From the NCBI RefSeq assembly GCF_023612255.1, contig NZ_CP063231.1, positions 478,001-542,000 on the forward strand: a DNA stretch of 64,000 bases. Reading direction: 5' to 3'. Source of the DNA: Luteibacter flocculans (lineage in GTDB: Bacteria > Pseudomonadota > Gammaproteobacteria > Xanthomonadales > Rhodanobacteraceae). Under the pieces are notes generated by a model. That model did no database searches. It saw only the letters and a list, made by a program, of their open reading frames with translations, and was not told the DNA's origin. Position numbers and translations under genes: made by a program. Position 1 is the stretch's first letter, and every line of letters begins with the position of its first letter. Shown here piece after piece: positions 1 through 64,000 of the stretch.

Positions 1-658
1 GCAGGCGCATCTCGTGCGCCACCGATGCATCCAGGGCTTGCCCGTTGGCTTCGCCCACGGACTGGTCGGCCAGTTCGCGCGACATGTAGCCGCTCATCTC
101 GTCGAGGCGGTTGGTCACATGGCGGAGCACCGCCTGCAAGGCGTCGATCTCGCGCTGCAAGCCGATCCGCTGTTCGTTGACGAGGTCGGCGAGGCGATCG
201 CCGCAGGCCGCCAGGGCCACGAGGTCACCGGCATCGGCCACGTCGTGGCGCAATTCGTTGGCGCGATCGGCCAGGCGCGGCAGCACGACGATGCGCTCCA
301 CGAGCCGGCTCAGCGACGACTGTACGGACGAACCATGCTCGTTGCGGTGCGGGCGCGTGATGGCGATCGAGCGATCTTCGTGATTTCCTGCGGATCGCTC
401 GCCGAGCGCCGATATGGCCGTCGCCAGCTCGTTTACCAGTGGCTCGAGCGCCAACGGCTCCATGGGGCCGGCCAGCGCCACCGAGAGGCGCTCAATGTGG
501 GGATCGACCTGGTCGTGCGCACCGTGCGCGATGTGACCGAGGCAAGCGACCAATTGACGAAGCAGTGATTCCGCGGTGCGCCACTGGGCCTCTTCGCGGG
601 TCAACCGCTCCACGGCTTCGTGATACTTGCTTTCCCAAACCTGGTTTTCCAAACGCAC
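1..658 (-). CDS. Probable diguanylate cyclase, N-terminal regulatory region (partial at window start)
   Basis: A continuous minus-strand frame runs off the left edge, so only about 219 N-terminal residues are visible. They are soluble and strongly helical, rich in Glu/Arg/Leu (for example ENQVWESKYHEAVERL near the start and EIDALQAVLRHVTNRL near the edge). This resembles the N-terminal coiled region of a family of Xanthomonadales GGDEF proteins; the catalytic GGDEF domain would lie outside the window, so the function is an inference. I chose the GTG at 658 because it is the first usable start after the in-frame TGA (722-724) that ends the upstream transporter gene. No membrane segment is visible. 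It could be another type of coiled-coil signalling protein. Confidence 0.55.
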   Translation of the reverse strand, partial: MRLENQVWESKYHEAVERLTREEAQWRTAESLLRQLVACLGHIAHGAHDQVDPHIERLSVALAGPMEPLALEPLVNELATAISALGERSAGNHEDRSIAITRPHRNEHGSSVQSSLSRLVERIVVLPRLADRANELRHDVADAGDLVALAACGDRLADLVNEQRIGLQREIDALQAVLRHVTNRLDEMSGYMSRELADQSVGEANGQALDASVAHEMRL

Positions 659-721
659 GTCCCCGACCGTCGCGTCATGTGCCGATTCCGCGCCATCATA
701 CGATGAAGCCTGCGCCTTGGC

Positions 722-1975
722 TCATGTCTCCGACGCGGGTGCGATCTTGGGCTCGCCCCGGGTCGCCCGGAAGGCGACCACGGTGCCCAACGTGAGCAGC
801 GCGGCGGCCACGAGGAACGGCATGCCGGCGATATGAAGCGTCCGGGCGGGGGCGATCCAGAACGCGAAGATCTGCGCAAACAGGTACGGGCCGAAGATGC
901 CCGCGAAGCTGCCCAGGCTGGTCACGCCGCCTTGCAGGCGGCCCTGCTCGTCGGGGTGCACCTGCCGGGTCATGATCGACTGGATGGGCGGCCCGGAGAG
1001 TCCCCAGAGCGACATGAGCGGGATGCCGATGAGGAAGACCCAGCCGATGGAGGAAAGACCCATCACCGCAAACGCCGCCGCGCCGAAGGCAAGGCCGGCC
1101 AGCATCACCCGGCGCTCGCCGAAGCGGGCCGTGAGGCGACCGGTAAGAAAGGCCTGCACCGTGCCGTCGCACGCGCCCACCAGGGCGAGCACGTAGCCCA
1201 CGGCCTGTGGGCCCCAGTCATAGCGGTAGTCCGCATAGAGCACGAAGACCGTCTGCAGCACGTAGTGGGCGAGATAGAACAGGAACATGACCGTGGCCAG
1301 GCCGAACAACGTGCTGTTGCGGCGAAGCAGCTTGAGCGCACCGATCGGATTCGCCGTACGCAGTTCGAAGCGCGCTGCACGCCGTTCCGGCGGGAGCGAT
1401 TCCGGCAGGATGAAGTAGCCGTACATGAAATTGGTCAGCGCCAGCGCGGCCGCCACCCAAAACGGCAGGCGCAGGTCGATGCCGCCGAGAAAACCGCCGA
1501 GCGCGGGCCCGATGATGAAGCCGATGCCGAAGGCACCGCCGAGCAGGCCGAATGCCGCGGCGCGTTTCTCCGGAGGCGTGACGTCGGCGATGTACGCATT
1601 GGCGGTGGTGAAGCTGGCGGCCGTCATGCCCGAAACGATGCGTCCCGCAAAAAGCAGCCAGAGCGACGGCGCGATCGCCATGAAGACGAAGTCCAGCCCG
1701 AGGCCCAGGTTGGACAGGAGAATCACGGGCCGCCGACCGAAGCGATCGGACAGCGCACCCTGGATCGGCGAGCAGATGAACTGCACGGTGGCGAACACCG
1801 TACCGAAGATGCCGACCCACCATGCCGCGTTCGACACGGTGCCGCCCGTCATCTGTTCAATCAGGTGCGGAAGCACGGGAATGATGATGCCGAACGCCAG
1901 GATGTCGATCAGCACCGTGACGAAGATGAAGATCACCGCGGCGCGGCGAACAGGCGTGTGAGTCTGCGGTTCCAT
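722..1975 (-). CDS. MFS drug exporter, TetA/DHA1-like
   Basis: A 417-residue integral membrane protein of the major facilitator superfamily, probably a drug:proton antiporter of the TetA/DHA1 12-helix group. The first helix (about residues 12-34) reads [19 protein letters not shown], as in TetA proteins. The cytoplasmic loop between helices 2 and 3 carries the MFS motif A ([17 protein letters not shown], about residues 73-89). The helix-5 region [17 protein letters not shown] fits the antiporter motif C. Family length is 390-420, so it is complete. The substrate cannot be read from sequence; tetracycline export is only one option. It is on the same strand as the antiporter gene upstream, 27 bp away, and the signalling gene downstream, and no repressor gene lies beside it. 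Confidence 0.88.
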
Positions 1976-2002
1976 GAAAATCCGTGAGGTCGACTGAGAA
2001 CG

Positions 2003-3184
2003 TCAGACGAGTCGCTTCAACCGGGGCGCCACGATGGGTACGGTGAGCATCGTGCTTGCCACCGCCATCAGCAGCAACGCGGTGAACGTTTCGCTGGTGA
2101 TGACGTGACGATCGAGCAGGATGTTGACGAAGATGATCATGATCAGCGCCTTGGTCTGCAACAGCCAGCCGATCGTCCATGCATCGCCGCGCGCCCATCC
2201 GAGCAGTTTGCCGGCCAGACCTACGCCGGCAAGCTTGCCCGCCACCGAGGCCACCAGCAGCAGCGCAGCCGCGACGAACACGGCGGTACCGCCCACCGAC
2301 CAGTTGGTGCGAAGCCCGGTCGAAAGGAAGAACACCGGCATCACCACGAGCAACACGTGCTCGCGCAGCTTGTCGAGGTGCTCCAGCGTGAACCAGTCGC
2401 GATCCATCACCGCGCCGGCGAGAAAGGCGCCCACCATGTAGTGCAGCCCGGACCAGTCCGCACCGTAGCCGCAGGCAGCGAGCCAGATCAGCCCGACGTA
2501 CCAGCGATCACTTTCCTTGAGTCGCGCCATCCATCGCCGGAACAGCCAGGCGACCGCGGCGAACACGGCGAGAAACGCGGCCTGATGACCCACGCGCTGC
2601 CAGTCGAGCAGGATGATCGCGAGCACGCCCCAGATGGCGAGATCGTCGAGGCTCGCGTAACGCAGCACGCGCATGCCCAACGGTTCGCGAAGGACATTCA
2701 TCTTTTCCAGCAACAGGATCAGGATGGGCAGCGCGGTCACCGAACACGCCATGCCCACGCCGAGCACGAACTGCCACGTGGCGGCGGCTTCACCCATCCA
2801 GCCGTCGCGCCACGCGAGCATGCCGAGCGCGGCGAGACAGCCCGCCACCAGCGGACCGGCCAGTGCGAGACCCGCGGTCGTGCCGCACTCGCGGCGACGA
2901 CGCCAGACCTCGCGCAGGTCCAGCTCGATGCCGGCGATCCAGACGAATACCATCACCGCCCACCAGGCGATGCCGTTGAGCGCGCCGATGACCGGCGGTG
3001 CGAAGACGGTGGCGTAATAGTCGGGGAAGATCTTGCCCAGCACCCCGGGCCCGAGCACGATGCCCGTCACGATCTGCACAACAACCAGCGGCGCCCAGTA
3101 ATCGGTGCGAAACACGCGCCAGATCAGGTACGGCACGCCAAGAATGATCGTCATCGCGATCAGGAAAAGTTCGGTGATATTCAT
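2003..3184 (-). CDS. Cation:proton antiporter, CPA2/Kef-type membrane domain
   Basis: A 393-residue, very hydrophobic protein with roughly 11-13 predicted membrane segments, matching the Na+/H+ exchanger domain of the CPA2 (KefB/KefC-like) family. The segment VVVQIVTGIVLGPGVLG (about residues 35-51) is the typical second-helix signature, and the later ALIMIIFVNILLDRHVITSETFTALLLM resembles the family C-terminal helices. It stops after the membrane domain: there is no RCK/TrkA-N nucleotide-binding domain, unlike KefB/C. The start at 3184 has a good ribosome site (GGAGG, five bases upstream). The downstream MFS gene begins 27 bp after its stop, so the two may be co-transcribed. Ion specificity is unknown. 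Confidence 0.85.
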   Translation of the reverse strand: MNITELFLIAMTIILGVPYLIWRVFRTDYWAPLVVVQIVTGIVLGPGVLGKIFPDYYATVFAPPVIGALNGIAWWAVMVFVWIAGIELDLREVWRRRRECGTTAGLALAGPLVAGCLAALGMLAWRDGWMGEAAATWQFVLGVGMACSVTALPILILLLEKMNVLREPLGMRVLRYASLDDLAIWGVLAIILLDWQRVGHQAAFLAVFAAVAWLFRRWMARLKESDRWYVGLIWLAACGYGADWSGLHYMVGAFLAGAVMDRDWFTLEHLDKLREHVLLVVMPVFFLSTGLRTNWSVGGTAVFVAAALLLVASVAGKLAGVGLAGKLLGWARGDAWTIGWLLQTKALIMIIFVNILLDRHVITSETFTALLLMAVASTMLTVPIVAPRLKRLV

Positions 3185-3258
3185 TAGCCCTCCCCGGGGT
3201 CGGCAGAGGGTAACTGAATTGGTGCGCGCTGGTTCACCGGCGCTTGTGCGTCCGGCAC

Positions 3259-3603
3259 TTATTGCGGCGGTTGTGACAGTTCCCTGGCATCCAGCACGCC
3301 GTCATGGTTGCGGTCCAGCTTGTGGAACTGGTGGATGAGGTTCCGCTGGAATTCGTCGAGGTGGATGGGCCGCGCGCCGGGGCGCATCGGGCCGTCGTTG
3401 GCGTCCAGCACGCCGTCGCCGTTGACGTCCATGCGCAGGAAGCCCTGGCTCATGTAGCGCACGTATTCCGCTTCGTCGATGCGGCCATCGCCGTTCTCGT
3501 CCATTCGGCGGAGGTACTCGGCCGGGGTGCGCGGCACATCCTGCGCAAATGAGGAGCCGGCAAGGGCGAAAGCGGCAAGGAGGGCGTAGGCAGGTCGGCT
3601 CAT
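3259..3603 (-). CDS. Secreted EF-hand calcium-binding protein
   Basis: A 114-residue protein with an N-terminal signal peptide (MSRPAYALLAAFALAGSSFA, cleavage probably after SFA), so periplasmic or secreted. The mature part has three canonical EF-hand loops: DENGDGRIDEAE (about residues 35-46), DVNGDGVLDAND (about 58-69) and DRNHDGVLDARE (about 97-108), each with Asp/Asn/Gly at calcium-ligand positions. It therefore most likely binds Ca2+, perhaps as a small buffer or sensor; no enzymatic domain is present. It is divergent from cysM. The role is unknown; proteins like this are common in Xanthomonadales. Confidence 0.85.
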   Translation of the reverse strand: MSRPAYALLAAFALAGSSFAQDVPRTPAEYLRRMDENGDGRIDEAEYVRYMSQGFLRMDVNGDGVLDANDGPMRPGARPIHLDEFQRNLIHQFHKLDRNHDGVLDARELSQPPQ

Positions 3604-3697
3604 GGGCGGGCAGTCTGGGCGATCGGAAGGCGTTTGTCGCGCCGCACCGCGTCGGAGTACCTTTGGTCACTGGCAGGCCCGCTCAGGAACCCTCTCA

Positions 3698-4654
3698 ATG
3701 ATCTACGACAGCATCCTCGACACCATTGGCCGCACGCCCATCGTTCGTCTGCACCGCGTGGCGCCGGCACACGTCACGCTTTATGCCAAGGTGGAATCGT
3801 TCAATCCCGGCGGATCGGTCAAGGACCGCCTCGCCATCGCCGTCATTCTCGATGCCGAGCAGAAAGGCTTGCTGAAGCCGGGTGACACGGTGGTCGAAGC
3901 GACCTCCGGCAATACGGGCGTCGCGCTCGCGATGGTCTGCGCGGCGAAGGGTTACAAGTTTGTGGCGACGATGGCTGACAGCTTCTCCGTGGAGCGCCGC
4001 AAGCTGATGCGCGCCTACGGTGCCAAGGTCATCCTCACGCCCGCCGCCGAACGTGGCAGTGGCATGGTGCGCCGTGCGGAGGAACTGGCCGCCAAGCACG
4101 GCTGGTTCCTGCCGCGGCAGTTCCAGAACCCGGCCAATCCCGGCTATCACCGCAGCACCACGGCGTCTGAAATCCTTCAGGACTTTGCCGGCCGTCGGCT
4201 CGATGCCTTCGTGACCGGCTGGGGTACGGGCGGCACGCTGACCGGCGTCGGCGAGATGCTCAAGCTGGCGCGACCCGAGGTGAAGATCGTGGTCTCGGAG
4301 CCGGCGCAGGCGCCCTTGCTGCAGGACAAGCCGTGGTCGCCGCACAAGATCCAGGGCTGGACGCCTGATTTCGTACCGGATGTCCTGAACCGCAAGGTCT
4401 TCGACGTGAACGTGCCCGTGGACGAAGTGGTCGCACGCGACACGGCACGCCGCCTCGCTGCCGAGGAAGGCCTGTTCGTGGGTGTCTCCGCGGGCGCCAC
4501 CGCGGCCGCAGCGCTGCAATACGCAGAAAGTGCCGAGAAGGGCAGCGTCATCCTGGCGATGCTGCCCGATACCGGCGAGCGCTACCTCTCCACCTTCCTT
4601 TTCGAAGGCGTGGAAGAAGGCACCGACGAGGCCTGGCTGAACAGCCTGGGCTGA
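3698..4654 (+). CDS. cysM: Cysteine synthase B (O-acetylserine sulfhydrylase B)
   Basis: A 318-residue PLP enzyme that makes cysteine from O-acetylserine and sulfide or thiosulfate. The PLP lysine sits in FNPGGSVKDR (Lys42), the phosphate-binding loop is TSGNTG (about residues 67-72) and the glycine loop is GWGTGGTLTG. The QFQNPANPGYHR stretch and the length fit CysM better than CysK. I start it at ATG 3698 rather than an upstream in-frame ATG at 3602, because family homology begins at IYDSILDTIGRTPIVRL. Upstream AGGAA is a modest ribosome site. It stands alone, divergent from the EF-hand gene. The imperfect hairpin at 4665-4705 may end its transcript. Confidence 0.95.
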   Translation: MIYDSILDTIGRTPIVRLHRVAPAHVTLYAKVESFNPGGSVKDRLAIAVILDAEQKGLLKPGDTVVEATSGNTGVALAMVCAAKGYKFVATMADSFSVERRKLMRAYGAKVILTPAAERGSGMVRRAEELAAKHGWFLPRQFQNPANPGYHRSTTASEILQDFAGRRLDAFVTGWGTGGTLTGVGEMLKLARPEVKIVVSEPAQAPLLQDKPWSPHKIQGWTPDFVPDVLNRKVFDVNVPVDEVVARDTARRLAAEEGLFVGVSAGATAAAALQYAESAEKGSVILAMLPDTGERYLSTFLFEGVEEGTDEAWLNSLG

Positions 4655-4664
4655 GCTTCGCGCG

Positions 4665-4705
4665 CTTCGCAATGACGCAGGGCTCGCCCCCTCGTCATCG
4701 CGAAG
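4665..4705 (+). terminator. Imperfect hairpin after cysM
   Basis: The arms CTTCGCAATGACG (4665-4677) and CGTCATCGCGAAG (4693-4705) pair at 12 of 13 positions around a 15-base loop, 10 bp after the cysM stop. No U-run follows, so it could be a weak terminator, an mRNA-stabilising hairpin or a repeat remnant. Confidence 0.35.
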
Positions 4706-4778
4706 CAACGTCGGCACTGCGTTCCCATCACGCGTCGACCGTCACGGTAGGGGCCTCGAACGTCAGGAGGTCAACGTC

Positions 4779-5162
4779 ATGGCATGGTTTCGCAGCAAGA
4801 GCATGGGTGAGGAGTGGCTGGGCCGCGCGCAGCGCCTCGCGGGCGCGACGGTGGGTAACCATCCGCGTGAAGCCTTCGGTGCCGCGCGCGAGTACGCCGG
4901 GCGTGCCGGATCGCTGGCGAGCCAGGCGTTCGACGGCGCAAGTCGCGGCGTCCGCCGTCACCCTGGCATGACCCTCGCTATCGGCGCGGGCATCGGCGCT
5001 GTTATCGCGGCGTGCCTGCTGGCCAATCGTTACGCGCGTCTGCAGGAAGACGAGTACGACGCGCACGATCCGACCCGGCAGCGCCCAACCGACAGCAGCG
5101 GCGATGCCCTGGACGGTTCGGGTGAGGACAATCCCGTGCCGGGAGAAACCGGGCTTTACTGA
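4779..5162 (+). CDS. Small single-pass membrane protein, DUF883/ElaB-like
   Basis: A 127-residue protein with a helical, Ala/Arg/Gly-rich N-terminal half, one hydrophobic segment (about residues 66-85, MTLAIGAGIGAVIAACLLA) and an acidic, Asp-rich C-terminal tail. The RRHPGMTLAIGAGIGAVIA pattern resembles the C-terminal anchor of the DUF883/ElaB/YqjD family, whose E. coli members bind ribosomes at the inner membrane. Here the tail after the anchor is unusually long (about 40 residues). A strong ribosome site AGGAGGT lies seven bases before the ATG. The family assignment is tentative. Confidence 0.6.
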   Translation: MAWFRSKSMGEEWLGRAQRLAGATVGNHPREAFGAAREYAGRAGSLASQAFDGASRGVRRHPGMTLAIGAGIGAVIAACLLANRYARLQEDEYDAHDPTRQRPTDSSGDALDGSGEDNPVPGETGLY

Positions 5163-5169
5163 GTCCTAG

Positions 5170-5200
5170 GTCACAGGGGCGTTGACCGCGCCCCTGTGAC
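5170..5200. terminator. Perfect 12-bp hairpin between convergent genes
   Basis: GTCACAGGGGCG (5170-5181) and its exact complement CGCCCCTGTGAC (5189-5200) flank a 7-base loop. It lies 8 bp past one stop and 8 bp before the stop of the convergent mksB, a position expected of a bidirectional terminator. It lacks a long T-run. Confidence 0.65.
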
Positions 5201-5208
5201 GCGTGCGA

Positions 5209-8001
5209 TCACGCGGCGTTGGACCGCCGCCGCAACACCGCCAGCGGTTGCGCCCAGGTCGCACCCGGTCGCCGCTTGCTCGTGACGAGCGTGAGTTCGG
5301 ATGGCTGGAACACATTGATGTTGTGCGTGGCTGGCGTCGTCAGGATGTACTGCGCGCGCGTGCTCTTCAGGAACGCGCCGACCTTGTCGATGTTGAAGAT
5401 GTCCAGGTGCGCGAACGGTTCGTCGATGAAGACGAAGCCGCCCGGCCGGTCCTCGTCGCGCATGAGCGCCACGAGCAGCAACAGCGATTTCATCACCTGC
5501 TGGCCGCCCGATGCCTCGCCGTCGTCCATGCCGATCCAACCCTTCTTGTCGAACTCGAAGCGCACATGCAACGCGGCGGACGACAACGCGAGGTCGTCGT
5601 TGCTGAGTTCGGGAAGATCGACCTCCACGCCGATGCCCGCCAGCTCCGCGAGCACCTTGAGGTTCTTGGCATAACGACGAACGGTGTTGCGCAGCACCTG
5701 GATATAGGCACCGCGCGCCTCGTGGGTGATACGCGACGCGCGCTCGAGATGGATGCGGCGCTTTTCCAGATCGAGTTTCAGTCCATCGTGGTCGGATAGC
5801 AGCTTTTCGCGGAGCGCGAGCACGCTGGGATCCTGTTCCCAGTGGCCTTCTTCTAAGCGGCGTTCCACGCGATCGATCTCGCGGCGTACCGCTGCGGGCG
5901 ACTCGAAGCGTTCCCGCAGCGCGGCCATGGCGGTGCGTCCACGCAACGCCAGGGGCACGTGGCGCCGCTTGGCGCGGAATGCCTTGAGGCGGTCGACCTG
6001 CTCACCACGCAACTGATGATGCTGGCGCACGGCATCCGCCAACTGGCGCTGCACGTCGCGCTGTTCGCGCGCGCCGTTATCGCGGGCATTGGAGGTCTTG
6101 AGGCGCTTCTCGCGGACAGCCTCGTAATGTTGTTCGGCGGCCGCATGACTGTCGGCGGTGCGCTGCACGTCCTCGCGCAGGCGGGCCTGCTGCTCGTGTG
6201 CTTCTGCGAATTCATCGGCGCGGTCAGCGAGCTGGCTGCTGGCGCTGGCGCCGCGCAGTACGGCTTCGGCGTCGCTGGCACGTGCCAGGGCGTCCTTGCG
6301 TTCGCTCGCGATCTCGCGGAGACGTGCCTCGATGCCGCGCAACGCGGCTTCGCCGTCGCGCAATTGGCGTTCGCGAGCCCCGGAACCGAAGTACATGTCG
6401 TCGACGCCGAGATGGCGTCCGCCGCGTCGCTCCTTGAAATAGCCCTGCGGGGTGATCCAGTCCTGATCGCGGCTGCAGGCTGCGCCTTCGGTCACGTTCT
6501 CCACGCGGCGGATGCGATCGAGATTGCGCAGCAACCATTCGGGCGCCGCAGCGGAGAACGATACGACCTCAAGCAGCGAGCCGCGCGTCGCCGATTCGGC
6601 GGGCGCGCGGTCTGCGACCACGAAATGCTTGTAGCGATGCTGCTCGCCGAGCTTCCACGCCGCCTCGCGATCGCGTGGATCGTCCAGCAGCACGACGTGG
6701 CGATAACCGGCGAGTACCGCTTCGACCGCCGGCTGCCAGCGGGGCTCGGCGATCTCCACGATTTCGCTGAGCATGCTGTGGCGGATGCCCGCTTCGTCGA
6801 GCGCACGACGGAACGAGGCTTCGAAGTCGGGTGTGTAGCGACGTCCGCTGCGCCAGGCCGAAAGCTGGCTGGTGACGGTGGTCAGTTCCTGGCGCAGCCG
6901 GGTTTCCTCGGCTTGCAGATGATTTGCCAGGGCGCGCGCATCGCGCGCCACGTTGGCGAGACGTTCGTGATCCGCGCCGCCCTGCGCCGCCACCATCTCG
7001 CGCAGCCTCGCCTCCTGCTTGATCAGCAGGTCGTTCTGCGCGAGCTCGGCGCGTGCGGCGTCGAGGCTCTTCTGGGTCTGCTGGCGTGCGAGGTCCGCCT
7101 CGTGCTGTTCCGCACGAAGCGTTTCGCCCTGGGCGTCCAGTTCGCCGAGTTGTCGGGCGAGTTCCACATCGCGGCGTTCCAGTTCCGTCACGCGGCGCTT
7201 GATGCCGGTGAGCTGAGGACGCGCGCCGCGGATGCCGGCGAGCAGTTCGGCGAGTTCGGTGCGCGGGAGAATCTCGGAGACGAGATCCACACGCTCGGTC
7301 TTCAGCGCATTCCATTCCTGGAAGGAGCGCGCACGCGCTTCGGCTTCCTGCAGGCTCACGCCAATGAGCGACAACTGGTGTTCGAGGCCGTGCTGCTCGC
7401 GATCGGCTTCACCCTGTTCGTTGCGTGCGCGCTGGTAGTCGTCGAGCACGGCCTTGTCGCCGAAGACGTCGAAGACGAGATCGAGCAGGGCCTTGGGCGG
7501 AAGCTGGCATAGCTTGTCCGTCGCACCTTGTTCGAGCGTGAGCACGCGGCGGATCGCCTGCGACAGGCCGGCACCTTCCAGGCGCACGCGGTATTCGCGC
7601 AGGCCGAGAAACTCGCCGCGCGCCTCGATCTCCTCAACGCTGACATCGCCGCCCAGCACGGCGTATTGCCGGGTCCACTCGCCGCCCTTCTTCTGGATGC
7701 GGCAGGCGAGCGTTACTTCGCGGTCCATCAAGGGGAAGAACGGACGCTCGCCGCTCGGCCCCGGCGTGTTGCCAACGCGGGCGCGCAACCAGGCGAACGG
7801 TTTGCCGTTGTGGCGCAGGTAGCTCTTGTAGTCGCGGTTGCCCGCGCAGTCGATGGTGAGCAGCGTGCGCAATGCATCGAGCAGCGTGGTCTTGCCTGAG
7901 CCGTTCGGGCCCACGACGGTGACGATGTTGGTATCCAGCGGCAGGCTGAAACGCTGCCAGTAATCCCAATGCACCACTTCGAGGCTGCGGAAATCAAACA
8001 T
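5209..8001 (-). CDS. mksB: SMC-type condensin ATPase, MksB/JetC-like
   Basis: A 930-residue SMC protein, the DNA-loading ATPase of a bacterial condensin. Walker A is GPNGSGKTT (residues 31-39). Long charged coiled coils span about 190-390 and 540-760, separated by a hinge-like globular region (about 400-540, containing WQPAVEAVLAGYRHVVLLDD). The C-terminal head has the signature ASGGQQ (830-835), Walker B FVFIDEP (856-862) and the D-loop AHLD. At 930 residues it is far shorter than MukB (about 1480) and close to MksB. Family homology starts at MFDFRSLEVVHWDYW, so I use ATG 8001 and not an upstream ATG at 8148. The start overlaps the mksE stop by eight bases. It is the last gene of folE-mksF-mksE-mksB. 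No MksG/JetD gene is adjacent. Confidence 0.8.
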   Translation of the reverse strand: MFDFRSLEVVHWDYWQRFSLPLDTNIVTVVGPNGSGKTTLLDALRTLLTIDCAGNRDYKSYLRHNGKPFAWLRARVGNTPGPSGERPFFPLMDREVTLACRIQKKGGEWTRQYAVLGGDVSVEEIEARGEFLGLREYRVRLEGAGLSQAIRRVLTLEQGATDKLCQLPPKALLDLVFDVFGDKAVLDDYQRARNEQGEADREQHGLEHQLSLIGVSLQEAEARARSFQEWNALKTERVDLVSEILPRTELAELLAGIRGARPQLTGIKRRVTELERRDVELARQLGELDAQGETLRAEQHEADLARQQTQKSLDAARAELAQNDLLIKQEARLREMVAAQGGADHERLANVARDARALANHLQAEETRLRQELTTVTSQLSAWRSGRRYTPDFEASFRRALDEAGIRHSMLSEIVEIAEPRWQPAVEAVLAGYRHVVLLDDPRDREAAWKLGEQHRYKHFVVADRAPAESATRGSLLEVVSFSAAAPEWLLRNLDRIRRVENVTEGAACSRDQDWITPQGYFKERRGGRHLGVDDMYFGSGARERQLRDGEAALRGIEARLREIASERKDALARASDAEAVLRGASASSQLADRADEFAEAHEQQARLREDVQRTADSHAAAEQHYEAVREKRLKTSNARDNGAREQRDVQRQLADAVRQHHQLRGEQVDRLKAFRAKRRHVPLALRGRTAMAALRERFESPAAVRREIDRVERRLEEGHWEQDPSVLALREKLLSDHDGLKLDLEKRRIHLERASRITHEARGAYIQVLRNTVRRYAKNLKVLAELAGIGVEVDLPELSNDDLALSSAALHVRFEFDKKGWIGMDDGEASGGQQVMKSLLLLVALMRDEDRPGGFVFIDEPFAHLDIFNIDKVGAFLKSTRAQYILTTPATHNINVFQPSELTLVTSKRRPGATWAQPLAVLRRRSNAA

Positions 8002-8704
8002 CGGCAGGCTCCTCGCCAGCATCGAGGGAGAGGTCGTCGTCTTCGGCGTCGTCCACGACAGGCGCAGGCCGCGCCGCCGCTTCCGCGAGCAGGTCGCCCA
8101 GCGCGCCATCGAGGATGCGTCGTGCCGTGCGTTCGTAATCGAATGCAAGATCGAGCAGCGGCCCCTCGGCGACTTCGCCCTTGCGTCGGATGATGAAACC
8201 CAGGCGGTTCAACGTGCCGAGATTGAAGCCGACGCGCGTCTTGCCGCCGAGCTTGTCGCCGAAATCGGCGAGCAGGGTGCGCTCCGCAATCACGGGCGAG
8301 ATCGTGGGATCGCGCGGTATGGGTTTTTCTTCCGCAAACATCTGGCCTTGTGACGCGGCGGCTTCGGCGCTCTGGCGTTCAACTTGGCGTTGTCGCTTGG
8401 GTAGCACGATGAGCGCCCAGATCACCACCAGCAACGCGACGCCGTCGCGGTCGAGTTGCAAGGTGTTGGAGATCCAGCTGTCGCTGCCGCCGAATACGGC
8501 GCGCTCGCTCTTGCGGGCAACGGCGAGGCCAATGTATGCCGCGTAGGGGTGTTCGCGCAGTTCCAGGCCGACCGCTTCGAGGCGGCGGTCCAGTTCCTCG
8601 CGGAAGCCTTCGTCGAGCAGCGCCTTGCGTGCCTGCGCGTCGTCGCGCGGCAACCAGCGTTGCGCAAGCAGGCGGGTGACCAGGCTGGCGGTATCGTCAT
8701 GCAT
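7994..8704 (-). CDS. mksE: Condensin accessory subunit, MksE/JetB-like (KITE protein)
   Basis: A 236-residue protein placed between a kleisin-like and an SMC gene. Its first half contains ELREHPYAAYIGLAVARKSE and a hydrophobic helix GVALLVVIWALIVLP (residues 88-102). The second half (about 135-195) looks like a winged helix with a basic wing (FIIRRKGEVAEGPLLDL). It ends in an acidic tail (about 218-234). This matches the tandem winged-helix KITE subunits MukE/MksE, which dimerise on the kleisin and modulate the SMC ATPase. It overlaps the neighbours on both sides by eight bases, so the three subunits are translationally coupled. The assignment rests on gene order, size and fold-like pattern, since this family diverges quickly. 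Confidence 0.7.
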   Translation of the reverse strand: MHDDTASLVTRLLAQRWLPRDDAQARKALLDEGFREELDRRLEAVGLELREHPYAAYIGLAVARKSERAVFGGSDSWISNTLQLDRDGVALLVVIWALIVLPKRQRQVERQSAEAAASQGQMFAEEKPIPRDPTISPVIAERTLLADFGDKLGGKTRVGFNLGTLNRLGFIIRRKGEVAEGPLLDLAFDYERTARRILDGALGDLLAEAAARPAPVVDDAEDDDLSLDAGEEPADV

Positions 8705-10010
8705 CGGTGGCGGTGTCCTTCGTGGTGGTGCGCGGACGCAGGCGTCCGGCGCTCACCAGGGCGATCTGGGGCAGGTCGATGTCGATCAGGCGCGGCTCGA
8801 TGTCCAGCGCGAGGGGCAGGCGCGCGAGGTCGGCGGTGCCGCCTTCCAGCGCGGCGGATTCCGGGTCGCCGAGGAGGCCGAGCAGGGAAAGCCGGTACGC
8901 TGAAAGCGCATAGTCGTCGCCCACCAGCGTATCCGCGAGTTCGCGTGGTGCATCGATGGCGGCGAGTTCGGCATGCCAGGCTTCGAGGAAGCGCAGGTCT
9001 TCCTCGTCGATCGGCAGGTCGGCCGTATCCGGTGGTTGCTCAGCGCCGGGCAATGCCGTGCTTTCTGCCGCCAGACGCTCGCGTTCGAGCAGTTCGAATT
9101 CGGCGACGTCCAGCGCGATCTGATCGTGGATGAATGGTGCGGGCAGCGGCAGCAGCAGTTGCCCGTCTTCGAAGGCGGCCAGCGTGTCGATGTCCTGTGC
9201 GCGCAGCCAGCCGACGAGGTCGGACGAGGAGAGTCCCGTGCGTCCGAGATGCACGCGATGCTGGTCGATCTTGTTGAGTTCGCGCTGGAAGGTGCCGGCC
9301 TGACGCAGCAGCGCGCTCTGTGCGCGACCGACGGCCTGGGCAAGGCGGTGCGCGGCCGGTTCGAGCTCGTCCTTCTCCGTGATGGCGGCGACCACCTCGG
9401 TGCCTTTCTCCACCCAGGTCCACACCGCGTCGAGCCGCTCCGCTGCGCGACGGATGCGATGCTCCGAACCGGAGAGCACGGCGCGGTCGAAGTCTTCCTT
9501 CAATTCGCTGAGGCGGGAGAGCAGGTGGCCGAGTTCGTCCACGGAAACGCGACCGACCGCGTGCCCCGCGGCCAACTGCGCGGTGAGGTAGCCGAGACCG
9601 TCGTCGTCGTGGTCCTCGAATTCGAGCATGGCGGCGAGTGCCGCGAGCGCCTTGCGCCCTAACGGACCCACACGGTAGCGCAGCGTTTCGCCGTCATAGA
9701 CGAGCAGGTCGTGGTCCTTGAGGCGCTGGACCACCGTTTCCAGCTTCACCGGATCGACGAAGGCCAGATGATCGCGGATCTCCTGCGGCGTCCACTCCGT
9801 GGCGTGCGCGCGGCCGCCGAGCGTGCGCAGCACGAGCAGGCGCAGCAGCACCTGCGCCTCGCTGCCGTGGAACAGCGCGGAGAACGCGCGCAACAGACTG
9901 CGTCCGCGCAGCAGCGGAAACAGGGACGGGATGTCCTCGGCGACGACGCCGTCGCGGAAGAGATCCTGCAGGCGTTCGTCGTGGACGGTGGTGTCGGTCG
10001 GGCCGCTCAA
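8697..10010 (-). CDS. mksF: Kleisin-like condensin subunit, MksF/JetA-like
   Basis: A 437-residue soluble protein, first subunit gene of the condensin. Residues about 50-125 look like an N-terminal winged helix (EAQVLLRLLVLRTLGG, then WTPQEIRDHLAFVDPVKLETVVQRLKDHDLL). Residues about 155-250 are long amphipathic helices, as in MukF/MksF, which use the N-terminal part to dimerise and bind the SMC neck. The C-terminal part is acidic and ends in a probable SMC-head-binding domain. It begins seven bases after the folE stop and overlaps mksE by eight bases. In a kleisin role it would bridge the two MksB heads and recruit MksE. JetA of Wadjet has the same position in its operon. Confidence 0.7.
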   Translation of the reverse strand: MSGPTDTTVHDERLQDLFRDGVVAEDIPSLFPLLRGRSLLRAFSALFHGSEAQVLLRLLVLRTLGGRAHATEWTPQEIRDHLAFVDPVKLETVVQRLKDHDLLVYDGETLRYRVGPLGRKALAALAAMLEFEDHDDDGLGYLTAQLAAGHAVGRVSVDELGHLLSRLSELKEDFDRAVLSGSEHRIRRAAERLDAVWTWVEKGTEVVAAITEKDELEPAAHRLAQAVGRAQSALLRQAGTFQRELNKIDQHRVHLGRTGLSSSDLVGWLRAQDIDTLAAFEDGQLLLPLPAPFIHDQIALDVAEFELLERERLAAESTALPGAEQPPDTADLPIDEEDLRFLEAWHAELAAIDAPRELADTLVGDDYALSAYRLSLLGLLGDPESAALEGGTADLARLPLALDIEPRLIDIDLPQIALVSAGRLRPRTTTKDTATDA

Positions 10011-10017
10011 GATGACG

Positions 10018-10614
10018 TCAGCGGCGATCGACGCCCACGAAGCGAAGGAACTCGCTGCGCGTGCGTGGATCTTCGCGGAAGCTGCCGAGCATCTGGCTGG
10101 TGACCATGGACACGCCGCGCTTGTGCACGCCGCGGGTGGTCATGCACTCATGGCTGGCATCGATTACCACGCCCACGCCGCGCGGACGCAACGTGTCTTC
10201 GATGCAGTGAGCGATCTGCGCGGTGAGTTTTTCCTGCACCTGGAAACGCCGGGCGAAACCATCCACCACGCGGGCGAGCTTGCTGATGCCAACGACGCGG
10301 TCGGTGGGGACGTAGCCTACGTGCGCGCGGCCGATGATCGGTGCCATGTGATGTTCGCAATGGCTCTCGAACTCGATGTCGCGCAGCACGATCATCTCGT
10401 CGTAGCCGGCCACTTCTTCGAAGGTGCGGCGGAGGTATTCGGCGGGGTCCTGGTCGTAGCCGCTGAACCAGTCGGCGTATGCCTTGACCACGCGCTTGGG
10501 CGTATCGAGGAGACCCTCGCGCGTCGGGTCTTCGCCCGCCCACAGCAGCAGCGTGCGTACGGCCTCCTCGGCCTGTTCGCGGCTGACCGGACGGGACTTG
10601 GCGTCGTCGCTCAT
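10018..10614 (-). CDS. folE: GTP cyclohydrolase I
   Basis: A 198-residue enzyme converting GTP to 7,8-dihydroneopterin triphosphate, the first step of tetrahydrofolate synthesis. Zinc ligands are visible: Cys86 and His89 in SHCEHHM, and Cys157 in [10 protein letters not shown]. The GxxHVGYVP and [12 protein letters not shown] segments are typical of the type I enzyme. Length fits the family. It is the promoter-proximal gene of a minus-strand operon, with the condensin gene mksF starting seven bases after its stop, an unexpected partnership. A TACAAT -10-like box lies 33 bp upstream, and AGGTGATT-type purines form a weak ribosome site. Confidence 0.97.
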
Positions 10615-10646
10615 CGAGGTGATTCCTTGGACGGTGGCAAACGCGC

Positions 10647-10652
10647 ATTGTA
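10647..10652 (-). promoter_or_regulatory. Candidate -10 element of the folE-mksFEB operon
   Basis: The minus strand reads TACAAT, a good -10 match, 33 bp before the folE ATG. No convincing -35 is seen at 16-18 bp. REP elements begin about 30 bp further upstream, limiting the promoter to a short stretch. Confidence 0.35.
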
Positions 10653-10680
10653 CCGTTGTTGGCGCCCGCGAGCCCCTGGC

Positions 10681-10840
10681 TGTGGGAGCCGCTATAGCGG
10701 CGAGCGAAAGCTTGCGGTGGGAGCCATCCTGATGGCGATTGCAACCTGCCTCGCCGCTACACCGCTCCGTCGGCTTTTCGCCAGCAGGCTGGCTCCCACC
10801 TTTGCTCCGTTTGGCTTCTCGCCGCCATGGCGGCTCCCAC
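10681..10840. repeat. Cluster of four REP-like palindromes between rmuC and folE
   Basis: Four copies: 10681-10704 (plus, TATA core), 10717-10738 (plus, variant core GCCATCCTGATGGC), 10778-10800 (minus, CAGCAGGCTG core) and 10817-10840 (minus, CATG core). All share GTGGGAGCC at one end and GGCGA at the other, around a short palindrome. The 10741-10777 stretch between them holds the AGCGG-type tail of the third copy. The remaining non-coding bases 10615-10680 hold the folE promoter region. Confidence 0.85.
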
Positions 10841-10847
10841 AGAGTGG

Positions 10848-12296
10848 TCAGTCGCCGGATGGCTCCGTCTCATCCCCATCGTCCAGGCCCGGGACGATGT
10901 CGAGCAGGGCCTGGGATTCGTCGGACCCCAGGGATTCGACCCCGCGCAGCTTGCGCTCGATGGCGCGGGTGCGCACACCGGCCGTATCGATGCTGTTGCG
11001 CACGGTGTCCAGTTGCTTGCGGGTCTTTTCCAGCACGGTGGCGAACTTGCCGAACTCGTTCTTGACTGCCGCCAGCACGTGCCAGACCTCGGACGAGCGC
11101 TTTTCAATGGCCAGCGTGCGGAAGCCCATCTGCAGGCTGTTGAGCAGGGCCGTGAGCGTCGTGGGGCCCGCGACCGTCACCCGCCACTCGCGCTGCAACT
11201 GGTCGGACAGCCCCGGGCGGCGGATCACCTCCGCGTAGAGGCCTTCCGTCGGCAGGAACAGGATCGCGAAGTCGGTGGTGTGCGGCGGGGCAACGTACTT
11301 GGCGCGGATGCGCTTGGCTTCCTCGCGTACGCGGAGCTCCAGGGCCTTGCCGGCCGCCTGTGCGCCTTCGACGTCTGCAGCGTCCTGCGCGTCCAGCAGA
11401 CGCTGGTAATCCTCGACCGGATACTTGGCGTCGATGGGAAGCCAGACCGGGGCGCCCTCGTCGGCACCGGGAAGGCGGATGGCGTACTCCACGCGCTCGC
11501 TGGAACCGGGCACGGTAGCGACGTTGGCCGCGTACTGCTCGGCAATGAGTATCTGTTCCAGCAGGGCACCCAACTGCACTTCACCGAAGGTGCCGCGGGT
11601 CTTTACGTTGGTCAGCACGCGCTTGAGATCGCCCACGCCTGCCGCCAGCGCCTGCATCTCGCCCAGGCCGCGCTGCACGGCTTCCAGACGTTCGGACACG
11701 AGCTGGAACGACTGGCCGAGCCGGGTTTCCAGCGTGGCCTGGAGTTTCTCGTCCACCGTCGCCCGCATCTGTTCCAGCTTCGCCGCGTTGTCCTGCTGGA
11801 TCGCGCCGAGGCGCGTTTCCAGCGTGGTCCGGACCTCCGCAAGCCGCTTTTCGTTGTCGGCGGTGAGGGCGGTGAAGCGCTGGTCGAGCAGTTCGCCGAA
11901 GTGCTTCAAGGTCAGTGCCGATTCCTCGCGGGTCTTGCGCGAGTCGTCGGCGAGGCCCTGGCGCAGCGATTGCAGGCCGGTGTCGGTGCGCTCGGTGAGC
12001 TGATCGAGACGGCGTCCGAAGCCTTCGATGCGCTCGTGCTGGCGGTCCGCCGCGAGCTGCAGTTGCTCCTGCACGTGCCCGCGGAACTGGCCCAGACTGT
12101 CGCCCAGCTCGCTGCGGCCAGCGCGTTGTTCGTCGCGGATCAGTGCTTCGAGGCGTCGGCTGTCCTCACGGAGGGCATCGAGGCGCGCGGCCTGGCCGTC
12201 GTCCTGGCGGCCCCTGCCGAGCAGGGCGAACAGCAGACCGAGGCAGGCGAGGGCCACCACCAGAAGAACAAGGATGAGGATGGTTTCAAGCGTCAT
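10848..12296 (-). CDS. rmuC: DNA recombination protein RmuC
   Basis: A 482-residue protein of the RmuC family, linked in E. coli to limiting inversions at short inverted repeats. It has an N-terminal membrane anchor (about residues 4-24, [20 protein letters not shown]), a long coiled coil (about 30-190, many Leu/Arg/Glu heptads) and the RmuC nuclease-like domain (about 210-440) with [29 protein letters not shown] and [11 protein letters not shown]. The start is ATG 12296. An upstream in-frame ATG at 12371 would only add residues translated from a REP element. The acidic C-terminus ([13 protein letters not shown]) is ordinary for the family. It is flanked on both sides by REP clusters. Confidence 0.93.
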
Positions 12297-12341
12297 GAAG
12301 ATCGAGGATATCCATTCGTCAGAGAGCGAAGCGCGTCGCCC

Positions 12342-12418
12342 TGTGGGAGCCGCTATAGCGGAGAAGCCCACGAAGCGGTGTAGCCGTGACGCGATTTACT
12401 CGCCGCTATAGCGGCCTC
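12342..12418. repeat. REP pair between rpiA and rmuC
   Basis: A plus-oriented TATA-core copy (12342-12365), followed by its conserved tail AGAAGCCCACGAAGCGG, faces a shorter copy CGCCGCTATAGCGGC (12401-12415). The pair fills most of the 153-bp gap between the two genes. Confidence 0.8.
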
Positions 12419-12449
12419 CTGCACGCAGGAAGCCTGCGTCCCCGCCGTC

Positions 12450-13106
12450 TCAGACTTCGCGATTGCCGACGATCACGACGTCGGCCGGACGCTTCGCAAA
12501 GAGACCGACGGTGACGACGCCGACGATCTGGTTGAGATCGGCTTCGAGTTCCACCGGGTTGGTGATGCGCCAGCCATGGACGTCGATGATCCAGTTGCCG
12601 TTGTCCGTGACCACGCCATCGCGCCATACGGGCTGGCCGCCGCGGGCCACGATCTCGCGCGCCACGTAGCTGCGTGCCATCGGGATCACCTCGATCGGCA
12701 GCGGGAACGTGCCGAGCACGTCGACCTGCTTGCTGGCGTCGATGATGCAGACGAAACGATCGGATGCCGCGGCGACGATCTTCTCGCGCGTGAGCGCTGC
12801 GCCACCGCCTTTGATAAGACGCTTCTGCGGATCGCATTCGTCGGCACCGTCGACGTAGAGATCGAGGCGGCCGGCGGCGTTGAGGTCGATGACGTCGATG
12901 CCGAGCTTGCGCAGGCGAGCGCTGGAGGCTTCGGAGCTGGAGACTGCGGCCTTGATCCGGTCGCGATACTGCGAGAGTTCGTCGATGAAGAAGTTGACCG
13001 TGGAACCGGTGCCCACGCCCAGGATGCCGTTCTTGAACGTGCCGTTGCCCACGTAGCGGAAGGCGGCAGTTTCGGCAGCGAGGCGCTTCTCGTTGTCCTG
13101 GCTCAT
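12450..13106 (-). CDS. rpiA: Ribose-5-phosphate isomerase A
   Basis: A 218-residue enzyme interconverting ribose-5-phosphate and ribulose-5-phosphate in the pentose phosphate pathway. The motifs [13 protein letters not shown] (substrate phosphate loop, about residues 26-38), [11 protein letters not shown] (catalytic Asp region, about 82-92) and the [14 protein letters not shown] stretch are diagnostic. Length is standard. Its ATG overlaps the stop of the upstream EVE-domain gene (ATGA at 13103-13106), so the three genes 5-FCL, EVE and rpiA form one coupled unit. Confidence 0.97.
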
Positions 13107-13561
13107 GACTTTTCCAGCTTCAGGATGAAATCCCAGTCCGCCTTGGCTACCGGCATCACCGACAGGCGATTGCCCTTGCGCACGAGCGGCATGTCGGCGA
13201 GTTCGTCGCGGGCCTTCAGTTCGTCGAGCGAAATGGTGCGGGCAAGCTTGCGCTCGAACTTCACGTCCACGAGCATCCAGCGCGGTTCTTCGCGCGTGCT
13301 CTTCTCGTCGTAGTACTTGGACTTGCGGTTGAACTGGCTCTCGTCCGGATAGGCGGGCGAGGCCACCGTGGCGATGCCGACGATGCCGGGCACGTCGGTA
13401 TTCGAGTGATAGAAGAAGATCTTGTCACCCACCTTCATGCCGTCGCGCATGAAGTTCCGCGCCTGGTAGTTGCGCACGCCGTCCCACGGTTCGACGCCTT
13501 TGCGTTCGAGGTCGTCGATGGAGAAGGTGTCTGGCTCGGATTTCATGAGCCAGTACTTCAC
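13103..13561 (-). CDS. EVE domain-containing protein
   Basis: A 152-residue single-domain protein of the EVE/PUA-like fold (thymocyte nuclear protein 1-like), which binds modified bases in DNA or RNA. The opening [17 protein letters not shown], the [21 protein letters not shown] stretch and [16 protein letters not shown] are hallmark segments. The start is GTG at 13561, overlapping the stop of the upstream cyclo-ligase gene (GTGA at 13558-13561). The ligand is unknown. Tight coupling to 5-FCL and rpiA suggests a housekeeping role rather than a restriction-associated one. Confidence 0.9.
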
Positions 13562-14169
13562 GCGCCGCCGCCCGTGCAGTCGATCAGTTCCTTGTCGGTG
13601 GCGACGTAGTCGAGCGCGATGTCCCACTCGGCCGTCTCGATCGCGTCCAGTTCCTGGAAGTCGTAGGCGACGCCGACCAGCAGCGGCTTCGCGGGACGCT
13701 CGCGGTCGCGGAGGAACTCGAAGCTGCGATCGTAGTAGCCGCCACCGAAGCCGAGGCGGTTGCCGCGGCGGTCGAAACCGAGGAGCGGCACCAGCACGAG
13801 GTCGAGCTTGTCGGCTTCCACGATGCGCTCCGAGGCGCGCGGCTCGGGGATGCCCATCTCGTTGGTTTCGACGTCTTCGCCGGTGGTCCACGGCGCGAAC
13901 TTGAGGCGCCGCTTGCCACCGGACTTGGTCACGACGGGCAGGTAGAAGGTCTGCCCGCGCTCGGCCATGGGGGCGATGGCGAGATTCAGAGGCAACTCGC
14001 CGCCGGTGGCCCAATAACCGGCCACATGGGTATCGGTAAGGAATTCCGGCAACTGTTCGAGGGATTGACGCAATCCCTGGGCCGCAGCAACGCGCTCAGC
14101 CGGTTTCAACTGGCGGCGGCGCTGCACGAGGTCGGCTCGCAGTTCACGTCTCTCGGGTAGCTTTGGCAT
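13558..14169 (-). CDS. ygfA: 5-formyltetrahydrofolate cyclo-ligase
   Basis: A 203-residue enzyme converting 5-formyl-THF to 5,10-methenyl-THF with ATP. The C-terminal signature GFDRRGNRLGFGGGYYDR (about residues 131-148) and the N-terminal LRADLVQRRRQL helix identify it. In gammaproteobacteria this gene usually follows the 6S RNA gene, and here too the 6S RNA candidate ends about 110 bp upstream, so ygfA may be read through from it. It overlaps the next gene (EVE) by four bases. Confidence 0.94.
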   Translation of the reverse strand: MPKLPERRELRADLVQRRRQLKPAERVAAAQGLRQSLEQLPEFLTDTHVAGYWATGGELPLNLAIAPMAERGQTFYLPVVTKSGGKRRLKFAPWTTGEDVETNEMGIPEPRASERIVEADKLDLVLVPLLGFDRRGNRLGFGGGYYDRSFEFLRDRERPAKPLLVGVAYDFQELDAIETAEWDIALDYVATDKELIDCTGGGA

Positions 14170-14276
14170 GGTCGTTCAGGTGAACGGCACAGGCAAGGTC
14201 GCCGTCGAGCCGCCGCATCCGGTGCCGCGGATGCGACGCTGACCGGCCCTGAGGGCCGATCGGCTGGAAATGAAGA

Positions 14277-14463
14277 GACGTTCTCCGCGATGCCGCTGCG
14301 CACCAAACGACCTTGATCCAAAGGATCAGGTGGGAGGGCTACGCGGCTTCAAGGCTTTCCGTACGAAGGCGGACATGCACAACAGTCGCGAAAAGCCGAC
14401 CCGGGGTCGTATGTAGGAACAAGGCAAATGTAAAGTGCGCTGGCGCACACCGCAGGGAACGTC
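14277..14463 (-). ncRNA. ssrS: 6S RNA
   Basis: The 300-bp gap between zapA and the cyclo-ligase gene is the classical 6S RNA locus of gammaproteobacteria. On the minus strand the ends pair: GACGTTC (14463-14457) with GAACGTC (14283-14277), and the helix continues inward through about 14 further positions with one mismatch. The 3' part GGTGCGCAGCGGCATCGCGG matches the conserved 3' arm of E. coli 6S (GCCTGCGGCGGCATCTCGG). A conserved-looking hairpin (CTTTGGATCAAGG region) lies before it. The resulting length, about 187 nt, fits the 183-nt E. coli RNA. 6S RNA mimics an open promoter and sequesters sigma70-RNA polymerase in stationary phase. Ends are approximate. Confidence 0.85.
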
Positions 14464-14469
14464 CGGGGG

Positions 14470-14778
14470 CTATTTTACCGACGCGTCGAGCAGACCATCA
14501 AGCTTTCTGCGCAGAGCGGCCAGGCCGTCGGTCAGCGCCTGTTCCTGCGAGTCGTGTTCCTTGCGCAGCGTGAGCAGTTCGTGAGCGATGCTCACGGCGG
14601 TCAGCACCGCGATGCGGTCGAAGCCCGGCACCTTGGTATTGGCCTTGAGTTCGCGCATCTTGCCGTCCAGAAACTGGGCGGCGGCGACCAGCCCTGCGCG
14701 CTCTTCCGGGGCGCAGGCAATGTGAAACTCGCGATCGAGCAGGCGGAGAGAAACCGGTTCGCTGGCGGTGGCGTTCAT
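14470..14778 (-). CDS. zapA: Cell division protein ZapA
   Basis: A 102-residue protein that cross-links FtsZ filaments at the Z-ring. The N-terminal domain reads EPVSLRLLDREFHIACAPEE, the typical ZapA beta-hairpin region, followed by VAAAQFLDGKMRELKAN and a C-terminal coiled coil (about residues 55-98). Size matches the family (about 100). It is preceded by the ZapB-like coiled-coil gene (5-bp gap) and followed by 6S RNA, whose promoter lies in its 3' end. Confidence 0.92.
   Translation of the reverse strand: MNATASEPVSLRLLDREFHIACAPEERAGLVAAAQFLDGKMRELKANTKVPGFDRIAVLTAVSIAHELLTLRKEHDSQEQALTDGLAALRRKLDGLLDASVK
14472..14501 (-). promoter_or_regulatory. Promoter of 6S RNA, overlapping the zapA stop codon
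   Basis: Minus strand: -35 TTGATG (14501-14496), an 18-bp spacer and -10 TAAAAT (14477-14472), whose last T is the first base of the zapA TAG stop. The predicted transcript start, six to nine bases later, coincides with the start of the 6S terminal helix. Confidence 0.6.
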
Positions 14779-14783
14779 ATCGA

Positions 14784-15008
14784 TCAGCCCGTGTTCTCCA
14801 GCGCCTTGAGGCGCTGGATCATTGCTTCCACACGGCTGCGCGCTTGTTCGTTGCGTGCCATGAGTCCTGCGCGTTCGTTCGCCAACTGCTCCTGGCTATG
14901 GCGCAGGCTGCGGTTTTCCTCGGTGAGGCGGCGAACGGTATCGACGAGCCGGTCGAGCGTCGCGCTCAGGGCTTCCAGTTCGGTCTTGAAGGCATCCGGG
15001 TTCGTCAT
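14784..15008 (-). CDS. Small coiled-coil protein, TIGR02449/ZapB-like
   Basis: A 74-residue, almost entirely coiled-coil protein (LEALSATLDRLVDTVRRL, then ENRSLRHSQEQLANERAGLM). Proteins of this size upstream of zapA in pseudomonads and Xanthomonadales are annotated as the TIGR02449 family and are thought to be ZapB analogues that connect with ZapA at the division ring. The ATG at 15008 follows a TATAGT box by only six bases, so the transcript may be leaderless. It is divergent from ygfB. Confidence 0.85.
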   Translation of the reverse strand: MTNPDAFKTELEALSATLDRLVDTVRRLTEENRSLRHSQEQLANERAGLMARNEQARSRVEAMIQRLKALENTG

Positions 15009-15014
15009 GCGCGG

Positions 15015-15020
15015 ACTATA
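15015..15020 (-). promoter_or_regulatory. Candidate -10 box giving a leaderless zapB-like transcript
   Basis: Minus strand TATAGT ends six bases before the ATG at 15008, so a normal start site would fall on the A of the ATG. A weak -35 (GCCGAC) is at 17 bp. The remaining bases up to 15131 are the divergent promoter region of ygfB. Confidence 0.4.
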
Positions 15021-15131
15021 ACAGGAGGTCCGGGCTTGTCGGCAGTCCGTGCAGCCAAGGCATCGGCTATGTGAAATCGGCGACCGGACGGCGCCTGCAT
15101 TAGACTTCCGCCTTAGCCCGAGGAATACACC

Positions 15132-15698
15132 ATGCCGGCCAATCAGACCGTCGACCCCGAAGACATCGCCGAACTCATCGAGCGCTGCAAGCTGTCCACC
15201 TCGGTGAGCGAATTCCACGGCTCGTTGGTGGGCTATATCAGTGCGGGCGGGCGATTCCCGCATGGCTCCGTGCTGGAGGCGCTGCAACTGGAACCTGACC
15301 CGACGCCCGGTGCCGACGATCAGGCGATGCTCGGCCGGCTTCGGCACCAGACGGAAATGTGGCTCGCCGACACGGACCTCACCTTCGGGCCCTGGCTGCC
15401 GGAAGAGGACGCGCCGCTTGCGGCGCGCGCCGAAGGTCTCACCGACTGGACGCGCGGGTTTCTCGGCGGCTTCGGCCTCGGTGGCACCCCCGAAACGGCG
15501 CGGAGTCTCAGCGAGGACGCGCGCGAGGTGCTGAAGGACATGGCCACGATCGCCTCCTCCGAGTTCGAACTCGGCGAGGACGTGGAGGGCGACGAGGATT
15601 CGCTCACCGAAATCGAGGAATTCGTGCGGGTCGGCGCGCTGTTGCTTCACGCCGAGGTGGGCAGCAGGCACGAACCGGCGAGCGATACGCGGCATTGA
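15132..15698 (+). CDS. ygfB: UPF0149 family protein YgfB
   Basis: A 188-residue all-helical acidic protein of the UPF0149 (YecA/YgfB) family. Features are the helix ELIERCKLSTSVSEFHGSLVGYI at the N-terminus and TDWTRGFLGGFGLGG around residue 105. It precedes pepP, as in E. coli and Pseudomonas, and its TGA overlaps the TTG start of pepP (15695-15698), so the two are translationally coupled. The molecular role of YgfB is poorly defined in most species. Confidence 0.92.
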   Translation: MPANQTVDPEDIAELIERCKLSTSVSEFHGSLVGYISAGGRFPHGSVLEALQLEPDPTPGADDQAMLGRLRHQTEMWLADTDLTFGPWLPEEDAPLAARAEGLTDWTRGFLGGFGLGGTPETARSLSEDAREVLKDMATIASSEFELGEDVEGDEDSLTEIEEFVRVGALLLHAEVGSRHEPASDTRH

Positions 15699-16987
15699 TC
15701 GGCGCAGCAGAGTACGCCCGGCGCCGCCGGGAACTGATGCGCATGGCGGGCGAGGATGCCGTACTGATCCTCGCCGCCGCCCCGGAGCGCATGCGCAATG
15801 CCGATGCGCCGTGGCCATACCGGCAGGATTCCGACTTTCACTACCTCACCGGCTTCGACGAGCCCGAGGCCGTGCTGGCCTTGCTGCCGGGACGTGCGCA
15901 CGGCGAGAGCGTGCTGTTCTGCCGTGAACGCGACGCGGAACGCGAGCGCTGGGACGGCGAGCGCATGGGCACCGATCGGGCGGCTCGCGAGTTGAAGCTC
16001 GACGACGCCTTTCCCATCGACGATATCGACGACATTCTGCCCGGCATGATTGAGGGCAGGGCGCGGGTGTACTGCCATTTCGGCCAGGAGCCCGATTTCG
16101 ACGCCCGCCTGCTCGGATGGATGCGCCGGCTACGTACGGCGCGCGGCGGTGGCGTGGTGCCCAAGGATCTCGTCGCGCTCGGTCATCTTTTGCACGACCT
16201 GCGTCTGTTCAAATCGCGCGACGAACTGGCGCTGATGCGGCGCTCGGCCGAGGTCGCCGCCGCGGCCCACCTCTCGGCGATGGCGGTGGCCCGTCCTGGC
16301 GTGGCCGAGTACGAGGTCGAAGGCGAGATCCTGCGCACCATCCGTGGCCGCGGCGCGGTGCCGGCCTTCCCGCCCACGGTGGCGGGTGGCGTGAACGCAT
16401 GCATCATGCATTACCAGGCCAACCGCGCCATCTTGAACGATGGCGAGCTGCTGCTCGTGGACGCCGGTGCGGAGGTGAACTATTACGCCTCCGACATCAC
16501 GCGCAGCTTTCCGATCGGCGGGCGCTTCACGAAGGAACAGCGTGCCCTTTACGAGATCGTGTACGAGGCCCAGCTTGCGGCCATCGACGCGGTACGTCCC
16601 GGCCGCTCGTTCGGCGATGCCCACGACGCCGCGGTGCGCGTGATCGCCGAGGGTCTGTGCGCTGTGGGCATTCTGCGCGGCGGAGCCGATCGCGTGATCG
16701 CCGAAGGCAGCTACAAGACGTATTTCCCGAGCAAGACCGGCCACTGGCTTGGCCTGGACGTGCATGACGTGGGCGATTACCGCATCGACGGCCAACCGCG
16801 CGTCCTCGAAGAAGGCATGGTGGTCACCGTCGAGCCGGGCATCTACGTGCCGCCCGACGACAAGCGCGTGCATGAGCGCTGGCGTGGCATCGGCATCCGC
16901 ATTGAGGACGACGTGGCCGTGACCAAGGGCGCGCCGGACGTCATGACGGCGATGGTTCCGAAGGCGCCCGACGCGCTGGAGCGCTAG
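15695..16987 (+). CDS. pepP: Xaa-Pro aminopeptidase (aminopeptidase P)
   Basis: A 430-residue Mn-dependent peptidase removing N-terminal residues before proline. The N-terminal AMP_N domain starts AEYARRRRELM, and the creatinase domain has the metal ligands in LLVDAGAEVNYYASDITRSF (two Asp), GHWLGLDVHDVGD (His) and VTVEPGIYV / GIRIEDD (two Glu). The frame stays open far upstream inside ygfB. I place the start at TTG 15695 because homology begins at residues just after it and because TTGA overlaps the ygfB stop, an ordinary coupling arrangement. No closer ATG precedes the conserved start. Confidence 0.9.
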   Translation: MIGAAEYARRRRELMRMAGEDAVLILAAAPERMRNADAPWPYRQDSDFHYLTGFDEPEAVLALLPGRAHGESVLFCRERDAERERWDGERMGTDRAARELKLDDAFPIDDIDDILPGMIEGRARVYCHFGQEPDFDARLLGWMRRLRTARGGGVVPKDLVALGHLLHDLRLFKSRDELALMRRSAEVAAAAHLSAMAVARPGVAEYEVEGEILRTIRGRGAVPAFPPTVAGGVNACIMHYQANRAILNDGELLLVDAGAEVNYYASDITRSFPIGGRFTKEQRALYEIVYEAQLAAIDAVRPGRSFGDAHDAAVRVIAEGLCAVGILRGGADRVIAEGSYKTYFPSKTGHWLGLDVHDVGDYRIDGQPRVLEEGMVVTVEPGIYVPPDDKRVHERWRGIGIRIEDDVAVTKGAPDVMTAMVPKAPDALER

Positions 16988-17043
16988 ACGTCGGCGTCGC
17001 TTTTTGCCGCGACTGAGCGGCTCATCGTGCGCGAGATGAATCG

Positions 17044-17086
17044 CCCAGGGACCGACCTCACGCGGTGAGGCCGATCCCTGGGCTTT
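17044..17086. terminator. Strong hairpin terminator between pepP and pepQ
   Basis: Arms 17044-17061 and 17065-17082 pair at 16 of 18 positions around a 3-base loop and are followed by CTTTT on the plus strand. It lies between two convergent peptidase genes, so it probably serves both. Confidence 0.8.
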
Positions 17087-17090
17087 TGCG

Positions 17091-18413
17091 TTACAGCTGC
17101 GCGAACGCGTCGCGCGTGAGGTTTTCCGGTTCGCCCGCGGTGCAGACCACGTCATCCTCGATGCGGATGCCGCCGTACTTGCGGAACGCATCCACCTTGG
17201 TCCAGTTGATGTCCGCCGCGAACGGCTTGTGCTTCAACTCGGCCAGCAGCATGTCGATGAAGTAGATGCCGGGTTCGATGGTGACCACCATGCCCGTTTC
17301 GACGGGGCGGGTGAGACGCAGGTAAGGATGGCCTTCCGGCTTTGCGATGGTGCCGCCAGTCTCGGCCGCCTGGAAACCGGCGACGTCATGCACCTGCAGG
17401 CCGATACCGTGGCCCAGGCCATGTGGGAAGAACGCGGACGAGACACCGGATTCCACGGCGCTTTCCGGCGTCATGCGAATGAAGTCGTGCTCGCGAAGCA
17501 CGCCAGCGAGCACGTGGTGCGCATGAATGTGGAGATCGGCGTAGCTCTGGCCGTGACGCACCTTGGCGGCGAACGAACGCTCGGCGGCATCCACCGAGTC
17601 GATGAGGGCCTGGAACTCGGCCGCACCATCGCCCGCATACGTGCGCGTGATGTCGCTGGCATAGCCCGCTGCGCTGGCGCCGGCATCGATCAGGAACGAG
17701 TGGCTTTCCTTCGGTGCGTGCCGATCGAAGTTCGTGTAATGCAGCACGGCGCCATGTTCGTTGAGGCCGACGATGCTGGCGTACGGCAGTTCCGCGTCGA
17801 GCTGTCGTGCCGCCGCAAGATACGCGAGGTGGATGCCGAACTCGCTCTCACCCTCGCGGAACGCACGCTCGGCGGCGCGGTGGCCGCGCGCGCCGCGGCG
17901 GCTGGCTTCGCGCATGAGTTCGAGTTCGTACGGCGTCTTGTACGCGCGGTGGTAATGCAGGTGGTCGACCACCGCGGGCGGGTTGTTCGCGCAGACGTCC
18001 TGCAGGTTGCAGAACTGGTCGCCGATGATCGCGCAGCGCGACAGCGTGGCCGGCAGTTCGGCAATGGCGTCGGCAGGCTTGCGGACAACGACGATGTCGA
18101 AGTGATCCACCCAGTAGCCCGACGGCGCTTCGGGTACCACGTGCCAGTAATCGCGGGGCTGGAGGAACACCAGCTTCGGCTTTTCGCCGGGCGTGTACAC
18201 GAGCCAGCTTCCCGGCGCGTCGACGAGTGGCAGCCAGTGCTTGAAATGCGGGTTGACGATGAACGGGTAGTCCTGGTCGTCGAGGAATTTCGTGATCGGG
18301 CGACCGGCCGGAACGACGAGGTGTTCGAAACCGCCGCGGGCGAGGGCGGTGTCGGTGCGCTCGCGCAGGGTGGCGAGGTGCTGCGGGTAGAGCGCGGCCA
18401 GCGCGTCGTTCAT
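17091..18413 (-). CDS. pepQ: Xaa-Pro dipeptidase (prolidase)
   Basis: A 440-residue metallopeptidase of family M24B cleaving Xaa-Pro dipeptides. The C-terminal domain has the ligands in FLIDAGASAAGYASDITRTY, the FFPHGLGHGIGLQVHD histidine loop and TIEPGIYFID / GGIRIEDDVV. These segments and the length fit PepQ (about 443). The start is ATG 18413, where homology begins (MNDALAALYPQHLATLRERT). It converges on pepP, so two related proline peptidases are arranged tail to tail with a shared terminator. Confidence 0.94.
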   Translation of the reverse strand: MNDALAALYPQHLATLRERTDTALARGGFEHLVVPAGRPITKFLDDQDYPFIVNPHFKHWLPLVDAPGSWLVYTPGEKPKLVFLQPRDYWHVVPEAPSGYWVDHFDIVVVRKPADAIAELPATLSRCAIIGDQFCNLQDVCANNPPAVVDHLHYHRAYKTPYELELMREASRRGARGHRAAERAFREGESEFGIHLAYLAAARQLDAELPYASIVGLNEHGAVLHYTNFDRHAPKESHSFLIDAGASAAGYASDITRTYAGDGAAEFQALIDSVDAAERSFAAKVRHGQSYADLHIHAHHVLAGVLREHDFIRMTPESAVESGVSSAFFPHGLGHGIGLQVHDVAGFQAAETGGTIAKPEGHPYLRLTRPVETGMVVTIEPGIYFIDMLLAELKHKPFAADINWTKVDAFRKYGGIRIEDDVVCTAGEPENLTRDAFAQL

Positions 18414-18498
18414 GGAGCTCTCCGGGACGAGGGGCAAACCGCAATGGTGCGCCTCCGGGCTGTCGTAGCCAAGTCCGCGATGGCGCCGCGTCGGCGGA

Positions 18499-19152
18499 TC
18501 AGGCGTTGGCGAACACCACGGCGTAGTCGCCAGCCAGGTCGCCAAGCCGGTGGCGCAGGGCCGTGGCGGCGTGCTCGTGGCCACCGAGCAGGCCTTTCAG
18601 ATGCGAGCCGTACAAGGTGATGGCGAAATGCCCCACGGCGAAGTCGTGCGCGGGCGAGCGCCACAGTTGCAATGCGCTCCAGGTGGCGCAGGTGGGGCAG
18701 GCGACATAGGCGGAATCCGGCGCGTCGCACCACACCGCCAGGGCCTCTTCCAGCGCCTCGCTGCCTTCGTCGCCGAGGGCGAGCGTGGCGCGGCACTCGG
18801 GGCAACGGATGCTGAAACCGGCGTCGTAGCGGCAGAAGATGCCGTTTTCGGGGCCGCCATCGACGAGGTGTGCGCCGTTGGCGGCGTCCAACTGCCAGCG
18901 GTGACCGCTGGCGTGAAGCGAGATGGCGCGAACGCCCGTCTCCTCGATGAAACGCGGGTCGAGCACGCGAAAGCGCGTGTCGCCGTCACGCTCGGGAAGC
19001 GCCGCCATGACGCCGTCGCCGACCAGATGCAGATACAGGTCGGTCGCCGCCGCCGCCGCGTCGTCGCGTTCGATTTCGGTGTCGACCAGGATGGTGGTGG
19101 CTTCGCTCATCACCTGCGATGGTGAGCCCCGACGTGGCGCCTCGTAAAGCAT
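18499..19152 (-). CDS. Uncharacterised zinc-ribbon-like protein
   Basis: A 217-residue soluble, acidic protein I do not recognise. Around residues 120-170 it has two Cys-x2-Cys knuckles (RCPECRA and ACPTCAT) about 40 residues apart, preceded by FCRYDAGF. This is the pattern of a four-cysteine zinc ribbon with an insertion. The first 60 residues are rich in Asp/Ala. The start is ATG 19152, which has GGAG six bases upstream; ATG 19110 is an alternative without a clear ribosome site. It is on the same strand as the PilZ and DUF1631 genes (34-bp gap), suggesting one transcript. Function unknown. Confidence 0.75.
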   Translation of the reverse strand: MLYEAPRRGSPSQVMSEATTILVDTEIERDDAAAAATDLYLHLVGDGVMAALPERDGDTRFRVLDPRFIEETGVRAISLHASGHRWQLDAANGAHLVDGGPENGIFCRYDAGFSIRCPECRATLALGDEGSEALEEALAVWCDAPDSAYVACPTCATWSALQLWRSPAHDFAVGHFAITLYGSHLKGLLGGHEHAATALRHRLGDLAGDYAVVFANA

Positions 19153-19186
19153 GGATTCTCCAGGGATGCCGCGATGGCGGCGTCGC

Positions 19187-19534
19187 TCAGTCGGTAGGTG
19201 GTCCGATCCATTCGTCGATGGCACGCACGTCGTCGTCGCTCGCCGCGACGATGCGGTAGCCGGACCAGAACTGCCTGGCGGTGGCTGCCGGTTCGTGCCA
19301 TTGCTCCTGGATCCCTATTTCAACCCGATGTTCGCGGTGCTGGGCATCGCGCAGCGTGAAGGCCACCTGGTGGACCGCGCCGGCCCTCGGCGGTGGCGCC
19401 CCGAGCAACATCAGCCCGGTCGCCGAAAGATTGCCGAGCTGGCCGAGCACCCTCTCGGTCATTACGTCCACGATCGGCATGGGCGATGTGGCCTGCTTGC
19501 GCGGCGCGCGGCGCTGTTCGAAGTCGCGACTCAT
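19187..19534 (-). CDS. PilZ domain-containing protein
   Basis: A 115-residue single-domain protein. It opens with MSRDFEQRRAPRKQATSPMPIVDVMT, containing the RxxxR arginines used by PilZ domains to bind cyclic di-GMP, and continues with a GQLGNLSATGLMLLG strand-turn that fits the second (D/N)xSxxG motif. It is therefore a likely c-di-GMP effector. The ATG overlaps the stop of the DUF1631 gene (19531-19534), so the pair is translationally coupled. A probable diguanylate cyclase is encoded at the left end of the window but not in this operon. Confidence 0.85.
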   Translation of the reverse strand: MSRDFEQRRAPRKQATSPMPIVDVMTERVLGQLGNLSATGLMLLGAPPPRAGAVHQVAFTLRDAQHREHRVEIGIQEQWHEPAATARQFWSGYRIVAASDDDVRAIDEWIGPPTD

Positions 19535-21714
19535 GCGTGGCCCGCCCAGCGTTCGTCGTGCGCGGTCTGGCGGCGGAGATTGCGCGCCACCGCCTGCCAT
19601 GCGCGATCCACGATCGACAGGCGCTGCTCCTTGTGCTCGCGGGCCTTACCCGTGGCGATGAGGCGCGCGAGCCGTGTGAGGTCGATGTCCTCGCAGCGGC
19701 TGCCGCGCTGGTTGACGAACAGGCAGCGGCCGGTCGTCGGCGAGAACCAGGCCAGCTTGCGCAACGCGAGCGACCCGTCCGCCTGCACGAACTCGAACCA
19801 CGTGCCGAAGCGCAGGCTGGCAAACCCGTCGTGGATCGCCTGGGCGGCCGGATCGAGCGGTGTCGGCTCGACCGGCGGCACCGTTTCGCCGTGCGCCGTG
19901 CCTTCGCCAAGACGCGGCCGCCGTTTGAGCCGCAGGGCGACGTCGGTGGGCGTCGGTATTTCGTCCGCCGTGCCGGGCGGTTCGAATACGCCCGCCGCCA
20001 CCTGCGAAGCTTCCGACGAGTGCATGCCGAGATGTTCGAGGCCGCGTTCCACGTCCTGGCGCAGCTTGCGTCGGTCGAGGATCGGGCGCCGCCCGAGCAA
20101 CTGATCGGTGACGCCGAGGCAATAGAGAAAGGCCTCGCCGTTTTCGCCGCCACGGAGGATGTGCAGCGCGAGCACGTCGGCCCAGGTCCGCTCGAGCAGG
20201 ATGCGCAGTACACCGCGTGGCGTGGCACCGCGCACCATGCGTTCGGCCATGATCTCCGTGGCGCGCTGGCGCGCTCGTTCCAGCCGGTCGCGTCCTTCCA
20301 TCGCTTCGATCTGGCGACGCTCGGCCACGTGCGCCTTGCGCGAGAGAAGCGCGATCTGTTGCTCGATGTCGGCGCGCCAGGCGGGATCGATCACTTGTGC
20401 GTGGCTGGCGTCGATGACGAGCCTTTCCAGGCGATCCACCAGGGCGGCGTCCGGCTCGCCTTCGGAAGGATCGAGCCAATGCCGTGCAGCCTCGCCCACG
20501 GTGTCCAGCAATTGCCGGGCGGGATGCTCAGGCTGGTCGAAAAAGCCGCGGTCGTTCACGGCGGCGCGCAGCATGGGCCATTGCAGGCCGCCGAGCACGG
20601 GTCGGCCGGGGCTCGCTTCCGCGATCTGCTGGCCCAGACTCTGGAACAGCATGGCCGTGAGTTCGACGGTGTCGTCTTGCTCGGCGGTCAGTTCGGCGGG
20701 CGGCGATCCGGCCGGGCGGCTGCGGTTCAACTGCACAAGCAGTTCGTCGCGCAGCGCCTGGGCACTGCGGATCTCGCGCTGTGCCGCGCCGGCAACGTCG
20801 GCGACGTGACCCTGCAGGGCGAGTAGAGCGGTCTGCAGCTCGTCGTCCGAGGCCAGACGTCCCGGCGCAAAACCCGCGCCACGCCCCGCTTCGACACGCT
20901 GCGCCAGCAGCTGGCGCAAGCCGTCCAGCACGCCGATGTGATCCTGGGTCGCTTCCGTCGTGCCCGCGGGCGCCTCGGCGGGCCTCGCGCGCCGTTCCGA
21001 CATAGGCGGCGTGGCGACGCGCACGTTCGGATAGACGCGGAAGCCGGGCAGGATGCCGCGCGTACGGTAATGCTCGTTGAGCGCGCCATAGAAGGCTTCG
21101 CCATGGCCGAGCACCTTCGCATCCACGGCCTGGAAAAGAATCAGGCGATGCGCGGAACTGAGCGGCATGGGCGCCACTGCTGCTTCCAGCGCCGCGGCGA
21201 GCACGCGCGGTCCCGCGGGCAATGCGTCCCCTTCGAGCGGCGGACTGCCCGCGAGTACGGCCAGGCGATAGCCCAGCTCGAACAGGCTGCTTGCGCTGCG
21301 CGCCTCGGCGCGCGCGGCCATGCTGGCAAGCGCATCGGCCTGCTCCTGTTCCTCCGGGTCCACGAGGCTGAGCGTGGCGTGTTCGGGGGACGCGGCCGGC
21401 TTGGTCTCCGGTATGTCGCCCAGGTGCCGGAAGCGCGACGACAGGTGCGCGGCGAACCGGTTGCGGAACCCTGCGCCGTCACGTTCGACGATGCCCCGGC
21501 TTTCGAAGCAGGCTTGTTGTTCGAGGTGGTTGCGGCTGCTTTCGGCGATGGCGAACAGGCGATGGTCAAAATCGCGCAAGGCGTCGCGCAGCGGCGTGTC
21601 GAGCCAGGTCAGGCACAACGACAGCCCCTGCTGCGCCTCGCGTTCCGCGCGCGGCGACAAGGCAACGGGAGTCGGCCCCGTGCGGCCGGAAGTCGGCGGC
21701 GTACCAGCGTTCAT
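19531..21714 (-). CDS. DUF1631 family protein
   Basis: A 727-residue soluble protein of the DUF1631 family, found mainly in gamma- and betaproteobacteria. Recognisable segments are LILFQAVDAKVLGHGEAFY (about residues 193-211), RGILPGFRVYPNVR (about 223-236) and the C-terminal part GTWFEFVQADGSLALRKLAW with FVNQRG. The C-terminal piece with VQADGS...KLAWFSPTTGRCLFVNQRG resembles a degenerate PilZ-like barrel, which would fit its coupled PilZ partner. No membrane segments. Length is usual for the family (700-800). Function is not established. Confidence 0.85.
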   Translation of the reverse strand: MNAGTPPTSGRTGPTPVALSPRAEREAQQGLSLCLTWLDTPLRDALRDFDHRLFAIAESSRNHLEQQACFESRGIVERDGAGFRNRFAAHLSSRFRHLGDIPETKPAASPEHATLSLVDPEEQEQADALASMAARAEARSASSLFELGYRLAVLAGSPPLEGDALPAGPRVLAAALEAAVAPMPLSSAHRLILFQAVDAKVLGHGEAFYGALNEHYRTRGILPGFRVYPNVRVATPPMSERRARPAEAPAGTTEATQDHIGVLDGLRQLLAQRVEAGRGAGFAPGRLASDDELQTALLALQGHVADVAGAAQREIRSAQALRDELLVQLNRSRPAGSPPAELTAEQDDTVELTAMLFQSLGQQIAEASPGRPVLGGLQWPMLRAAVNDRGFFDQPEHPARQLLDTVGEAARHWLDPSEGEPDAALVDRLERLVIDASHAQVIDPAWRADIEQQIALLSRKAHVAERRQIEAMEGRDRLERARQRATEIMAERMVRGATPRGVLRILLERTWADVLALHILRGGENGEAFLYCLGVTDQLLGRRPILDRRKLRQDVERGLEHLGMHSSEASQVAAGVFEPPGTADEIPTPTDVALRLKRRPRLGEGTAHGETVPPVEPTPLDPAAQAIHDGFASLRFGTWFEFVQADGSLALRKLAWFSPTTGRCLFVNQRGSRCEDIDLTRLARLIATGKAREHKEQRLSIVDRAWQAVARNLRRQTAHDERWAGHA

Positions 21715-21844
21715 GTGGAAAGGTCCTCCACGACCTTGCCCCGGAGTTTAGGTGCCCGCGGCGCACCGGCGCCAGGGTGGCGACGGCGTGCTTACGGCTT
21801 AGGGCGATCGGCATAGGCGTCGGGACGACGTGATCCAGCCGTCC

Positions 21845-23002
21845 CTAGACCATGAACGCCTCGATCACGTCGTTGAGGAAGCGCTGCCCCAGCAGTGTGG
21901 TCCTCAGCACAGCGGGATCGTCCACCAGCCAGCCGCGCGCCACGCACGTCGCGAGGGCCGGGGCGATGGTGTCGCGCGGCAGGCCCGTCCGTGCGGCGAA
22001 GTCTGCCGAGGGCACGCCGTCGATCAGGCGCAGCGCATTGAGCATGTATTCGAACGGCAGGTCGGCGGCGCTCACCAGACTGTCGCCGCCGATGCGCGCC
22101 GGCTGGCCCTCGCTGGCGAGGTAGGCGGCAGGCAAGCGAGTCTTCCAACGGCGCCGGACGCCGTGCGCGTCGCTGATCTTGCCGTGCGCCCCAGCGCCGA
22201 TGCCGAGGTAATCGCCGAAACGCCAGTAATTGAGGTTGTGCGCGCAGCGGCGTCCGGGCAACGCATAGGCCGATACTTCGTACTGCCCGTAGCCTGCCTC
22301 GGCCAGCCGCGCCTCGCACGCCTCCTGGATCGCCCAGGCCGCGTCATCGTCCGGCAACGGGGGCGGGTTCGCAGCGAAGGCCGTGTTCGGTTCGAGGGTG
22401 AGTTGGTAGTGCGACACGTGCGTGGGTTGCAACGCGACCGCGCGGTCCACGTCGTCGATCGCTCCGGCGAGGGTCTGTTCCGGCAGCGCGTACATCAGGT
22501 CGATGTTGATGTTGCCGATGCCGGCATCCTGGGCCTGGCGCACGGCGTCCGCGGCTTCGCCAGCCGAGTGGATGCGACCTAGACGGTGCAGCGCCTTGTC
22601 GTCGAAGCTCTGTACACCGAAGGAAATGCGGTTCACGCCGGCAGTGAGGTAACCGTCGAAGCGCCCGTGTTCCACGGTGCCTGGGTTGGTTTCAAGCGTG
22701 ATCTCGGCATCCGCGGCGAACGGCAGCCGTTCGCGCGCACCGTCGAGAAACCGGCCCACCAACTCGGGGGAAAACAGGCTCGGCGTGCCGCCGCCGAAGA
22801 ACACGGTCTCGATGCGCCGCCCGTCGAGCGCGCCGGCCAGATCGCGCAGGTCCGCATCCAGGTCGGCGAGCAGGACACGCACGTAGCCCGCATAGTCGGG
22901 CGTGCCGCGCAGGCCATGCGAGTTGAAATCGCAGTACGGGCATTTGCGCACGCACCACGGCATGTGCACGTAAAGCGACAGCGGCGGCGGAACGAGGCTC
23001 AT
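21845..23002 (-). CDS. hemW: Radical SAM heme chaperone HemW
   Basis: A 385-residue radical SAM protein related to coproporphyrinogen III dehydrogenase HemN. The cluster motif is CVRKCPYC (Cys17, 21, 24), followed by FFGGGTPSLFSPE and NINIDLMYALPEQT. The short N-terminus and absence of the HemN-specific N-terminal extension point to HemW, a heme-binding protein that delivers heme, rather than HemN. Its ATG overlaps the rdgB stop (22999-23002). The rph - GNAT - rdgB - hemW order is typical of this group of bacteria. Confidence 0.92.
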   Translation of the reverse strand: MSLVPPPLSLYVHMPWCVRKCPYCDFNSHGLRGTPDYAGYVRVLLADLDADLRDLAGALDGRRIETVFFGGGTPSLFSPELVGRFLDGARERLPFAADAEITLETNPGTVEHGRFDGYLTAGVNRISFGVQSFDDKALHRLGRIHSAGEAADAVRQAQDAGIGNINIDLMYALPEQTLAGAIDDVDRAVALQPTHVSHYQLTLEPNTAFAANPPPLPDDDAAWAIQEACEARLAEAGYGQYEVSAYALPGRRCAHNLNYWRFGDYLGIGAGAHGKISDAHGVRRRWKTRLPAAYLASEGQPARIGGDSLVSAADLPFEYMLNALRLIDGVPSADFAARTGLPRDTIAPALATCVARGWLVDDPAVLRTTLLGQRFLNDVIEAFMV

Positions 23003-23592
23003 GCCAGCTCTGCGAAGCGTTGCTGCAAGATCGCGAGCGCCTGTCCGCGATGGCTGAGACGGTTCTTCAAGGCCGGATCGAGTTCAGCGGCGGAGACGTC
23101 GTAACCGTCAGGCAGGAACAGCGGGTCGTAGCCGAAGCCGCCGTTGCCGCGCGGGGCGTCGAGAATGCGCCCATGCCAGCGGCCTTCGGCGATCAACGGC
23201 GCCGGATCGTCAGCATGACGCAGCACCACCAGTACGGCGATGAAATACGCCTGTCGCCGTTCGGAAGGGATGCCATCCAGTTCGCGCAGCAGCTTCGCGT
23301 TATTGGCGGCACTGTCGCCGTGCGTGCCGGCGTAACGGGCTGCGTACAACCCGGGTGCGCCGCCCAGCGCATCTACGCAGATGCCGGAATCGTCGGCGAG
23401 CGCGGGCATGCCGGTAGCACGTGCCGCATGCCGCGCCTTGATCAAGGCGTTCTCGACGAAGGTCAGGCCGGTTTCCTCGGCGTCGCTGACGCCAAGCTGC
23501 GTCTGCGCGACGAGGTGCACGTCGCTGTCGGCGAGCAGTTGTTCCAGTTCGATCACCTTGCCGGCGTTGCCGGAGGCCAGGACGAGACGCAT
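22999..23592 (-). CDS. rdgB: dITP/XTP pyrophosphatase (Ham1 family)
   Basis: A 197-residue nucleotide house-cleaning enzyme hydrolysing dITP, XTP and ITP to monophosphates. The N-terminal LVLASGNAGKVIELEQLL, the central ALADDSGICVDALGG (metal-binding Asp) and GGFGYDPLF with LSHRGQAL near the C-terminus are all Ham1/RdgB signatures. Length is standard. It sits two bases after the GNAT gene and overlaps hemW by four bases. Confidence 0.96.
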   Translation of the reverse strand: MRLVLASGNAGKVIELEQLLADSDVHLVAQTQLGVSDAEETGLTFVENALIKARHAARATGMPALADDSGICVDALGGAPGLYAARYAGTHGDSAANNAKLLRELDGIPSERRQAYFIAVLVVLRHADDPAPLIAEGRWHGRILDAPRGNGGFGYDPLFLPDGYDVSAAELDPALKNRLSHRGQALAILQQRFAELA

Positions 23593-23594
23593 GG

Positions 23595-24104
23595 TTACAG
23601 CCCCACCGCGAACTCGGGCGCGTAAGTCACGCGCCCCTGATAACCCGCGAGACCGTCGATGGTCAGCGACAACACCTGGAAGGCGTTGCCACCTTCGAAC
23701 GCGTCATGCAGACCATGCGCGGAGGCCTTCGCGAAACCGAAGCCTGCGTAGTACGCAGGCGAGCCGAGCACGAAGATGGCTCGCGCGTCGCGCACGAAGC
23801 AGGCGCCAATGCCTTCCTCGATGAGTTCACGGCCGATGCCCTGGCGCTGGTGTTCCGGCAGGACCGCGATCGGGGCGAGCCCCAGTGCCTTGCCATCGTC
23901 GCCTTGTTCGACCGTGACCGGCGAGAACAGCACGTGCCCCAACACGCCGTCGTTCTCGTCGACCGCCACGAGCGAGATCGCATCGCGACCGGCTTCCACG
24001 AGTCGGCGCACGAGGTCGCCCTCGTTGTTCCGGCCGAAGGCGGCGCGGTGTACGGCGACGATGGCGTCCAGGTCGTCGCGCGTGGCCGGACGGATGTCGC
24101 TCAC
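23595..24104 (-). CDS. GNAT family N-acetyltransferase
   Basis: A 169-residue acyl-CoA-dependent acetyltransferase. The acetyl-CoA loop is QRQGIGREL (about residues 92-100), preceded by the strand [10 protein letters not shown]. The later segment [14 protein letters not shown] is shared with YhbS-type GNAT proteins, which act on small substrates. Its ATG overlaps the rph stop and it is followed closely by rdgB, so it is part of the rph-GNAT-rdgB-hemW operon. Substrate unknown. Confidence 0.88.
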
Positions 24105-24832
24105 GGCGCAATCTCCAGCGCGGCGCGCTGTGCCTCGACCAGTTCGCCGATGCCCTTGGCTGCGAGGTCGAGCAGTGCGTTCATTTCGTCGCGGCGGAAG
24201 GCGTGGCCCTCGGCCGTGCCTTGCACTTCGATGAAGCCGCCGCCGTCGTTCATCACGACGTTCATGTCCGTGTCGCAGTTGGAGTCTTCGGCGTAGTCGA
24301 GATCGAGTACGGGCACACCGTTATAGATGCCGACCGAGACCGCGGCGATGGCGCCGATGATCGGATTGCGCTTGATCGCCTGGCGCTTGGTGAGCGTCGC
24401 CACGGCATCCACGAGCGCCACATAGGCGCCGGTGATGGCCGCGGTGCGCGTGCCGCCGTCGGCCTGGATCACGTCGCAGTCCAGGGTGATGACGCGCTCG
24501 CCCAGCGCGGCACGATCCACGCAGGCACGCAGCGAGCGGCCGATGAGACGCTGGATTTCCATGGTGCGACCACCCTGGCCGCCGCGCGCGGCTTCGCGCT
24601 GCGTGCGATCGGTGGTGGCGCGGGGCAGCATGCCGTACTCGGCGGTGACCCAGCCCTCGCCCTTGCCGCGCAGCCACGGCGGCACGCGTTCCTCGACGGA
24701 GGCGGTGCAGAGCACCTTGGTATCGCCGAAGGACACCAGGACGGAGCCTTCTGCATGGCGGGTGTAGTGGCGTTCGATGCTGACGGCGCGCAACTGGTCG
24801 GCAGCGCGGCCGCTCGGGCGGGAGAAGGTCAT
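24101..24832 (-). CDS. rph: Ribonuclease PH
   Basis: A 243-residue phosphorolytic 3'-exoribonuclease that trims tRNA 3' ends. It opens with [26 protein letters not shown]-type sequence and includes [14 protein letters not shown] (phosphate-binding arginines), [18 protein letters not shown] and [15 protein letters not shown], all family signatures. Full length. It is divergent from yicC (79-bp gap), a common gammaproteobacterial arrangement. Confidence 0.97.
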
Positions 24833-24911
24833 GAGGGGCCTGATTTGGGCGCGGACGGTGGGTCAGTTTACCATTGCGCCCTTTCCCGACGCGCGTGACG
24901 TGAGGCAACCG

Positions 24912-25775
24912 ATGATCCGCAGCATGACCGCCTACGCTTCCGCCGAGCGGGCAGCACCTTTCGGCACGCTGACCTGCGAACTGCGCACGGTCAATCACCG
25001 CTATCTGGAAATCAGCCCCCGCCTTCCCGATGAACTGCGCAGCTTCGAGAGCGCCCTGCGCGAGCGCATTGCCACACGGCTGTCACGCGGCAAGGTGGAC
25101 ATCACCGTGCGGCTGCGCGCCGAGGCCGGTTCGGGCGAGGGGTTGCGGGTGAACGGCGCGGTGTTGTCGCGCCTCTCCGAGCTGGCGCTGGACATGGAGC
25201 AGCGCTTTCCGCGCATGAGCATCCAGTTCACCGAACTGCTGCGCTTCCCCGGCGTGCTCCAGCAGGCGGAGACCGATGCCGACGCCATGCAGGCCGCCTT
25301 GCTCGACGTGCTCGATCAAGCCCTCACGGCGCTCGGCGACACGCGCGCCCGCGAAGGCGCCAAGCTGGGGGAGATGCTGAGCGAGCGCCTCGACGGCATC
25401 GAACGCATCGTCGCCGATGTCCGCAGCTGGATGCCCGAGATCCGCACGGCCCTGCGCGCCCGCCTCGAAACGCGCCTCGCGGACATCCGCCAGCCCGCCG
25501 ACCCGGGTCGCCTCGAACAGGAACTCGTCCTGCAGATCACCCGCATGGACGTGGACGAAGAACTCGACCGCCTCAGCACCCACATCACCGAAGCCCGCCG
25601 CGTGTTGGCGCTCAAGGAACCCATCGGCCGCCGACTCGACTTCCTCATGCAGGAATTCAACCGCGAGGCCAACACCCTGGGTTCGAAATCCGTGGACTCA
25701 CGCAGCACCAACGCCGCCGTCGAACTCAAGGTCCTGATCGAGCAGATGCGCGAGCAGGTGCAGAACATCGAATAA
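24912..25775 (+). CDS. yicC: YicC family endoribonuclease
   Basis: A 287-residue protein of the YicC family, whose E. coli and B. subtilis members are endoribonucleases affecting small RNA turnover. The N-terminal MIRSMTAYASAER (about residues 1-13), the RTVNHRYLEISPRLP segment and the C-terminal GRRLDFLMQEFNREANTLGSK are family hallmarks. The start at 24912 fits this N-terminus exactly; the longer frame from 24777 would run over the rph promoter region. The usual downstream partner gmk is not here but 7.5 kb away, in front of mla. Confidence 0.94.
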   Translation: MIRSMTAYASAERAAPFGTLTCELRTVNHRYLEISPRLPDELRSFESALRERIATRLSRGKVDITVRLRAEAGSGEGLRVNGAVLSRLSELALDMEQRFPRMSIQFTELLRFPGVLQQAETDADAMQAALLDVLDQALTALGDTRAREGAKLGEMLSERLDGIERIVADVRSWMPEIRTALRARLETRLADIRQPADPGRLEQELVLQITRMDVDEELDRLSTHITEARRVLALKEPIGRRLDFLMQEFNREANTLGSKSVDSRSTNAAVELKVLIEQMREQVQNIE

Positions 25776-25787
25776 CGGAGCTTCCCC

Positions 25788-26717
25788 ATGCAGACCACCA
25801 CCGCGCAGGCGGCCTATCCCATCGGTACGCCCGGCAAGCCCTGGGACGAGGCGGAAATCGCTGCCTGGCGCGCGCGGCAGGTGAAGCAGCGCGATTACGC
25901 ACAGGACGTGCTGTCCGCCATCAATGCTTTGCGCGATACGTTCGATGTGACGAGCTACGGTGCGCTGGACTACGCGGCTGAGCATTACCCGTTGTTTGCG
26001 GTGCGCACGCGTTCTTGGGATGACGCGTTGCCGACCATGTTGGTGACGGGTGGCGTGCATGGCTACGAGACCAGTGGCGTGCATGGCGCGTTGCAGTTCC
26101 TGCGCGAGCATGGCGGTGACTATCAGGGTCGCGCCAACCTGCTGGTGGTGCCGTGCGTGAGTCCCTGGGCGTACGAGCGCATCCACCGTTGGAACCCGGA
26201 TGCGATCGATCCCAACCGGAATTTTCGCGAGGGTAGTGCGTCGGGCGAAGCGGCGGCGCTGGTGGCGCTGCTCGCGCCGCTGCGCGGTCGCGTCCTTATG
26301 CACATCGATCTGCACGAGACCACCGACACGGACGAGTCCGAGTTTCGTCCCGCCCTTGCGGCGCGCGATGGCAAGGTCTACGAACCGGGCGAGGTGCCCG
26401 ACGGTTTCTATCTCGTCGACGACACCGAAAACCTGCAGCCTGCGTTTCAGCAGGCCGTGATCGAGGCCGTCGCCAAGGTGACGCATATCGCGCCGCCGGA
26501 TGCCAAGGGCGAGATCATCGGTTCGGCGCAGATCGCGCCGGGTGTGATTGCCTATTCGCTGCGTCAACTCGGTCTTTGTGCCGGCATCACGCAGGCGCGC
26601 TACACGACCACGACCGAGGTCTATCCGGATAGCCCGCGCGCCACGCCGCAGCAGTGCAACGATGCGCAGGTGGCTGCCGTGCGTGCCGCGATCGATTACG
26701 CGCTGGCGCACGGCTGA
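25788..26717 (+). CDS. M14-family metallocarboxypeptidase-like protein
   Basis: A 309-residue protein with M14 zinc-peptidase residues: HGYE (His91, Glu94) as first zinc ligands, DPNRNF (about residues 141-146) in the position of the substrate-binding Asn-Arg, and HIDLHE (His172/His176) for the third ligand. No signal peptide, so cytoplasmic. It starts 12 bp after yicC and is probably co-transcribed. The substrate (peptide C-termini, murein peptide or an N-acyl amino acid) cannot be decided from sequence. Confidence 0.82.
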   Translation: MQTTTAQAAYPIGTPGKPWDEAEIAAWRARQVKQRDYAQDVLSAINALRDTFDVTSYGALDYAAEHYPLFAVRTRSWDDALPTMLVTGGVHGYETSGVHGALQFLREHGGDYQGRANLLVVPCVSPWAYERIHRWNPDAIDPNRNFREGSASGEAAALVALLAPLRGRVLMHIDLHETTDTDESEFRPALAARDGKVYEPGEVPDGFYLVDDTENLQPAFQQAVIEAVAKVTHIAPPDAKGEIIGSAQIAPGVIAYSLRQLGLCAGITQARYTTTTEVYPDSPRATPQQCNDAQVAAVRAAIDYALAHG

Positions 26718-26722
26718 CGCAT

Positions 26723-26749
26723 CGCCCTGGGTTCCGTGTGCCCAGGGCG
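26723..26749. terminator. Hairpin between convergent M14 and AhpD-like genes
   Basis: CGCCCTGGG (26723-26731) and CCCAGGGCG (26741-26749) form a perfect 9-bp stem with a 9-base loop, in a 49-bp gap between convergent genes. There is no T-run. Confidence 0.5.
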
Positions 26750-26766
26750 GCATCGGACGCTCCCGA

Positions 26767-27228
26767 TCAGGCGTTCGCTTCGCGCACCGCCTGGGGCGTG
26801 TTGCGGAACGCGATGGCGAGGCGGTTGTACATGTTCATGAGGCCGATGGCGATGGTGAGGTCCACCAGTTCCTTTTCGCTGAAGACCGCCGACGCTGCGT
26901 CGTAAGCGGCATCGGGGACATTCGTCTGCGCGACCTGGGTCACCGTTTCCGCCCAGGCCAGTGCCGCCTTTTCTCGCTCGGTGAACAGCGGACCGCCTTC
27001 CTGCCAGGCCTGCACCAGCGCGATCTTTTCGATACGCACGCCGCGCTTGACGAGGTCGCGCGTATGCATGTCGAGGCAGTAGGCGCAGCCGTTGATCTGG
27101 CTGGTTCGTAGATAGACCAGATCGACCAACTCGGCTTCGAGCCCGGATTGCATGACATGGCCGTAGACGCCGCCGAGCGCCTTGACGCCGGCGGGGGAAA
27201 CCTTCGTGTAATCGAGACGGGGGGACAT
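26767..27228 (-). CDS. AhpD-like carboxymuconolactone decarboxylase family protein
   Basis: A 153-residue protein of the AhpD/CMD superfamily. The redox motif CAYCLDMH (about residues 49-56) is the Cys-x2-Cys-x3-His of alkylhydroperoxidase-type members, which reduce peroxides through partner proteins. It lies nine bases downstream of the cupin gene and is probably co-transcribed with it. The pair is divergent from a MocR-type regulator, as is common for AhpD/cupin cassettes. Substrate unknown. Confidence 0.88.
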   Translation of the reverse strand: MSPRLDYTKVSPAGVKALGGVYGHVMQSGLEAELVDLVYLRTSQINGCAYCLDMHTRDLVKRGVRIEKIALVQAWQEGGPLFTEREKAALAWAETVTQVAQTNVPDAAYDAASAVFSEKELVDLTIAIGLMNMYNRLAIAFRNTPQAVREANA

Positions 27229-27237
27229 GGTGGGTAC

Positions 27238-27654
27238 CTATGCGTCGGGGGTGGTGAGGTGGGTGTCGTCGCTGTCGACGACGAAGACGGCGAGCAGCTT
27301 CGCGGGCTGGGTGGCGCTGGCGTTGCGGCTGACGCGGTGGTGGGCGCCGGGTTCTTCGTGGAACGATTCGCCGGCCTTGTAGATACGTTCGGGTCCGTCG
27401 TCGACCTGGCTGGCGATCTCGCCGGACACGACATAGGCGTAGATGAAGGCCGACTTGGCATGCGTGTGCGGCGTCGAGGCGGCACCCGGGGCGTAGGTGA
27501 CTTCGACCGCGATGAGCGACTTGCCGGGGACGTTGGGAAGCGCCTGTGAGAAATTCGGTTTGACCGTTTCGCCTGGCGCGTGAGCGGAGGCGATCTCGGC
27601 AGAGGCGGCCGTGCCGAGGGCCAGCAGGAGGGCGAGGGAACGCGCGATCTTCAT
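27238..27654 (-). CDS. Secreted cupin-domain protein
   Basis: A 138-residue periplasmic protein. A signal peptide (MKIARSLALLLALGTAASA) precedes a single cupin barrel with the metal-binding motifs: HTHAKSAFIYAYVVSGE (two His and a Glu-like position, about residues 63-79) and PGAHHRVSRN (about 103-112). Such cupins act as small dioxygenases, isomerases or sensors. It is the first gene of a cupin-AhpD operon transcribed away from the MocR gene. Confidence 0.85.
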   Translation of the reverse strand: MKIARSLALLLALGTAASAEIASAHAPGETVKPNFSQALPNVPGKSLIAVEVTYAPGAASTPHTHAKSAFIYAYVVSGEIASQVDDGPERIYKAGESFHEEPGAHHRVSRNASATQPAKLLAVFVVDSDDTHLTTPDA

Positions 27655-27694
27655 GGGTGGCTCCTTGGGAATGCCCGCATCTTCCGCCGTCCTC

Positions 27695-27736
27695 GGTCCA
27701 GCTAAAAGAACCGGAAATCAATTTTTTGGCTGTACC
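27695..27736. promoter_or_regulatory. Candidate MocR operator in the divergent cupin/MocR promoter
   Basis: GGTCCAGCT (27695-27703) and GGCTGTACC (27728-27736) form an inverted repeat (7 of 9 positions) 24 bases apart, with AT-rich sequence (ATTTTTT) between them, in the only gap between the divergent genes. The right arm ends eight bases before the MocR ATG. MocR proteins usually bind spaced repeats in such gaps. The assignment is an inference. Confidence 0.4.
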
Positions 27737-27744
27737 ATGACGCC

Positions 27745-29151
27745 ATGACTTCCCTGCTGGATCTCAAGCTCGATCGTTCGGCAAAGATCTCCCTTGCCGA
27801 GCAGATACGTCTTGGCGTTCTCGCCGCCATCGGCAGCGGCGCGCTTGCGCCGGGCGCGCGCCTGCCGTCGTGGCTGGCGCTGGCAGCGCAACTCGGCGTG
27901 GCGCGAGGAACGGTGAAAGCAGCCTACGAGCGGCTCGCGGACGACCAGATGATCGTCTCGTCCTCGCCAGGAGGCACACGTGTGGCCGCCCGCCCTCCGC
28001 TGACCGGTCCTTCCGCACGCGACGGGAAAAGCGACACCGCGCCAGAGGCATTCAGGCATCTGCTCACCGCGCCGGCCATGTTTCAGATGGGCGTGCCGGC
28101 ATCCGATTGCTTTCCGACGACGCTGTTCGCGCGATTGCGCGCGCACGCGGCGCGCATGGAAGTCGCCGCGCCGGCGACGTATCCCGACCCGCGCGGCGAA
28201 GCCGCCTTGAAGCGCGAGATCGCAGCCCATCTCGCCCTCGCCCGCGGTCTCGAATGTCGTCCGTCCCAGGTGTTCATCACGGCGGGTTTCACCGGGGCGC
28301 TGGCCCTGGTCGTGCGCGTGCTCGGCGTGGAAGGCCGCAGTGCCTGGATGGAAAACCCCGGCTTCTTCCAGAGCCGTCGCGCGCTCGAACTCGCCGGCTT
28401 GGCTCCGGTGCCGGTGCCCGTGGACGCCGAGGGCATGGACGTCGCGCACGCGATCGCGCAGGCACCCGACGCGGCGCTGGCACTGGTCACCCCGGGGCAA
28501 CAGGCGCCGCTGGGCGCGACCTTGTCGCTGGAGCGGCGCATCGCACTCATTGAATGGGCCGCGCGCACGAACGCGTGGATCGTCGAGGACGATTACCTGG
28601 GTGAGTTGCAGCTACGGCGACGCGCGGCACCCGCGCTGGCGGCGCGCGACAGGCACGGCCGGGTCATCCACATCGGATCCTTCAGCAAGACGCTGAGTCC
28701 GACGCTGCGCCTCGGCTTCATCGTGGCACCGCCGGCCCTGGTGGATCGCTTCAACGACATGGTGATGTGCCTGGGTTCCTCGCCTGGCCCCGCCGTGCAG
28801 CACGCGGTGGCGCGTTTCATGCGCGAAGGCCATTACATGCGCCATCTGCGTCGCATGAAGCGCATCTACGCCGCGCGAGGCGAAGCGCTGCGGGCCGCGT
28901 GGGAAGCGAGGGGCTATGACGTGCAGCTCGGCGGTCTGGCGGCGATTCTCCGGCTCCCTGATCACACGCCCGACGCGGCGATCGCCGAAGAAGCGCGACG
29001 CCATGGCATCGCGCCGGAGCCGCTCTCGCGCTGGTTCGCGGAGGGCACCCCAGCCGCGCGCGGGCTGTTGCTCGGCGTCGCGACCGCGGACGAGGCTCAG
29101 CTTGCCGAGGCCTGCGAGCGTCTGCACGCGTTGATCCGACGCGCCATGTGA
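27745..29151 (+). CDS. MocR/PdxR-type transcriptional regulator (GntR HTH + aminotransferase-like)
   Basis: A 468-residue regulator. Residues about 10-80 are a GntR winged helix (LAEQIRLGVLAAIGSGAL, LPSWLALAAQLGVARGTV), and about 115-465 are a fold-type I PLP aminotransferase domain. The PLP lysine is in IGSFSKTLSPTLRLG, with the Asp/Tyr context WIVEDDYLGEL. MocR proteins sense PLP, amino acids or aldimines and regulate the divergent gene, here the cupin-AhpD pair. The typical HTH start RLPSTR is replaced by RLPSWL. Start at ATG 27745. Confidence 0.92.
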   Translation: MTSLLDLKLDRSAKISLAEQIRLGVLAAIGSGALAPGARLPSWLALAAQLGVARGTVKAAYERLADDQMIVSSSPGGTRVAARPPLTGPSARDGKSDTAPEAFRHLLTAPAMFQMGVPASDCFPTTLFARLRAHAARMEVAAPATYPDPRGEAALKREIAAHLALARGLECRPSQVFITAGFTGALALVVRVLGVEGRSAWMENPGFFQSRRALELAGLAPVPVPVDAEGMDVAHAIAQAPDAALALVTPGQQAPLGATLSLERRIALIEWAARTNAWIVEDDYLGELQLRRRAAPALAARDRHGRVIHIGSFSKTLSPTLRLGFIVAPPALVDRFNDMVMCLGSSPGPAVQHAVARFMREGHYMRHLRRMKRIYAARGEALRAAWEARGYDVQLGGLAAILRLPDHTPDAAIAEEARRHGIAPEPLSRWFAEGTPAARGLLLGVATADEAQLAEACERLHALIRRAM

Positions 29152-29225
29152 ATCCTTCGCCACTTGACCCGCCACGCATGAAGCGGGCTAGCATCGCGTT
29201 CGACTCTCAGGGGGGTGGTATCGCG

Positions 29226-31418
29226 ATGACGTCTCGCCGACCGATGTTGTTCGCTGCATGTCTTCTTGCCATTGCCCTGGCGCCATCCGCGAGGGCGAGC
29301 GACCCCGATGCGCAGCGCTGGAAACGAGAGGCTGCCGCCGTCACCATCGTGCGCGACGACTGGGGCATCGCCCACGTGCGTGGCAAGCGTGACGCCGACG
29401 CGGTGTTCGGCATGGCGTATGCGCAGGCCGAGGACGATTTCAATCGCATCGAGACGAACTACCTCACGTCGCTGGGGCGCCTGGCGGAAGCGGAAGGGGA
29501 GTCAGCGCTGTGGCAAGACCTGCGGCAAAGGCTCTTCATCGATCCCGCGATCCTGAAAGCCGACTACGCGCGCAGCCCGTCGTGGCTCAAGGCGCTGATG
29601 GATGCGTGGGCCGACGGTCTGAACGCCTATCTCGCGGCGCATCCCGAAGTGCATCCGCGGGTCATCACGCACTTCGAGCCGTGGATGGCGTTGAGCTTCA
29701 GCGAAGGCAGTATCGGCGGTGACATCGAGCGCGTGTCGACCAAGGATCTGCAGGCGTTCTATGGCAACGATCCTGCCGGTGCGCTGGCGCAGTTCGTGCC
29801 GCCGTCGAGCTGGGCCGAGCCCAGTGGGTCGAACGGCATCGCCATTGCGCCGAAACTGACGGCCAACGGGCACGCGCTGCTGCTGATCAATCCGCACACC
29901 TCGTTCTTCTTCCGCTCAGAACTGCAGATGTCGAGCGACGAAGGGCTGGATGCCTATGGTGCCGTGACCTGGGGTCAATTCTTCATCTACCAGGGCTTCA
30001 ACAAGCACATCGGCTGGATGCATACGTCCACAGGGGCGGACGTCGTCGACGAATTTGCAGAAACCATCCAGCGCAAGGGCGGCAAACTGTTCTATCGCTA
30101 CGGCGATGCGTTGCGACCGGTGACGACGCGAGAGATTTCTCTCGCCGTTCGCCAGGCGGACGGATCGCGGGTCGAACGCCGCTTCACGGTCTACGCCACA
30201 CATCATGGTCCGGTGGTTCGCAACGAAGGCGGCAAGTGGATCGCCGTGGCGCTGATGAACACGCCGCTGCCAGCGCTGCAACAGAGCTGGCTGCGTACGA
30301 AAGCAAACGATCTTGCGGCGTACATGAAAGTCGCCGAATTCAAGGCCAACTCGTCGAACAATACGATCTACGCCGACGACAAGGGCAACATCGCGTATCT
30401 GCATCCGCAGTTCATTCCCAAGAGGAATGATCGTTTCGACTATACGAAACCCGTGGACGGCGGCGATCCCGCGACCGACTGGCAAGGTCTGTTACCGCTG
30501 GACAAGGCGCCGCATCTGCTCAATCCGCCGACGGGATGGATCTTCAACACGAACGACTGGCCGTATTCGGCGGCGGGACCGGACAGCCCGAAACAGGCGG
30601 ATTACCCGCGTTACATGGATACCGTGGGGGAAAATCCGCGCGGCCTGCATGCCACGCGGGTGCTTACGGGGCGTCGCGATTTCACGCTCGCGTCGCTCAT
30701 CGATGCCGCATTCGATCCGTATCTTCCTGCGTTCGCGCGCCAACTGCCGATCCTCATCGCGGATTACGACGCGCTGCCAGCGAGCGATTCGCGAAAGCGT
30801 CGCCTCGCCGGCCCCATCGCGCTGCTTCGAGGGTGGGACTACCGCTGGGGTATCACCTCGATGCCGACTTCGCTGGCCGTGTTCTGGGGCGACATCCTCT
30901 GGGATAAGGCCAGCAAGCTCGACACGGCGGAAGGGCTCTCGATCTACGACGTGATGGCGGAGAAGGCCGGCCCGACCGCGCGTCTCGACGCGCTGGCCGA
31001 AGCCGCCGATCGCCTAGAGCAGGACTTCGGCAGTTGGGGCGTGCCATGGGGCGAGGTGAATCGTTTCCAGCGCGTGGACGGCGCCATCAAGCAAGCGTTC
31101 GACGACGCGAAGCCCAGCATCCCGGTGCCCTTTACCTCGTCACGCTGGGGCTCTTTGGCGTCGTTCGGCGCGCACCGCTGGCCAGGCACGAAACGCTACT
31201 ACGGCACGAGCGGCAACAGCTTCGTAGCGGTGGTGGAGTTCGGTGACAAGGTGCATGCGCGCGCCATCACCGCCGGTGGCGAAAGCGGTGATCCCGCCTC
31301 GAAGCACTTCAACGACGAAGCCGAGCGCTATACCACCGGTAATCTGCGCGAGGTGTACTTCTGGCCCGAGGAGTTGAAGGGGCACGTGGAGCGCAGCTAT
31401 CACCCGGACGTGCCGTGA
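29226..31418 (+). CDS. Secreted penicillin acylase-family Ntn-hydrolase
   Basis: A 730-residue precursor of the penicillin/AHL acylase family (S45). A signal peptide ([20 protein letters not shown]...) is followed by the alpha-chain ([24 protein letters not shown]), a spacer, and the autocatalytic cleavage site with nucleophile Ser202 in [11 protein letters not shown]. The beta-chain has the oxyanion/support residues in [10 protein letters not shown] and [16 protein letters not shown]. Periplasmic or exported. The substrate could be beta-lactams, acyl-homoserine lactones or other N-acyl amides. The start is ATG 29226, with a G-rich ribosome site upstream; the frame is open from 29148, inside the MocR 3' end. 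Confidence 0.9.
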
Positions 31419-31518
31419 CGTTGTCCGCGGGGGCGATCGAAGCCGTCACTCGGCCTGCGTGTTGAATTCGCGTGGCCCTTGCGGTCATATGGCGCTTTCC
31501 GCCCAGGGGAGCTTCGCC

Positions 31519-32823
31519 GTGACTCGACGTGCCATGCGCTGGGCTGTGCTCGCCTTGCTTCTCGTGTCCTTGCATAGTCTCGCCGCCGTCGCGCCGCAGG
31601 CAAGCGCGCCGGTACTGCTCAAGCCCGACCGTGTCTTCGATGCGCGCGATGAGCACACGCACGAAGGATGGGTGGTGCTCGTGCGAGGCGACAAGATCGC
31701 CGACGTGGGGCCTGCGTCGAGCGTGTCCGTTCCCGCCGATGCACAGACGATCGCGTTGCCCGGCACGACTTTGCTGCCCGGTCTCATCGACGCGCATTCG
31801 CATATTTTTTTGCATCCGTACAATGAGACGCCTTGGAACGACCAGGTGTTGAAGGAGACGCTCGCGTTCCGCACCGTGGAAGCGGTGAAGCATGCGCGCG
31901 ACACGCTGATGAGCGGCTTCACCGCGCTGCGCGATCTTGGCACCGAAGGCGCCGGCTACGCCGACGTGGACGTGCAGCGTGCGATCGACCAGGGCGTGAT
32001 CCCGGGGCCGCATCTCTTTGTCGCCACACGCGCCACCATTGCCGCGCATTGCTATGGGCCGGGGCCACTGGGATTTCGCGAGGATCTCGATCTGCCGCAG
32101 GGCGGCATCCCCGTCAGCGGTACCGCGCAGATGATCGACGCCGTGCGCGACCAGGCGGCGCATGGCGCGGACTGGATCAAGATCTACGCCGATTACCACT
32201 GCGGCAAGAGCAAGGGTTCGGTGCCGACCTTCACCGAGGAGGAGCTGAAAGCGGGCGTCGACATGGCGCATTCGCTCGGTCTGCCGGTGGCCGTGCATTC
32301 GAGTACGGCGGAAGGCATGCGCCGCTCCGTGCTCGCTGGCGTCGACACGATTGAGCACGGCTACGGCGGTACGCCCGAGGTCTTTGCGCTGATGAAGAAG
32401 CACGGTGTCGCCTACATGCCCACGCTGGAGGCGAGTGCCGCGTATGCCGAATATTTCGGTGGCTGGAAGCCTGGTCAACCGCCCACCGAGGCGATTCAGA
32501 AGTCTGCGCAGGCGTTCAAGCGCGCGCTCGATGCGGGTGTGACGATCGGCAACGGCAGCGACGTGGGCGTGTTCGCCCATGGCAGCAACTACAAGGAACT
32601 GGAGTGGATGGTGCGTGACGGCATGCGCCCCGCCCAAGCCCTGCTCGCCGCCACCGCGGTGGACGCGAAGGTGCTCCGTCAGCAGGACCGCATCGGCCAG
32701 CTCCGCCCCGGCCTCGATGCCGACATCATCGCCGTGCCGGGCAACCCGACCGAGGACATCGGCACGCTTGCTCGCGTGAGCTTCGTCATGAAAGGTGGCG
32801 TGGTCTACAAGCGGCCGGAGTAG
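31519..32823 (+). CDS. Secreted amidohydrolase (imidazolonepropionase-like)
   Basis: A 434-residue metal-dependent hydrolase of the amidohydrolase superfamily. A signal peptide ([21 protein letters not shown]) precedes the TIM barrel. Metal ligands are in IDAHSHIF (His-x-His), IKIYADYH (Lys region), AVHSS and IEHGY, with the final Asp in IGNGSDVG. Related periplasmic enzymes are Xaa-Pro and Xaa-Arg dipeptidases and ochratoxinase-type proteins. I use the GTG at 31519, which has GGGGAG at good spacing; ATG 31489 is an alternative. It follows the acylase gene by 100 bp on the same strand. Confidence 0.87.
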
Positions 32824-32870
32824 CGGCCGCACGGCCTTAGTCGACCCTAGGTATGAGCCACCCCATAGGT

Positions 32871-33003
32871 GGCAGCAAGCCTGCTGGCGAAATCAGGGCA
32901 CCGGTGGGAGCCAGCCTGCTGGCGAAAAGCCAACGAAGCGGCGTGGCCATGAGGCAAGCACCCATCACCGGCAAGCACCCATCGCCAGCAGGCTGGCTCC
33001 CAC
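32871..33003. repeat. REP cluster between the amidohydrolase and gmk
   Basis: A partial copy (32871-32890), a full plus-oriented copy with the CAGCCTGCTG core (32904-32925) plus its AAAGCCAACGAAGCGG tail, and an inverted full copy (32982-33003). The 431-bp gap 32824-33254 otherwise holds GC-rich sequence without a gene and the gmk promoter region. Confidence 0.85.
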
Positions 33004-33153
33004 TGGCGAGCTCGCATTGCCCAGGCATGCGAATGGTCTGGGGCCTCTTGCCGGTCTCGGGCTGTCGCCGATATATCCGCGCGGCAGCCAGGAACGGCAC
33101 CCTCCTACAGCGTGCCTCGGTACCGCGAAAGGTGGCCGACGGCTGAAAACCGT

Positions 33154-33159
33154 TACAAT
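33154..33159 (+). promoter_or_regulatory. Candidate -10 element of the gmk-mla operon
   Basis: TACAAT at 33154-33159 inside GTTACAATCCCC, about 95 bp before the gmk ATG. The -35 region is weak. The same TTACAAT string precedes aceF and TACAAT precedes folE. Confidence 0.35.
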
Positions 33160-33254
33160 CCCCTTTTGCACAACAGGATACGTGCCGATGCCGACCCGTT
33201 CGGCGCCCGGTGCCACTGGAAGCGAGCCATGAACCCTCACGCAGAGACCCGCGG

Positions 33255-33872
33255 ATGATCGAAGGCACCCTGTTCGTGGTGGCCGCACCGTCCGGCGCCG
33301 GCAAGTCCACGCTGGTCAACGCCCTGCTGGAATGCGAGCCGGATATCTCGCTCTCGATCTCACACACCACGCGACCGCCACGCGTGGGCGAGCAGTACGG
33401 CCGGCACTATTTCTTCGTGGAACGTCCCGACTTCGAGCGGGAAATTGCGGATGGCATCTTCCTCGAGCACGCCGAGGTCCACGGCAACCTGTACGGCACC
33501 TCCCGCACCGTGGTCGAGGGCAAGCTGGCCGAGGGGCGCGATGTGCTCCTGGAGATCGACTGGCAGGGCGCGCGCCAGGTGCGCAAGGGCAAGCCCGATT
33601 GCGTCAGCGTGTTCATCCTGCCGCCTTCGCGCGTGGAACTGGAGCGCCGCCTGCGTGGCCGCGGTTCCGACGCACCGGAAGTGATCGAGCGCCGCCTGTT
33701 CAATTCGCGCGAGGAAATCGCCCACGCGCATGAGTTCGACTACATCATCGTCAACGACCGGTTCGAGGACGCGTTGAGCGACCTCCGGTCGATCGTCCGC
33801 GCGGTACGCCAGCGGGCGCCGCTCGCGGCCCGTCGCCACGAATCGCTGATCGAGGAGTTGCTTGCACCATGA
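33255..33872 (+). CDS. gmk: Guanylate kinase
   Basis: A 205-residue enzyme phosphorylating GMP to GDP. The P-loop is APSGAGKST (residues 11-19), the GMP-binding motifs are SISHTTRPPR and GEQYGRHYFFV, and the C-terminal DYIIVNDRFEDAL is typical. I start at ATG 33255 since homology begins at IEGTLFVVAAPSG; an upstream in-frame start at 33210 lacks support. Its stop overlaps the mlaF start (ATGA at 33869-33872). This coupling of gmk to the Mla genes is unlike the usual yicC-gmk or gmk-rpoZ order. Confidence 0.97.
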   Translation: MIEGTLFVVAAPSGAGKSTLVNALLECEPDISLSISHTTRPPRVGEQYGRHYFFVERPDFEREIADGIFLEHAEVHGNLYGTSRTVVEGKLAEGRDVLLEIDWQGARQVRKGKPDCVSVFILPPSRVELERRLRGRGSDAPEVIERRLFNSREEIAHAHEFDYIIVNDRFEDALSDLRSIVRAVRQRAPLAARRHESLIEELLAP

Positions 33873-34681
33873 CCGACGACGCCATCGTCCGCGTGCGCGG
33901 ACTGACCACGGTCCTCAACGGCAAGACCATCTTCGACAACCTCGACATGGACATCCCGCGCGGCAAGATCACCGCGATCATGGGCCCCAGCGGCACCGGC
34001 AAGACCACGCTGCTGAAGCACATCACCGGGCAGATGCGCGGCGATGCCGGCAGCATCGAGGTCGACGGCGAGAACGTGCCCGCGCTGTCGCGCGAGCGCC
34101 TTTTCGTGCTGCGCGAACGGATCGGTTACCTGTTCCAGAATTCCGCGCTGCTTACCGATTTCGACGTGTTCGAGAACGTGGCCTTCCCGCTACGCCAGCA
34201 CACCCGGCTGCCCGAAGAGCTCATTCGCAATATCGTGCTGAACAAGCTGCAGGCCGTAGGCCTGCGCGGTGCGGCGCGACTGATGGCCACCGAGCTGTCG
34301 GGTGGCATGGCGCGACGCGTGGCGTTGGCCCGGGCGATCGTGTTCGATCCGGCGCTCATTCTTTACGACGAACCGTTCGTCGGGCTCGACCCCATTGCAC
34401 TGAATCAGGTGCTGCTGCTGATCCGCACCTTGAACGAGACACTGGGCATCACCAGCGTGCTCGTCGCTCACGAGCTGGCGGCCGTGCAAAAGGTGGCCGA
34501 CCACGTCTACCTGATCGCCAATGGCAAGGTCGTGGCGCAGGGCGATCCGGCCACGCTCGCCAGCGACGGCTCACCTTGGACGGCGCAATTCTTCGGTGGC
34601 GAGGCCGACGGTCCCGTTCCGTTCCAGTACCCCGCTGGCGATTACGCCAGCGCGCTCGGTTTTTCCGGAGGCAAGGCATGA
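33869..34681 (+). CDS. mlaF: Phospholipid ABC transporter ATP-binding protein MlaF
   Basis: A 270-residue ATPase of the Mla system, which moves phospholipids between the outer and inner membrane to maintain lipid asymmetry. Walker A is GPSGTGKTT (residues 39-47), the signature ELSGGMARR, and Walker B LILYDEPFVGLD. The ARR after the signature is typical of MlaF. It is first of mlaFEDCB and overlaps gmk upstream and mlaE downstream by four bases each. Confidence 0.96.
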   Translation: MTDDAIVRVRGLTTVLNGKTIFDNLDMDIPRGKITAIMGPSGTGKTTLLKHITGQMRGDAGSIEVDGENVPALSRERLFVLRERIGYLFQNSALLTDFDVFENVAFPLRQHTRLPEELIRNIVLNKLQAVGLRGAARLMATELSGGMARRVALARAIVFDPALILYDEPFVGLDPIALNQVLLLIRTLNETLGITSVLVAHELAAVQKVADHVYLIANGKVVAQGDPATLASDGSPWTAQFFGGEADGPVPFQYPAGDYASALGFSGGKA

Positions 34682-35445
34682 GCACCAGGAACGACAACGT
34701 CGTCGTTCGCAGCCTGGCGCAGATCGGCGCATGCGGAATCTTTCTGCTCACGATCCTCGCCGCGATTCCGCGGAGCCTGCGCTACGGCCGCGAGACGCTA
34801 CGGCAGATATGGTTCGTCGGTGCGATGAGCCTCACCATCGTGATGACCTGCGGCCTGTTCGTCGGCATGGTGCTCGGGTTGCAGTTGTACGACGTGCTGT
34901 CGATCTTCGGCGGCACGTCCGCCACTGGCACGGTCGTCGCGATTGCGATCTATCGCGAACTGGGGCCCGTGGTCACCGCACTGCTTTTCGCCGGCCGCGC
35001 CGGCACTTCGGTCACGGCAGAGATCGGCCTGATGCGTGCGACGGATCAGCTCGACGCCATGGAAATGATGGCCGTCGATCCGATCGCCTACGTTGCCGCG
35101 CCGCGTTTTCTTGCGGGTGTCATTGCCCTTCCGTTGCTTGGAGTCGTGTTCTGCGCCATGGGCGTGTTCGGCGGCCATCTGGTCGGCGTGACCTGGCTTG
35201 GCATCGACAACGGCACCTTCTGGTCGAACATGACCGCCTCGGTCGACGTCCACAAGGACATCGTCAACGGCGTGCTGCTCAAGTCCTTCGCCTTCGGCAT
35301 CGTGGTCTCGTTGATCGCGGTGTTCCAGGGCTATACCACGCCGCCCACCAGCGAAGGCGTCGCGTATGCGACGACGCGCACGGTGGTGGCCTCCTCCATC
35401 GCCATCCTGGCGCTGGACTTCGTCCTCACCTCGTTCCTGATCTGA
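34678..35445 (+). CDS. mlaE: Phospholipid ABC transporter permease MlaE
   Basis: A 255-residue inner-membrane permease with five or six helices. The conserved region ELGPVVTALLFAGRAGTSVTAEIGLMRATDQLDAMEMM is broken here for reading as RELGPVVTALLFAGRAG and IGLMRATDQLDAMEMMAVDP (about residues 93-142), an MlaE hallmark. The start ATG at 34678 overlaps the mlaF stop (ATGA). A 57-bp gap follows, containing a 14-codon reading frame, before mlaD. Confidence 0.96.
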   Translation: MSTRNDNVVVRSLAQIGACGIFLLTILAAIPRSLRYGRETLRQIWFVGAMSLTIVMTCGLFVGMVLGLQLYDVLSIFGGTSATGTVVAIAIYRELGPVVTALLFAGRAGTSVTAEIGLMRATDQLDAMEMMAVDPIAYVAAPRFLAGVIALPLLGVVFCAMGVFGGHLVGVTWLGIDNGTFWSNMTASVDVHKDIVNGVLLKSFAFGIVVSLIAVFQGYTTPPTSEGVAYATTRTVVASSIAILALDFVLTSFLI

Positions 35446-35461
35446 GGAGCCCGAGACCGCC

Positions 35462-35506
35462 ATGACTCTTCTTTCCCCCATCGCCCATTCGAGGATCGTG
35501 CCGTGA
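35462..35506 (+). other. Possible 14-codon leader frame overlapping the mlaD start
   Basis: ATG 35462 opens a 14-residue frame (MTLLSPIAHSRIVP) whose TGA (35504-35506) overlaps the mlaD GTG start. It could couple translation of mlaD to the upstream message, or be chance. No strong ribosome site precedes it. Confidence 0.25.
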
Positions 35507-36378
35507 CCCAGAGACGCTCCTACGCCGTCGGCACCGGCCTGTTCATCGTGCTCGGTTTCGCTGCCCTGGCGTACCTCGCCACCCAGACCACCTCGGTCGC
35601 CAACACGACACAGGGGTCCACCTACGAGGTGGAAACGCATTTCGCGAACGTCGGCCAGTTGAAGACGCGCGCCCCGGTGAAGGTCGCCGGTGTCCGCATC
35701 GGTTCGGTCCAGGCGATCGACCTCGTGCCCGGCAAGGAAGAGGCCAAGGTCACTCTTGCCATCGACGATCGGCACAAGGACATTCCGGACGACTCCGTCG
35801 CCACGATCTATACCAGTGGCCTGCTGGGCGACCAGTACGTGGGCATCCAGTTCGGCCGCTCGAAGACCCCGGTGAAAGAAGGCGGAGAGATCGGCCTGAC
35901 CCGCCCGGCCCAGCAGTTGGAAGAAATGCTCGGCAAGTTCTTCGGTGGCGGCAGCGCCCCGGACCGCCTGGGCGGCACCTTTCACGTGACGGCCGACTTC
36001 ACCAACATCGGCGGCCTGCAGCCTGGCGCGGCGGTGAAGATGGCCGGCGTGCCGATCGGCAGCGTCGAGTCCGTGCTCATCAAGCCGGGCAGTTCCCAAG
36101 CTACGGTCACCCTTGCGATCGACAAGCGCTACTCCCAGATACCGGATGACTCGTCCGCTGCCGTATTCACAAGCGGTTTGATCGGTAGCCAGTATGTTGC
36201 GGTCCAGCCCGGCGGGTCGCCGGAATACCTGGCGGACGGCGACAGCTTCGTGCTGACGCAATCCGCGCTGCAACTGGAAGACCTGATCGGCAAGTTCCTG
36301 GTGAACGGTTCGCCGAGCGACAACAAGTCCGGTGGTGCCCAGGGCGCTACCCAACCCGACAACGCCGGCAAGAAGTAA
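35503..36378 (+). CDS. mlaD: MlaD with two tandem MCE domains
   Basis: A 291-residue periplasmic lipid-binding subunit anchored by one N-terminal helix (about residues 9-27). Unlike E. coli MlaD (183 residues, one MCE domain) it contains two: residues about 41-148 and 160-268. Each has a VKVAGVRIGSV / VKMAGVPIGSV strand, an IPDDS...YTSGLLGDQYV / IPDDS...FTSGLIGSQYV core and a following helix (QQLEEMLGKFF / LQLEDLIGKFL). The whole unit, including the helix that packs into the hexamer, is repeated, so this looks like an internal duplication. The tail is Gly/Asn-rich. Start is GTG 35503. Confidence 0.93.
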   Translation: MTQRRSYAVGTGLFIVLGFAALAYLATQTTSVANTTQGSTYEVETHFANVGQLKTRAPVKVAGVRIGSVQAIDLVPGKEEAKVTLAIDDRHKDIPDDSVATIYTSGLLGDQYVGIQFGRSKTPVKEGGEIGLTRPAQQLEEMLGKFFGGGSAPDRLGGTFHVTADFTNIGGLQPGAAVKMAGVPIGSVESVLIKPGSSQATVTLAIDKRYSQIPDDSSAAVFTSGLIGSQYVAVQPGGSPEYLADGDSFVLTQSALQLEDLIGKFLVNGSPSDNKSGGAQGATQPDNAGKK

Positions 36379-36393
36379 GCCGGTCCTGGAGAC

Positions 36394-37089
36394 ATGAGCA
36401 TGTTGCGTCAGCTTTCACTCGCCATCGCCTTTGCCGTGACCGCCGCGGTGGCCATCCCCGCGGTTGCGCAGGACGCCGCTGCACCGGCCGCGGCCGCCAA
36501 CACGCAGGGTCCGCAGCAGATCGTCACCACGATTTCCGACGATCTCGCCAAGGCCATCGAAGGCCATCAGGCCGAACTGAAGAACGACAAGGAAAAACTG
36601 ATCGCCGTTATCGACGACGTTTTCCTCCCGCACTTCGACATCGATTACGCCTCGATCCTGGTGCTCGGCCAGAACGCAAACAACGCCTCGCCGCAGCAGC
36701 GCGAGCGCTTCGCCAAGGCGTTCTACAACTCGATCACCCATCGCTATGCGGAAGGCCTGCTCAACTACACGCGCGGCCGCGTCAAGGTGCTGCCGTTCAC
36801 CGGCGACCTCAACAACAAGCGCACCGTGGTGCGTACGCAGGTCATGCTCGACGACGGCAAGTCGGTGTCGGTCGACTATGCGTTCCGCAAGTCGAAGAGC
36901 GGCGACTGGAAGGCCTACGACGTGATCATCGAAGGCATCTCGTACATCACCAATTATCGCAACCAGGTGGATGCCGAGATCAAGAAGGAAGGCCTGGACA
37001 AGCTCACGGCCGACCTGGAGCAGAAGGGCTCCGCCGCCATCGACGACATGGCCAAGGACACGAAAAAGCCGGGCGGCGCGAACCAGTGA
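36394..37089 (+). CDS. mlaC: Periplasmic phospholipid-binding protein MlaC
   Basis: A 231-residue soluble shuttle carrying phospholipid between MlaA and MlaFEDB. A signal peptide (MSMLRQLSLAIAFAVTAAVAIPAVA) is followed by FLPHFDIDYASILVLG and FAKAFYNSITHRYAEGLLNY, typical MlaC/Ttg2D segments, and by GDWKAYDVIIEGISYITNYR. The C-terminal extension is Lys/Gly-rich. It lies 15 bp after mlaD and overlaps mlaB by four bases. Confidence 0.94.
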   Translation: MSMLRQLSLAIAFAVTAAVAIPAVAQDAAAPAAAANTQGPQQIVTTISDDLAKAIEGHQAELKNDKEKLIAVIDDVFLPHFDIDYASILVLGQNANNASPQQRERFAKAFYNSITHRYAEGLLNYTRGRVKVLPFTGDLNNKRTVVRTQVMLDDGKSVSVDYAFRKSKSGDWKAYDVIIEGISYITNYRNQVDAEIKKEGLDKLTADLEQKGSAAIDDMAKDTKKPGGANQ

Positions 37090-37385
37090 GTGCGGCTTCG
37101 TTCCAGTTGAGTCACCCGACGCCGGAGACCCTCGCGGTCTCCGGCGCGCTTACGTTTGCCACCGCCGGGGATGCCCTGAGCGCGGCACGTACCGAACTGG
37201 ATAGCCATCGTGATGTGGCGCGGCTCGATCTGTCCGGACTGGGTCCGGTCGACAGTGCCGGGCTGGCTACCGTGCTCGCTCTGCTGGCGCACGTGCGCAG
37301 CCAGGGACGGGCGCTCGCGGTGACTCAGCCTCCCGCGGGCCTGTTGGCGCTTGCCCGCGTGTCGGGCGTCGAAGCGCTGCTCTAA
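37086..37385 (+). CDS. mlaB: STAS-domain protein MlaB
   Basis: A 99-residue STAS protein that binds MlaF and is required for the stability and activity of the complex. The central ARLDLSGLGPVDSAGLATVLALL (about residues 44-66, given here as a short motif LSGLGPVDSAGLA) is the STAS signature including the conserved Ser. Start GTG 37086 overlaps the mlaC stop (GTGA). It ends the operon. The outer-membrane partner MlaA is not encoded in the window. Confidence 0.92.
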   Translation: MSAASFQLSHPTPETLAVSGALTFATAGDALSAARTELDSHRDVARLDLSGLGPVDSAGLATVLALLAHVRSQGRALAVTQPPAGLLALARVSGVEALL

Positions 37386-37445
37386 CGCTCCCGCGCCTGC
37401 GGGCGCGGCATGCGCGGCGACATCCCTGTCGCCCCTTCTTCCCTA

Positions 37446-38888
37446 TCAGTCGTGCGCGCCGTCTTTCGCGAAGGCGCCGGGCGCCGAGCCGAAGTCACCC
37501 TTGGCCTGTGCCGCCATGTACGCGAAGGCCGCATAGACCGCTACGTTCTGCGCCAAGGCCTTCGGGTCGATCTTGTCGAGCGTGTCGTTCGCGGTGTGGT
37601 GGTAGTCGAAGTAGTCGGTGCCATCCTGAGTCAGTGAAAGCGCTGCCATGCCCTTGGCATGCATCTGCGACAGATCGGAGCCACCGCCGCCCGGCTTCGT
37701 CGCGTCATAGGTCACACCGATCGGCGCCACGACCTTCGCGATCTGCTCGATGGCGCCGCGCGCTTCCGGCTTGACGCTGGCGGTCATGCGCCAGATGCGA
37801 CCCGCGCCGAAGTCCGATTCGGTCCCGAGTTGGAACTTCGCGACGTCCTTCGCATGGGCTTCGGCATAAGCGCGGCCGCCCCACAGACCCATTTCCTCGT
37901 TGGCGAAGGCGATGACACGAATGGTGCGGTCCGGTCGCTGCGGCATGTCCTTGATGAGCTTGGCCGCGGCGGCGGCAATCGCGACGCCCGCGCCGTCATC
38001 GATGGCGCCGGTGCCGAGATCCCACGAATCGAGGTGTCCGCCGATGGCGACGACCTGCTCGGGGTACTTACGGCCGGTGACCTCGGCGATGACGTTGGCG
38101 CCTTCGTAGGTGCCGGCAAAACCCACGTCGAGATCGAGCTTCAACGTGACCGGCTTGCCTTCTTTCAGCACGCGCTCCAACTGGTCGGCATCCGGCAGTG
38201 ACAGCGCGGCGGCCGGGATCGCGTCCTTGGGATCTTCGAAACCCGTGACGCCGGTATGCGGCGTGCGGCTGTGCGCGTCGGTGCCGGCGGAACGCAGCAG
38301 GAAGGCGGCGGCGCCCATCTTGGCGGCCAGTACGGGGCCGCGGGTGCGGGTCGCGGAACCCATGCCGTAGTCGTGGCCGTCTTTTTGCGGCTGCATGTGC
38401 GTGCTGACGTAGACGATCTTGCCCTTGATGGTCGCGGGATCGGCCTTCTTGAAGGCTTCGAGATCGTCGAAGCCCACCACCTCAGCCGTCAGGCCGCCTT
38501 TCGGCGTACCAGCGGAATAACCGAGTGCCGTGAGCGCCAGCGGCTGGGGGAAGGGCGCGACGATTTCAGCGTGCTCGCTGCGACGCTGCCACAACGGATA
38601 GCTCACCTTCTCGGTGTAGACCTTGTCGAAGCCCATCGCCTTGAATTTCGCCACGGTCCAGGCCACGCCGCGCGCATCGGCGGCGCTGCCGGCCACGCGC
38701 GGGCCGACCTCGGTCGTCAGGCCAGTGACGAACTCGTAACCGGTGTTGTCGTTCATCGCGCGATCGCGCAGCTCGGTGGCTGCGGTGACGGCCTGCGCCG
38801 GAATGCTCGTCGCCTTGTCGGCGGCGTGGGCGGAGAAGGCAAGCGCAAGACACGCGGCAAGCGCGTGGAGACGGAACGAATGACGCAT
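37446..38888 (-). CDS. Secreted M28-family metallopeptidase with PA domain
   Basis: A 480-residue periplasmic or secreted dizinc exopeptidase. A signal peptide (MRHSFRLHALAACLALAFSAHA) is followed by a protease-associated insert (about 125-260) and the M28 catalytic part. Ligands: IGGHLDSWDLGTGAIDDGAG (His, Asp), FANEEMGLWG (Glu-Glu), ESDFGAG (Asp) and HHTANDTLDKID (His). Similar Xanthomonadales enzymes are annotated as aminopeptidases or glutamate carboxypeptidase-like proteins. It is monocistronic, convergent with mlaB. Confidence 0.92.
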   Translation of the reverse strand: MRHSFRLHALAACLALAFSAHAADKATSIPAQAVTAATELRDRAMNDNTGYEFVTGLTTEVGPRVAGSAADARGVAWTVAKFKAMGFDKVYTEKVSYPLWQRRSEHAEIVAPFPQPLALTALGYSAGTPKGGLTAEVVGFDDLEAFKKADPATIKGKIVYVSTHMQPQKDGHDYGMGSATRTRGPVLAAKMGAAAFLLRSAGTDAHSRTPHTGVTGFEDPKDAIPAAALSLPDADQLERVLKEGKPVTLKLDLDVGFAGTYEGANVIAEVTGRKYPEQVVAIGGHLDSWDLGTGAIDDGAGVAIAAAAAKLIKDMPQRPDRTIRVIAFANEEMGLWGGRAYAEAHAKDVAKFQLGTESDFGAGRIWRMTASVKPEARGAIEQIAKVVAPIGVTYDATKPGGGGSDLSQMHAKGMAALSLTQDGTDYFDYHHTANDTLDKIDPKALAQNVAVYAAFAYMAAQAKGDFGSAPGAFAKDGAHD

Positions 38889-38980
38889 GGTGACCCCCGG
38901 GGACGGAAAGGTCGATTATTGCGCCGGGGTGACAACGGCAGATAGGCTGGAAGTCATGGTTCACCTGCGGGCTTCGCTCT

Positions 38981-39086
38981 TGTAGGAGCCGCTACAGCGG
39001 CGAGGGAATATGCCTCACCGCTTCATCGCTTCATCGCTTCACCGCCTTACCGCTTCGTAGGCTTCTCGCCGCCATGGCGGCTCCCA
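38981..39086. repeat. REP pair facing each other, upstream of the M28 gene
   Basis: A plus copy with core CTACAG (38981-39004; first G replaced by A in GTAGGAGCC) faces a minus copy with the CATG core (39064-39086). The tail CCGCTTCGTAGGC lies in between. They fill the centre of the 233-bp gap 38889-39121 between mscL and the peptidase gene, with no gene visible. Confidence 0.8.
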
Positions 39087-39121
39087 AAGTTGCGAATGGC
39101 GGCCCTGCTGTGGGTGCCAGC

Positions 39122-39532
39122 TCAGGGCGTGTGGTTCTGCTGCTTGAGCAGGTCGCGGATTTCGGTGAGGAGCGCTACGTCGGCCGGTGGTGCAGCGGGC
39201 GCCGCTTCCTGGCGACGGGTCAGCCGGTTGATCGCCTTGACGACAAGGAAGATCGCGAACGCGATGATGACGAACTGGATCAGCACGTTGATGAAGACGC
39301 CGTACTGCACGGCGACTTCTGCCGTCTTGGTGGCTGGATCGCCGGGCTTGAGCACCCACTTCCACTGCGAGAAGTCGATGCCGCCGATCAGCCACCCCAG
39401 CGGCGGCATGATGATGTTGTCCACGAGCGAGGTCACGATCTTGCCGAACGCGGCACCGATCACGACACCGACCGCGAGATCGACCACGTTGCCACGCAGC
39501 GCGAATTTCTTGAATTCATCGATGAAGCTCAT
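39122..39532 (-). CDS. mscL: Large-conductance mechanosensitive channel
   Basis: A 136-residue homopentameric channel opening under membrane tension to release solutes. It has the N-terminal [20 protein letters not shown] and TM1 [22 protein letters not shown], with TM2 [18 protein letters not shown]. The periplasmic loop and a C-terminal helical bundle ([10 protein letters not shown]) complete it. Family length 130-145. The start is ATG 39532; upstream in-frame ATG 39595 is not supported. Confidence 0.97.
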
Positions 39533-39604
39533 GGGTGCGTCTCTCCTTCTGGCATGGCATCGAATGGTGGAAGCTAGCGTGCCCCTTGTGGGCACTGCGC
39601 GAAA

Positions 39605-40291
39605 TCAGACCACGCGGCCTTCGAGCGTGGCGATGCCTTCGAGCGTGGCCCGGAAGCGGTCGCCGCGCGAGAGCGCCGCGACGCCTGCCGGCGTGCCGGT
39701 GTAGACGATATCACCCGCCTTGAGTTCGAACAGGCGCGACAGCGCGCTCAGTATCTCCGGCACGTCGAGCACCATATCCGCCAGCGTCGCCTGCTGGCGC
39801 AGCTCGCCGTTGATGTCGAGCGCGATGCGGGTAGCTGCGGTGGGCACGGCCTCGCTGGCCGGCACCAAGGCGGAGATTGGGGCGGAGTGGTCGAAGCCCT
39901 TCGCGACGTCCCACGGAGCACCCTTGGCCTTGGCCTGCGCCTGCAGATCGCGGCGGGTGAGATCCAGGCCCACGCCGTAACCCCAGACGAGGGCGGCGGC
40001 CTGTTCCACGGAGAGATCCGAGCCGCCTGCCCCCAAGGCCACCACCATCTCCACCTCGTGGTGCAGATCGTTGGTGGCGGACGGATAGGGAACGTCGGCG
40101 CCGTCGGTGACGATGGCGTCCGCCGGCTTGGTGAAAAACATCGGATTCGCCTTATCCACCGAGGCGCCCATTTCGCGGGCATGGTCGGCGTAATTTCGGC
40201 CAATGCAGAAGATGCGGCGGACCGGGAAACGCTCGGTGCGCCCGGTGACGGGTATGCTCGGCTGAGCCGGCGTGGGGATGACGGTTTTCAT
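39605..40291 (-). CDS. Fumarylacetoacetate hydrolase family protein
   Basis: A 228-residue enzyme of the FAH superfamily, whose small members hydrolyse fumarylpyruvate, acylpyruvates or decarboxylate oxaloacetate. Metal ligands: LHHEVEMVVALG (two Glu) and GYGVGLDLTRRDLQ (Asp). The IFCIGRNYADHAREMG and VYTGTPAGV segments are characteristic. I start at ATG 40291 (MKTVIPTP). It is monocistronic, divergent from the ABC exporter operon. Confidence 0.93.
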   Translation of the reverse strand: MKTVIPTPAQPSIPVTGRTERFPVRRIFCIGRNYADHAREMGASVDKANPMFFTKPADAIVTDGADVPYPSATNDLHHEVEMVVALGAGGSDLSVEQAAALVWGYGVGLDLTRRDLQAQAKAKGAPWDVAKGFDHSAPISALVPASEAVPTAATRIALDINGELRQQATLADMVLDVPEILSALSRLFELKAGDIVYTGTPAGVAALSRGDRFRATLEGIATLEGRVV

Positions 40292-40407
40292 CGGGCAAGC
40301 GTAGCAGGTGACACCTGTCACGGCAGATGACTGATGGGCGGAAGTGGTGCAGGGTCCGCGCCAGTCGCATGATCGGATTGCGATGTCGTCATGGGGAACA
40401 AGGAACG

Positions 40408-41664
40408 ATGAATTCGAATGCGGAACTGCTGCGGCAGTTGAAGATCGACAAGTCGCACAAGGAAGGGCAAGACGGGGGAAGGGGTTCAGGCGGTCGCACC
40501 GTGCTCGTGGCGGCCGCCGTGGTCGTGGCCGTTGTGCTCGCGGGTGCCGCCGGCTGGTTCTTTCTCACGCATCGCTCGGTGGAAGTGCGCACGGCGACGG
40601 CCGTAGCGCCCAGCGCCGGCAGTGAGGCAGGCGCCGTGCTGCAGGCCACCGGGTACGTCACGGCCCGTCGCCAGGCGACCGTCTCGGCACAAATCACCGG
40701 CACGCTGGTCGAGGTGCTGATCGAGGAAGGCGACCGGGTGAAGAAGGGCCAAGTGCTCGCCCGCCTGGAAGACAACGCCCTGCGCGCCAGCCTCGATTCG
40801 GCGCGCGCCAATGCCGCGGCGGCGCATGCCAGCGTCGCCCAGACGCAGGCGCAGCTCACTCAAGCGCTCCGCGATGCGGACCGCCAGGAAGCCCTGGTCG
40901 GTCGTGGCCTCGTCTCGCGCCAACTCGCCGAACAGACCCGCACCCAGGCGACGACCTATCGCGCCCAGCTCAACACGGCGCGCCGCCAGGCCGATGCCGC
41001 CGATGCGCAGGTGGGTGTCGGGCAGGTGAACCTCGACTACACCGTGGTGCGCGCACCGTTCGACGGCGTCATCACCGACAAGGCCGCGCAGGTCGGCGAG
41101 ATCGTGTCGCCGCTCTCTGCCGGCGGCGGTTTCACCCGCACGGGTGTCGGCACCATCGTCGACATGGATTCGCTGGAAATCGACGTGGACGTCAACGAGG
41201 CCTATATCGGCCGCGTGCAGCCGGACATGCCGGCCGAGGCCGTGCTGGACGCCTACCCGGACTGGCGCATTCCGGCCCATGTGATCGCCATCGTTCCGGC
41301 CGCCGACCGCGGCAAGGCCACGGTGAAGGTTCGCGTCGCACTTGAACAGAAGGACGCACGCATCGTTCCCGACATGGGGGTGCGCGTGTCCTTCCTGGAT
41401 CGTCGCGCCCCAGTGCAGGCCGATGCGCCCAAGGGCGTGCTCGTGCCTGCGGCAGCGATCGTGCGTCGGCAGGACCGCGATGTCGTCTACCTCGTCGCGG
41501 AGGGCAAGGCCGTGCGTCATGACGTACGCGCGGCGCCCACGTCGAGCGGCGACGTGCGTCTGGTGAGCGAAGGCCTCGCGGCCGGCGACACCGTCATCGT
41601 CTCGCCACCGGCCGACCTCGCCGATGGCGCGGCCGTTCGTACCGACACCACCACTTCGCCCTGA
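40408..41664 (+). CDS. Periplasmic adaptor of an ABC exporter (MacA/HlyD-like)
   Basis: A 418-residue membrane-fusion protein. A single transmembrane anchor (about residues 32-53) is followed by a lipoyl-like half (QATVSAQITGTLVEVLIEEG), an alpha-helical hairpin (about 108-190) and the second half VRAPFDGVITDKAAQVGEIV. It would link the inner-membrane ABC unit to an outer-membrane channel of the TolC type. The start is ATG 40408, preceded by AAGGAA. It heads a four-gene operon with an ATPase (19-bp gap) and two permeases. Confidence 0.92.
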   Translation: MNSNAELLRQLKIDKSHKEGQDGGRGSGGRTVLVAAAVVVAVVLAGAAGWFFLTHRSVEVRTATAVAPSAGSEAGAVLQATGYVTARRQATVSAQITGTLVEVLIEEGDRVKKGQVLARLEDNALRASLDSARANAAAAHASVAQTQAQLTQALRDADRQEALVGRGLVSRQLAEQTRTQATTYRAQLNTARRQADAADAQVGVGQVNLDYTVVRAPFDGVITDKAAQVGEIVSPLSAGGGFTRTGVGTIVDMDSLEIDVDVNEAYIGRVQPDMPAEAVLDAYPDWRIPAHVIAIVPAADRGKATVKVRVALEQKDARIVPDMGVRVSFLDRRAPVQADAPKGVLVPAAAIVRRQDRDVVYLVAEGKAVRHDVRAAPTSSGDVRLVSEGLAAGDTVIVSPPADLADGAAVRTDTTTSP

Positions 41665-41683
41665 CACGCACGGAGACATAGCG

Positions 41684-42370
<687 letters not shown>

Positions 42371-42386
42371 CCCGGAGGATGTCGGC

Positions 42387-43553
42387 ATGAAATACCTGCA
42401 TCTCGTCTGGGCGGCCCTTTTCCGGCGCAAGGCACGCACGTTCTTTACGCTGGTCTCCATCCTCGCCGCGTTTCTTCTGTTCGGCATGCTCGATGCCACA
42501 CGCGCAGCGTTCTCGTCAGGCGGCAGCGTGATCGGCGTGGATCGGCTCATCACCACGTCGCGTTATTCGATCATCCAGTCGCTGCCGGCAAGCCTTGCCA
42601 CGCGCATGCAAGCTGTTCCCGGCGTGAAGTCGGTGGGGTACGCCAACTGGTTTGGCGGCATCTACCAAGACCCGAAGAACTTCGTGCTCAGCTTCGCAGT
42701 AAGCGACAACTATCTCGACATCTACCACGAGATCGTTCTGCCGCCCGAGCAGCGCAAGGCCTTCGAAGCCACGCGCACGGGTGCGATCGTCGGTGAGGCG
42801 CTGGCGAAGCGTTTCGGCTGGAAGGTGGGCGACAAGATCCCGCTGCAGTCGACTATCTTTCCTCAGCGCAATGGCGACAAGACCTGGCCATTCGATCTGG
42901 TGGGCATCTACACGCCGGCCAAGGGCGCAGCGAACGGCACCGATCAGCAGTTCTTCTTCCACCACAAGTATTTCGAGGATGCCAACGCCTTCCAGTCGGT
43001 CGGCACGACGGTGGGTTGGTATGTCGTGAAGCTGACCTCGCCCGACAAGGCAGACGCCGTGGCGAAGGCTATCGATGCGCTCTCCGCCAACTCGGACCAC
43101 GAGACGAAGACGCAGACCGAACAGGCGTTCAATGCGTCGTTCGCGAAGCAGCTTGGCGACATCGGGCTCATCGTCTCCGCGATCATGGGTGCCGTGTTCT
43201 TCACACTGATCCTGCTGACCGGCAACACCATGGCGCAGGCCGTGCGTGAACGTACCAACGAACTGGCGGTACTGAAGACGATCGGCTTCTCCAGCGGAAG
43301 CGTGCTGGGCATGGTGCTCGCCGAGGGAATGCTCCTGTTGCTTCTCGGTGGCGTCATTGGCCTCGCGCTGGCCGGCGTGCTCGTGCCGATCGTCGCCAAG
43401 GGCAGCGGCGGCATGCTCAACCTGCCGCCTATCGGTACGCAGACGTGGGTGCTCGGCATCGTGCTGATGCTGGTCATCGGTGCACTCGTCGGCGCGCTGC
43501 CCGCCATCCGCGCCATGCGCCTGAATATCGTCGACGCGCTCGCCGGTCGTTGA
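42387..43553 (+). CDS. FtsX/MacB-type ABC permease, first subunit
   Basis: A 388-residue permease with the MacB/FtsX layout: one N-terminal helix (about residues 17-40, FFTLVSILAAFLLFGML), a large periplasmic domain (about 45-245) and three C-terminal helices (about 262-380). The motif RTNELAVLKTIGFSSGSVLGMVL before helix 3 is typical of the coupling region, matching FtsX-family permeases. It is followed 13 bp later by a second, non-identical permease of the same layout, suggesting a heterodimer. Confidence 0.92.
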   Translation: MKYLHLVWAALFRRKARTFFTLVSILAAFLLFGMLDATRAAFSSGGSVIGVDRLITTSRYSIIQSLPASLATRMQAVPGVKSVGYANWFGGIYQDPKNFVLSFAVSDNYLDIYHEIVLPPEQRKAFEATRTGAIVGEALAKRFGWKVGDKIPLQSTIFPQRNGDKTWPFDLVGIYTPAKGAANGTDQQFFFHHKYFEDANAFQSVGTTVGWYVVKLTSPDKADAVAKAIDALSANSDHETKTQTEQAFNASFAKQLGDIGLIVSAIMGAVFFTLILLTGNTMAQAVRERTNELAVLKTIGFSSGSVLGMVLAEGMLLLLLGGVIGLALAGVLVPIVAKGSGGMLNLPPIGTQTWVLGIVLMLVIGALVGALPAIRAMRLNIVDALAGR

Positions 43554-43566
43554 GAGGAGACAAACC

Positions 43567-44889
43567 ATGCATTTCCTGAAGAGATTCGGCAGCGCCCTCC
43601 TCACCTTGCTGGTGCTGGCGGTATTCCTCGCGATCTGGGTCATGCTGCCCTGGCCCGGCGTCGTCGCACTGGCCGTGGCGTTGGTGCTCTGGATGGTGGC
43701 GACGCGTCGAGGCCGACAGACCTGGCAGGTGACCCGGGTGGGGCTTTCCACCGTAACGCAACGGCTGGGTTCGTCGTCCGTGGTCGTTGTCGGTATCGCA
43801 GGCGTGGTGGGTGTGCTCGTGGCGATGCTCGCCATGAGCGAAGGCTTTGCCGACACCTTGCGCGCCACCGGCAACGATCGCACCGCCATCGTCCTGCGCG
43901 GCGGTTCGCAGGCCGAACTCAATTCCATTCTCGATCGCGACAGCGCCAACGTGGTGATGCAGGCGCCGGGCGTGAAGAAGGATGCGCAGGGACGGCCCAT
44001 CGCATCCGGCGAACTCGTCGTGGTGGCGAACCTGCCGCGCAAAGGCGACCCGCAAAGCGACTCGAACGTGCCGATCCGCGGCGTCAGCGAAGACGTGTGG
44101 AAACTGCGCGATCAGGTGAAGATCGTGGAGGGTCGCACGTTCCATCCCGGCTTGCGCGAACTGATCGTCGGCAAGGGCGCGCAGGCGCAGTTCGAGGGTC
44201 TGGATGTCGGCAAGAGCATCCGCCTCGCCGGTCAGACCTGGACCGTCGTCGGCATTTTCGAATCGCACGATGCGCTCGAATCGGAATTGTGGGGCGATAC
44301 GCAGAGCGTCGCCTCGGCTTACCGTCGCGGCAGCAGCGTGCAATCGGTGACCGTGCTGCTCGATTCCCCCACGGCGTTCGACGCCTTCAAGGCGAACCTC
44401 GCTGCCGATCCTCGCCTCAAGGTGGACGTAAGCACCACACGCGAGTACTTCGGTAAGCAATCCGAAGGGTTGACCAAGGTCTTGCGTGCGGTCGGCATCA
44501 CCGTGGGCATCATCATGGCGATCGGCGCCATCTTCGGTGCGCTGAATACGATGTTTGCGGCGATCCAGGCACGTGCTCGCGAGATCGCCACGCTGCGTGC
44601 GATCGGCTTCCGCGGCGTGCCGGTCGTGGTGTCGGTGATGCTGGAAACGATGTTGCTGGCGTTGCTCGGTGGAGTGATCGGCGCAGGCATCGTGTGGATC
44701 GTCTTCAACGGTTACAGCGCATCGACACTCGGCGCGAATTTCAGCCAGGTGGTGTTCCGCTTCCACGTCAGCGGCGGATTGCTCTGGACCGGTATCAAGT
44801 GGGCGCTCGCCATCGGCTTCATCGGCGGATTGTTCCCCGCGTTGCGCGCGGCACGCGTGCCGGTCACCACGGCGTTGCGCGAGTTGTAA
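43567..44889 (+). CDS. FtsX/MacB-type ABC permease, second subunit
   Basis: A 440-residue permease related to the preceding one. Two hydrophobic segments at the N-terminus (about residues 10-45) come before the usual first helix (about 72-92, SVVVVGIAGVVGVLVAMLA). The periplasmic domain and three C-terminal helices follow, with the coupling motif RAREIATLRAIGFRGVPVVV. It is the last gene of the exporter operon and converges on the AraC-type gene. Substrate unknown. Confidence 0.92.
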   Translation: MHFLKRFGSALLTLLVLAVFLAIWVMLPWPGVVALAVALVLWMVATRRGRQTWQVTRVGLSTVTQRLGSSSVVVVGIAGVVGVLVAMLAMSEGFADTLRATGNDRTAIVLRGGSQAELNSILDRDSANVVMQAPGVKKDAQGRPIASGELVVVANLPRKGDPQSDSNVPIRGVSEDVWKLRDQVKIVEGRTFHPGLRELIVGKGAQAQFEGLDVGKSIRLAGQTWTVVGIFESHDALESELWGDTQSVASAYRRGSSVQSVTVLLDSPTAFDAFKANLAADPRLKVDVSTTREYFGKQSEGLTKVLRAVGITVGIIMAIGAIFGALNTMFAAIQARAREIATLRAIGFRGVPVVVSVMLETMLLALLGGVIGAGIVWIVFNGYSASTLGANFSQVVFRFHVSGGLLWTGIKWALAIGFIGGLFPALRAARVPVTTALREL

Positions 44890-44915
44890 TCGACGTCGCC
44901 CCGGGCGGTGGCGGT

Positions 44916-45812
44916 CTAGCCGGATGGACCGTCGCCGCTCCGGATCGCCACGGCGTCCTTCCGCGGAGGTGCACCGAACATGCGTGTGTACTCGCGACTG
45001 AACTGGGACGGGCTTTCGTAACCCACGCGATAGGCGGCGGTCTCGGCATTGGCTTGTCCGGCTACCAGCAGATGCCGTGCTTCCAGCAAGCGCAGTTGTT
45101 TCTGGTACTGCAAGGGCGTCATCGACGTCAGTGCCTTGAAGTGCCGATGAAATGCCGACGGACTGAGCTGGGCCATGCTCGCCAGTTCGTCGATGCGCAT
45201 CGGTTCCGCGAAGTGGGCACGCAAGGTCTGCACGGCACCGAGCACGCGTCGCGTGCCCGGGTCGCTCAGCGTCACCTTTGCCACGTCGGCGCCGTGCGGC
45301 CCCGTCAACAGCCAGTAGGCGATCTCGCGTTTGATCAACGGCGCGACATGAGGAATCGCGTCCGGCGTGTCTAGCAACCGGACCATGCGTAGCACGCAGT
45401 CCGAAAGGGGGCCATCGTAGTGCGTGACGAAGACCCCGCGGGCCACGCCCGGCGAGGGGCGGACGGGAGTCGGCAGCGCCTCGACCACCTCGCCCAGCAT
45501 CTTCGAGTCGAGCCCGATGGCGATCCCCAGGAACGGCTCGTCGGGACTGGCTTGTACAACACGGCTGAAGGCCGGCATCTCGACGCTGACCACCAGCGCC
45601 TGCCCCGGACCGTACTCATAGCGGCGCCCACCGAACGTGCTCCACTTGGCGCCCTGCGCCACCACGCACAGCGACGGACGGAACAGTACCTGCGAATGGT
45701 GCGGCAGGTCGGCGCGCATGATCACCACGTCGTCGATCGCGGTGAACCACGGCGAGTCGCCACCGCGGCTATCGGTGTAACGCTTGATGGCGTCGAGCAG
45801 CGAGCGCGACAT
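44916..45812 (-). CDS. AraC family transcriptional regulator
   Basis: A 298-residue regulator with the AraC_N cupin-type sensor domain (about residues 20-170; FRPSLCVVAQGAKWSTFGG) and a C-terminal double HTH (about 195-290) with RIDELASMAQLSPSAFHRHFK and AAYRVGYESPSQFSREYTRMFG. It is divergent from an SDR oxidoreductase gene (159-bp gap). In this regulator family the divergent oxidoreductase is commonly the target, so the gap probably holds the operator. The inducer is unknown. Confidence 0.94.
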   Translation of the reverse strand: MSRSLLDAIKRYTDSRGGDSPWFTAIDDVVIMRADLPHHSQVLFRPSLCVVAQGAKWSTFGGRRYEYGPGQALVVSVEMPAFSRVVQASPDEPFLGIAIGLDSKMLGEVVEALPTPVRPSPGVARGVFVTHYDGPLSDCVLRMVRLLDTPDAIPHVAPLIKREIAYWLLTGPHGADVAKVTLSDPGTRRVLGAVQTLRAHFAEPMRIDELASMAQLSPSAFHRHFKALTSMTPLQYQKQLRLLEARHLLVAGQANAETAAYRVGYESPSQFSREYTRMFGAPPRKDAVAIRSGDGPSG

Positions 45813-45971
45813 GGGCGTGTCCGGAAGATCGGTCGATGGGTTGCATCCTATCCCGGTTGCCGTGCGCTGCCGCGATGCGCGCCAGGATCAGGCAAGAAAG
45901 CGCATGGTTCCGGCATTCGCCCTTGTGGCAGCGAAGCCTAATCTCCCGTCATCATCCAACGGGAGTGCGTC

Positions 45972-46742
45972 ATGCAGGGTTCCGAATCGAAAGGCCGCAT
46001 CGCCGTGGTCACTGGCGGCAGCCGCGGGCTGGGGCGCAATACGGTGCAGCATCTGGCTCGCCGCGGCGTGTCCAGCGTGTTCACCTATCACTCCAACGAG
46101 GCCGACGCCAAGGCTGTCGCGGAGATGGTCGCTGCGGAAGGCGCTTCTGCCGTGGCCCTCCAACTCGACACGGGCGATACCGCGGCGTTCCCCGAATTCA
46201 CGCAGCGCTTGCGGGAAGCCTTGCGGCAACTGGGTGCCGAAGGCTTCGACTACCTCGTACACAACGCAGGCACCTCGCACCACACGCCGATCGAAGACAC
46301 CACGGAGGCGCAGGTGGATGCGCTGTATCAGGTGCATTTCAAGGGCGTGTTCTTCCTGACTCAGGCGCTACTTCCGCTGCTGCGCGATGGCGGTCGCATC
46401 GTGACGGTGTCGAGTGGGCTGACGCGCGTGGCCATGCCGGGCAGCGCCCCCTACGCCGCGATGAAGGGTGCCGTGGAGGTGCTCACGCGTTATCTGGCGA
46501 AGGAACTCGGGCCACGGCGCATCACGGCCAACTGCGTCGCGCCGGGCGCGATCGAAACGGATTTCAGTGGCGGCATGGTGCGGGACAATCCCGACGTGAA
46601 TCGGAGGGTGGCCGAGTTCACCGCGCTCGGTCGCGCCGGTGTGCCGGACGATATCGGCCCCATGATTGCGTCGCTTCTTTCGGACGATAACCGCTGGGTC
46701 AATGGTCAGCGCATCGAGGCTTCGGGCGGCATGTTGCTGTAG
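45972..46742 (+). CDS. SDR family NAD(P)-dependent oxidoreductase
   Basis: A 256-residue classical short-chain dehydrogenase. The cofactor loop is TGGSRGLGRN (residues 14-23), the NAG motif is in LVHNAGTS, and the catalytic Ser-Tyr-Lys are in VSSGLTR and APYAAMKGAVEV (Tyr-x3-Lys). The C-terminal NRWVNGQRIEASGGMLL is typical of FabG-like members. It has a GGGAG ribosome site and is divergent from the AraC gene, its likely regulator. Substrate unknown. Confidence 0.94.
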   Translation: MQGSESKGRIAVVTGGSRGLGRNTVQHLARRGVSSVFTYHSNEADAKAVAEMVAAEGASAVALQLDTGDTAAFPEFTQRLREALRQLGAEGFDYLVHNAGTSHHTPIEDTTEAQVDALYQVHFKGVFFLTQALLPLLRDGGRIVTVSSGLTRVAMPGSAPYAAMKGAVEVLTRYLAKELGPRRITANCVAPGAIETDFSGGMVRDNPDVNRRVAEFTALGRAGVPDDIGPMIASLLSDDNRWVNGQRIEASGGMLL

Positions 46743-46762
46743 CAGGGTGGTTCGTTTGCGGG

Positions 46763-47032
46763 TCACTCGCGCCAGGTGCGAGTCGCGTCGTCCGGAACGT
46801 CGACGCGACTCACGCAGCGGTGCATGTCCGCGGACCACGCTCCGCCGCTGTCCAGGCAGGCGTCCACATCGGCCAGTTCCAGCGCGAGACCGCGCGGATC
46901 AGGTGCTTTCGGATGGAAGTGCTGGCACGAAGCGAGGGACGCAATGGCGATGCCAAACACCGTGGTCAGGCGTGCAGCCCACCAGTGATGGCGATGCGAA
47001 GGGTGGACAGGTGCGGATCGAACTCTTGCCAT
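46763..47032 (-). CDS. Small putative lipoprotein
   Basis: An 89-residue protein I do not recognise. After a basic N-terminus it has a hydrophobic stretch ending in a lipobox-like IASLASCQ (Cys36), which suggests an outer- or inner-membrane lipoprotein. The mature part contains two further cysteines in DACLDSGGAWSADMHRCV, a short repeated-type CLDSGGxW...C motif likely forming a disulfide. It converges on the SDR gene, 20 bp apart. The lipobox and cysteine spacing argue for a real gene; start uncertain. Confidence 0.6.
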   Translation of the reverse strand: MARVRSAPVHPSHRHHWWAARLTTVFGIAIASLASCQHFHPKAPDPRGLALELADVDACLDSGGAWSADMHRCVSRVDVPDDATRTWRE

Positions 47033-47168
47033 GCGCCGCTCCGGAAGACGAAGCAGGCCAGCCTAGGTAGTCCGACACGATGCGGACATCGAATAATTCT
47101 GAAAAGCGGGCAGGGCATCCCGGCGTGGGACGTGCGTCACAATCGCAGCGGGGCGCGTAGGGCGCCGC

Positions 47169-48080
47169 TCAGGCCTTGCGCACCCGCATCATCGTGATGA
47201 TGCCGACGCCCACCAGGATGATCGCCATGCCGGTCAAATCGAAGACGCCGACGTGTTCTCCGGCGAGCGCGACACCGAACAGCACGGCGACGGGCGGATT
47301 CACGTAGGCATAGCTGGTGGCGAGCGCCGGTCGCACCGTTTTCAGCACGTAGAGGTAGGCACTGAACGCGATGATCGAGCCGAACACCACCAGATAGGCG
47401 AGAGCGGCCGTCGCGCCGACCTGCGGATGCGACGGAAAGCGCTCGCCCGTCAGCAGCGCAATGATCGCGAGCGACACCGAGGCGCAGAGCATTTGCGCAG
47501 CGGTGTTCATCGGGCCCTTCGGCATATCCTGGCGCTTCGACCACACCGAGCCGAAGGCCCAGCACATCGCGGCACAGATCAGCGCGATGGCGCCCAGCGG
47601 CGAACCGGACAAGCCGGCGCCAAGGTTCAGCACGACCACGCCGACGAAGCCGAGCAGAAGTCCGGCGGTTTCCCCGCGCGTGGGCCATTCCCTGTACATG
47701 CCGCCGAACAGCGCGGCGAACAGCGGCATGCTCGCCACGGCGACCGCGGCGATGCCGGAACTGACCGATTGCTCGGCGAAACAGACCAGCCCATTGCCGC
47801 CCGCGAGCAGCAGCGTGCCGACGATCGCCGCGTTCTTCCACTGGCGCGCGGTCGGGAGCGCGGCACCGCGCAGGCGCAGCACGGCAAACAGCAGCACCCC
47901 GGCGATCGCGAAGCGGATCGCGGCGAGCAGGAAGGGTGGGTAGCTCACCAGCGCATAGCGGATCGCAAGGTACGTGGAACCCCAGATCACGTAGAGCGCA
48001 AACAGCGACAACGGCACCATCCAGCGCGGGTCGGCGACCATCGAAGCAGCGGTCGGGCGGGTAACGGTGGCGTCTGACAT
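47169..48080 (-). CDS. EamA/DMT family transporter (YedA-like)
   Basis: A 303-residue permease with ten predicted helices arranged as two EamA repeats (about residues 25-155 and 165-300). The LFALYVIWGSTYLAIRYAL start and the YAYVNPPVAVLFGVAL segment in the second repeat are typical. DMT proteins export amino acids or other metabolites; the substrate here is unknown. I use ATG 48080 (MSDATVTRP), since the upstream extension is arginine-rich and lacks homology. It lies 93 bp downstream of the Ada-like gene on the same strand. Confidence 0.92.
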   Translation of the reverse strand: MSDATVTRPTAASMVADPRWMVPLSLFALYVIWGSTYLAIRYALVSYPPFLLAAIRFAIAGVLLFAVLRLRGAALPTARQWKNAAIVGTLLLAGGNGLVCFAEQSVSSGIAAVAVASMPLFAALFGGMYREWPTRGETAGLLLGFVGVVVLNLGAGLSGSPLGAIALICAAMCWAFGSVWSKRQDMPKGPMNTAAQMLCASVSLAIIALLTGERFPSHPQVGATAALAYLVVFGSIIAFSAYLYVLKTVRPALATSYAYVNPPVAVLFGVALAGEHVGVFDLTGMAIILVGVGIITMMRVRKA

Positions 48081-48173
48081 AAGGATCCGGATGCGTCGGC
48101 ACCGAGGGGGAATCGGCGCGAAGGCCGCAAGATATCGCTGGCGTGCGCAGGGCGCCAGCGAAACATTCAACGG

Positions 48174-49052
48174 TCAGGCTTGAGTCGCTTTCATGGCTCG
48201 CTCGGTGGCGAGCAACTGCTGCTTGATGTCCACGCCCCAGCGCCAGCCGCCGAGGCTGCCGTCTTCGCGAATGATCCGATGACACGGCACGAGCAGCGCC
48301 AGCCGATTGCTGCCGCAGGCGCGGCCGATGGCCCGTGCGGCGCCGGGCACGCCGAGGATGGAGGCCAGTTCGCCGTAGCTCAGGGTTTCGCCGCGTGGGA
48401 TGCGCGTCAGCGCGTCCCATACGCGCCATTGGAAGGCGGTCGCAGCGACGTCGAGTGGCGGCATGGCCGGTGCCTCGCCGTTGCTCCAGCCCAGGTCGCT
48501 TGCCACGCGCGCGATCACCGCGTCGAGCCACTCCTCGCGGCCCGCGTCGACACGCTCGCGTTCGGCGAGCGGGAATTCCGCGGCCAGCCGGGCTTCCAAT
48601 GCCGCATCGTCTTCGCCGAGCGTGACCGAGCAGATGCCCTTGGCCGTCGTCGCGACCAACAACTGGCCGAGCGGGGTATGCGTGGTGGTGTAGCGGATCG
48701 AAGCGCCCGCTCCGCCAGCGCGGTAGCTGGCCGGCGTCATGCCCAGGCGGCGATCGCTTTCCTCGTAAACCCGGCTGCCGGAACCGAAGCCGGCCTCATA
48801 GACCGCGTCGGTGACCGCCGCACCGTCGCGCAGCGCTGTGCGCAACTGGCCGAATCGGCGGGCGCGGGCGTATTCCGCCGGGCTGACGCCGTAGCGACGA
48901 CGAAACGCGCGCTGCAGGTGTGTGGGGCTGAGCCCGGCGATGGCGGCGAGGCTGGCGAGGTCGGTGGCGCCGTCATCGCGCTCCAGCGCGGCGCGGACGC
49001 GTTCGAGCGGATCGGTTGTGGCGGGGCGCATGGCAAGAGCCTGGTTGGGCAT
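48174..49052 (-). CDS. Ada-like protein: AraC HTH fused to O6-methylguanine-DNA methyltransferase
   Basis: A 292-residue fusion. Residues about 15-112 are an AraC-type DNA-binding domain (LAAIAGLSPTHLQRAFRRRYG, VTDAVYEAGFGSGSRVYE), and about 118-285 are the MGMT domain with the acceptor cysteine in LVPCHRII (Cys257) and the RAIGRACGSNRLA DNA-binding helix. It lacks the N-terminal zinc domain of E. coli Ada that removes methylphosphotriesters, so it cannot self-activate by Ada's known mechanism. A strong AAGGAGG site fixes the start at 49052. Confidence 0.93.
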   Translation of the reverse strand: MPNQALAMRPATTDPLERVRAALERDDGATDLASLAAIAGLSPTHLQRAFRRRYGVSPAEYARARRFGQLRTALRDGAAVTDAVYEAGFGSGSRVYEESDRRLGMTPASYRAGGAGASIRYTTTHTPLGQLLVATTAKGICSVTLGEDDAALEARLAAEFPLAERERVDAGREEWLDAVIARVASDLGWSNGEAPAMPPLDVAATAFQWRVWDALTRIPRGETLSYGELASILGVPGAARAIGRACGSNRLALLVPCHRIIREDGSLGGWRWGVDIKQQLLATERAMKATQA

Positions 49053-49123
49053 GGTGGCCTCCTTCGTCAGGAAGCCAGCTTAGGCGGGGCGTCGCCCGGC
49101 CTCTATCCGCTTCTTGCGGCGCC

Positions 49124-49402
49124 TCAGCGGTGGGCCGGCTGCCGCTGATGGATCACCACGAATTCGCCTTCGAGCACGTTCGGATCTTGGGCAGGCGTGG
49201 GGCGTGCCGAGCCCTCGACGGGGCCGCGCGTGATCTTCCACTGGCGCACCGCCAGGAAGACCAGGCCGCCAACGAATAGCACACCGAGCACGACCACACC
49301 GAACACCAGCAGCATGGCGACCGCAGCAAGACCCAGCACCAACGAGAGGGCGCGGACGAGCGGGTTACGAGAGCGGCGGATGGGCGGGAAGACGAAGCGC
49401 AT
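49124..49402 (-). CDS. Small membrane protein, unknown function
   Basis: A 92-residue protein with a basic N-terminus (FPPIRRSRNPLVR) and a long hydrophobic region (about residues 17-50, two helices or one long hairpin), followed by a soluble tail NVLEGEFVVIHQR. It is likely an inner-membrane protein of the small Xanthomonadales type with the LEGEF(V/T)V C-terminal motif. It is divergent from the Rieske gene. Function unknown. Confidence 0.7.
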   Translation of the reverse strand: MRFVFPPIRRSRNPLVRALSLVLGLAAVAMLLVFGVVVLGVLFVGGLVFLAVRQWKITRGPVEGSARPTPAQDPNVLEGEFVVIHQRQPAHR

Positions 49403-49482
49403 TGGTTAAAAATCCGTATGGCACAATGACATGCGTGCGAGCCTCTTTACCTTGGGGCATCCCATCCTCATAGACAAGTGCC

Positions 49483-49833
49483 ATGACTACTACCGCCGAC
49501 ACCGCTCCCCTCTGCCTGCTGGCGGACATTCCCGACGGCGGCGCCGTCGAAATCCAGACCCTCGTGGACGGGGAAAACGAGTCCTTGCTGGTCTATCGCC
49601 ACGGCGACGAGGCGCGGGCCTATTACAACGTCTGCCCCCATGCGGGGCGTCGGCTGGACTATGCGCCCGGTAAGTTCCTCGTCCGCAGCGGATCGATCAT
49701 CTGCGCCGCCCACGGCGCGACCTTCCAGGCGGATTCGGGGCTATGCCTGCAGGGGCCTTGCCGCGGTGAGAGCCTGCGCGCGGTGCCGGTGATCGTCACG
49801 GACGGCGCCGTGCGCTTGGGCGCGCGCGCCTAG
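49483..49833 (+). CDS. Rieske 2Fe-2S domain protein
   Basis: A 116-residue soluble Rieske ferredoxin-like protein. The first cluster box is NVCPHAGRRLD (Cys-x-His), the second is IICAAHGATF (Cys-x2-His), 18-20 residues apart, as in Rieske ferredoxins and NirD-like proteins. No membrane anchor. It would carry electrons to an oxygenase or reductase that is not encoded nearby. Its TAG stop shares the palindrome CTAG with the stop of the convergent SLC13 gene. Confidence 0.92.
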   Translation: MTTTADTAPLCLLADIPDGGAVEIQTLVDGENESLLVYRHGDEARAYYNVCPHAGRRLDYAPGKFLVRSGSIICAAHGATFQADSGLCLQGPCRGESLRAVPVIVTDGAVRLGARA

Positions 49834-51671
49834 CGGTACATCAGGTTGATGGTGACCAGCGTCAGCACAAGGATCAACAGCGTCAACGGCAGGCCCACGC
49901 GAAGGAAGTCCTTCGTGCGATAACCGCCGGGACCGGCCACCATCATGAGCGCGGGGTGGCCCGAGGGCAGCAGGAACGTGTTGGACGACGAGACCGCCAC
50001 GATCAACGCGTAGGCGGACGGATTGCCGCCCGTGCTTACGGCGACGCTGATCGCGATCGGCACCATCATCACGGTGGCGCCGACGTTCGACATCACCTGG
50101 GAGAACATCAGGGTCAGCACGGCGATCGACAGCTGCAGGGTCCATTGCGGCGCGTGGCCGAGGATCGCCAGGACCTCCTGGGCGATCCACGAGGCGGTGC
50201 CGGTGGAGTCCATCGACCAGCCCAGGGGGATCAGGCAGGCGGTGACAAAGATCGTCTTCCAGTTGATCGCCTTGTATGCCTCGTCCATGTTCAGCACGCC
50301 GGTGAGCAACATGCCCACCGCGCCCGTCATCATCGCCACCGAGAGATCGAGGTGGGTGAACAGGGCCAGGCACTTCGCCAGTACGAAGAAACCTACCGCC
50401 TGCCAGATCTTGCCGGGGCGCTGTTCTTCCTTGGGAATGTCGGTGACCACGACGATGTCGCGGTCTTCCTCGGCCAGCATCAGGTCGCGCCATTTGCTGT
50501 GCAGCACGAGGGTGTCGCCTGCGCGCAGGCTGACGGAGCGCACGTCTTCGCGGAACACCTCGTCGCCGCGGTTCACCGCGAGCACGGAAATGCCGAAGCG
50601 CTTGCGCAGACGAAGCTCGCCCACGGTCTGCTTGATGAAGCGCGAGCTGGGGGGGATCACCGCCTCGGAAATACCCGCGCGGGTGGTGTTGAACTGCTCG
50701 CCGAGCTGGCGCATGCGCATCGACACGCGGCAGAGCTGGTTGTTGGCGAAGGTGTTGATGGCGTCGCGAGGCGCGAGCACGCCCAGGACGGTACCCACCC
50801 AGATCATCTGGTCGGACGGCGGAGCGACGCGGCTTTCGTTGCCGTTCTTGATCGCCAGGATCAACGGCGCGCCGTGCAACTGCTCCACCTCGCCGATGCT
50901 CATGCCGACCAGGGGGCTCTCGGCCGTGACCGTCAGCTCGGCCGTCTCGCCCGCAATGCCGTAGGTGTCCGCGAAGTAGCTTTCGGTACGGCCGGGGGTG
51001 ACCTTCAGCCGGTCGTCCTCTCGCTCGGGCAGCAGCTTGCGGGTGAAGAAGTAGAAGAACAGCACGCCTGCCGCGGCGAGCACCAGGCCCACCGGGGTGA
51101 CGCTGAACAGGCCGAACTTGGGAATCGTGTGCGCGCCGGGCGGCAGGTTGCTGTTCGCGCTGGCGATCAGGTCGTTGAGGACGATCAGCGGCGAATTGGC
51201 GATCAGCGTGGTGTTGGTGGCCGTGAGGATGCAGAAGGCCATCGGCAACAGCAGGCGCGACAGCGGCACGCCGGTGCGCGCCGAGAGACGGCTGGTCACG
51301 GGGATCATCAGGGCGGCCAGCGCTTGGCTGGGGATGACTGCGCTGAACAGGCTGGTGACACCGTTGACCACCACGCCCAGGCGCGACTCCACGCCTCGGG
51401 CCATGCGCATCACGAAGGCGGCAGTGAGGTTGAGCACGCCGGCGCGGTCGAGCCCGGCGCCCATGATCATGATGGCGATGATGGCGATGACGGCATTGCC
51501 GGCGAAGCCGTTGAACACCTGGTCGCCGGGGATGAGGCCGGTGAGGCCGATCGTGACCACGACGAGCAGGGCGACCATGTCCGCCCGGATCCACTCCAGA
51601 ACGAGCATGAGCATGGTGAAGCCCACCAGGCCCAGCACGAGGATCATTTCGGGGGTGAGGGTCAGTGCCAC
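49830..51671 (-). CDS. SLC13-family permease with two TrkA-C domains
   Basis: A 613-residue inner-membrane transporter of the SLC13/DASS (citrate-sulfate) superfamily. The first group of helices (about residues 1-220) includes IAIIAIMIMGAGLDRAGVL and TATNTTLIANSPLIVLND. Two RCK_C/TrkA-C regulatory domains follow (about 235-400; LVGMSIGEVEQLHGAPLILA and FIKQTVGELRLRKRFGISV), then the second helix group with SSSNTFLLPSGHPALMM. Such proteins carry sulfate or dicarboxylates. The GTG at 51671 gives the best N-terminus; ATG 51647 is an alternative. Confidence 0.9.
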   Translation of the reverse strand: MALTLTPEMILVLGLVGFTMLMLVLEWIRADMVALLVVVTIGLTGLIPGDQVFNGFAGNAVIAIIAIMIMGAGLDRAGVLNLTAAFVMRMARGVESRLGVVVNGVTSLFSAVIPSQALAALMIPVTSRLSARTGVPLSRLLLPMAFCILTATNTTLIANSPLIVLNDLIASANSNLPPGAHTIPKFGLFSVTPVGLVLAAAGVLFFYFFTRKLLPEREDDRLKVTPGRTESYFADTYGIAGETAELTVTAESPLVGMSIGEVEQLHGAPLILAIKNGNESRVAPPSDQMIWVGTVLGVLAPRDAINTFANNQLCRVSMRMRQLGEQFNTTRAGISEAVIPPSSRFIKQTVGELRLRKRFGISVLAVNRGDEVFREDVRSVSLRAGDTLVLHSKWRDLMLAEEDRDIVVVTDIPKEEQRPGKIWQAVGFFVLAKCLALFTHLDLSVAMMTGAVGMLLTGVLNMDEAYKAINWKTIFVTACLIPLGWSMDSTGTASWIAQEVLAILGHAPQWTLQLSIAVLTLMFSQVMSNVGATVMMVPIAISVAVSTGGNPSAYALIVAVSSSNTFLLPSGHPALMMVAGPGGYRTKDFLRVGLPLTLLILVLTLVTINLMYR

Positions 51672-51910
51672 TGGCCGGCAGTCCGGATCCGGTCGGTTGG
51701 AGCGTGCGGTGGCATGGTCGTGCCAGGCTGCGGATGTTGCCGCAAGAGTATACGCGTCAAGCGTGGATGCGGGCTGAAATGGCGCGCGTCGTGCGAGCCT
51801 CGTTGCGGGCGACGTCCTCGGCCTACGCATCGAACGGATGGCTTCCATGGCCTGAACGTTGGCCGAAGAGGGCCCCAGGTGTGCCGGATGTGCGTGTTAC
51901 GCTTCGGCGC

Positions 51911-52939
51911 ATGGATGAAGTTCTCGCCGCGCGACGCGCACGACCCGCACGCCTCCTTCCGCGCCTCGCTGGCGCGATGATCGTCTTCCCCCTGCTTTCC
52001 GCAACGGCGTTCGCCGAGACCCATCCGGGTCAGGACCAACTGGTGCGCGAGGTGGCGAAGGACACGGGCAAGAGCCGCGCCTCCTTGAATGCGCTGCTGG
52101 ATGGCGCGAAGAAGCAGCAGGCGATCCTCGACGCGATCAGCCGGCCGGCCGAGGGCAAGCCCTGGCGCGACTACCGTCCGATCTTTCTCACCGAACAGCG
52201 GATCGCTGCCGGCGCCGACTTCTATCGCGAACATCGCGCGCTGCTCGACGGCATCGGCAAGCGCTATGGCGTGCCGCCCGAATACATCGTGGCGATCGTG
52301 GGCGTGGAAACCTTCTACGGGCGCAATACGGGCAAGTGGAAAGTGCTCGATGCGCTGACCACGCTGGCGTTCTACTACCCGAAACGCGCGCCGTTCTTCC
52401 GCGAACAGCTCAAGGTGCTGCTGGAGCTGCCGCCGAATCATCTGGGCGGGTCGCTCGATACGTTGACCGGTTCGTACGCGGGCGCGCAGGGTTGGGGTCA
52501 GTTCATGCCCTCGTCGATCCGTGACTGGGGTGTCGACTGCGACCACGATGGCCGCATCGACATGAAGGGCTCGATGGGCGACATCTTCGCCAGCGTGGCC
52601 AACTACTTCTCGCAGCATGGCTGGGAGGCCGGTGGCCCGATCGCCATCCGGGCCCAGCCCGACCGTCGTGCCGTGCCGCCCGAGGTGCCGAAGGACTGGC
52701 GTCCCGTGGCGCCGATCGAATCCTTCGTCGCCAATGGCTTTGCGCCGTTGCAGCACGTGAACCCGGGGCGCGACGCGCAGCTCGTTCGCCTGGACGGCCC
52801 CAACGGCGACGAATACTGGTTCGTGTTCCAGAACTTCTACGTCATCACTACCTATAACCGCAGCCCGATGTACGCCATGGCCGTCGATCAGTTGGCCCAG
52901 GCAATCCGGGCGAGGGTCGGCGGGCCGGAGGCGCGATGA
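51911..52939 (+). CDS. mltB: Lytic murein transglycosylase B
   Basis: A 342-residue periplasmic enzyme cleaving peptidoglycan glycans to 1,6-anhydro ends. After an N-terminal signal sequence (about residues 13-36), the SLT_2 domain has the catalytic glutamate in IVGVETFYGRNTG, the LTTLAFYYPKRAPFFREQL helix and SYAGAQGWGQFMPSS, all MltB hallmarks. No lipobox is evident. The start is ATG 51911, a reasonable choice in a frame open from 51665. Its stop overlaps the rlpA start (ATGA at 52936-52939). Confidence 0.93.
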   Translation: MDEVLAARRARPARLLPRLAGAMIVFPLLSATAFAETHPGQDQLVREVAKDTGKSRASLNALLDGAKKQQAILDAISRPAEGKPWRDYRPIFLTEQRIAAGADFYREHRALLDGIGKRYGVPPEYIVAIVGVETFYGRNTGKWKVLDALTTLAFYYPKRAPFFREQLKVLLELPPNHLGGSLDTLTGSYAGAQGWGQFMPSSIRDWGVDCDHDGRIDMKGSMGDIFASVANYFSQHGWEAGGPIAIRAQPDRRAVPPEVPKDWRPVAPIESFVANGFAPLQHVNPGRDAQLVRLDGPNGDEYWFVFQNFYVITTYNRSPMYAMAVDQLAQAIRARVGGPEAR

Positions 52940-54120
52940 AGCAGGGCGCCACGACGCCCCGGCACGCCCGCTCGATGTGTCGCATCGTCCTGGTGGTGTT
53001 CGTGCTGGCCTTGCTCACTGCATGCGGCGGCGGCAAGAACAGCCGTCCGTCGTCGCGTGGCGGTGGCTCGTCGCCCTCGTCGTCGCGCAGCTACGACGAC
53101 ATCCGTCGCTCGCAGTCCAGCCGCTATCGCAGCAGCTCCGACAGCGTGCCGACCGCCATTCCCGACGTGAGCAAGCTGCCCGAACCCGTGCCGAAGGTCG
53201 AGCCGCGCGCGCTGTATGGCAACAAGTCGCCTTATTCGGTACTCGGGCAGACCTATACCGTGCTGCCCAGCCCGCGCGGCTACGTGGAGCGCGGCATCGC
53301 GTCGTTCTATGGCAACAAGTTCCACGGCTACAAGACCTCGAGCCTCGAGGAATACGACATGTATCAGTTCTCGGCGGCGCACAAGACCTTGCCGCTGCCG
53401 AGCTACGCGCGCGTTACCAACCTCGAGAACGGCAAGAGCGTCATCGTCCGCATCAACGACCGCGGCCCGTTCCACGAGAACCGGATCATCGACCTGTCCT
53501 TCGCGGCCGCCGTGAAGATCGGCGTCTGGCCCAAGGGCACCGGCCTGGTGGAGGTGCGCGCCATCGATCCCACCGACAGCGGCAGCGACCGCGGCGCACC
53601 CTACGTAAACACCACTCCCCCTGTGAGCAGCCCTGTGGGAGCCGCTATAGCGGCGAGAAGCCAACAGAGCGGCAAAGCGGCGGCGGCCCCTGCACCGCAG
53701 CCACCCTCACCCCGCGCGGTAGCCACCCCCGCGGCTGCCGTGGCCGCCATGCCGGTCGCCAAGGAAACCGAGGGATACGGCGACGGCAGCGTGGCCGGCA
53801 TGACCCACATCTCGCCGGCCCAGGCCCTGCCGCCGGTGGCAGGTAGCGCCCCCACGGCCAGCATCACGCCCCCCGTGCCCGGCAAACCCAGCATCTATCT
53901 CCAGGTGGGCGCGTTTTCCGATGTCGCCAATGCCAACCGCGTGGCCGATCAATTGAACCGCGCAGGCCTCGGGCCTGTCAGTGTCGTCGAGACCGCCATC
54001 GGCGGTCGCAGCGTGCGACGGGTGCGGGTGGGCCCGCTGGCCGACGTGGACACCGCCGACCGGGTCACCGACCAGATCGCCGGCATGGGCCTGCCCAGGC
54101 CGCAGGTCGCGGTAGACTGA
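52936..54120 (+). CDS. rlpA: Septal ring lytic transglycosylase RlpA with an in-frame REP element
   Basis: A 394-residue lipoprotein acting on denuded septal glycans. Lipobox LLTAC gives Cys30. A Ser/Arg-rich linker leads to the double-psi beta-barrel (about 115-212) with GIASFYGNKFHGYKTSSLE and VRINDRGPF (catalytic Asp). A second linker (about 213-312) and a SPOR domain (about 316-390, YLQVGAFSDVANANRVADQL) that binds denuded glycan complete it. Within the second linker residues 234-249 (VGAAIAARSQQSGKAA) are the direct translation of a REP element. Start at 52936 or an internal ATG at residue 14. It is in the mltB-rlpA-dacA cell-wall cluster. Confidence 0.95.
   Translation: MKQGATTPRHARSMCRIVLVVFVLALLTACGGGKNSRPSSRGGGSSPSSSRSYDDIRRSQSSRYRSSSDSVPTAIPDVSKLPEPVPKVEPRALYGNKSPYSVLGQTYTVLPSPRGYVERGIASFYGNKFHGYKTSSLEEYDMYQFSAAHKTLPLPSYARVTNLENGKSVIVRINDRGPFHENRIIDLSFAAAVKIGVWPKGTGLVEVRAIDPTDSGSDRGAPYVNTTPPVSSPVGAAIAARSQQSGKAAAAPAPQPPSPRAVATPAAAVAAMPVAKETEGYGDGSVAGMTHISPAQALPPVAGSAPTASITPPVPGKPSIYLQVGAFSDVANANRVADQLNRAGLGPVSVVETAIGGRSVRRVRVGPLADVDTADRVTDQIAGMGLPRPQVAVD
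53634..53680 (+). repeat. REP element inside the rlpA coding sequence
   Basis: The plus strand has the REP head TGTGGGAGCC, the palindrome GCTATAGC and GGCGA, followed by the family tail AGAAGCCAACAGAGCGG. It matches the intergenic copies at 12342 and 39064 (reverse) along about 45 bp. It is read without frame disruption, in a low-complexity linker. Confidence 0.85.
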
Positions 54121-54160
54121 CCTTCTTTTTTTTTCCTGCTTTGACTGGACCGCCGAAACG

Positions 54161-55384
54161 ATGAAGCTCTTGCCCCGTTCCCTGTTCGCCTTCGCCGCCG
54201 CTGCGCTCGTCGCGGGTGTGACCATGGCGCAGCAGCCCATGCCCCGTCCCTCCGTGGTGCCTCGCCCGGTCGTGCCCGAGGCGCCGGTGCCGCCGCCGCC
54301 GGACGTGGAAGGCAAGAGCTGGGTGCTCATGGACTACAACACCGGGCAGATCATCGCCTCGAAGGACCCCGACCTCCAGCTCGAGCCGGCCTCGATCACG
54401 AAGGTGATGACCGACTACGTCGTCTCCGCCGAGATCGGCAACGGCAAGATCCACATGACCGACCCGGTCACCATCAGCGAAAACGCCTGGCGCGGCGGTG
54501 GCGCCGGTACCGACGGCTCCACCAGCTTCCTCAAGCTCAACAGCCAGGTGCCGCTGAAGGATCTGCTCTACGGCATGATCATCCAGTCCGGCAACGACGC
54601 GGCCATCGCGCTTGCCGAGCACACCGCGGGCTCCGAGCCGGCCTTCGCGAACCTGATGAACGCGTACGCGAAGCAGTTGGGCATGAACCACTCCAACTTC
54701 CAGAACGCGTCGGGCTACCCCGTTGCCAATCACTACACGACCGCCCGCGACATCGCGGTGCTGTCCCGCGCCCTGATCCACGACTTCCCCGAGGATTACG
54801 CGATCTCGGCCGTGAAGGAGTTCGAGTGGAACGGCATCAAGCAGCACAACCGCAATCTGCTGCTGTGGCGCGACAACACCGTGGACGGCATCAAGACCGG
54901 TCACACCGCTGCCGCTGGCTACTGCCTCGCCGCTTCGGCGAAGCAGGGCGACGCGCGCATGATCGCCATCGTGATGGGTGCGAGCAGCGAGAAGGGTCGC
55001 GCTGACGCGGCGCTGGCGCTGCTCAACTATGGCTTCCGCTTCTACGAATCGCACAAGCTGTACGAGGCCAACAAACCGCTGGCTACGCCGAAGCTGTGGA
55101 AGGGCGCCGAGAACACCATTGCGCTGGGCCTCACCGAAGACGCGCTCGTCTCGGTCAAGCGCGGCGACTACGACAAGCTCAAGGCCAACCTCGATATCCC
55201 CGCCACCCTGATCGCCCCGTTCAAGAAGGGCCAGCAGGTCGGCACGCTGCGCGTCACGCTCGATGGCCAGCCCGTGCTCACGGCACCGCTCGTGGCTCTG
55301 GCCGATGCGCCCGAAGGCGGCTTCTTCTCGCGCCTGTGGGACACGATCATGCTGTGGTTCCACAGCGACGGCGACAAGAAGTAA
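54161..55384 (+). CDS. dacA: D-alanyl-D-alanine carboxypeptidase (PBP5/6 type)
   Basis: A 407-residue penicillin-binding protein trimming the terminal D-Ala of peptidoglycan pentapeptides. Signal peptide MKLLPRSLFAFAAAALVAG... ; a Pro-rich linker; catalytic SITK (Ser78, Lys81), SGN (143-145) and KTG (245-247). The C-terminal beta domain (about 305-385) ends in an amphipathic helix LWDTIMLWFHSDGDKK that anchors PBP5-type enzymes to the membrane. It lies 40 bp after rlpA and 12 bp before ybeD, as in many gammaproteobacteria (dacA-ybeD-lipB-lipA). Confidence 0.95.
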   Translation: MKLLPRSLFAFAAAALVAGVTMAQQPMPRPSVVPRPVVPEAPVPPPPDVEGKSWVLMDYNTGQIIASKDPDLQLEPASITKVMTDYVVSAEIGNGKIHMTDPVTISENAWRGGGAGTDGSTSFLKLNSQVPLKDLLYGMIIQSGNDAAIALAEHTAGSEPAFANLMNAYAKQLGMNHSNFQNASGYPVANHYTTARDIAVLSRALIHDFPEDYAISAVKEFEWNGIKQHNRNLLLWRDNTVDGIKTGHTAAAGYCLAASAKQGDARMIAIVMGASSEKGRADAALALLNYGFRFYESHKLYEANKPLATPKLWKGAENTIALGLTEDALVSVKRGDYDKLKANLDIPATLIAPFKKGQQVGTLRVTLDGQPVLTAPLVALADAPEGGFFSRLWDTIMLWFHSDGDKK

Positions 55385-55396
55385 GGAGGCGCGACC

Positions 55397-55687
55397 ATGC
55401 GCGAGATCGACTTCAGCGAAGCACAGAAGGACGGCAAGGGCTTCCAGTTCCCGGGGGAGTTCGAGATCACGGCGATCGGCAATGCCAATGCTGGCTTGGA
55501 CAAGCATGTGCCGGTCCTGCTGCACCGTATCGGGCTGGAAGTGCTGCACGAGACGCTCTCCACGAAGCTGACGCCGGCGGGTAATTACCAGTCGGTCACG
55601 GTGAGCTTCATCGCGCAGACGCGCGAGAAGTACCTCGAAGCGCACAGCACGCTGCGTGCGGACGCGAACATCCGCTTCACGATGTAG
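55397..55687 (+). CDS. ybeD: DUF493 family protein YbeD
   Basis: A 96-residue ferredoxin-fold protein of the YbeD/DUF493 family, which has an ACT-like shape and is suspected to be regulatory. Segments [16 protein letters not shown] and [20 protein letters not shown] are family hallmarks. It precedes lipB in this and other gammaproteobacteria, suggesting a role connected with lipoate. A ribosome site (AAGGAGG) precedes the ATG. Confidence 0.93.
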
Positions 55688-55693
55688 CCTGTC

Positions 55694-55896
55694 GCGAACC
55701 CGTATCGCCAGCAGGCTGGCTCCCACCCGCCCTCGGGAACCCGTATCGGCAGCAGGCTGGCTCCACCCGTGGTCCTCGGGAACCGGTATCGCCAGCAGGC
55801 TGGCTCCCACCTGTCCTCGGGAACCCGTATCGCCAGCAGGCTGGCTTCCATCCCCCGCTGGCCTCAGGGGTGGGGTGGGAGCCAGCCTGCTGGCGA
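55694..55896. repeat. Tandem array of four REP units plus one inverted copy, upstream of lipB
   Basis: A 41-42-bp unit beginning (C)GGGAACCCGTATC followed by the CAGCAGGCTG-core REP is repeated four times (starts near 55695, 55734, 55777 and 55818), all in minus REP orientation. An inverted full copy is at 55875-55896. Copies differ by single changes (GGCAG for GCCAG; CCGG for CCCG; CTTCCAT for CTCCCAC). They fill the 283-bp gap between ybeD and lipB. Confidence 0.88.
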
Positions 55897-55970
55897 TGGG
55901 TGCTCGGGACATGCTTGTATCCCTTGCCCGTCGCCCACAATTCCCCGACATCCCCCACGACCCTCGTCCC

Positions 55971-56639
55971 ATGACCCTCCCCCTGAACGTTCGCCGGCTG
56001 GGGCGCGTCCCCTACGAATCCACTTGGAAGGCCATGAGCGCCTTCACGGACAACCGCACCGACGACACCGTCGACGAGCTGTGGCTGCTGGAGCACGACC
56101 CCGTGTTCACGCTGGGGCAGGCGGGGCTCGAAGAGCACGTGCTGTTCGCAGGCGACATCCCGGTCGTGCGGGTGGACCGGGGCGGTCAGGTCACCTACCA
56201 CGGCCCGGGCCAGATCGTGGCCTACCCCATGATCGACCTGCGCCGCGTCGGCGTGGGTGTGCGCGAGCTGGTGAATCGCATCGAGCAGGCCATCATCGAC
56301 ACGCTCGGCGAGTGGAACATCGGCGCCGAGCGGCGCGAAGGTGCGCCCGGTGTGTATGTCGCTGGCGCCAAGGTCGCGGCGCTCGGCCTGCGCATCCGCC
56401 GCGGTTGCAGCTTCCACGGCCTGGCCTTCAACGTAAACATGGATCTCGAGCCCTATCACCGCATCAATCCCTGCGGCTACAAGGGTTTGGAGGTCACCCA
56501 GGTGCTAGACTTGGGCGGTCCGTCGGGGTTGGCGGACGTGGAAGACGTCCTGGTACAGGAATTCTGCAAGCAGTTTGGCTTCCACGCCGTGTCAGCCGAT
56601 CCCATCCTTCCCGAACTCCCCGCCCGCCTTGCGGTCTGA
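55971..56639 (+). CDS. lipB: Lipoyl(octanoyl) transferase
   Basis: A 222-residue enzyme transferring octanoyl from acyl carrier protein to lipoyl domains, the first step of lipoate assembly. [21 protein letters not shown] (given as [11 protein letters not shown]) and [19 protein letters not shown] are diagnostic, and [12 protein letters not shown] holds the catalytic cysteine and lysine environment. I start at ATG 55971, just before the conserved [13 protein letters not shown] longer frame extends through the REP array and is not supported. Thirteen bases separate it from lipA. Confidence 0.96.
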
Positions 56640-56652
56640 GGCAGTAGCCGAC

Positions 56653-57651
56653 ATGAGCCAGACTCCCGCTTCCCCCTCCCGCAGCATCCCTATCGCCGTC
56701 GTCGATCGACCCGGCGAAAAAATGCTCGGCAACGACAAGATCGGGCTTAACCGCGCGAGCTTCGACACCACGCAGCCCGCGCTGCGCAAGCCCGGCTGGA
56801 TTCGCGTGCGCCTGCCGCAGGGCAATGCGGTGCAGCAGTTGAAGGCTCGGCTGCGCGAGAACTCGCTGGTCACGGTGTGCGAGGAAGCCTCCTGCCCGAA
56901 TATCCACGAGTGCTTCTCCAAGGGCACCGCCACCTTCATGATCCTCGGCGAGGTCTGCACGCGTCGCTGCTCGTTCTGCGACGTGGCCCACGGCCGCCCG
57001 CTGGCGCCGGACCCGCTCGAGCCGGCACGCCTGGCCGAGACCATCCGCGACATGCGCCTCAAGTACGTGGTGATCACCTCGGTGGACCGCGACGATCTGC
57101 GCGATGGCGGCGCCGAGCATTTCGCGTCGTGCATTCGCGCGGTCCGCCATGCCAGCCCGGACATCCGCATCGAGATCCTCACGCCGGACTTCCGCGGCAA
57201 GGGTCGCATGGAGCGCGCGCTCGACGTCCTCAAGGACTTCCCGCCGGACGTCTTCAACCACAACCTCGAAACCGTGCCGCACCTCTACCGCGAAGTGCGT
57301 CCGGGTGCCGACTATCAGTGGTCGCTCGATCTGCTCAAGCGGTTCAAGGCGCAGCACCCGAGCGTGCCGACCAAGTCGGGCATCATGCTCGGCCTGGGCG
57401 AGACCATGGAGCAGGTGCTGGAGACGATGCGGGATCTACGCGCCCATGACGTCGACATGATCACCATCGGCCAGTACCTGCAGCCCACGGCGCACCATCA
57501 TCCGGTGGTCCGCTACTGGACGCCGGACGAATTCGAGGCGCTGCGCGTCGCCGGTGAGGACATGGGTTTCTCCCACGTCGCTTCCGGTCCGCTGGTGCGA
57601 TCTTCCTACCATGCCGACCTGATGGCGCACGCCGCCGGCGTCGTCGAATAA
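56653..57651 (+). CDS. lipA: Lipoyl synthase
   Basis: A 332-residue radical SAM enzyme inserting two sulfurs into octanoyl-lipoyl domains. It has the auxiliary cluster motif [12 protein letters not shown] (Cys-x4-Cys-x5-Cys), the SAM cluster CTRRCSFC (Cys-x3-Cys-x2-Cys) and the C-terminal RSSYHAD with the serine that ligates the auxiliary cluster. It follows lipB and would act on AceF and Lpd encoded 4 kb downstream and on other 2-oxoacid dehydrogenases. Confidence 0.98.
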
Positions 57652-57680
57652 CACGCCCAACATACCGAGGCCCCGACTAC

Positions 57681-60011
57681 ATGACTCTTCGCCCCGCGTT
57701 CGCTCTCCTGCTGGCCCTTTCGGCCGCGGGCGCCCAGGCCCAGGCTGTCGCATCGCCGCAGCAGCAGCCCGACAAGGCCGCACCGGCGAACACGGCGGCG
57801 CCGCAGCCCAAGGACGCGTCGGAAGCGGCCACGTCGCCGGAGCCGCAGCGCAAGGAGTCCAGCCTGCCGTTGAAGCCGACGCAGGCCGAAGCCCAGGCGG
57901 CGCAGTTGTCCGCGCGCTTCCTCACGCGCTTCCACTACCAGGCCCAGCCGCTCGACGACGCCATGTCGGCCAAGATCTACAAGGCCTACATCGAGTCCCT
58001 CGACAGCGAGAAGGTCTTCTTTACGCAGGAAGACCTCGCGAAGTTCGAGCCGATGAAGACGCAGTTCGACGACGCGATCTGGAACCAGGATCTCTCGGCG
58101 CCGTTCTCGGTGTTCAATCTGTACGTCACGCGCGCCGTCGATCGCATGAACTACGCGCGCAGCCTGCTCAAGCAGGGCTTCGATTTCAGCGGCAAGGAAA
58201 GCTTCAACTTCGACCGCAAGAAGGCTCCGGCACCGAAGAACCAGGCCGAGCTGGATGACGTGTGGCGCAAGCGAACGATGAACGACTGGCTGCGCCTGAA
58301 GCTGGCGGGCAAGAGCGACGACGACATTCGCAAGACGCTCGACAAGCGTTACGCCACCTACATCAGCCGCGTGCGCCAGTTGGACGACGAGGACGCGACG
58401 CAGGCGTTCATGACCGCGTACGCCAACTCGACCGATCCGCACACCGACTACCTCGGCCCCCGCGCCGCGGATGCGTTCGACATCGCCATGCGTCTGTCGC
58501 TGGAAGGCATCGGCGCTGTGCTGCAGGCACGCGACGACTACACCACCATCCGTGAACTCGTACCCGGTGGCCCGGCCATCAAGTCCGGCAAGATGAAGCC
58601 GGGCGATCGCATCGTCGCCATCGGCCAGGGCGAGACCGGCCCCATGGTGGACGTGGTGGGCTGGCGCCAGGACGACGTGGTCAAGCTGATCCGCGGCAAG
58701 AAGGACACCACCGTCCGCATCGAGATTCTTCCCGCCGATGCCGGCGTGGACGGCAAGCACGAAATCGTGACCCTGGTTCGCAAGAAGGTCACGATGGAAG
58801 AGCAGGCCGCGAAGTCGAAGGTCATCGACGTGAAGGACGGCGACGTCACGCGCAAGATCGGCGTGATCGAACTGCCCACGTTCTATCAGGACTTCGGTGC
58901 CCGCCGTAACGGCGACGCCAACTTCAAGAGCGCCACGCGCGACGTCTCCAAGTTGCTGACCGAGTTGAAGGCGCAGAAGGTCGAAGGCGTGATCATGGAC
59001 CTGCGCAATAACGGCGGCGGTTCGCTCAACGAGGCCACCGAACTCACCGGCCTGTTCATCGACACCGGCCCGGTCGTGCAGGTGCGCGATGCCCGCGGTC
59101 AGGTCGACGCCCAGGGCGACGACGCGCCGGGTATGGCGTGGGACGGCCCGATGGCGGTGCTGGTCAATCGCGGTTCCGCATCGGCGTCGGAAATCTTCGC
59201 CGCTGCCATCCAGGATTACGGCCGCGGCATCATCATCGGCGAACCGACCTTCGGGAAGGGCACCGTGCAGAACCTCGTCGACCTCGATCGGTTCGGCAAG
59301 GCCACCACGGGCGAAGACGCGAAGTACGGCGAACTCAAGATGACCATCGCCGAGTTCATCCGCATCAACGGCGACAGCACGCAGCTGCGTGGCGTCACGC
59401 CCGACGTGCAGTTCCCGCAGAACGGCGACGCGAAGGAGTTCGGGGAGTCCACCTACGACAACGCGCTTCCGTGGCGGCACATCGATCCGGCCGATTACAA
59501 GCCGGTCGCCGACCTGAAGCCGATCATCGGGCCGCTTAATCAGAAGCATCAGGCGCGCGTCGCCAACTCGCCCGCATGGAAGCTCATGCTCGACGAGCTG
59601 GCGCAGTACCAGAAGCTGCGCGACAAGACCGACATCTCGCTGAACTTCGCCGCACGTCAGGCCGAGCGCAAGCAGTACGACGCCATGCAGGCGGACTTCC
59701 GCGCCCGGCGCAAGGCCATCTTCGGCGGTGACGGCAGTGCGACGGATCTCGGCGACGATGCCAACTCGACGGACGACGGCCTCAACGCCAACGAGCGCAG
59801 CATCAAGTCGGAGATCAAGCAGGAAGCCGAAGCCAAGAAGGCCAAGGACACCCCGCTCGACGAAGCCGCGCACATCGTTGGCGACGAAGTGGCGATGATT
59901 AAGGCCGATCCGAAGCTCGCGGCGGAAGTGCTGCCGTACGGCGGTCGCAAGATCGACGCGCCGCAGACGGCGCAGGTGCCTGCCAAGCCGGCGGCCGGTA
60001 CCACGCCGTAA
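57681..60011 (+). CDS. prc: Carboxy-terminal processing protease (tail-specific protease Prc)
   Basis: A 776-residue periplasmic serine protease degrading substrates by their C-termini, and in enterics processing FtsI and controlling MepS. Signal peptide to about residue 21, then a Pro/Ala-rich stretch, the N-terminal helical region (about 65-260), a PDZ domain (about 268-365) and the catalytic domain with NRGSASASEIFAAA (Ser501) and EPTFGKGTVQ (Lys526), 25 residues apart as in E. coli Prc. The C-terminal DUF3340-type domain ends in a Lys-rich tail. It lies 29 bp after lipA and ends at a terminator. Confidence 0.94.
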   Translation: MTLRPAFALLLALSAAGAQAQAVASPQQQPDKAAPANTAAPQPKDASEAATSPEPQRKESSLPLKPTQAEAQAAQLSARFLTRFHYQAQPLDDAMSAKIYKAYIESLDSEKVFFTQEDLAKFEPMKTQFDDAIWNQDLSAPFSVFNLYVTRAVDRMNYARSLLKQGFDFSGKESFNFDRKKAPAPKNQAELDDVWRKRTMNDWLRLKLAGKSDDDIRKTLDKRYATYISRVRQLDDEDATQAFMTAYANSTDPHTDYLGPRAADAFDIAMRLSLEGIGAVLQARDDYTTIRELVPGGPAIKSGKMKPGDRIVAIGQGETGPMVDVVGWRQDDVVKLIRGKKDTTVRIEILPADAGVDGKHEIVTLVRKKVTMEEQAAKSKVIDVKDGDVTRKIGVIELPTFYQDFGARRNGDANFKSATRDVSKLLTELKAQKVEGVIMDLRNNGGGSLNEATELTGLFIDTGPVVQVRDARGQVDAQGDDAPGMAWDGPMAVLVNRGSASASEIFAAAIQDYGRGIIIGEPTFGKGTVQNLVDLDRFGKATTGEDAKYGELKMTIAEFIRINGDSTQLRGVTPDVQFPQNGDAKEFGESTYDNALPWRHIDPADYKPVADLKPIIGPLNQKHQARVANSPAWKLMLDELAQYQKLRDKTDISLNFAARQAERKQYDAMQADFRARRKAIFGGDGSATDLGDDANSTDDGLNANERSIKSEIKQEAEAKKAKDTPLDEAAHIVGDEVAMIKADPKLAAEVLPYGGRKIDAPQTAQVPAKPAAGTTP

Positions 60012-60018
60012 GAAAATG

Positions 60019-60040
60019 GGCGCCGCAAGGCGCCTTTTTT
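60019..60040 (+). terminator. Intrinsic terminator after prc
   Basis: GGCGCC (60019-60024), loop GCAA, GGCGCC (60029-60034), then TTTTTT (60035-60040), eight bases after the prc stop. A textbook rho-independent terminator. Confidence 0.93.
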
Positions 60041-60104
60041 CTGTCAGCAGTGTGCGTGCACTCGGTAGGTACCCCCATGACGGCGGGGAATCTGGCCCAT
60101 GGCG

Positions 60105-60182
60105 CGGCTAAACCGCTTCGTCGGCTTCTCGCCGCCATGGCGGCTCCCACATTCGGTAGTGGCCTCGCCGCTATAGCGGCCC
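60105..60182. repeat. REP pair upstream of mscS
   Basis: A minus copy with CATG core and tail (60105-60150: AACCGCTTCGTCGGCTTCTC then GCCGCCATGGCGGC) and a copy with TATA core (about 60164-60182). They occupy the centre of the 264-bp gap 60012-60275. No other feature is seen there. Confidence 0.8.
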
Positions 60183-60275
60183 CTGCCGAACATGGCGGCG
60201 GGCGTGGTTCTCATCACGTCGGCACCCCAATGCTGCTAGCCTCGATGCGCTCTTTTTTGCACAAGGCCAGGACAC

Positions 60276-61139
60276 ATGATCGATTTCCTCGACCGTTTGC
60301 ACATCGATCACGCAATGCGCGAGCTGATTCTTGCCTATGCGATTCGCATCGGGCTCGCGATCCTCCTGTTGGGGGTGGGCTTCTGGATTGCCGCGCGCGT
60401 TGCGAACGTCGGACGTCGCGCGCTGGAGCGCGCCAGGGTGGACGTCACGCTCGCGCTGTTCCTGCGCAACGTGATCTACGGCGTATTGCTGGCGCTGCTC
60501 TTCATCCAGGTGCTCGGCACCGTGGGCATTCCCACCGCATCGTTCATTGCGGCGATCGGCGCGGCCGGTCTCGCCATCGGTCTCGCGCTCAACAGTTCGC
60601 TGTCGAACCTCGCCTGGGGTGTGTTGTTGATCCTCTTCCGTCCTTTTCGCGTCGGTGACTTCGTGACGGTCGGCGGCGTGGACGGCACGGTCGAAAGCAT
60701 CAATCTCATGCATACCTATCTCATCACGCCCGACAACCGTCAGGCCGTGGTGCCCAATGCCAAGGTCGGTGGCGATGCGATCATCAACTACAACGTGCGC
60801 GGCAAGCGCCGGTTCGAGCTGAAGGTGGGCATCGGCTACGGCGACGACATCGGCAAGGCGATGCAGGTGGTGCGCGACCTTTTCGCGGCCGATCCGCGCG
60901 TGCTCAAGGACCCGGCGCCGGGCGTCTGGACGGAGAGCCTGGGCGATTCGAGCGTCAATCTGGTCATCCGTGGATGGACCGCAGTCGCCGATCTGTGGGA
61001 AACCCAGACGACGCTGCTGCGCGGCATCAAGGAAGGGTTCGACGCCAACGGCATCACCATCCCCTATCCGCAGAGCGAGATTCGCGTGGTGGGGGCTGCG
61101 CCCGATGCGGAGCGGCACCCGGTACAGCCGCCGAACTGA
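60276..61139 (+). CDS. Small-conductance mechanosensitive channel MscS family
   Basis: A 287-residue channel with three N-terminal helices. TM3 has the Gly/Ala-rich packing pattern FIAAIGAAGLAIGLALNSS (about residues 89-107), followed by the beta domain with LFRPFRVGDFVTVGGVDGTVE and VPNAKVGGDAIINYN, and the C-terminal alpha-beta domain. Length matches E. coli MscS (286). It responds to membrane tension in osmotic downshock. With mscL at 39 kb this is the second tension-gated channel in the window. Confidence 0.95.
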   Translation: MIDFLDRLHIDHAMRELILAYAIRIGLAILLLGVGFWIAARVANVGRRALERARVDVTLALFLRNVIYGVLLALLFIQVLGTVGIPTASFIAAIGAAGLAIGLALNSSLSNLAWGVLLILFRPFRVGDFVTVGGVDGTVESINLMHTYLITPDNRQAVVPNAKVGGDAIINYNVRGKRRFELKVGIGYGDDIGKAMQVVRDLFAADPRVLKDPAPGVWTESLGDSSVNLVIRGWTAVADLWETQTTLLRGIKEGFDANGITIPYPQSEIRVVGAAPDAERHPVQPPN

Positions 61140-61161
61140 TCGCGGCGTTCTCGCCGCCGCA

Positions 61162-61450
61162 TCGCCAGCAGGCTGGCTCCCACCTGCCCACCGCAGCGGT
61201 GGTAGGAACCTGCTGGCGATGGCGATAACCCAACCCCAACCCCAACCCCAACCCCAACCCCAGCCCCCCAGCCCCAGCCCCAGCCCCAGCCCCAGCCCCA
61301 GCCCCAGTCCAGCCCCAGTCCAGCCCCAGCCCAGCCCAGCCCAGCCCAGCCCAGCCCAGCCCAGCCCAGCCCGGCCCAGCCCGGCCCGGCCCGGCCCCGG
61401 CCCCGGCCCCGGCCCCGGCCCCGGCCCGGTGGGAGCCAGCCTGCTGGCGA
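61162..61450. repeat. REP-bounded repeat island upstream of aceF
   Basis: A minus REP (61162-61184), a degenerate copy (about 61192-61220) and a plus REP (61429-61450) bracket the repeat tract at 61227-61429. The rest of the 477-bp gap 61140-61616 contains the aceF promoter and leader region. Confidence 0.85.
61227..61429. repeat. Short-unit C-rich tandem repeat tract (about 203 bp)
   Basis: From left to right the unit changes: AACCCC (about 6 copies), AGCCCC (about 9, with two AGTCC), AGCCC (about 8), then GGCCC mixed with AGCCC, and GGCCCC (about 5). The complementary strand carries G3-G4 runs every five or six bases. Translation gives only Pro-rich low complexity. Confidence 0.9.
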
Positions 61451-61525
61451 TCCCGCGATAGCGGCCATCTGCCCCAACGACCGTTTGAATCGAGGAAAAC
61501 GAGTCCCGGCGCGGCTCTGAGGGAT

Positions 61526-61531
61526 TACAAT
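61526..61531 (+). promoter_or_regulatory. Candidate -10 element of aceF-lpd
   Basis: TACAAT within GATTACAATCGACC, 85 bp before the aceF ATG and about 75 bp after the plus-oriented REP. No clear -35. Confidence 0.35.
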
Positions 61532-61616
61532 CGACCGGTTGCGCCGCAGCACGGCGCCCATCTTCCCCCGCCAGCGGGTCCGTCCCCCGCAAGCGCCTGT
61601 TTTTCTAGGAGGTTCC

Positions 61617-64000
<2,384 letters not shown>

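Follow-up and report, generated by a model that had tools for sequence, protein, structure and literature searches.

Wadjet systems (JetABCD or MksBEFG, types I-III) and the condensins MukBEF and MksBEF are the closest described systems to the operon considered here. One review finds it a tempting speculation that MukBEF, and likely MksBEF too, are condensins descended from Wadjet (PMC10586767, section 7); according to the same source, the MksBEF of Pseudomonas aeruginosa is thought to derive from JetABCD through loss of JetD, and MukBEF has taken the place of SMC-ScpAB in the bacteria that carry it. JetABC without jetD is frequent in Stenotrophomonas maltophilia, where it has been assigned to Wadjet I and judged probably inactive (PMC11680222).

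The DNA that we analysed, called the window throughout, is a stretch of 64,000 nt from Luteibacter flocculans (NZ_CP063231.1, positions 478,001 to 542,000), and all coordinates below are window-based. It carries a single tight minus-strand run of folE, a probable kleisin, a KITE subunit and a 930-aa SMC ATPase, with a 7-base gap between folE and the kleisin gene and overlaps of 8 bases each at the kleisin/KITE and KITE/SMC junctions; the initial annotation had given the same coordinates and spacings, which were exact on recheck. The features are as follows.

10018..10614, minus strand: folE, GTP cyclohydrolase I, 198 aa (PF01227, 249 bits)
8697..10010, minus strand: probable kleisin (JetA/MksF/MukF-like), 437 aa, TTG start (predicted fold)
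7994..8704, minus strand: KITE subunit (JetB/MksE-like), 236 aa (predicted fold)
5209..8001, minus strand: SMC ATPase (JetC/MksB-like), 930 aa, ATG start (SMC_N, 56.7 bits)
7885..7911, minus strand: Walker A GPNGSGKTT, SMC residues 31-39 (alignment of window and 22 relatives)
6541..6777, minus strand: SMC hinge region, residues 409-487 (SMC_hinge PF06470, E=0.011, below cut-off)
5497..5511, minus strand: ABC signature SGGQQ, SMC residues 831-835 (same alignment)
5419..5436, minus strand: Walker B FVFIDE, SMC residues 856-861 (same alignment)
5170..5200, no strand: inverted repeat (perfect 12-bp arms, 7-nt loop) between convergent genes, immediately past the SMC stop
3259..3603, minus strand: EF-hand gene (EF-hand_5, E=4.3e-15), separated from the operon by two other genes

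No sigma-70-type promoters were found in 4700-10900, and the three terminator-like sites there, fewer than in shuffled sequences, include none at the operon end. The 12-bp inverted repeat has no T-run and was absent from the terminator scan output; it is a possible transcript end, and expression of the operon by read-through from folE is our guess. For comparison we used the best 80 of 100 confirmed related stretches, a sample rich in Luteibacter and Dyella. The kleisin-KITE-SMC order is kept in 73 of the 78 related loci drawn from it, with one or two genes missing near a contig end in the other five, and the 8-base KITE/SMC overlap recurs in every one of the 26 folE-linked loci; of 14 further loci inspected, 9 have it. 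The arrangement is thus not a chance one.

Across the alignment of the window SMC with 22 relatives, the signature and Walker B are invariant, as are eight of the nine Walker A residues, the proline being nearly so, which bears out the earlier claim that all three motifs are intact. PADLOC JetC1 matches part of the protein (72.5 bits), and the relatives' SMC profile matches Smc structure 4rsj in the hinge region (positions 342-592, E=4.4e-5), while the MukB N-terminal family stays below its cut-off (15.9 bits against 23, E=0.011). A RecF/SbcC-type match had been named beforehand as evidence against the assignment; SbcC_Walker_B reached 16.9 bits against a cut-off of 27, which, together with the presence of a KITE partner, does not fit a RecF/SbcC/Rad50-type identity. 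The same genome also encodes a canonical SMC (1031 bits).

The kleisin and KITE labels rest on predicted folds, since neither protein had a Pfam or PADLOC family match above cut-off (the KITE subunit reached DUF4194 at only E=0.014) and PADLOC JetA and JetB did not match the window proteins. For the kleisin, the AlphaFold model (pLDDT 75) had a MukBEF-entry chain, 9gm7_C, as its best Foldseek match (E=2.5e-4, the only one below 0.001), and 13 of the best 14 rows came from MukF, MukEF or MukBEF entries, albeit with low TM; the VIA Z of about 11 was equally reached by a designed repeat protein and winged-helix regulators. The fold match is weak, and the protein is a probable kleisin whose model lies nearest MukF. 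The KITE model (pLDDT only 72) has a predicted JetB/MukE-like fold with JetB nearest, as indicated by Foldseek to the Wadjet JetABC chain 8as8_C (E=8.6e-6) and by VIA matches to JetB 8dk1_E (Z 13.2, rmsd 2.9 over 164 residues) and, further, to JetB at Z 12.5 (rmsd 4.0, 176 residues). Sequence kinship with DUF4194-type JetA/JetB was considered and rejected: against 17 such pairs, several with JetA rows cut at the locus end, hhalign gave probabilities below 1 percent for both proteins, so that the relation to Wadjet rests on the fold, the SMC and JetD. DUF4194-type systems, present in 42 of 274 class genomes, were not found in the window's genome. In the three species examined, both the kleisin and the KITE subunit went uncalled by Pfam and PADLOC, and defence annotation therefore likely misses this Wadjet-like family.

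Turning to the nuclease, we found no JetD in the 64-kb window or in the single-contig 4.3 Mb genome, searched with Pfam JetD_C and a profile of the operon family's own JetD. The earlier statement that no JetD/MksG adjoins the operon and that it is no canonical Wadjet thereby stands, and the unlinked JetD that had been named in advance as evidence against it was sought by family profile with a negative result. The initial annotation was right in seeing a nuclease-free MksBEF-like complex, but it missed that close relatives carry JetD as a fourth gene, among them Luteibacter strains at the same chromosomal site; the operon therefore belongs with the Wadjet group, and its lack of the nuclease is, at least in part, a derived condition. 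The relatives' JetD proteins match PADLOC JetD1 in eight of eight tested (best E 1.5e-10 to 1.1e-16), and their E, DPDPAG and KGEQE motifs are invariant in all 16 aligned. Among the best 80 of 100 relatives, JetD follows SMC in 20 of 22 scored betaproteobacterial rows versus 8 of 49 from Xanthomonadales, the state being unavailable for L023, L049, L066, L074 and L077, whose contigs end early. JetD was absent from 30 of 37 genome rows searched, the window's own included; the remaining seven rows represent five distinct genomes, in each of which it adjoins SMC. What follows SMC in JetD-minus relatives varies: an EF-hand gene, a fructosamine kinase, a redoxin, a DUF885 gene on the opposite strand, or a gene that Pfam does not match. 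No replacement nuclease was found by Pfam in ten proteins, five of them matching nothing, that comprised eight post-SMC genes of JetD-minus relatives (either strand, some mechanical ORFs), the window's 127-aa gene and one EF-hand gene; five post-SMC neighbours had no PADLOC match in a run that matched three JetDs. An unknown effector may follow SMC in JetD-minus relatives.

The core itself is widely retained. The operon's SMC gene is present in all 23 Luteibacter genomes (once as a contig-cut fragment) and in 19 of 20 Dyella-group genomes; JetD is its neighbour in 4 of the 23 and in none of the 19. Further afield, the SMC profile matched at least 5 of 369 genomes in a class survey, two at full length, in which two candidates per genome were scored and relatives may be missed; 15 of 200 genomes in an order sample, among them G184 with a match of just 127 residues at 28 percent; and, on plasmids, two partial Variovorax sequences at about 40 percent. 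For 18 JetD-minus pairs, SMC dN/dS ranged from 0.026 to 0.224 (median about 0.06), indicating strong purifying selection; of the 30 pairs in total, seven mixed JetD-plus/JetD-minus pairs (0.070-0.164) were placed in neither group. Faster SMC evolution with JetD was dropped as an idea, being seen in some sister pairs and reversed in others.

On a quick SMC tree (omitting L014 for a frame break, L082 and L083 as cut, and L103 and L106 as duplicates), JetD state shows nine changes, eight of them forced by starred branches, from which we estimate no fewer than eight switches between presence and absence; loss versus gain is not settled branch by branch. The Luteibacter tree omitted the fragment L164, and the JetD tree the duplicate L103 and the cut L062. 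A cassette swap is visible in Luteibacter, where upstream flanks are 89-99% identical and the operon 66-88%; Luteibacter jiangsuensis (L020) is a candidate for exchange of the whole cassette. In Lysobacter changpingensis (L044), an SMC-tail and JetD segment of 54-60% GC lies in a 64-72% GC neighbourhood, and JetD looks like a recent acquisition in this strain. Comparison of alignment columns, which also left out L021, L058, L059, L061 and L075 and, like the dN/dS pairs, entered L049 as JetD-minus because a fructosamine kinase follows its SMC, revealed no clear patch of decay at a JetD interface: 57 of 279 columns invariant in JetD-plus relatives vary in JetD-minus ones, and 82 of 304 the reverse, the most variable of the former being kleisin residue 219, which differs in 16 of 43 JetD-minus rows. 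Adaptation to nuclease-free life is therefore not visible. Co-variation of the KITE N-terminus with JetD, suggested by the IFDR idea (PMC10586767), was rejected, R11, L12, R16 and R20 being invariant in both states.

We consider it fairly probable that the operon's product is a complex of the Wadjet group that acts as a condensin and has no nuclease. The SMC, kleisin and KITE proteins would assemble into a complex that is driven by ATP and belongs to the MukBEF-like (Mks)/Wadjet group. If four-gene relatives behave as Wadjet does, their JetABC-type subunits would extrude loops and the Toprim nuclease JetD would cut small circles; with the nuclease gene absent, the complex of the window lineage should still load onto DNA and extrude loops but leave the DNA uncut, serving as an accessory condensin next to the ordinary SMC of the cell. 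Since the nuclease is absent yet the core is kept in nearly all of two genera, the data suggest that a former plasmid defence has become a machine for handling the chromosome, and we infer loop extrusion, action on the chromosome and an absence of plasmid restriction. More tentatively, and at somewhat less than even chances, the core may be a resident machine and JetD a plug-in cartridge, one site switching between condensin and plasmid-cutting Wadjet by loss, by whole-cassette exchange (as in L020) or by acquisition of an SMC tail with JetD (as in L044); the core would then stay JetD-compatible because both states are used. The presence and absence of the nuclease alternate at one locus among close relatives that are named cultured strains, and so the two states are directly comparable.

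An unlikely competitor holds that the operon still serves defence, the core without JetD silencing, compacting or excluding incoming DNA or recruiting an unlinked host nuclease. The Luteibacter cassette swap fits this, as does the lack of clear decay in residues common with JetD-plus relatives, and Smc5/6 silences some viral genomes (PMC7617805). Exchange of cassettes at a site is also typical of defence loci, a point against the condensin reading. However, a defence system would be expected to be patchy, whereas SMC occurs in 42 of the 43 genomes from the two genera; in addition, searches elsewhere in the tested genomes yielded no JetD-family protein, and the post-SMC genes differ among JetD-minus relatives. 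That the operon is a decaying remnant, merely persisting after its nuclease was lost, we regard as very improbable: in one genome bin (L014/L152) SMC is interrupted by a stop, and the Stenotrophomonas parallel described above was called probably inactive, but SMC is open for at least 920 aa in 74 of the 78 loci (best 80 of 100 relatives; the exceptions are L014, L074 with 898 aa, and the cut L082 and L083), and the low dN/dS speaks against it as well.

Slighter still is the chance of a folate/GTP-linked condensin operon, in which folE would couple nucleotide supply to chromosome organisation, as the initial annotation had thought possible. The spacing is indeed tight (7 bases in the window; -4 to 17, with script-chosen starts, in 26 folE-linked relatives), but folE lies upstream in only 26 of 78 loci, all Luteibacter, Dyella or ZG21-1 (best 80 of 100 relatives, a few short loci being unable to show it), and in Lysobacter, Aquimonas and betaproteobacteria the stretches examined contain the operon but no folE. 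Where relatives have no operon at that place, the EF-hand gene directly follows folE in 13 of 18, from which we conclude that the operon was inserted between the two. On synteny we reject a functional link, and with the folE-less operons the tie to folate or GTP supply is left unsupported; gene order indicates that folE is a chromosomal neighbour and insertion point outside the complex.

Returning to the nuclease-free condensin reading, the locus has the traits of the Mks/Wadjet group, namely a co-directional operon, SMC motifs and a predicted KITE fold. With Wadjet it has the kleisin-KITE-SMC order in common, its KITE model is nearest JetB, and many relatives add a JetD-type Toprim nuclease as fourth gene; it is not Wadjet (JetABCD) proper, having neither JetD nor matches to JetA/JetB profiles, its kleisin and KITE are unrelated by sequence profile to the DUF4194 type, and its SMC has 930 aa, whereas the full-length JetC chains compared have 1096 and 1119. 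MukBEF is a nuclease-free condensin, and the kleisin model is nearest MukF; however, the sub-threshold MukB N-terminal match and the canonical SMC do not fit MukBEF, whose hosts lost the SMC-ScpAB counterpart that this genome retains. By description only, it resembles P. aeruginosa MksBEF, also nuclease-free with three subunits and an SMC in the same cell, and the S. maltophilia Wadjet I without jetD, which comes from the same order of bacteria and has a conserved JetABC (PMC11680222). That the group includes members without a nuclease was known before; what is new is a divergent family with repeated JetD switching.

The operon genes of the window, folE followed by the probable kleisin, the KITE and the SMC ATPase, had been annotated initially as a nuclease-free MksBEF-like unit headed by folE, and we found all four genes and their spacings exactly at the positions proposed, with the identity of FolE certain. 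The SMC protein has a complete set of ATPase motifs. Established models match it weakly or only in part: SMC_N scores 56.7 bits, PADLOC JetC1 scores 72.5 bits over a portion of the sequence, and the MukB N-terminal model falls under the cut-off. No family was above the cut-off for the kleisin and KITE proteins, and AlphaFold models built from 31-row alignments had moderate confidence (pLDDT 75 and 72, respectively). The predicted KITE fold best matched JetB of two Wadjet complexes (Foldseek 8.6e-6 and 2.2e-5; VIA Z 12.5 and 13.2), with Nse1/Nse3, ScpB and MukE entries ranking behind. For the kleisin model, the sole Foldseek match below 0.001 was a MukBEF chain; because its VIA Z of about 11 was tied with unrelated proteins, the kleisin label for this 437-aa protein is probable, not proved.

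A single scan across 84,980 species genomes yielded 100 confirmed stretches; the 78 distinct loci kept from the best 80 of them came from Luteibacter, Dyella, Aquimonas, Lysobacter, others, and betaproteobacterial bins; 73 share the kleisin-KITE-SMC order. Predicted kleisins (482-544 aa) and KITE proteins (318-339 aa), with script-chosen start codons, are longer in Lysobacter loci L039, L043, L046, L047, L048 and L081 than in most others. In the SMC tree, two bins titled Bordetella parapertussis (L057, L071) sit with other bins from betaproteobacteria; those titles look doubtful. Two large Variovorax plasmids (H1, H2) carry a distant SMC relative (~40 percent over half the length).

The gene folE lies upstream of the operon in 26 of the 78 loci, the 78 including a few too short to show it, and all 26 are from Luteibacter, Dyella or strain ZG21-1. 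We compared these with 18 folE loci from the same family that have no operon at this position (L087-L102, L104, L105): the EF-hand and folE matches are no more than 100 bases apart in 13 and 1.3-1.4 kb apart in two, and three show no EF-hand match in the stretch. In operon-bearing loci, the EF-hand match falls inside the 1.5 kb SMC flank in all 19 Dyella-group loci and directly 3′ of SMC in Luteibacter L038, L054, L161 and L162. These gene orders indicate that the operon was inserted between folE and its EF-hand neighbour. Of the eight among these 18 genomes that were searched genome-wide, seven had no SMC match and one (G012) has the operon on a different contig. The window's own EF-hand gene is two genes further downstream, beyond the following:

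Window 3602-5162: 127-aa gene (no Pfam match) and PALP enzyme gene, separating the operon from the EF-hand gene

The same two genes occupy this place in other Luteibacter loci looked at, by either later insertion or rearrangement. A perfect 12-bp inverted repeat without a T-run lies at 5170-5200, between the convergent SMC and 127-aa genes.

Many relatives have a ~400-aa gene directly after SMC, overlapping it by 4 bases in six loci. PADLOC JetD1 models matched each of the eight fourth-gene proteins scanned, with best E values from 1.5e-10 to 1.1e-16, while Pfam gave no match at cut-off for the five tested. An invariant Glu and the motifs DPDPAG (all six residues invariant) and KGEQE (all five) recur across sixteen aligned JetD proteins, and we take them to be the metal site of a Toprim enzyme.

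Scored by this gene, JetD is present in 28 rows and absent from 43, window included, with five further rows unscored; it occurs in 20 of 22 betaproteobacterial rows (grouped by record title) versus 8 of 49 Xanthomonadales rows, window included. No JetD-family gene was found genome-wide in 30 of 37 genome rows searched, some genomes appearing as two rows. The SMC tree, made by a quick method with a simple model and carrying a warning of long branches meeting, requires nine changes of JetD state, eight forced by starred branches. Both JetD-tree groupings, L020 with L036 and the cluster of L040, L042, L044 and L085, recur in the SMC tree, so JetD exchange seems confined to these groups, and JetD is probably an old component of this family; the joint Xanthomonadales group is unstarred (support 92/93). 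Median JetD/SMC distance ratios were 1.96 within Xanthomonadales, about twofold, and 1.07 within betaproteobacteria, about equal.

Among close relatives, all 23 genomes of the window's genus, taken as Luteibacter because it includes the L020 genome, have an SMC match (one a contig-cut fragment), with JetD directly after it in four loci (L146, L159, L160, L163); a tree of 22 members and four outgroup rows needs four state changes, three forced. In a second genus, taken as Dyella, 19 of 20 genomes have a full-length SMC match, none with JetD beside it, and the twentieth (86% complete) has only a weak partial match. Comparing L020 with L010 in 300-base steps, identity is 89-99% from rmuC through folE and 79-95% past the operon, against 66-88% inside it, with JetD in L020 only, which shows that a cassette was exchanged at this site. 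Lysobacter changpingensis (L044) has JetD at the position that fructosamine kinase takes in L045, L049, L050 and L051, and one segment differs in composition:

L044 10500-12300: low-GC segment, final 300 bases of the SMC gene and JetD (54-60% GC; surroundings 64-72%)

Given the low GC and the kinase at the same place in sister species, recent acquisition is the simplest and likely reading.

For SMC, dN/dS was 0.026 to 0.224 (median ~0.06) across 18 JetD-minus pairs; the five JetD-plus pairs, all betaproteobacterial, gave 0.059 to 0.122, and the seven mixed pairs 0.070 to 0.164. Because these groups differ in taxonomy, the estimates are evidence of constraint rather than of a difference between JetD-plus and JetD-minus. 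The KITE value rose to 0.42 in a single Lysobacter pair. The 24 JetD-plus rows share 279 invariant columns, of which 57 vary somewhere among 43 JetD-minus rows, and 82 of 304 columns invariant in the latter vary in some JetD-plus row, a comparison that gives no hint of constraint being relaxed where JetD is absent. In one metagenome bin of Luteibacter (L014/L152), a stop codon interrupts the SMC gene, as either a real change or an assembly error.

Searches outside subscription papers and supplements returned no paper on Luteibacter with Wadjet or folE with MksB, and titles and abstract openings among the matches listed do not describe JetD switching within one locus. Nuclease-free Wadjet-group members are already known in general: several without MksG/JetD are described along with a genome-wide operon list (PMC7617805), and Stenotrophomonas conserves JetABC with jetD absent (PMC11680222). 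The window's genome also encodes a canonical SMC. The Wadjet literature presents JetABC as a DNA-sensing motor and JetD as the cutter (PMC10586767, PMC10123090, PMC10512200), so a complex without JetD would be the motor alone. Such a complex may defend without cutting; we favour an accessory condensin, because the motor would remain and because Pseudomonas aeruginosa MksBEF, to which a chromosome role is ascribed (PMC7485682, PMC10586767), offers a precedent for such a role in a nuclease-free complex.
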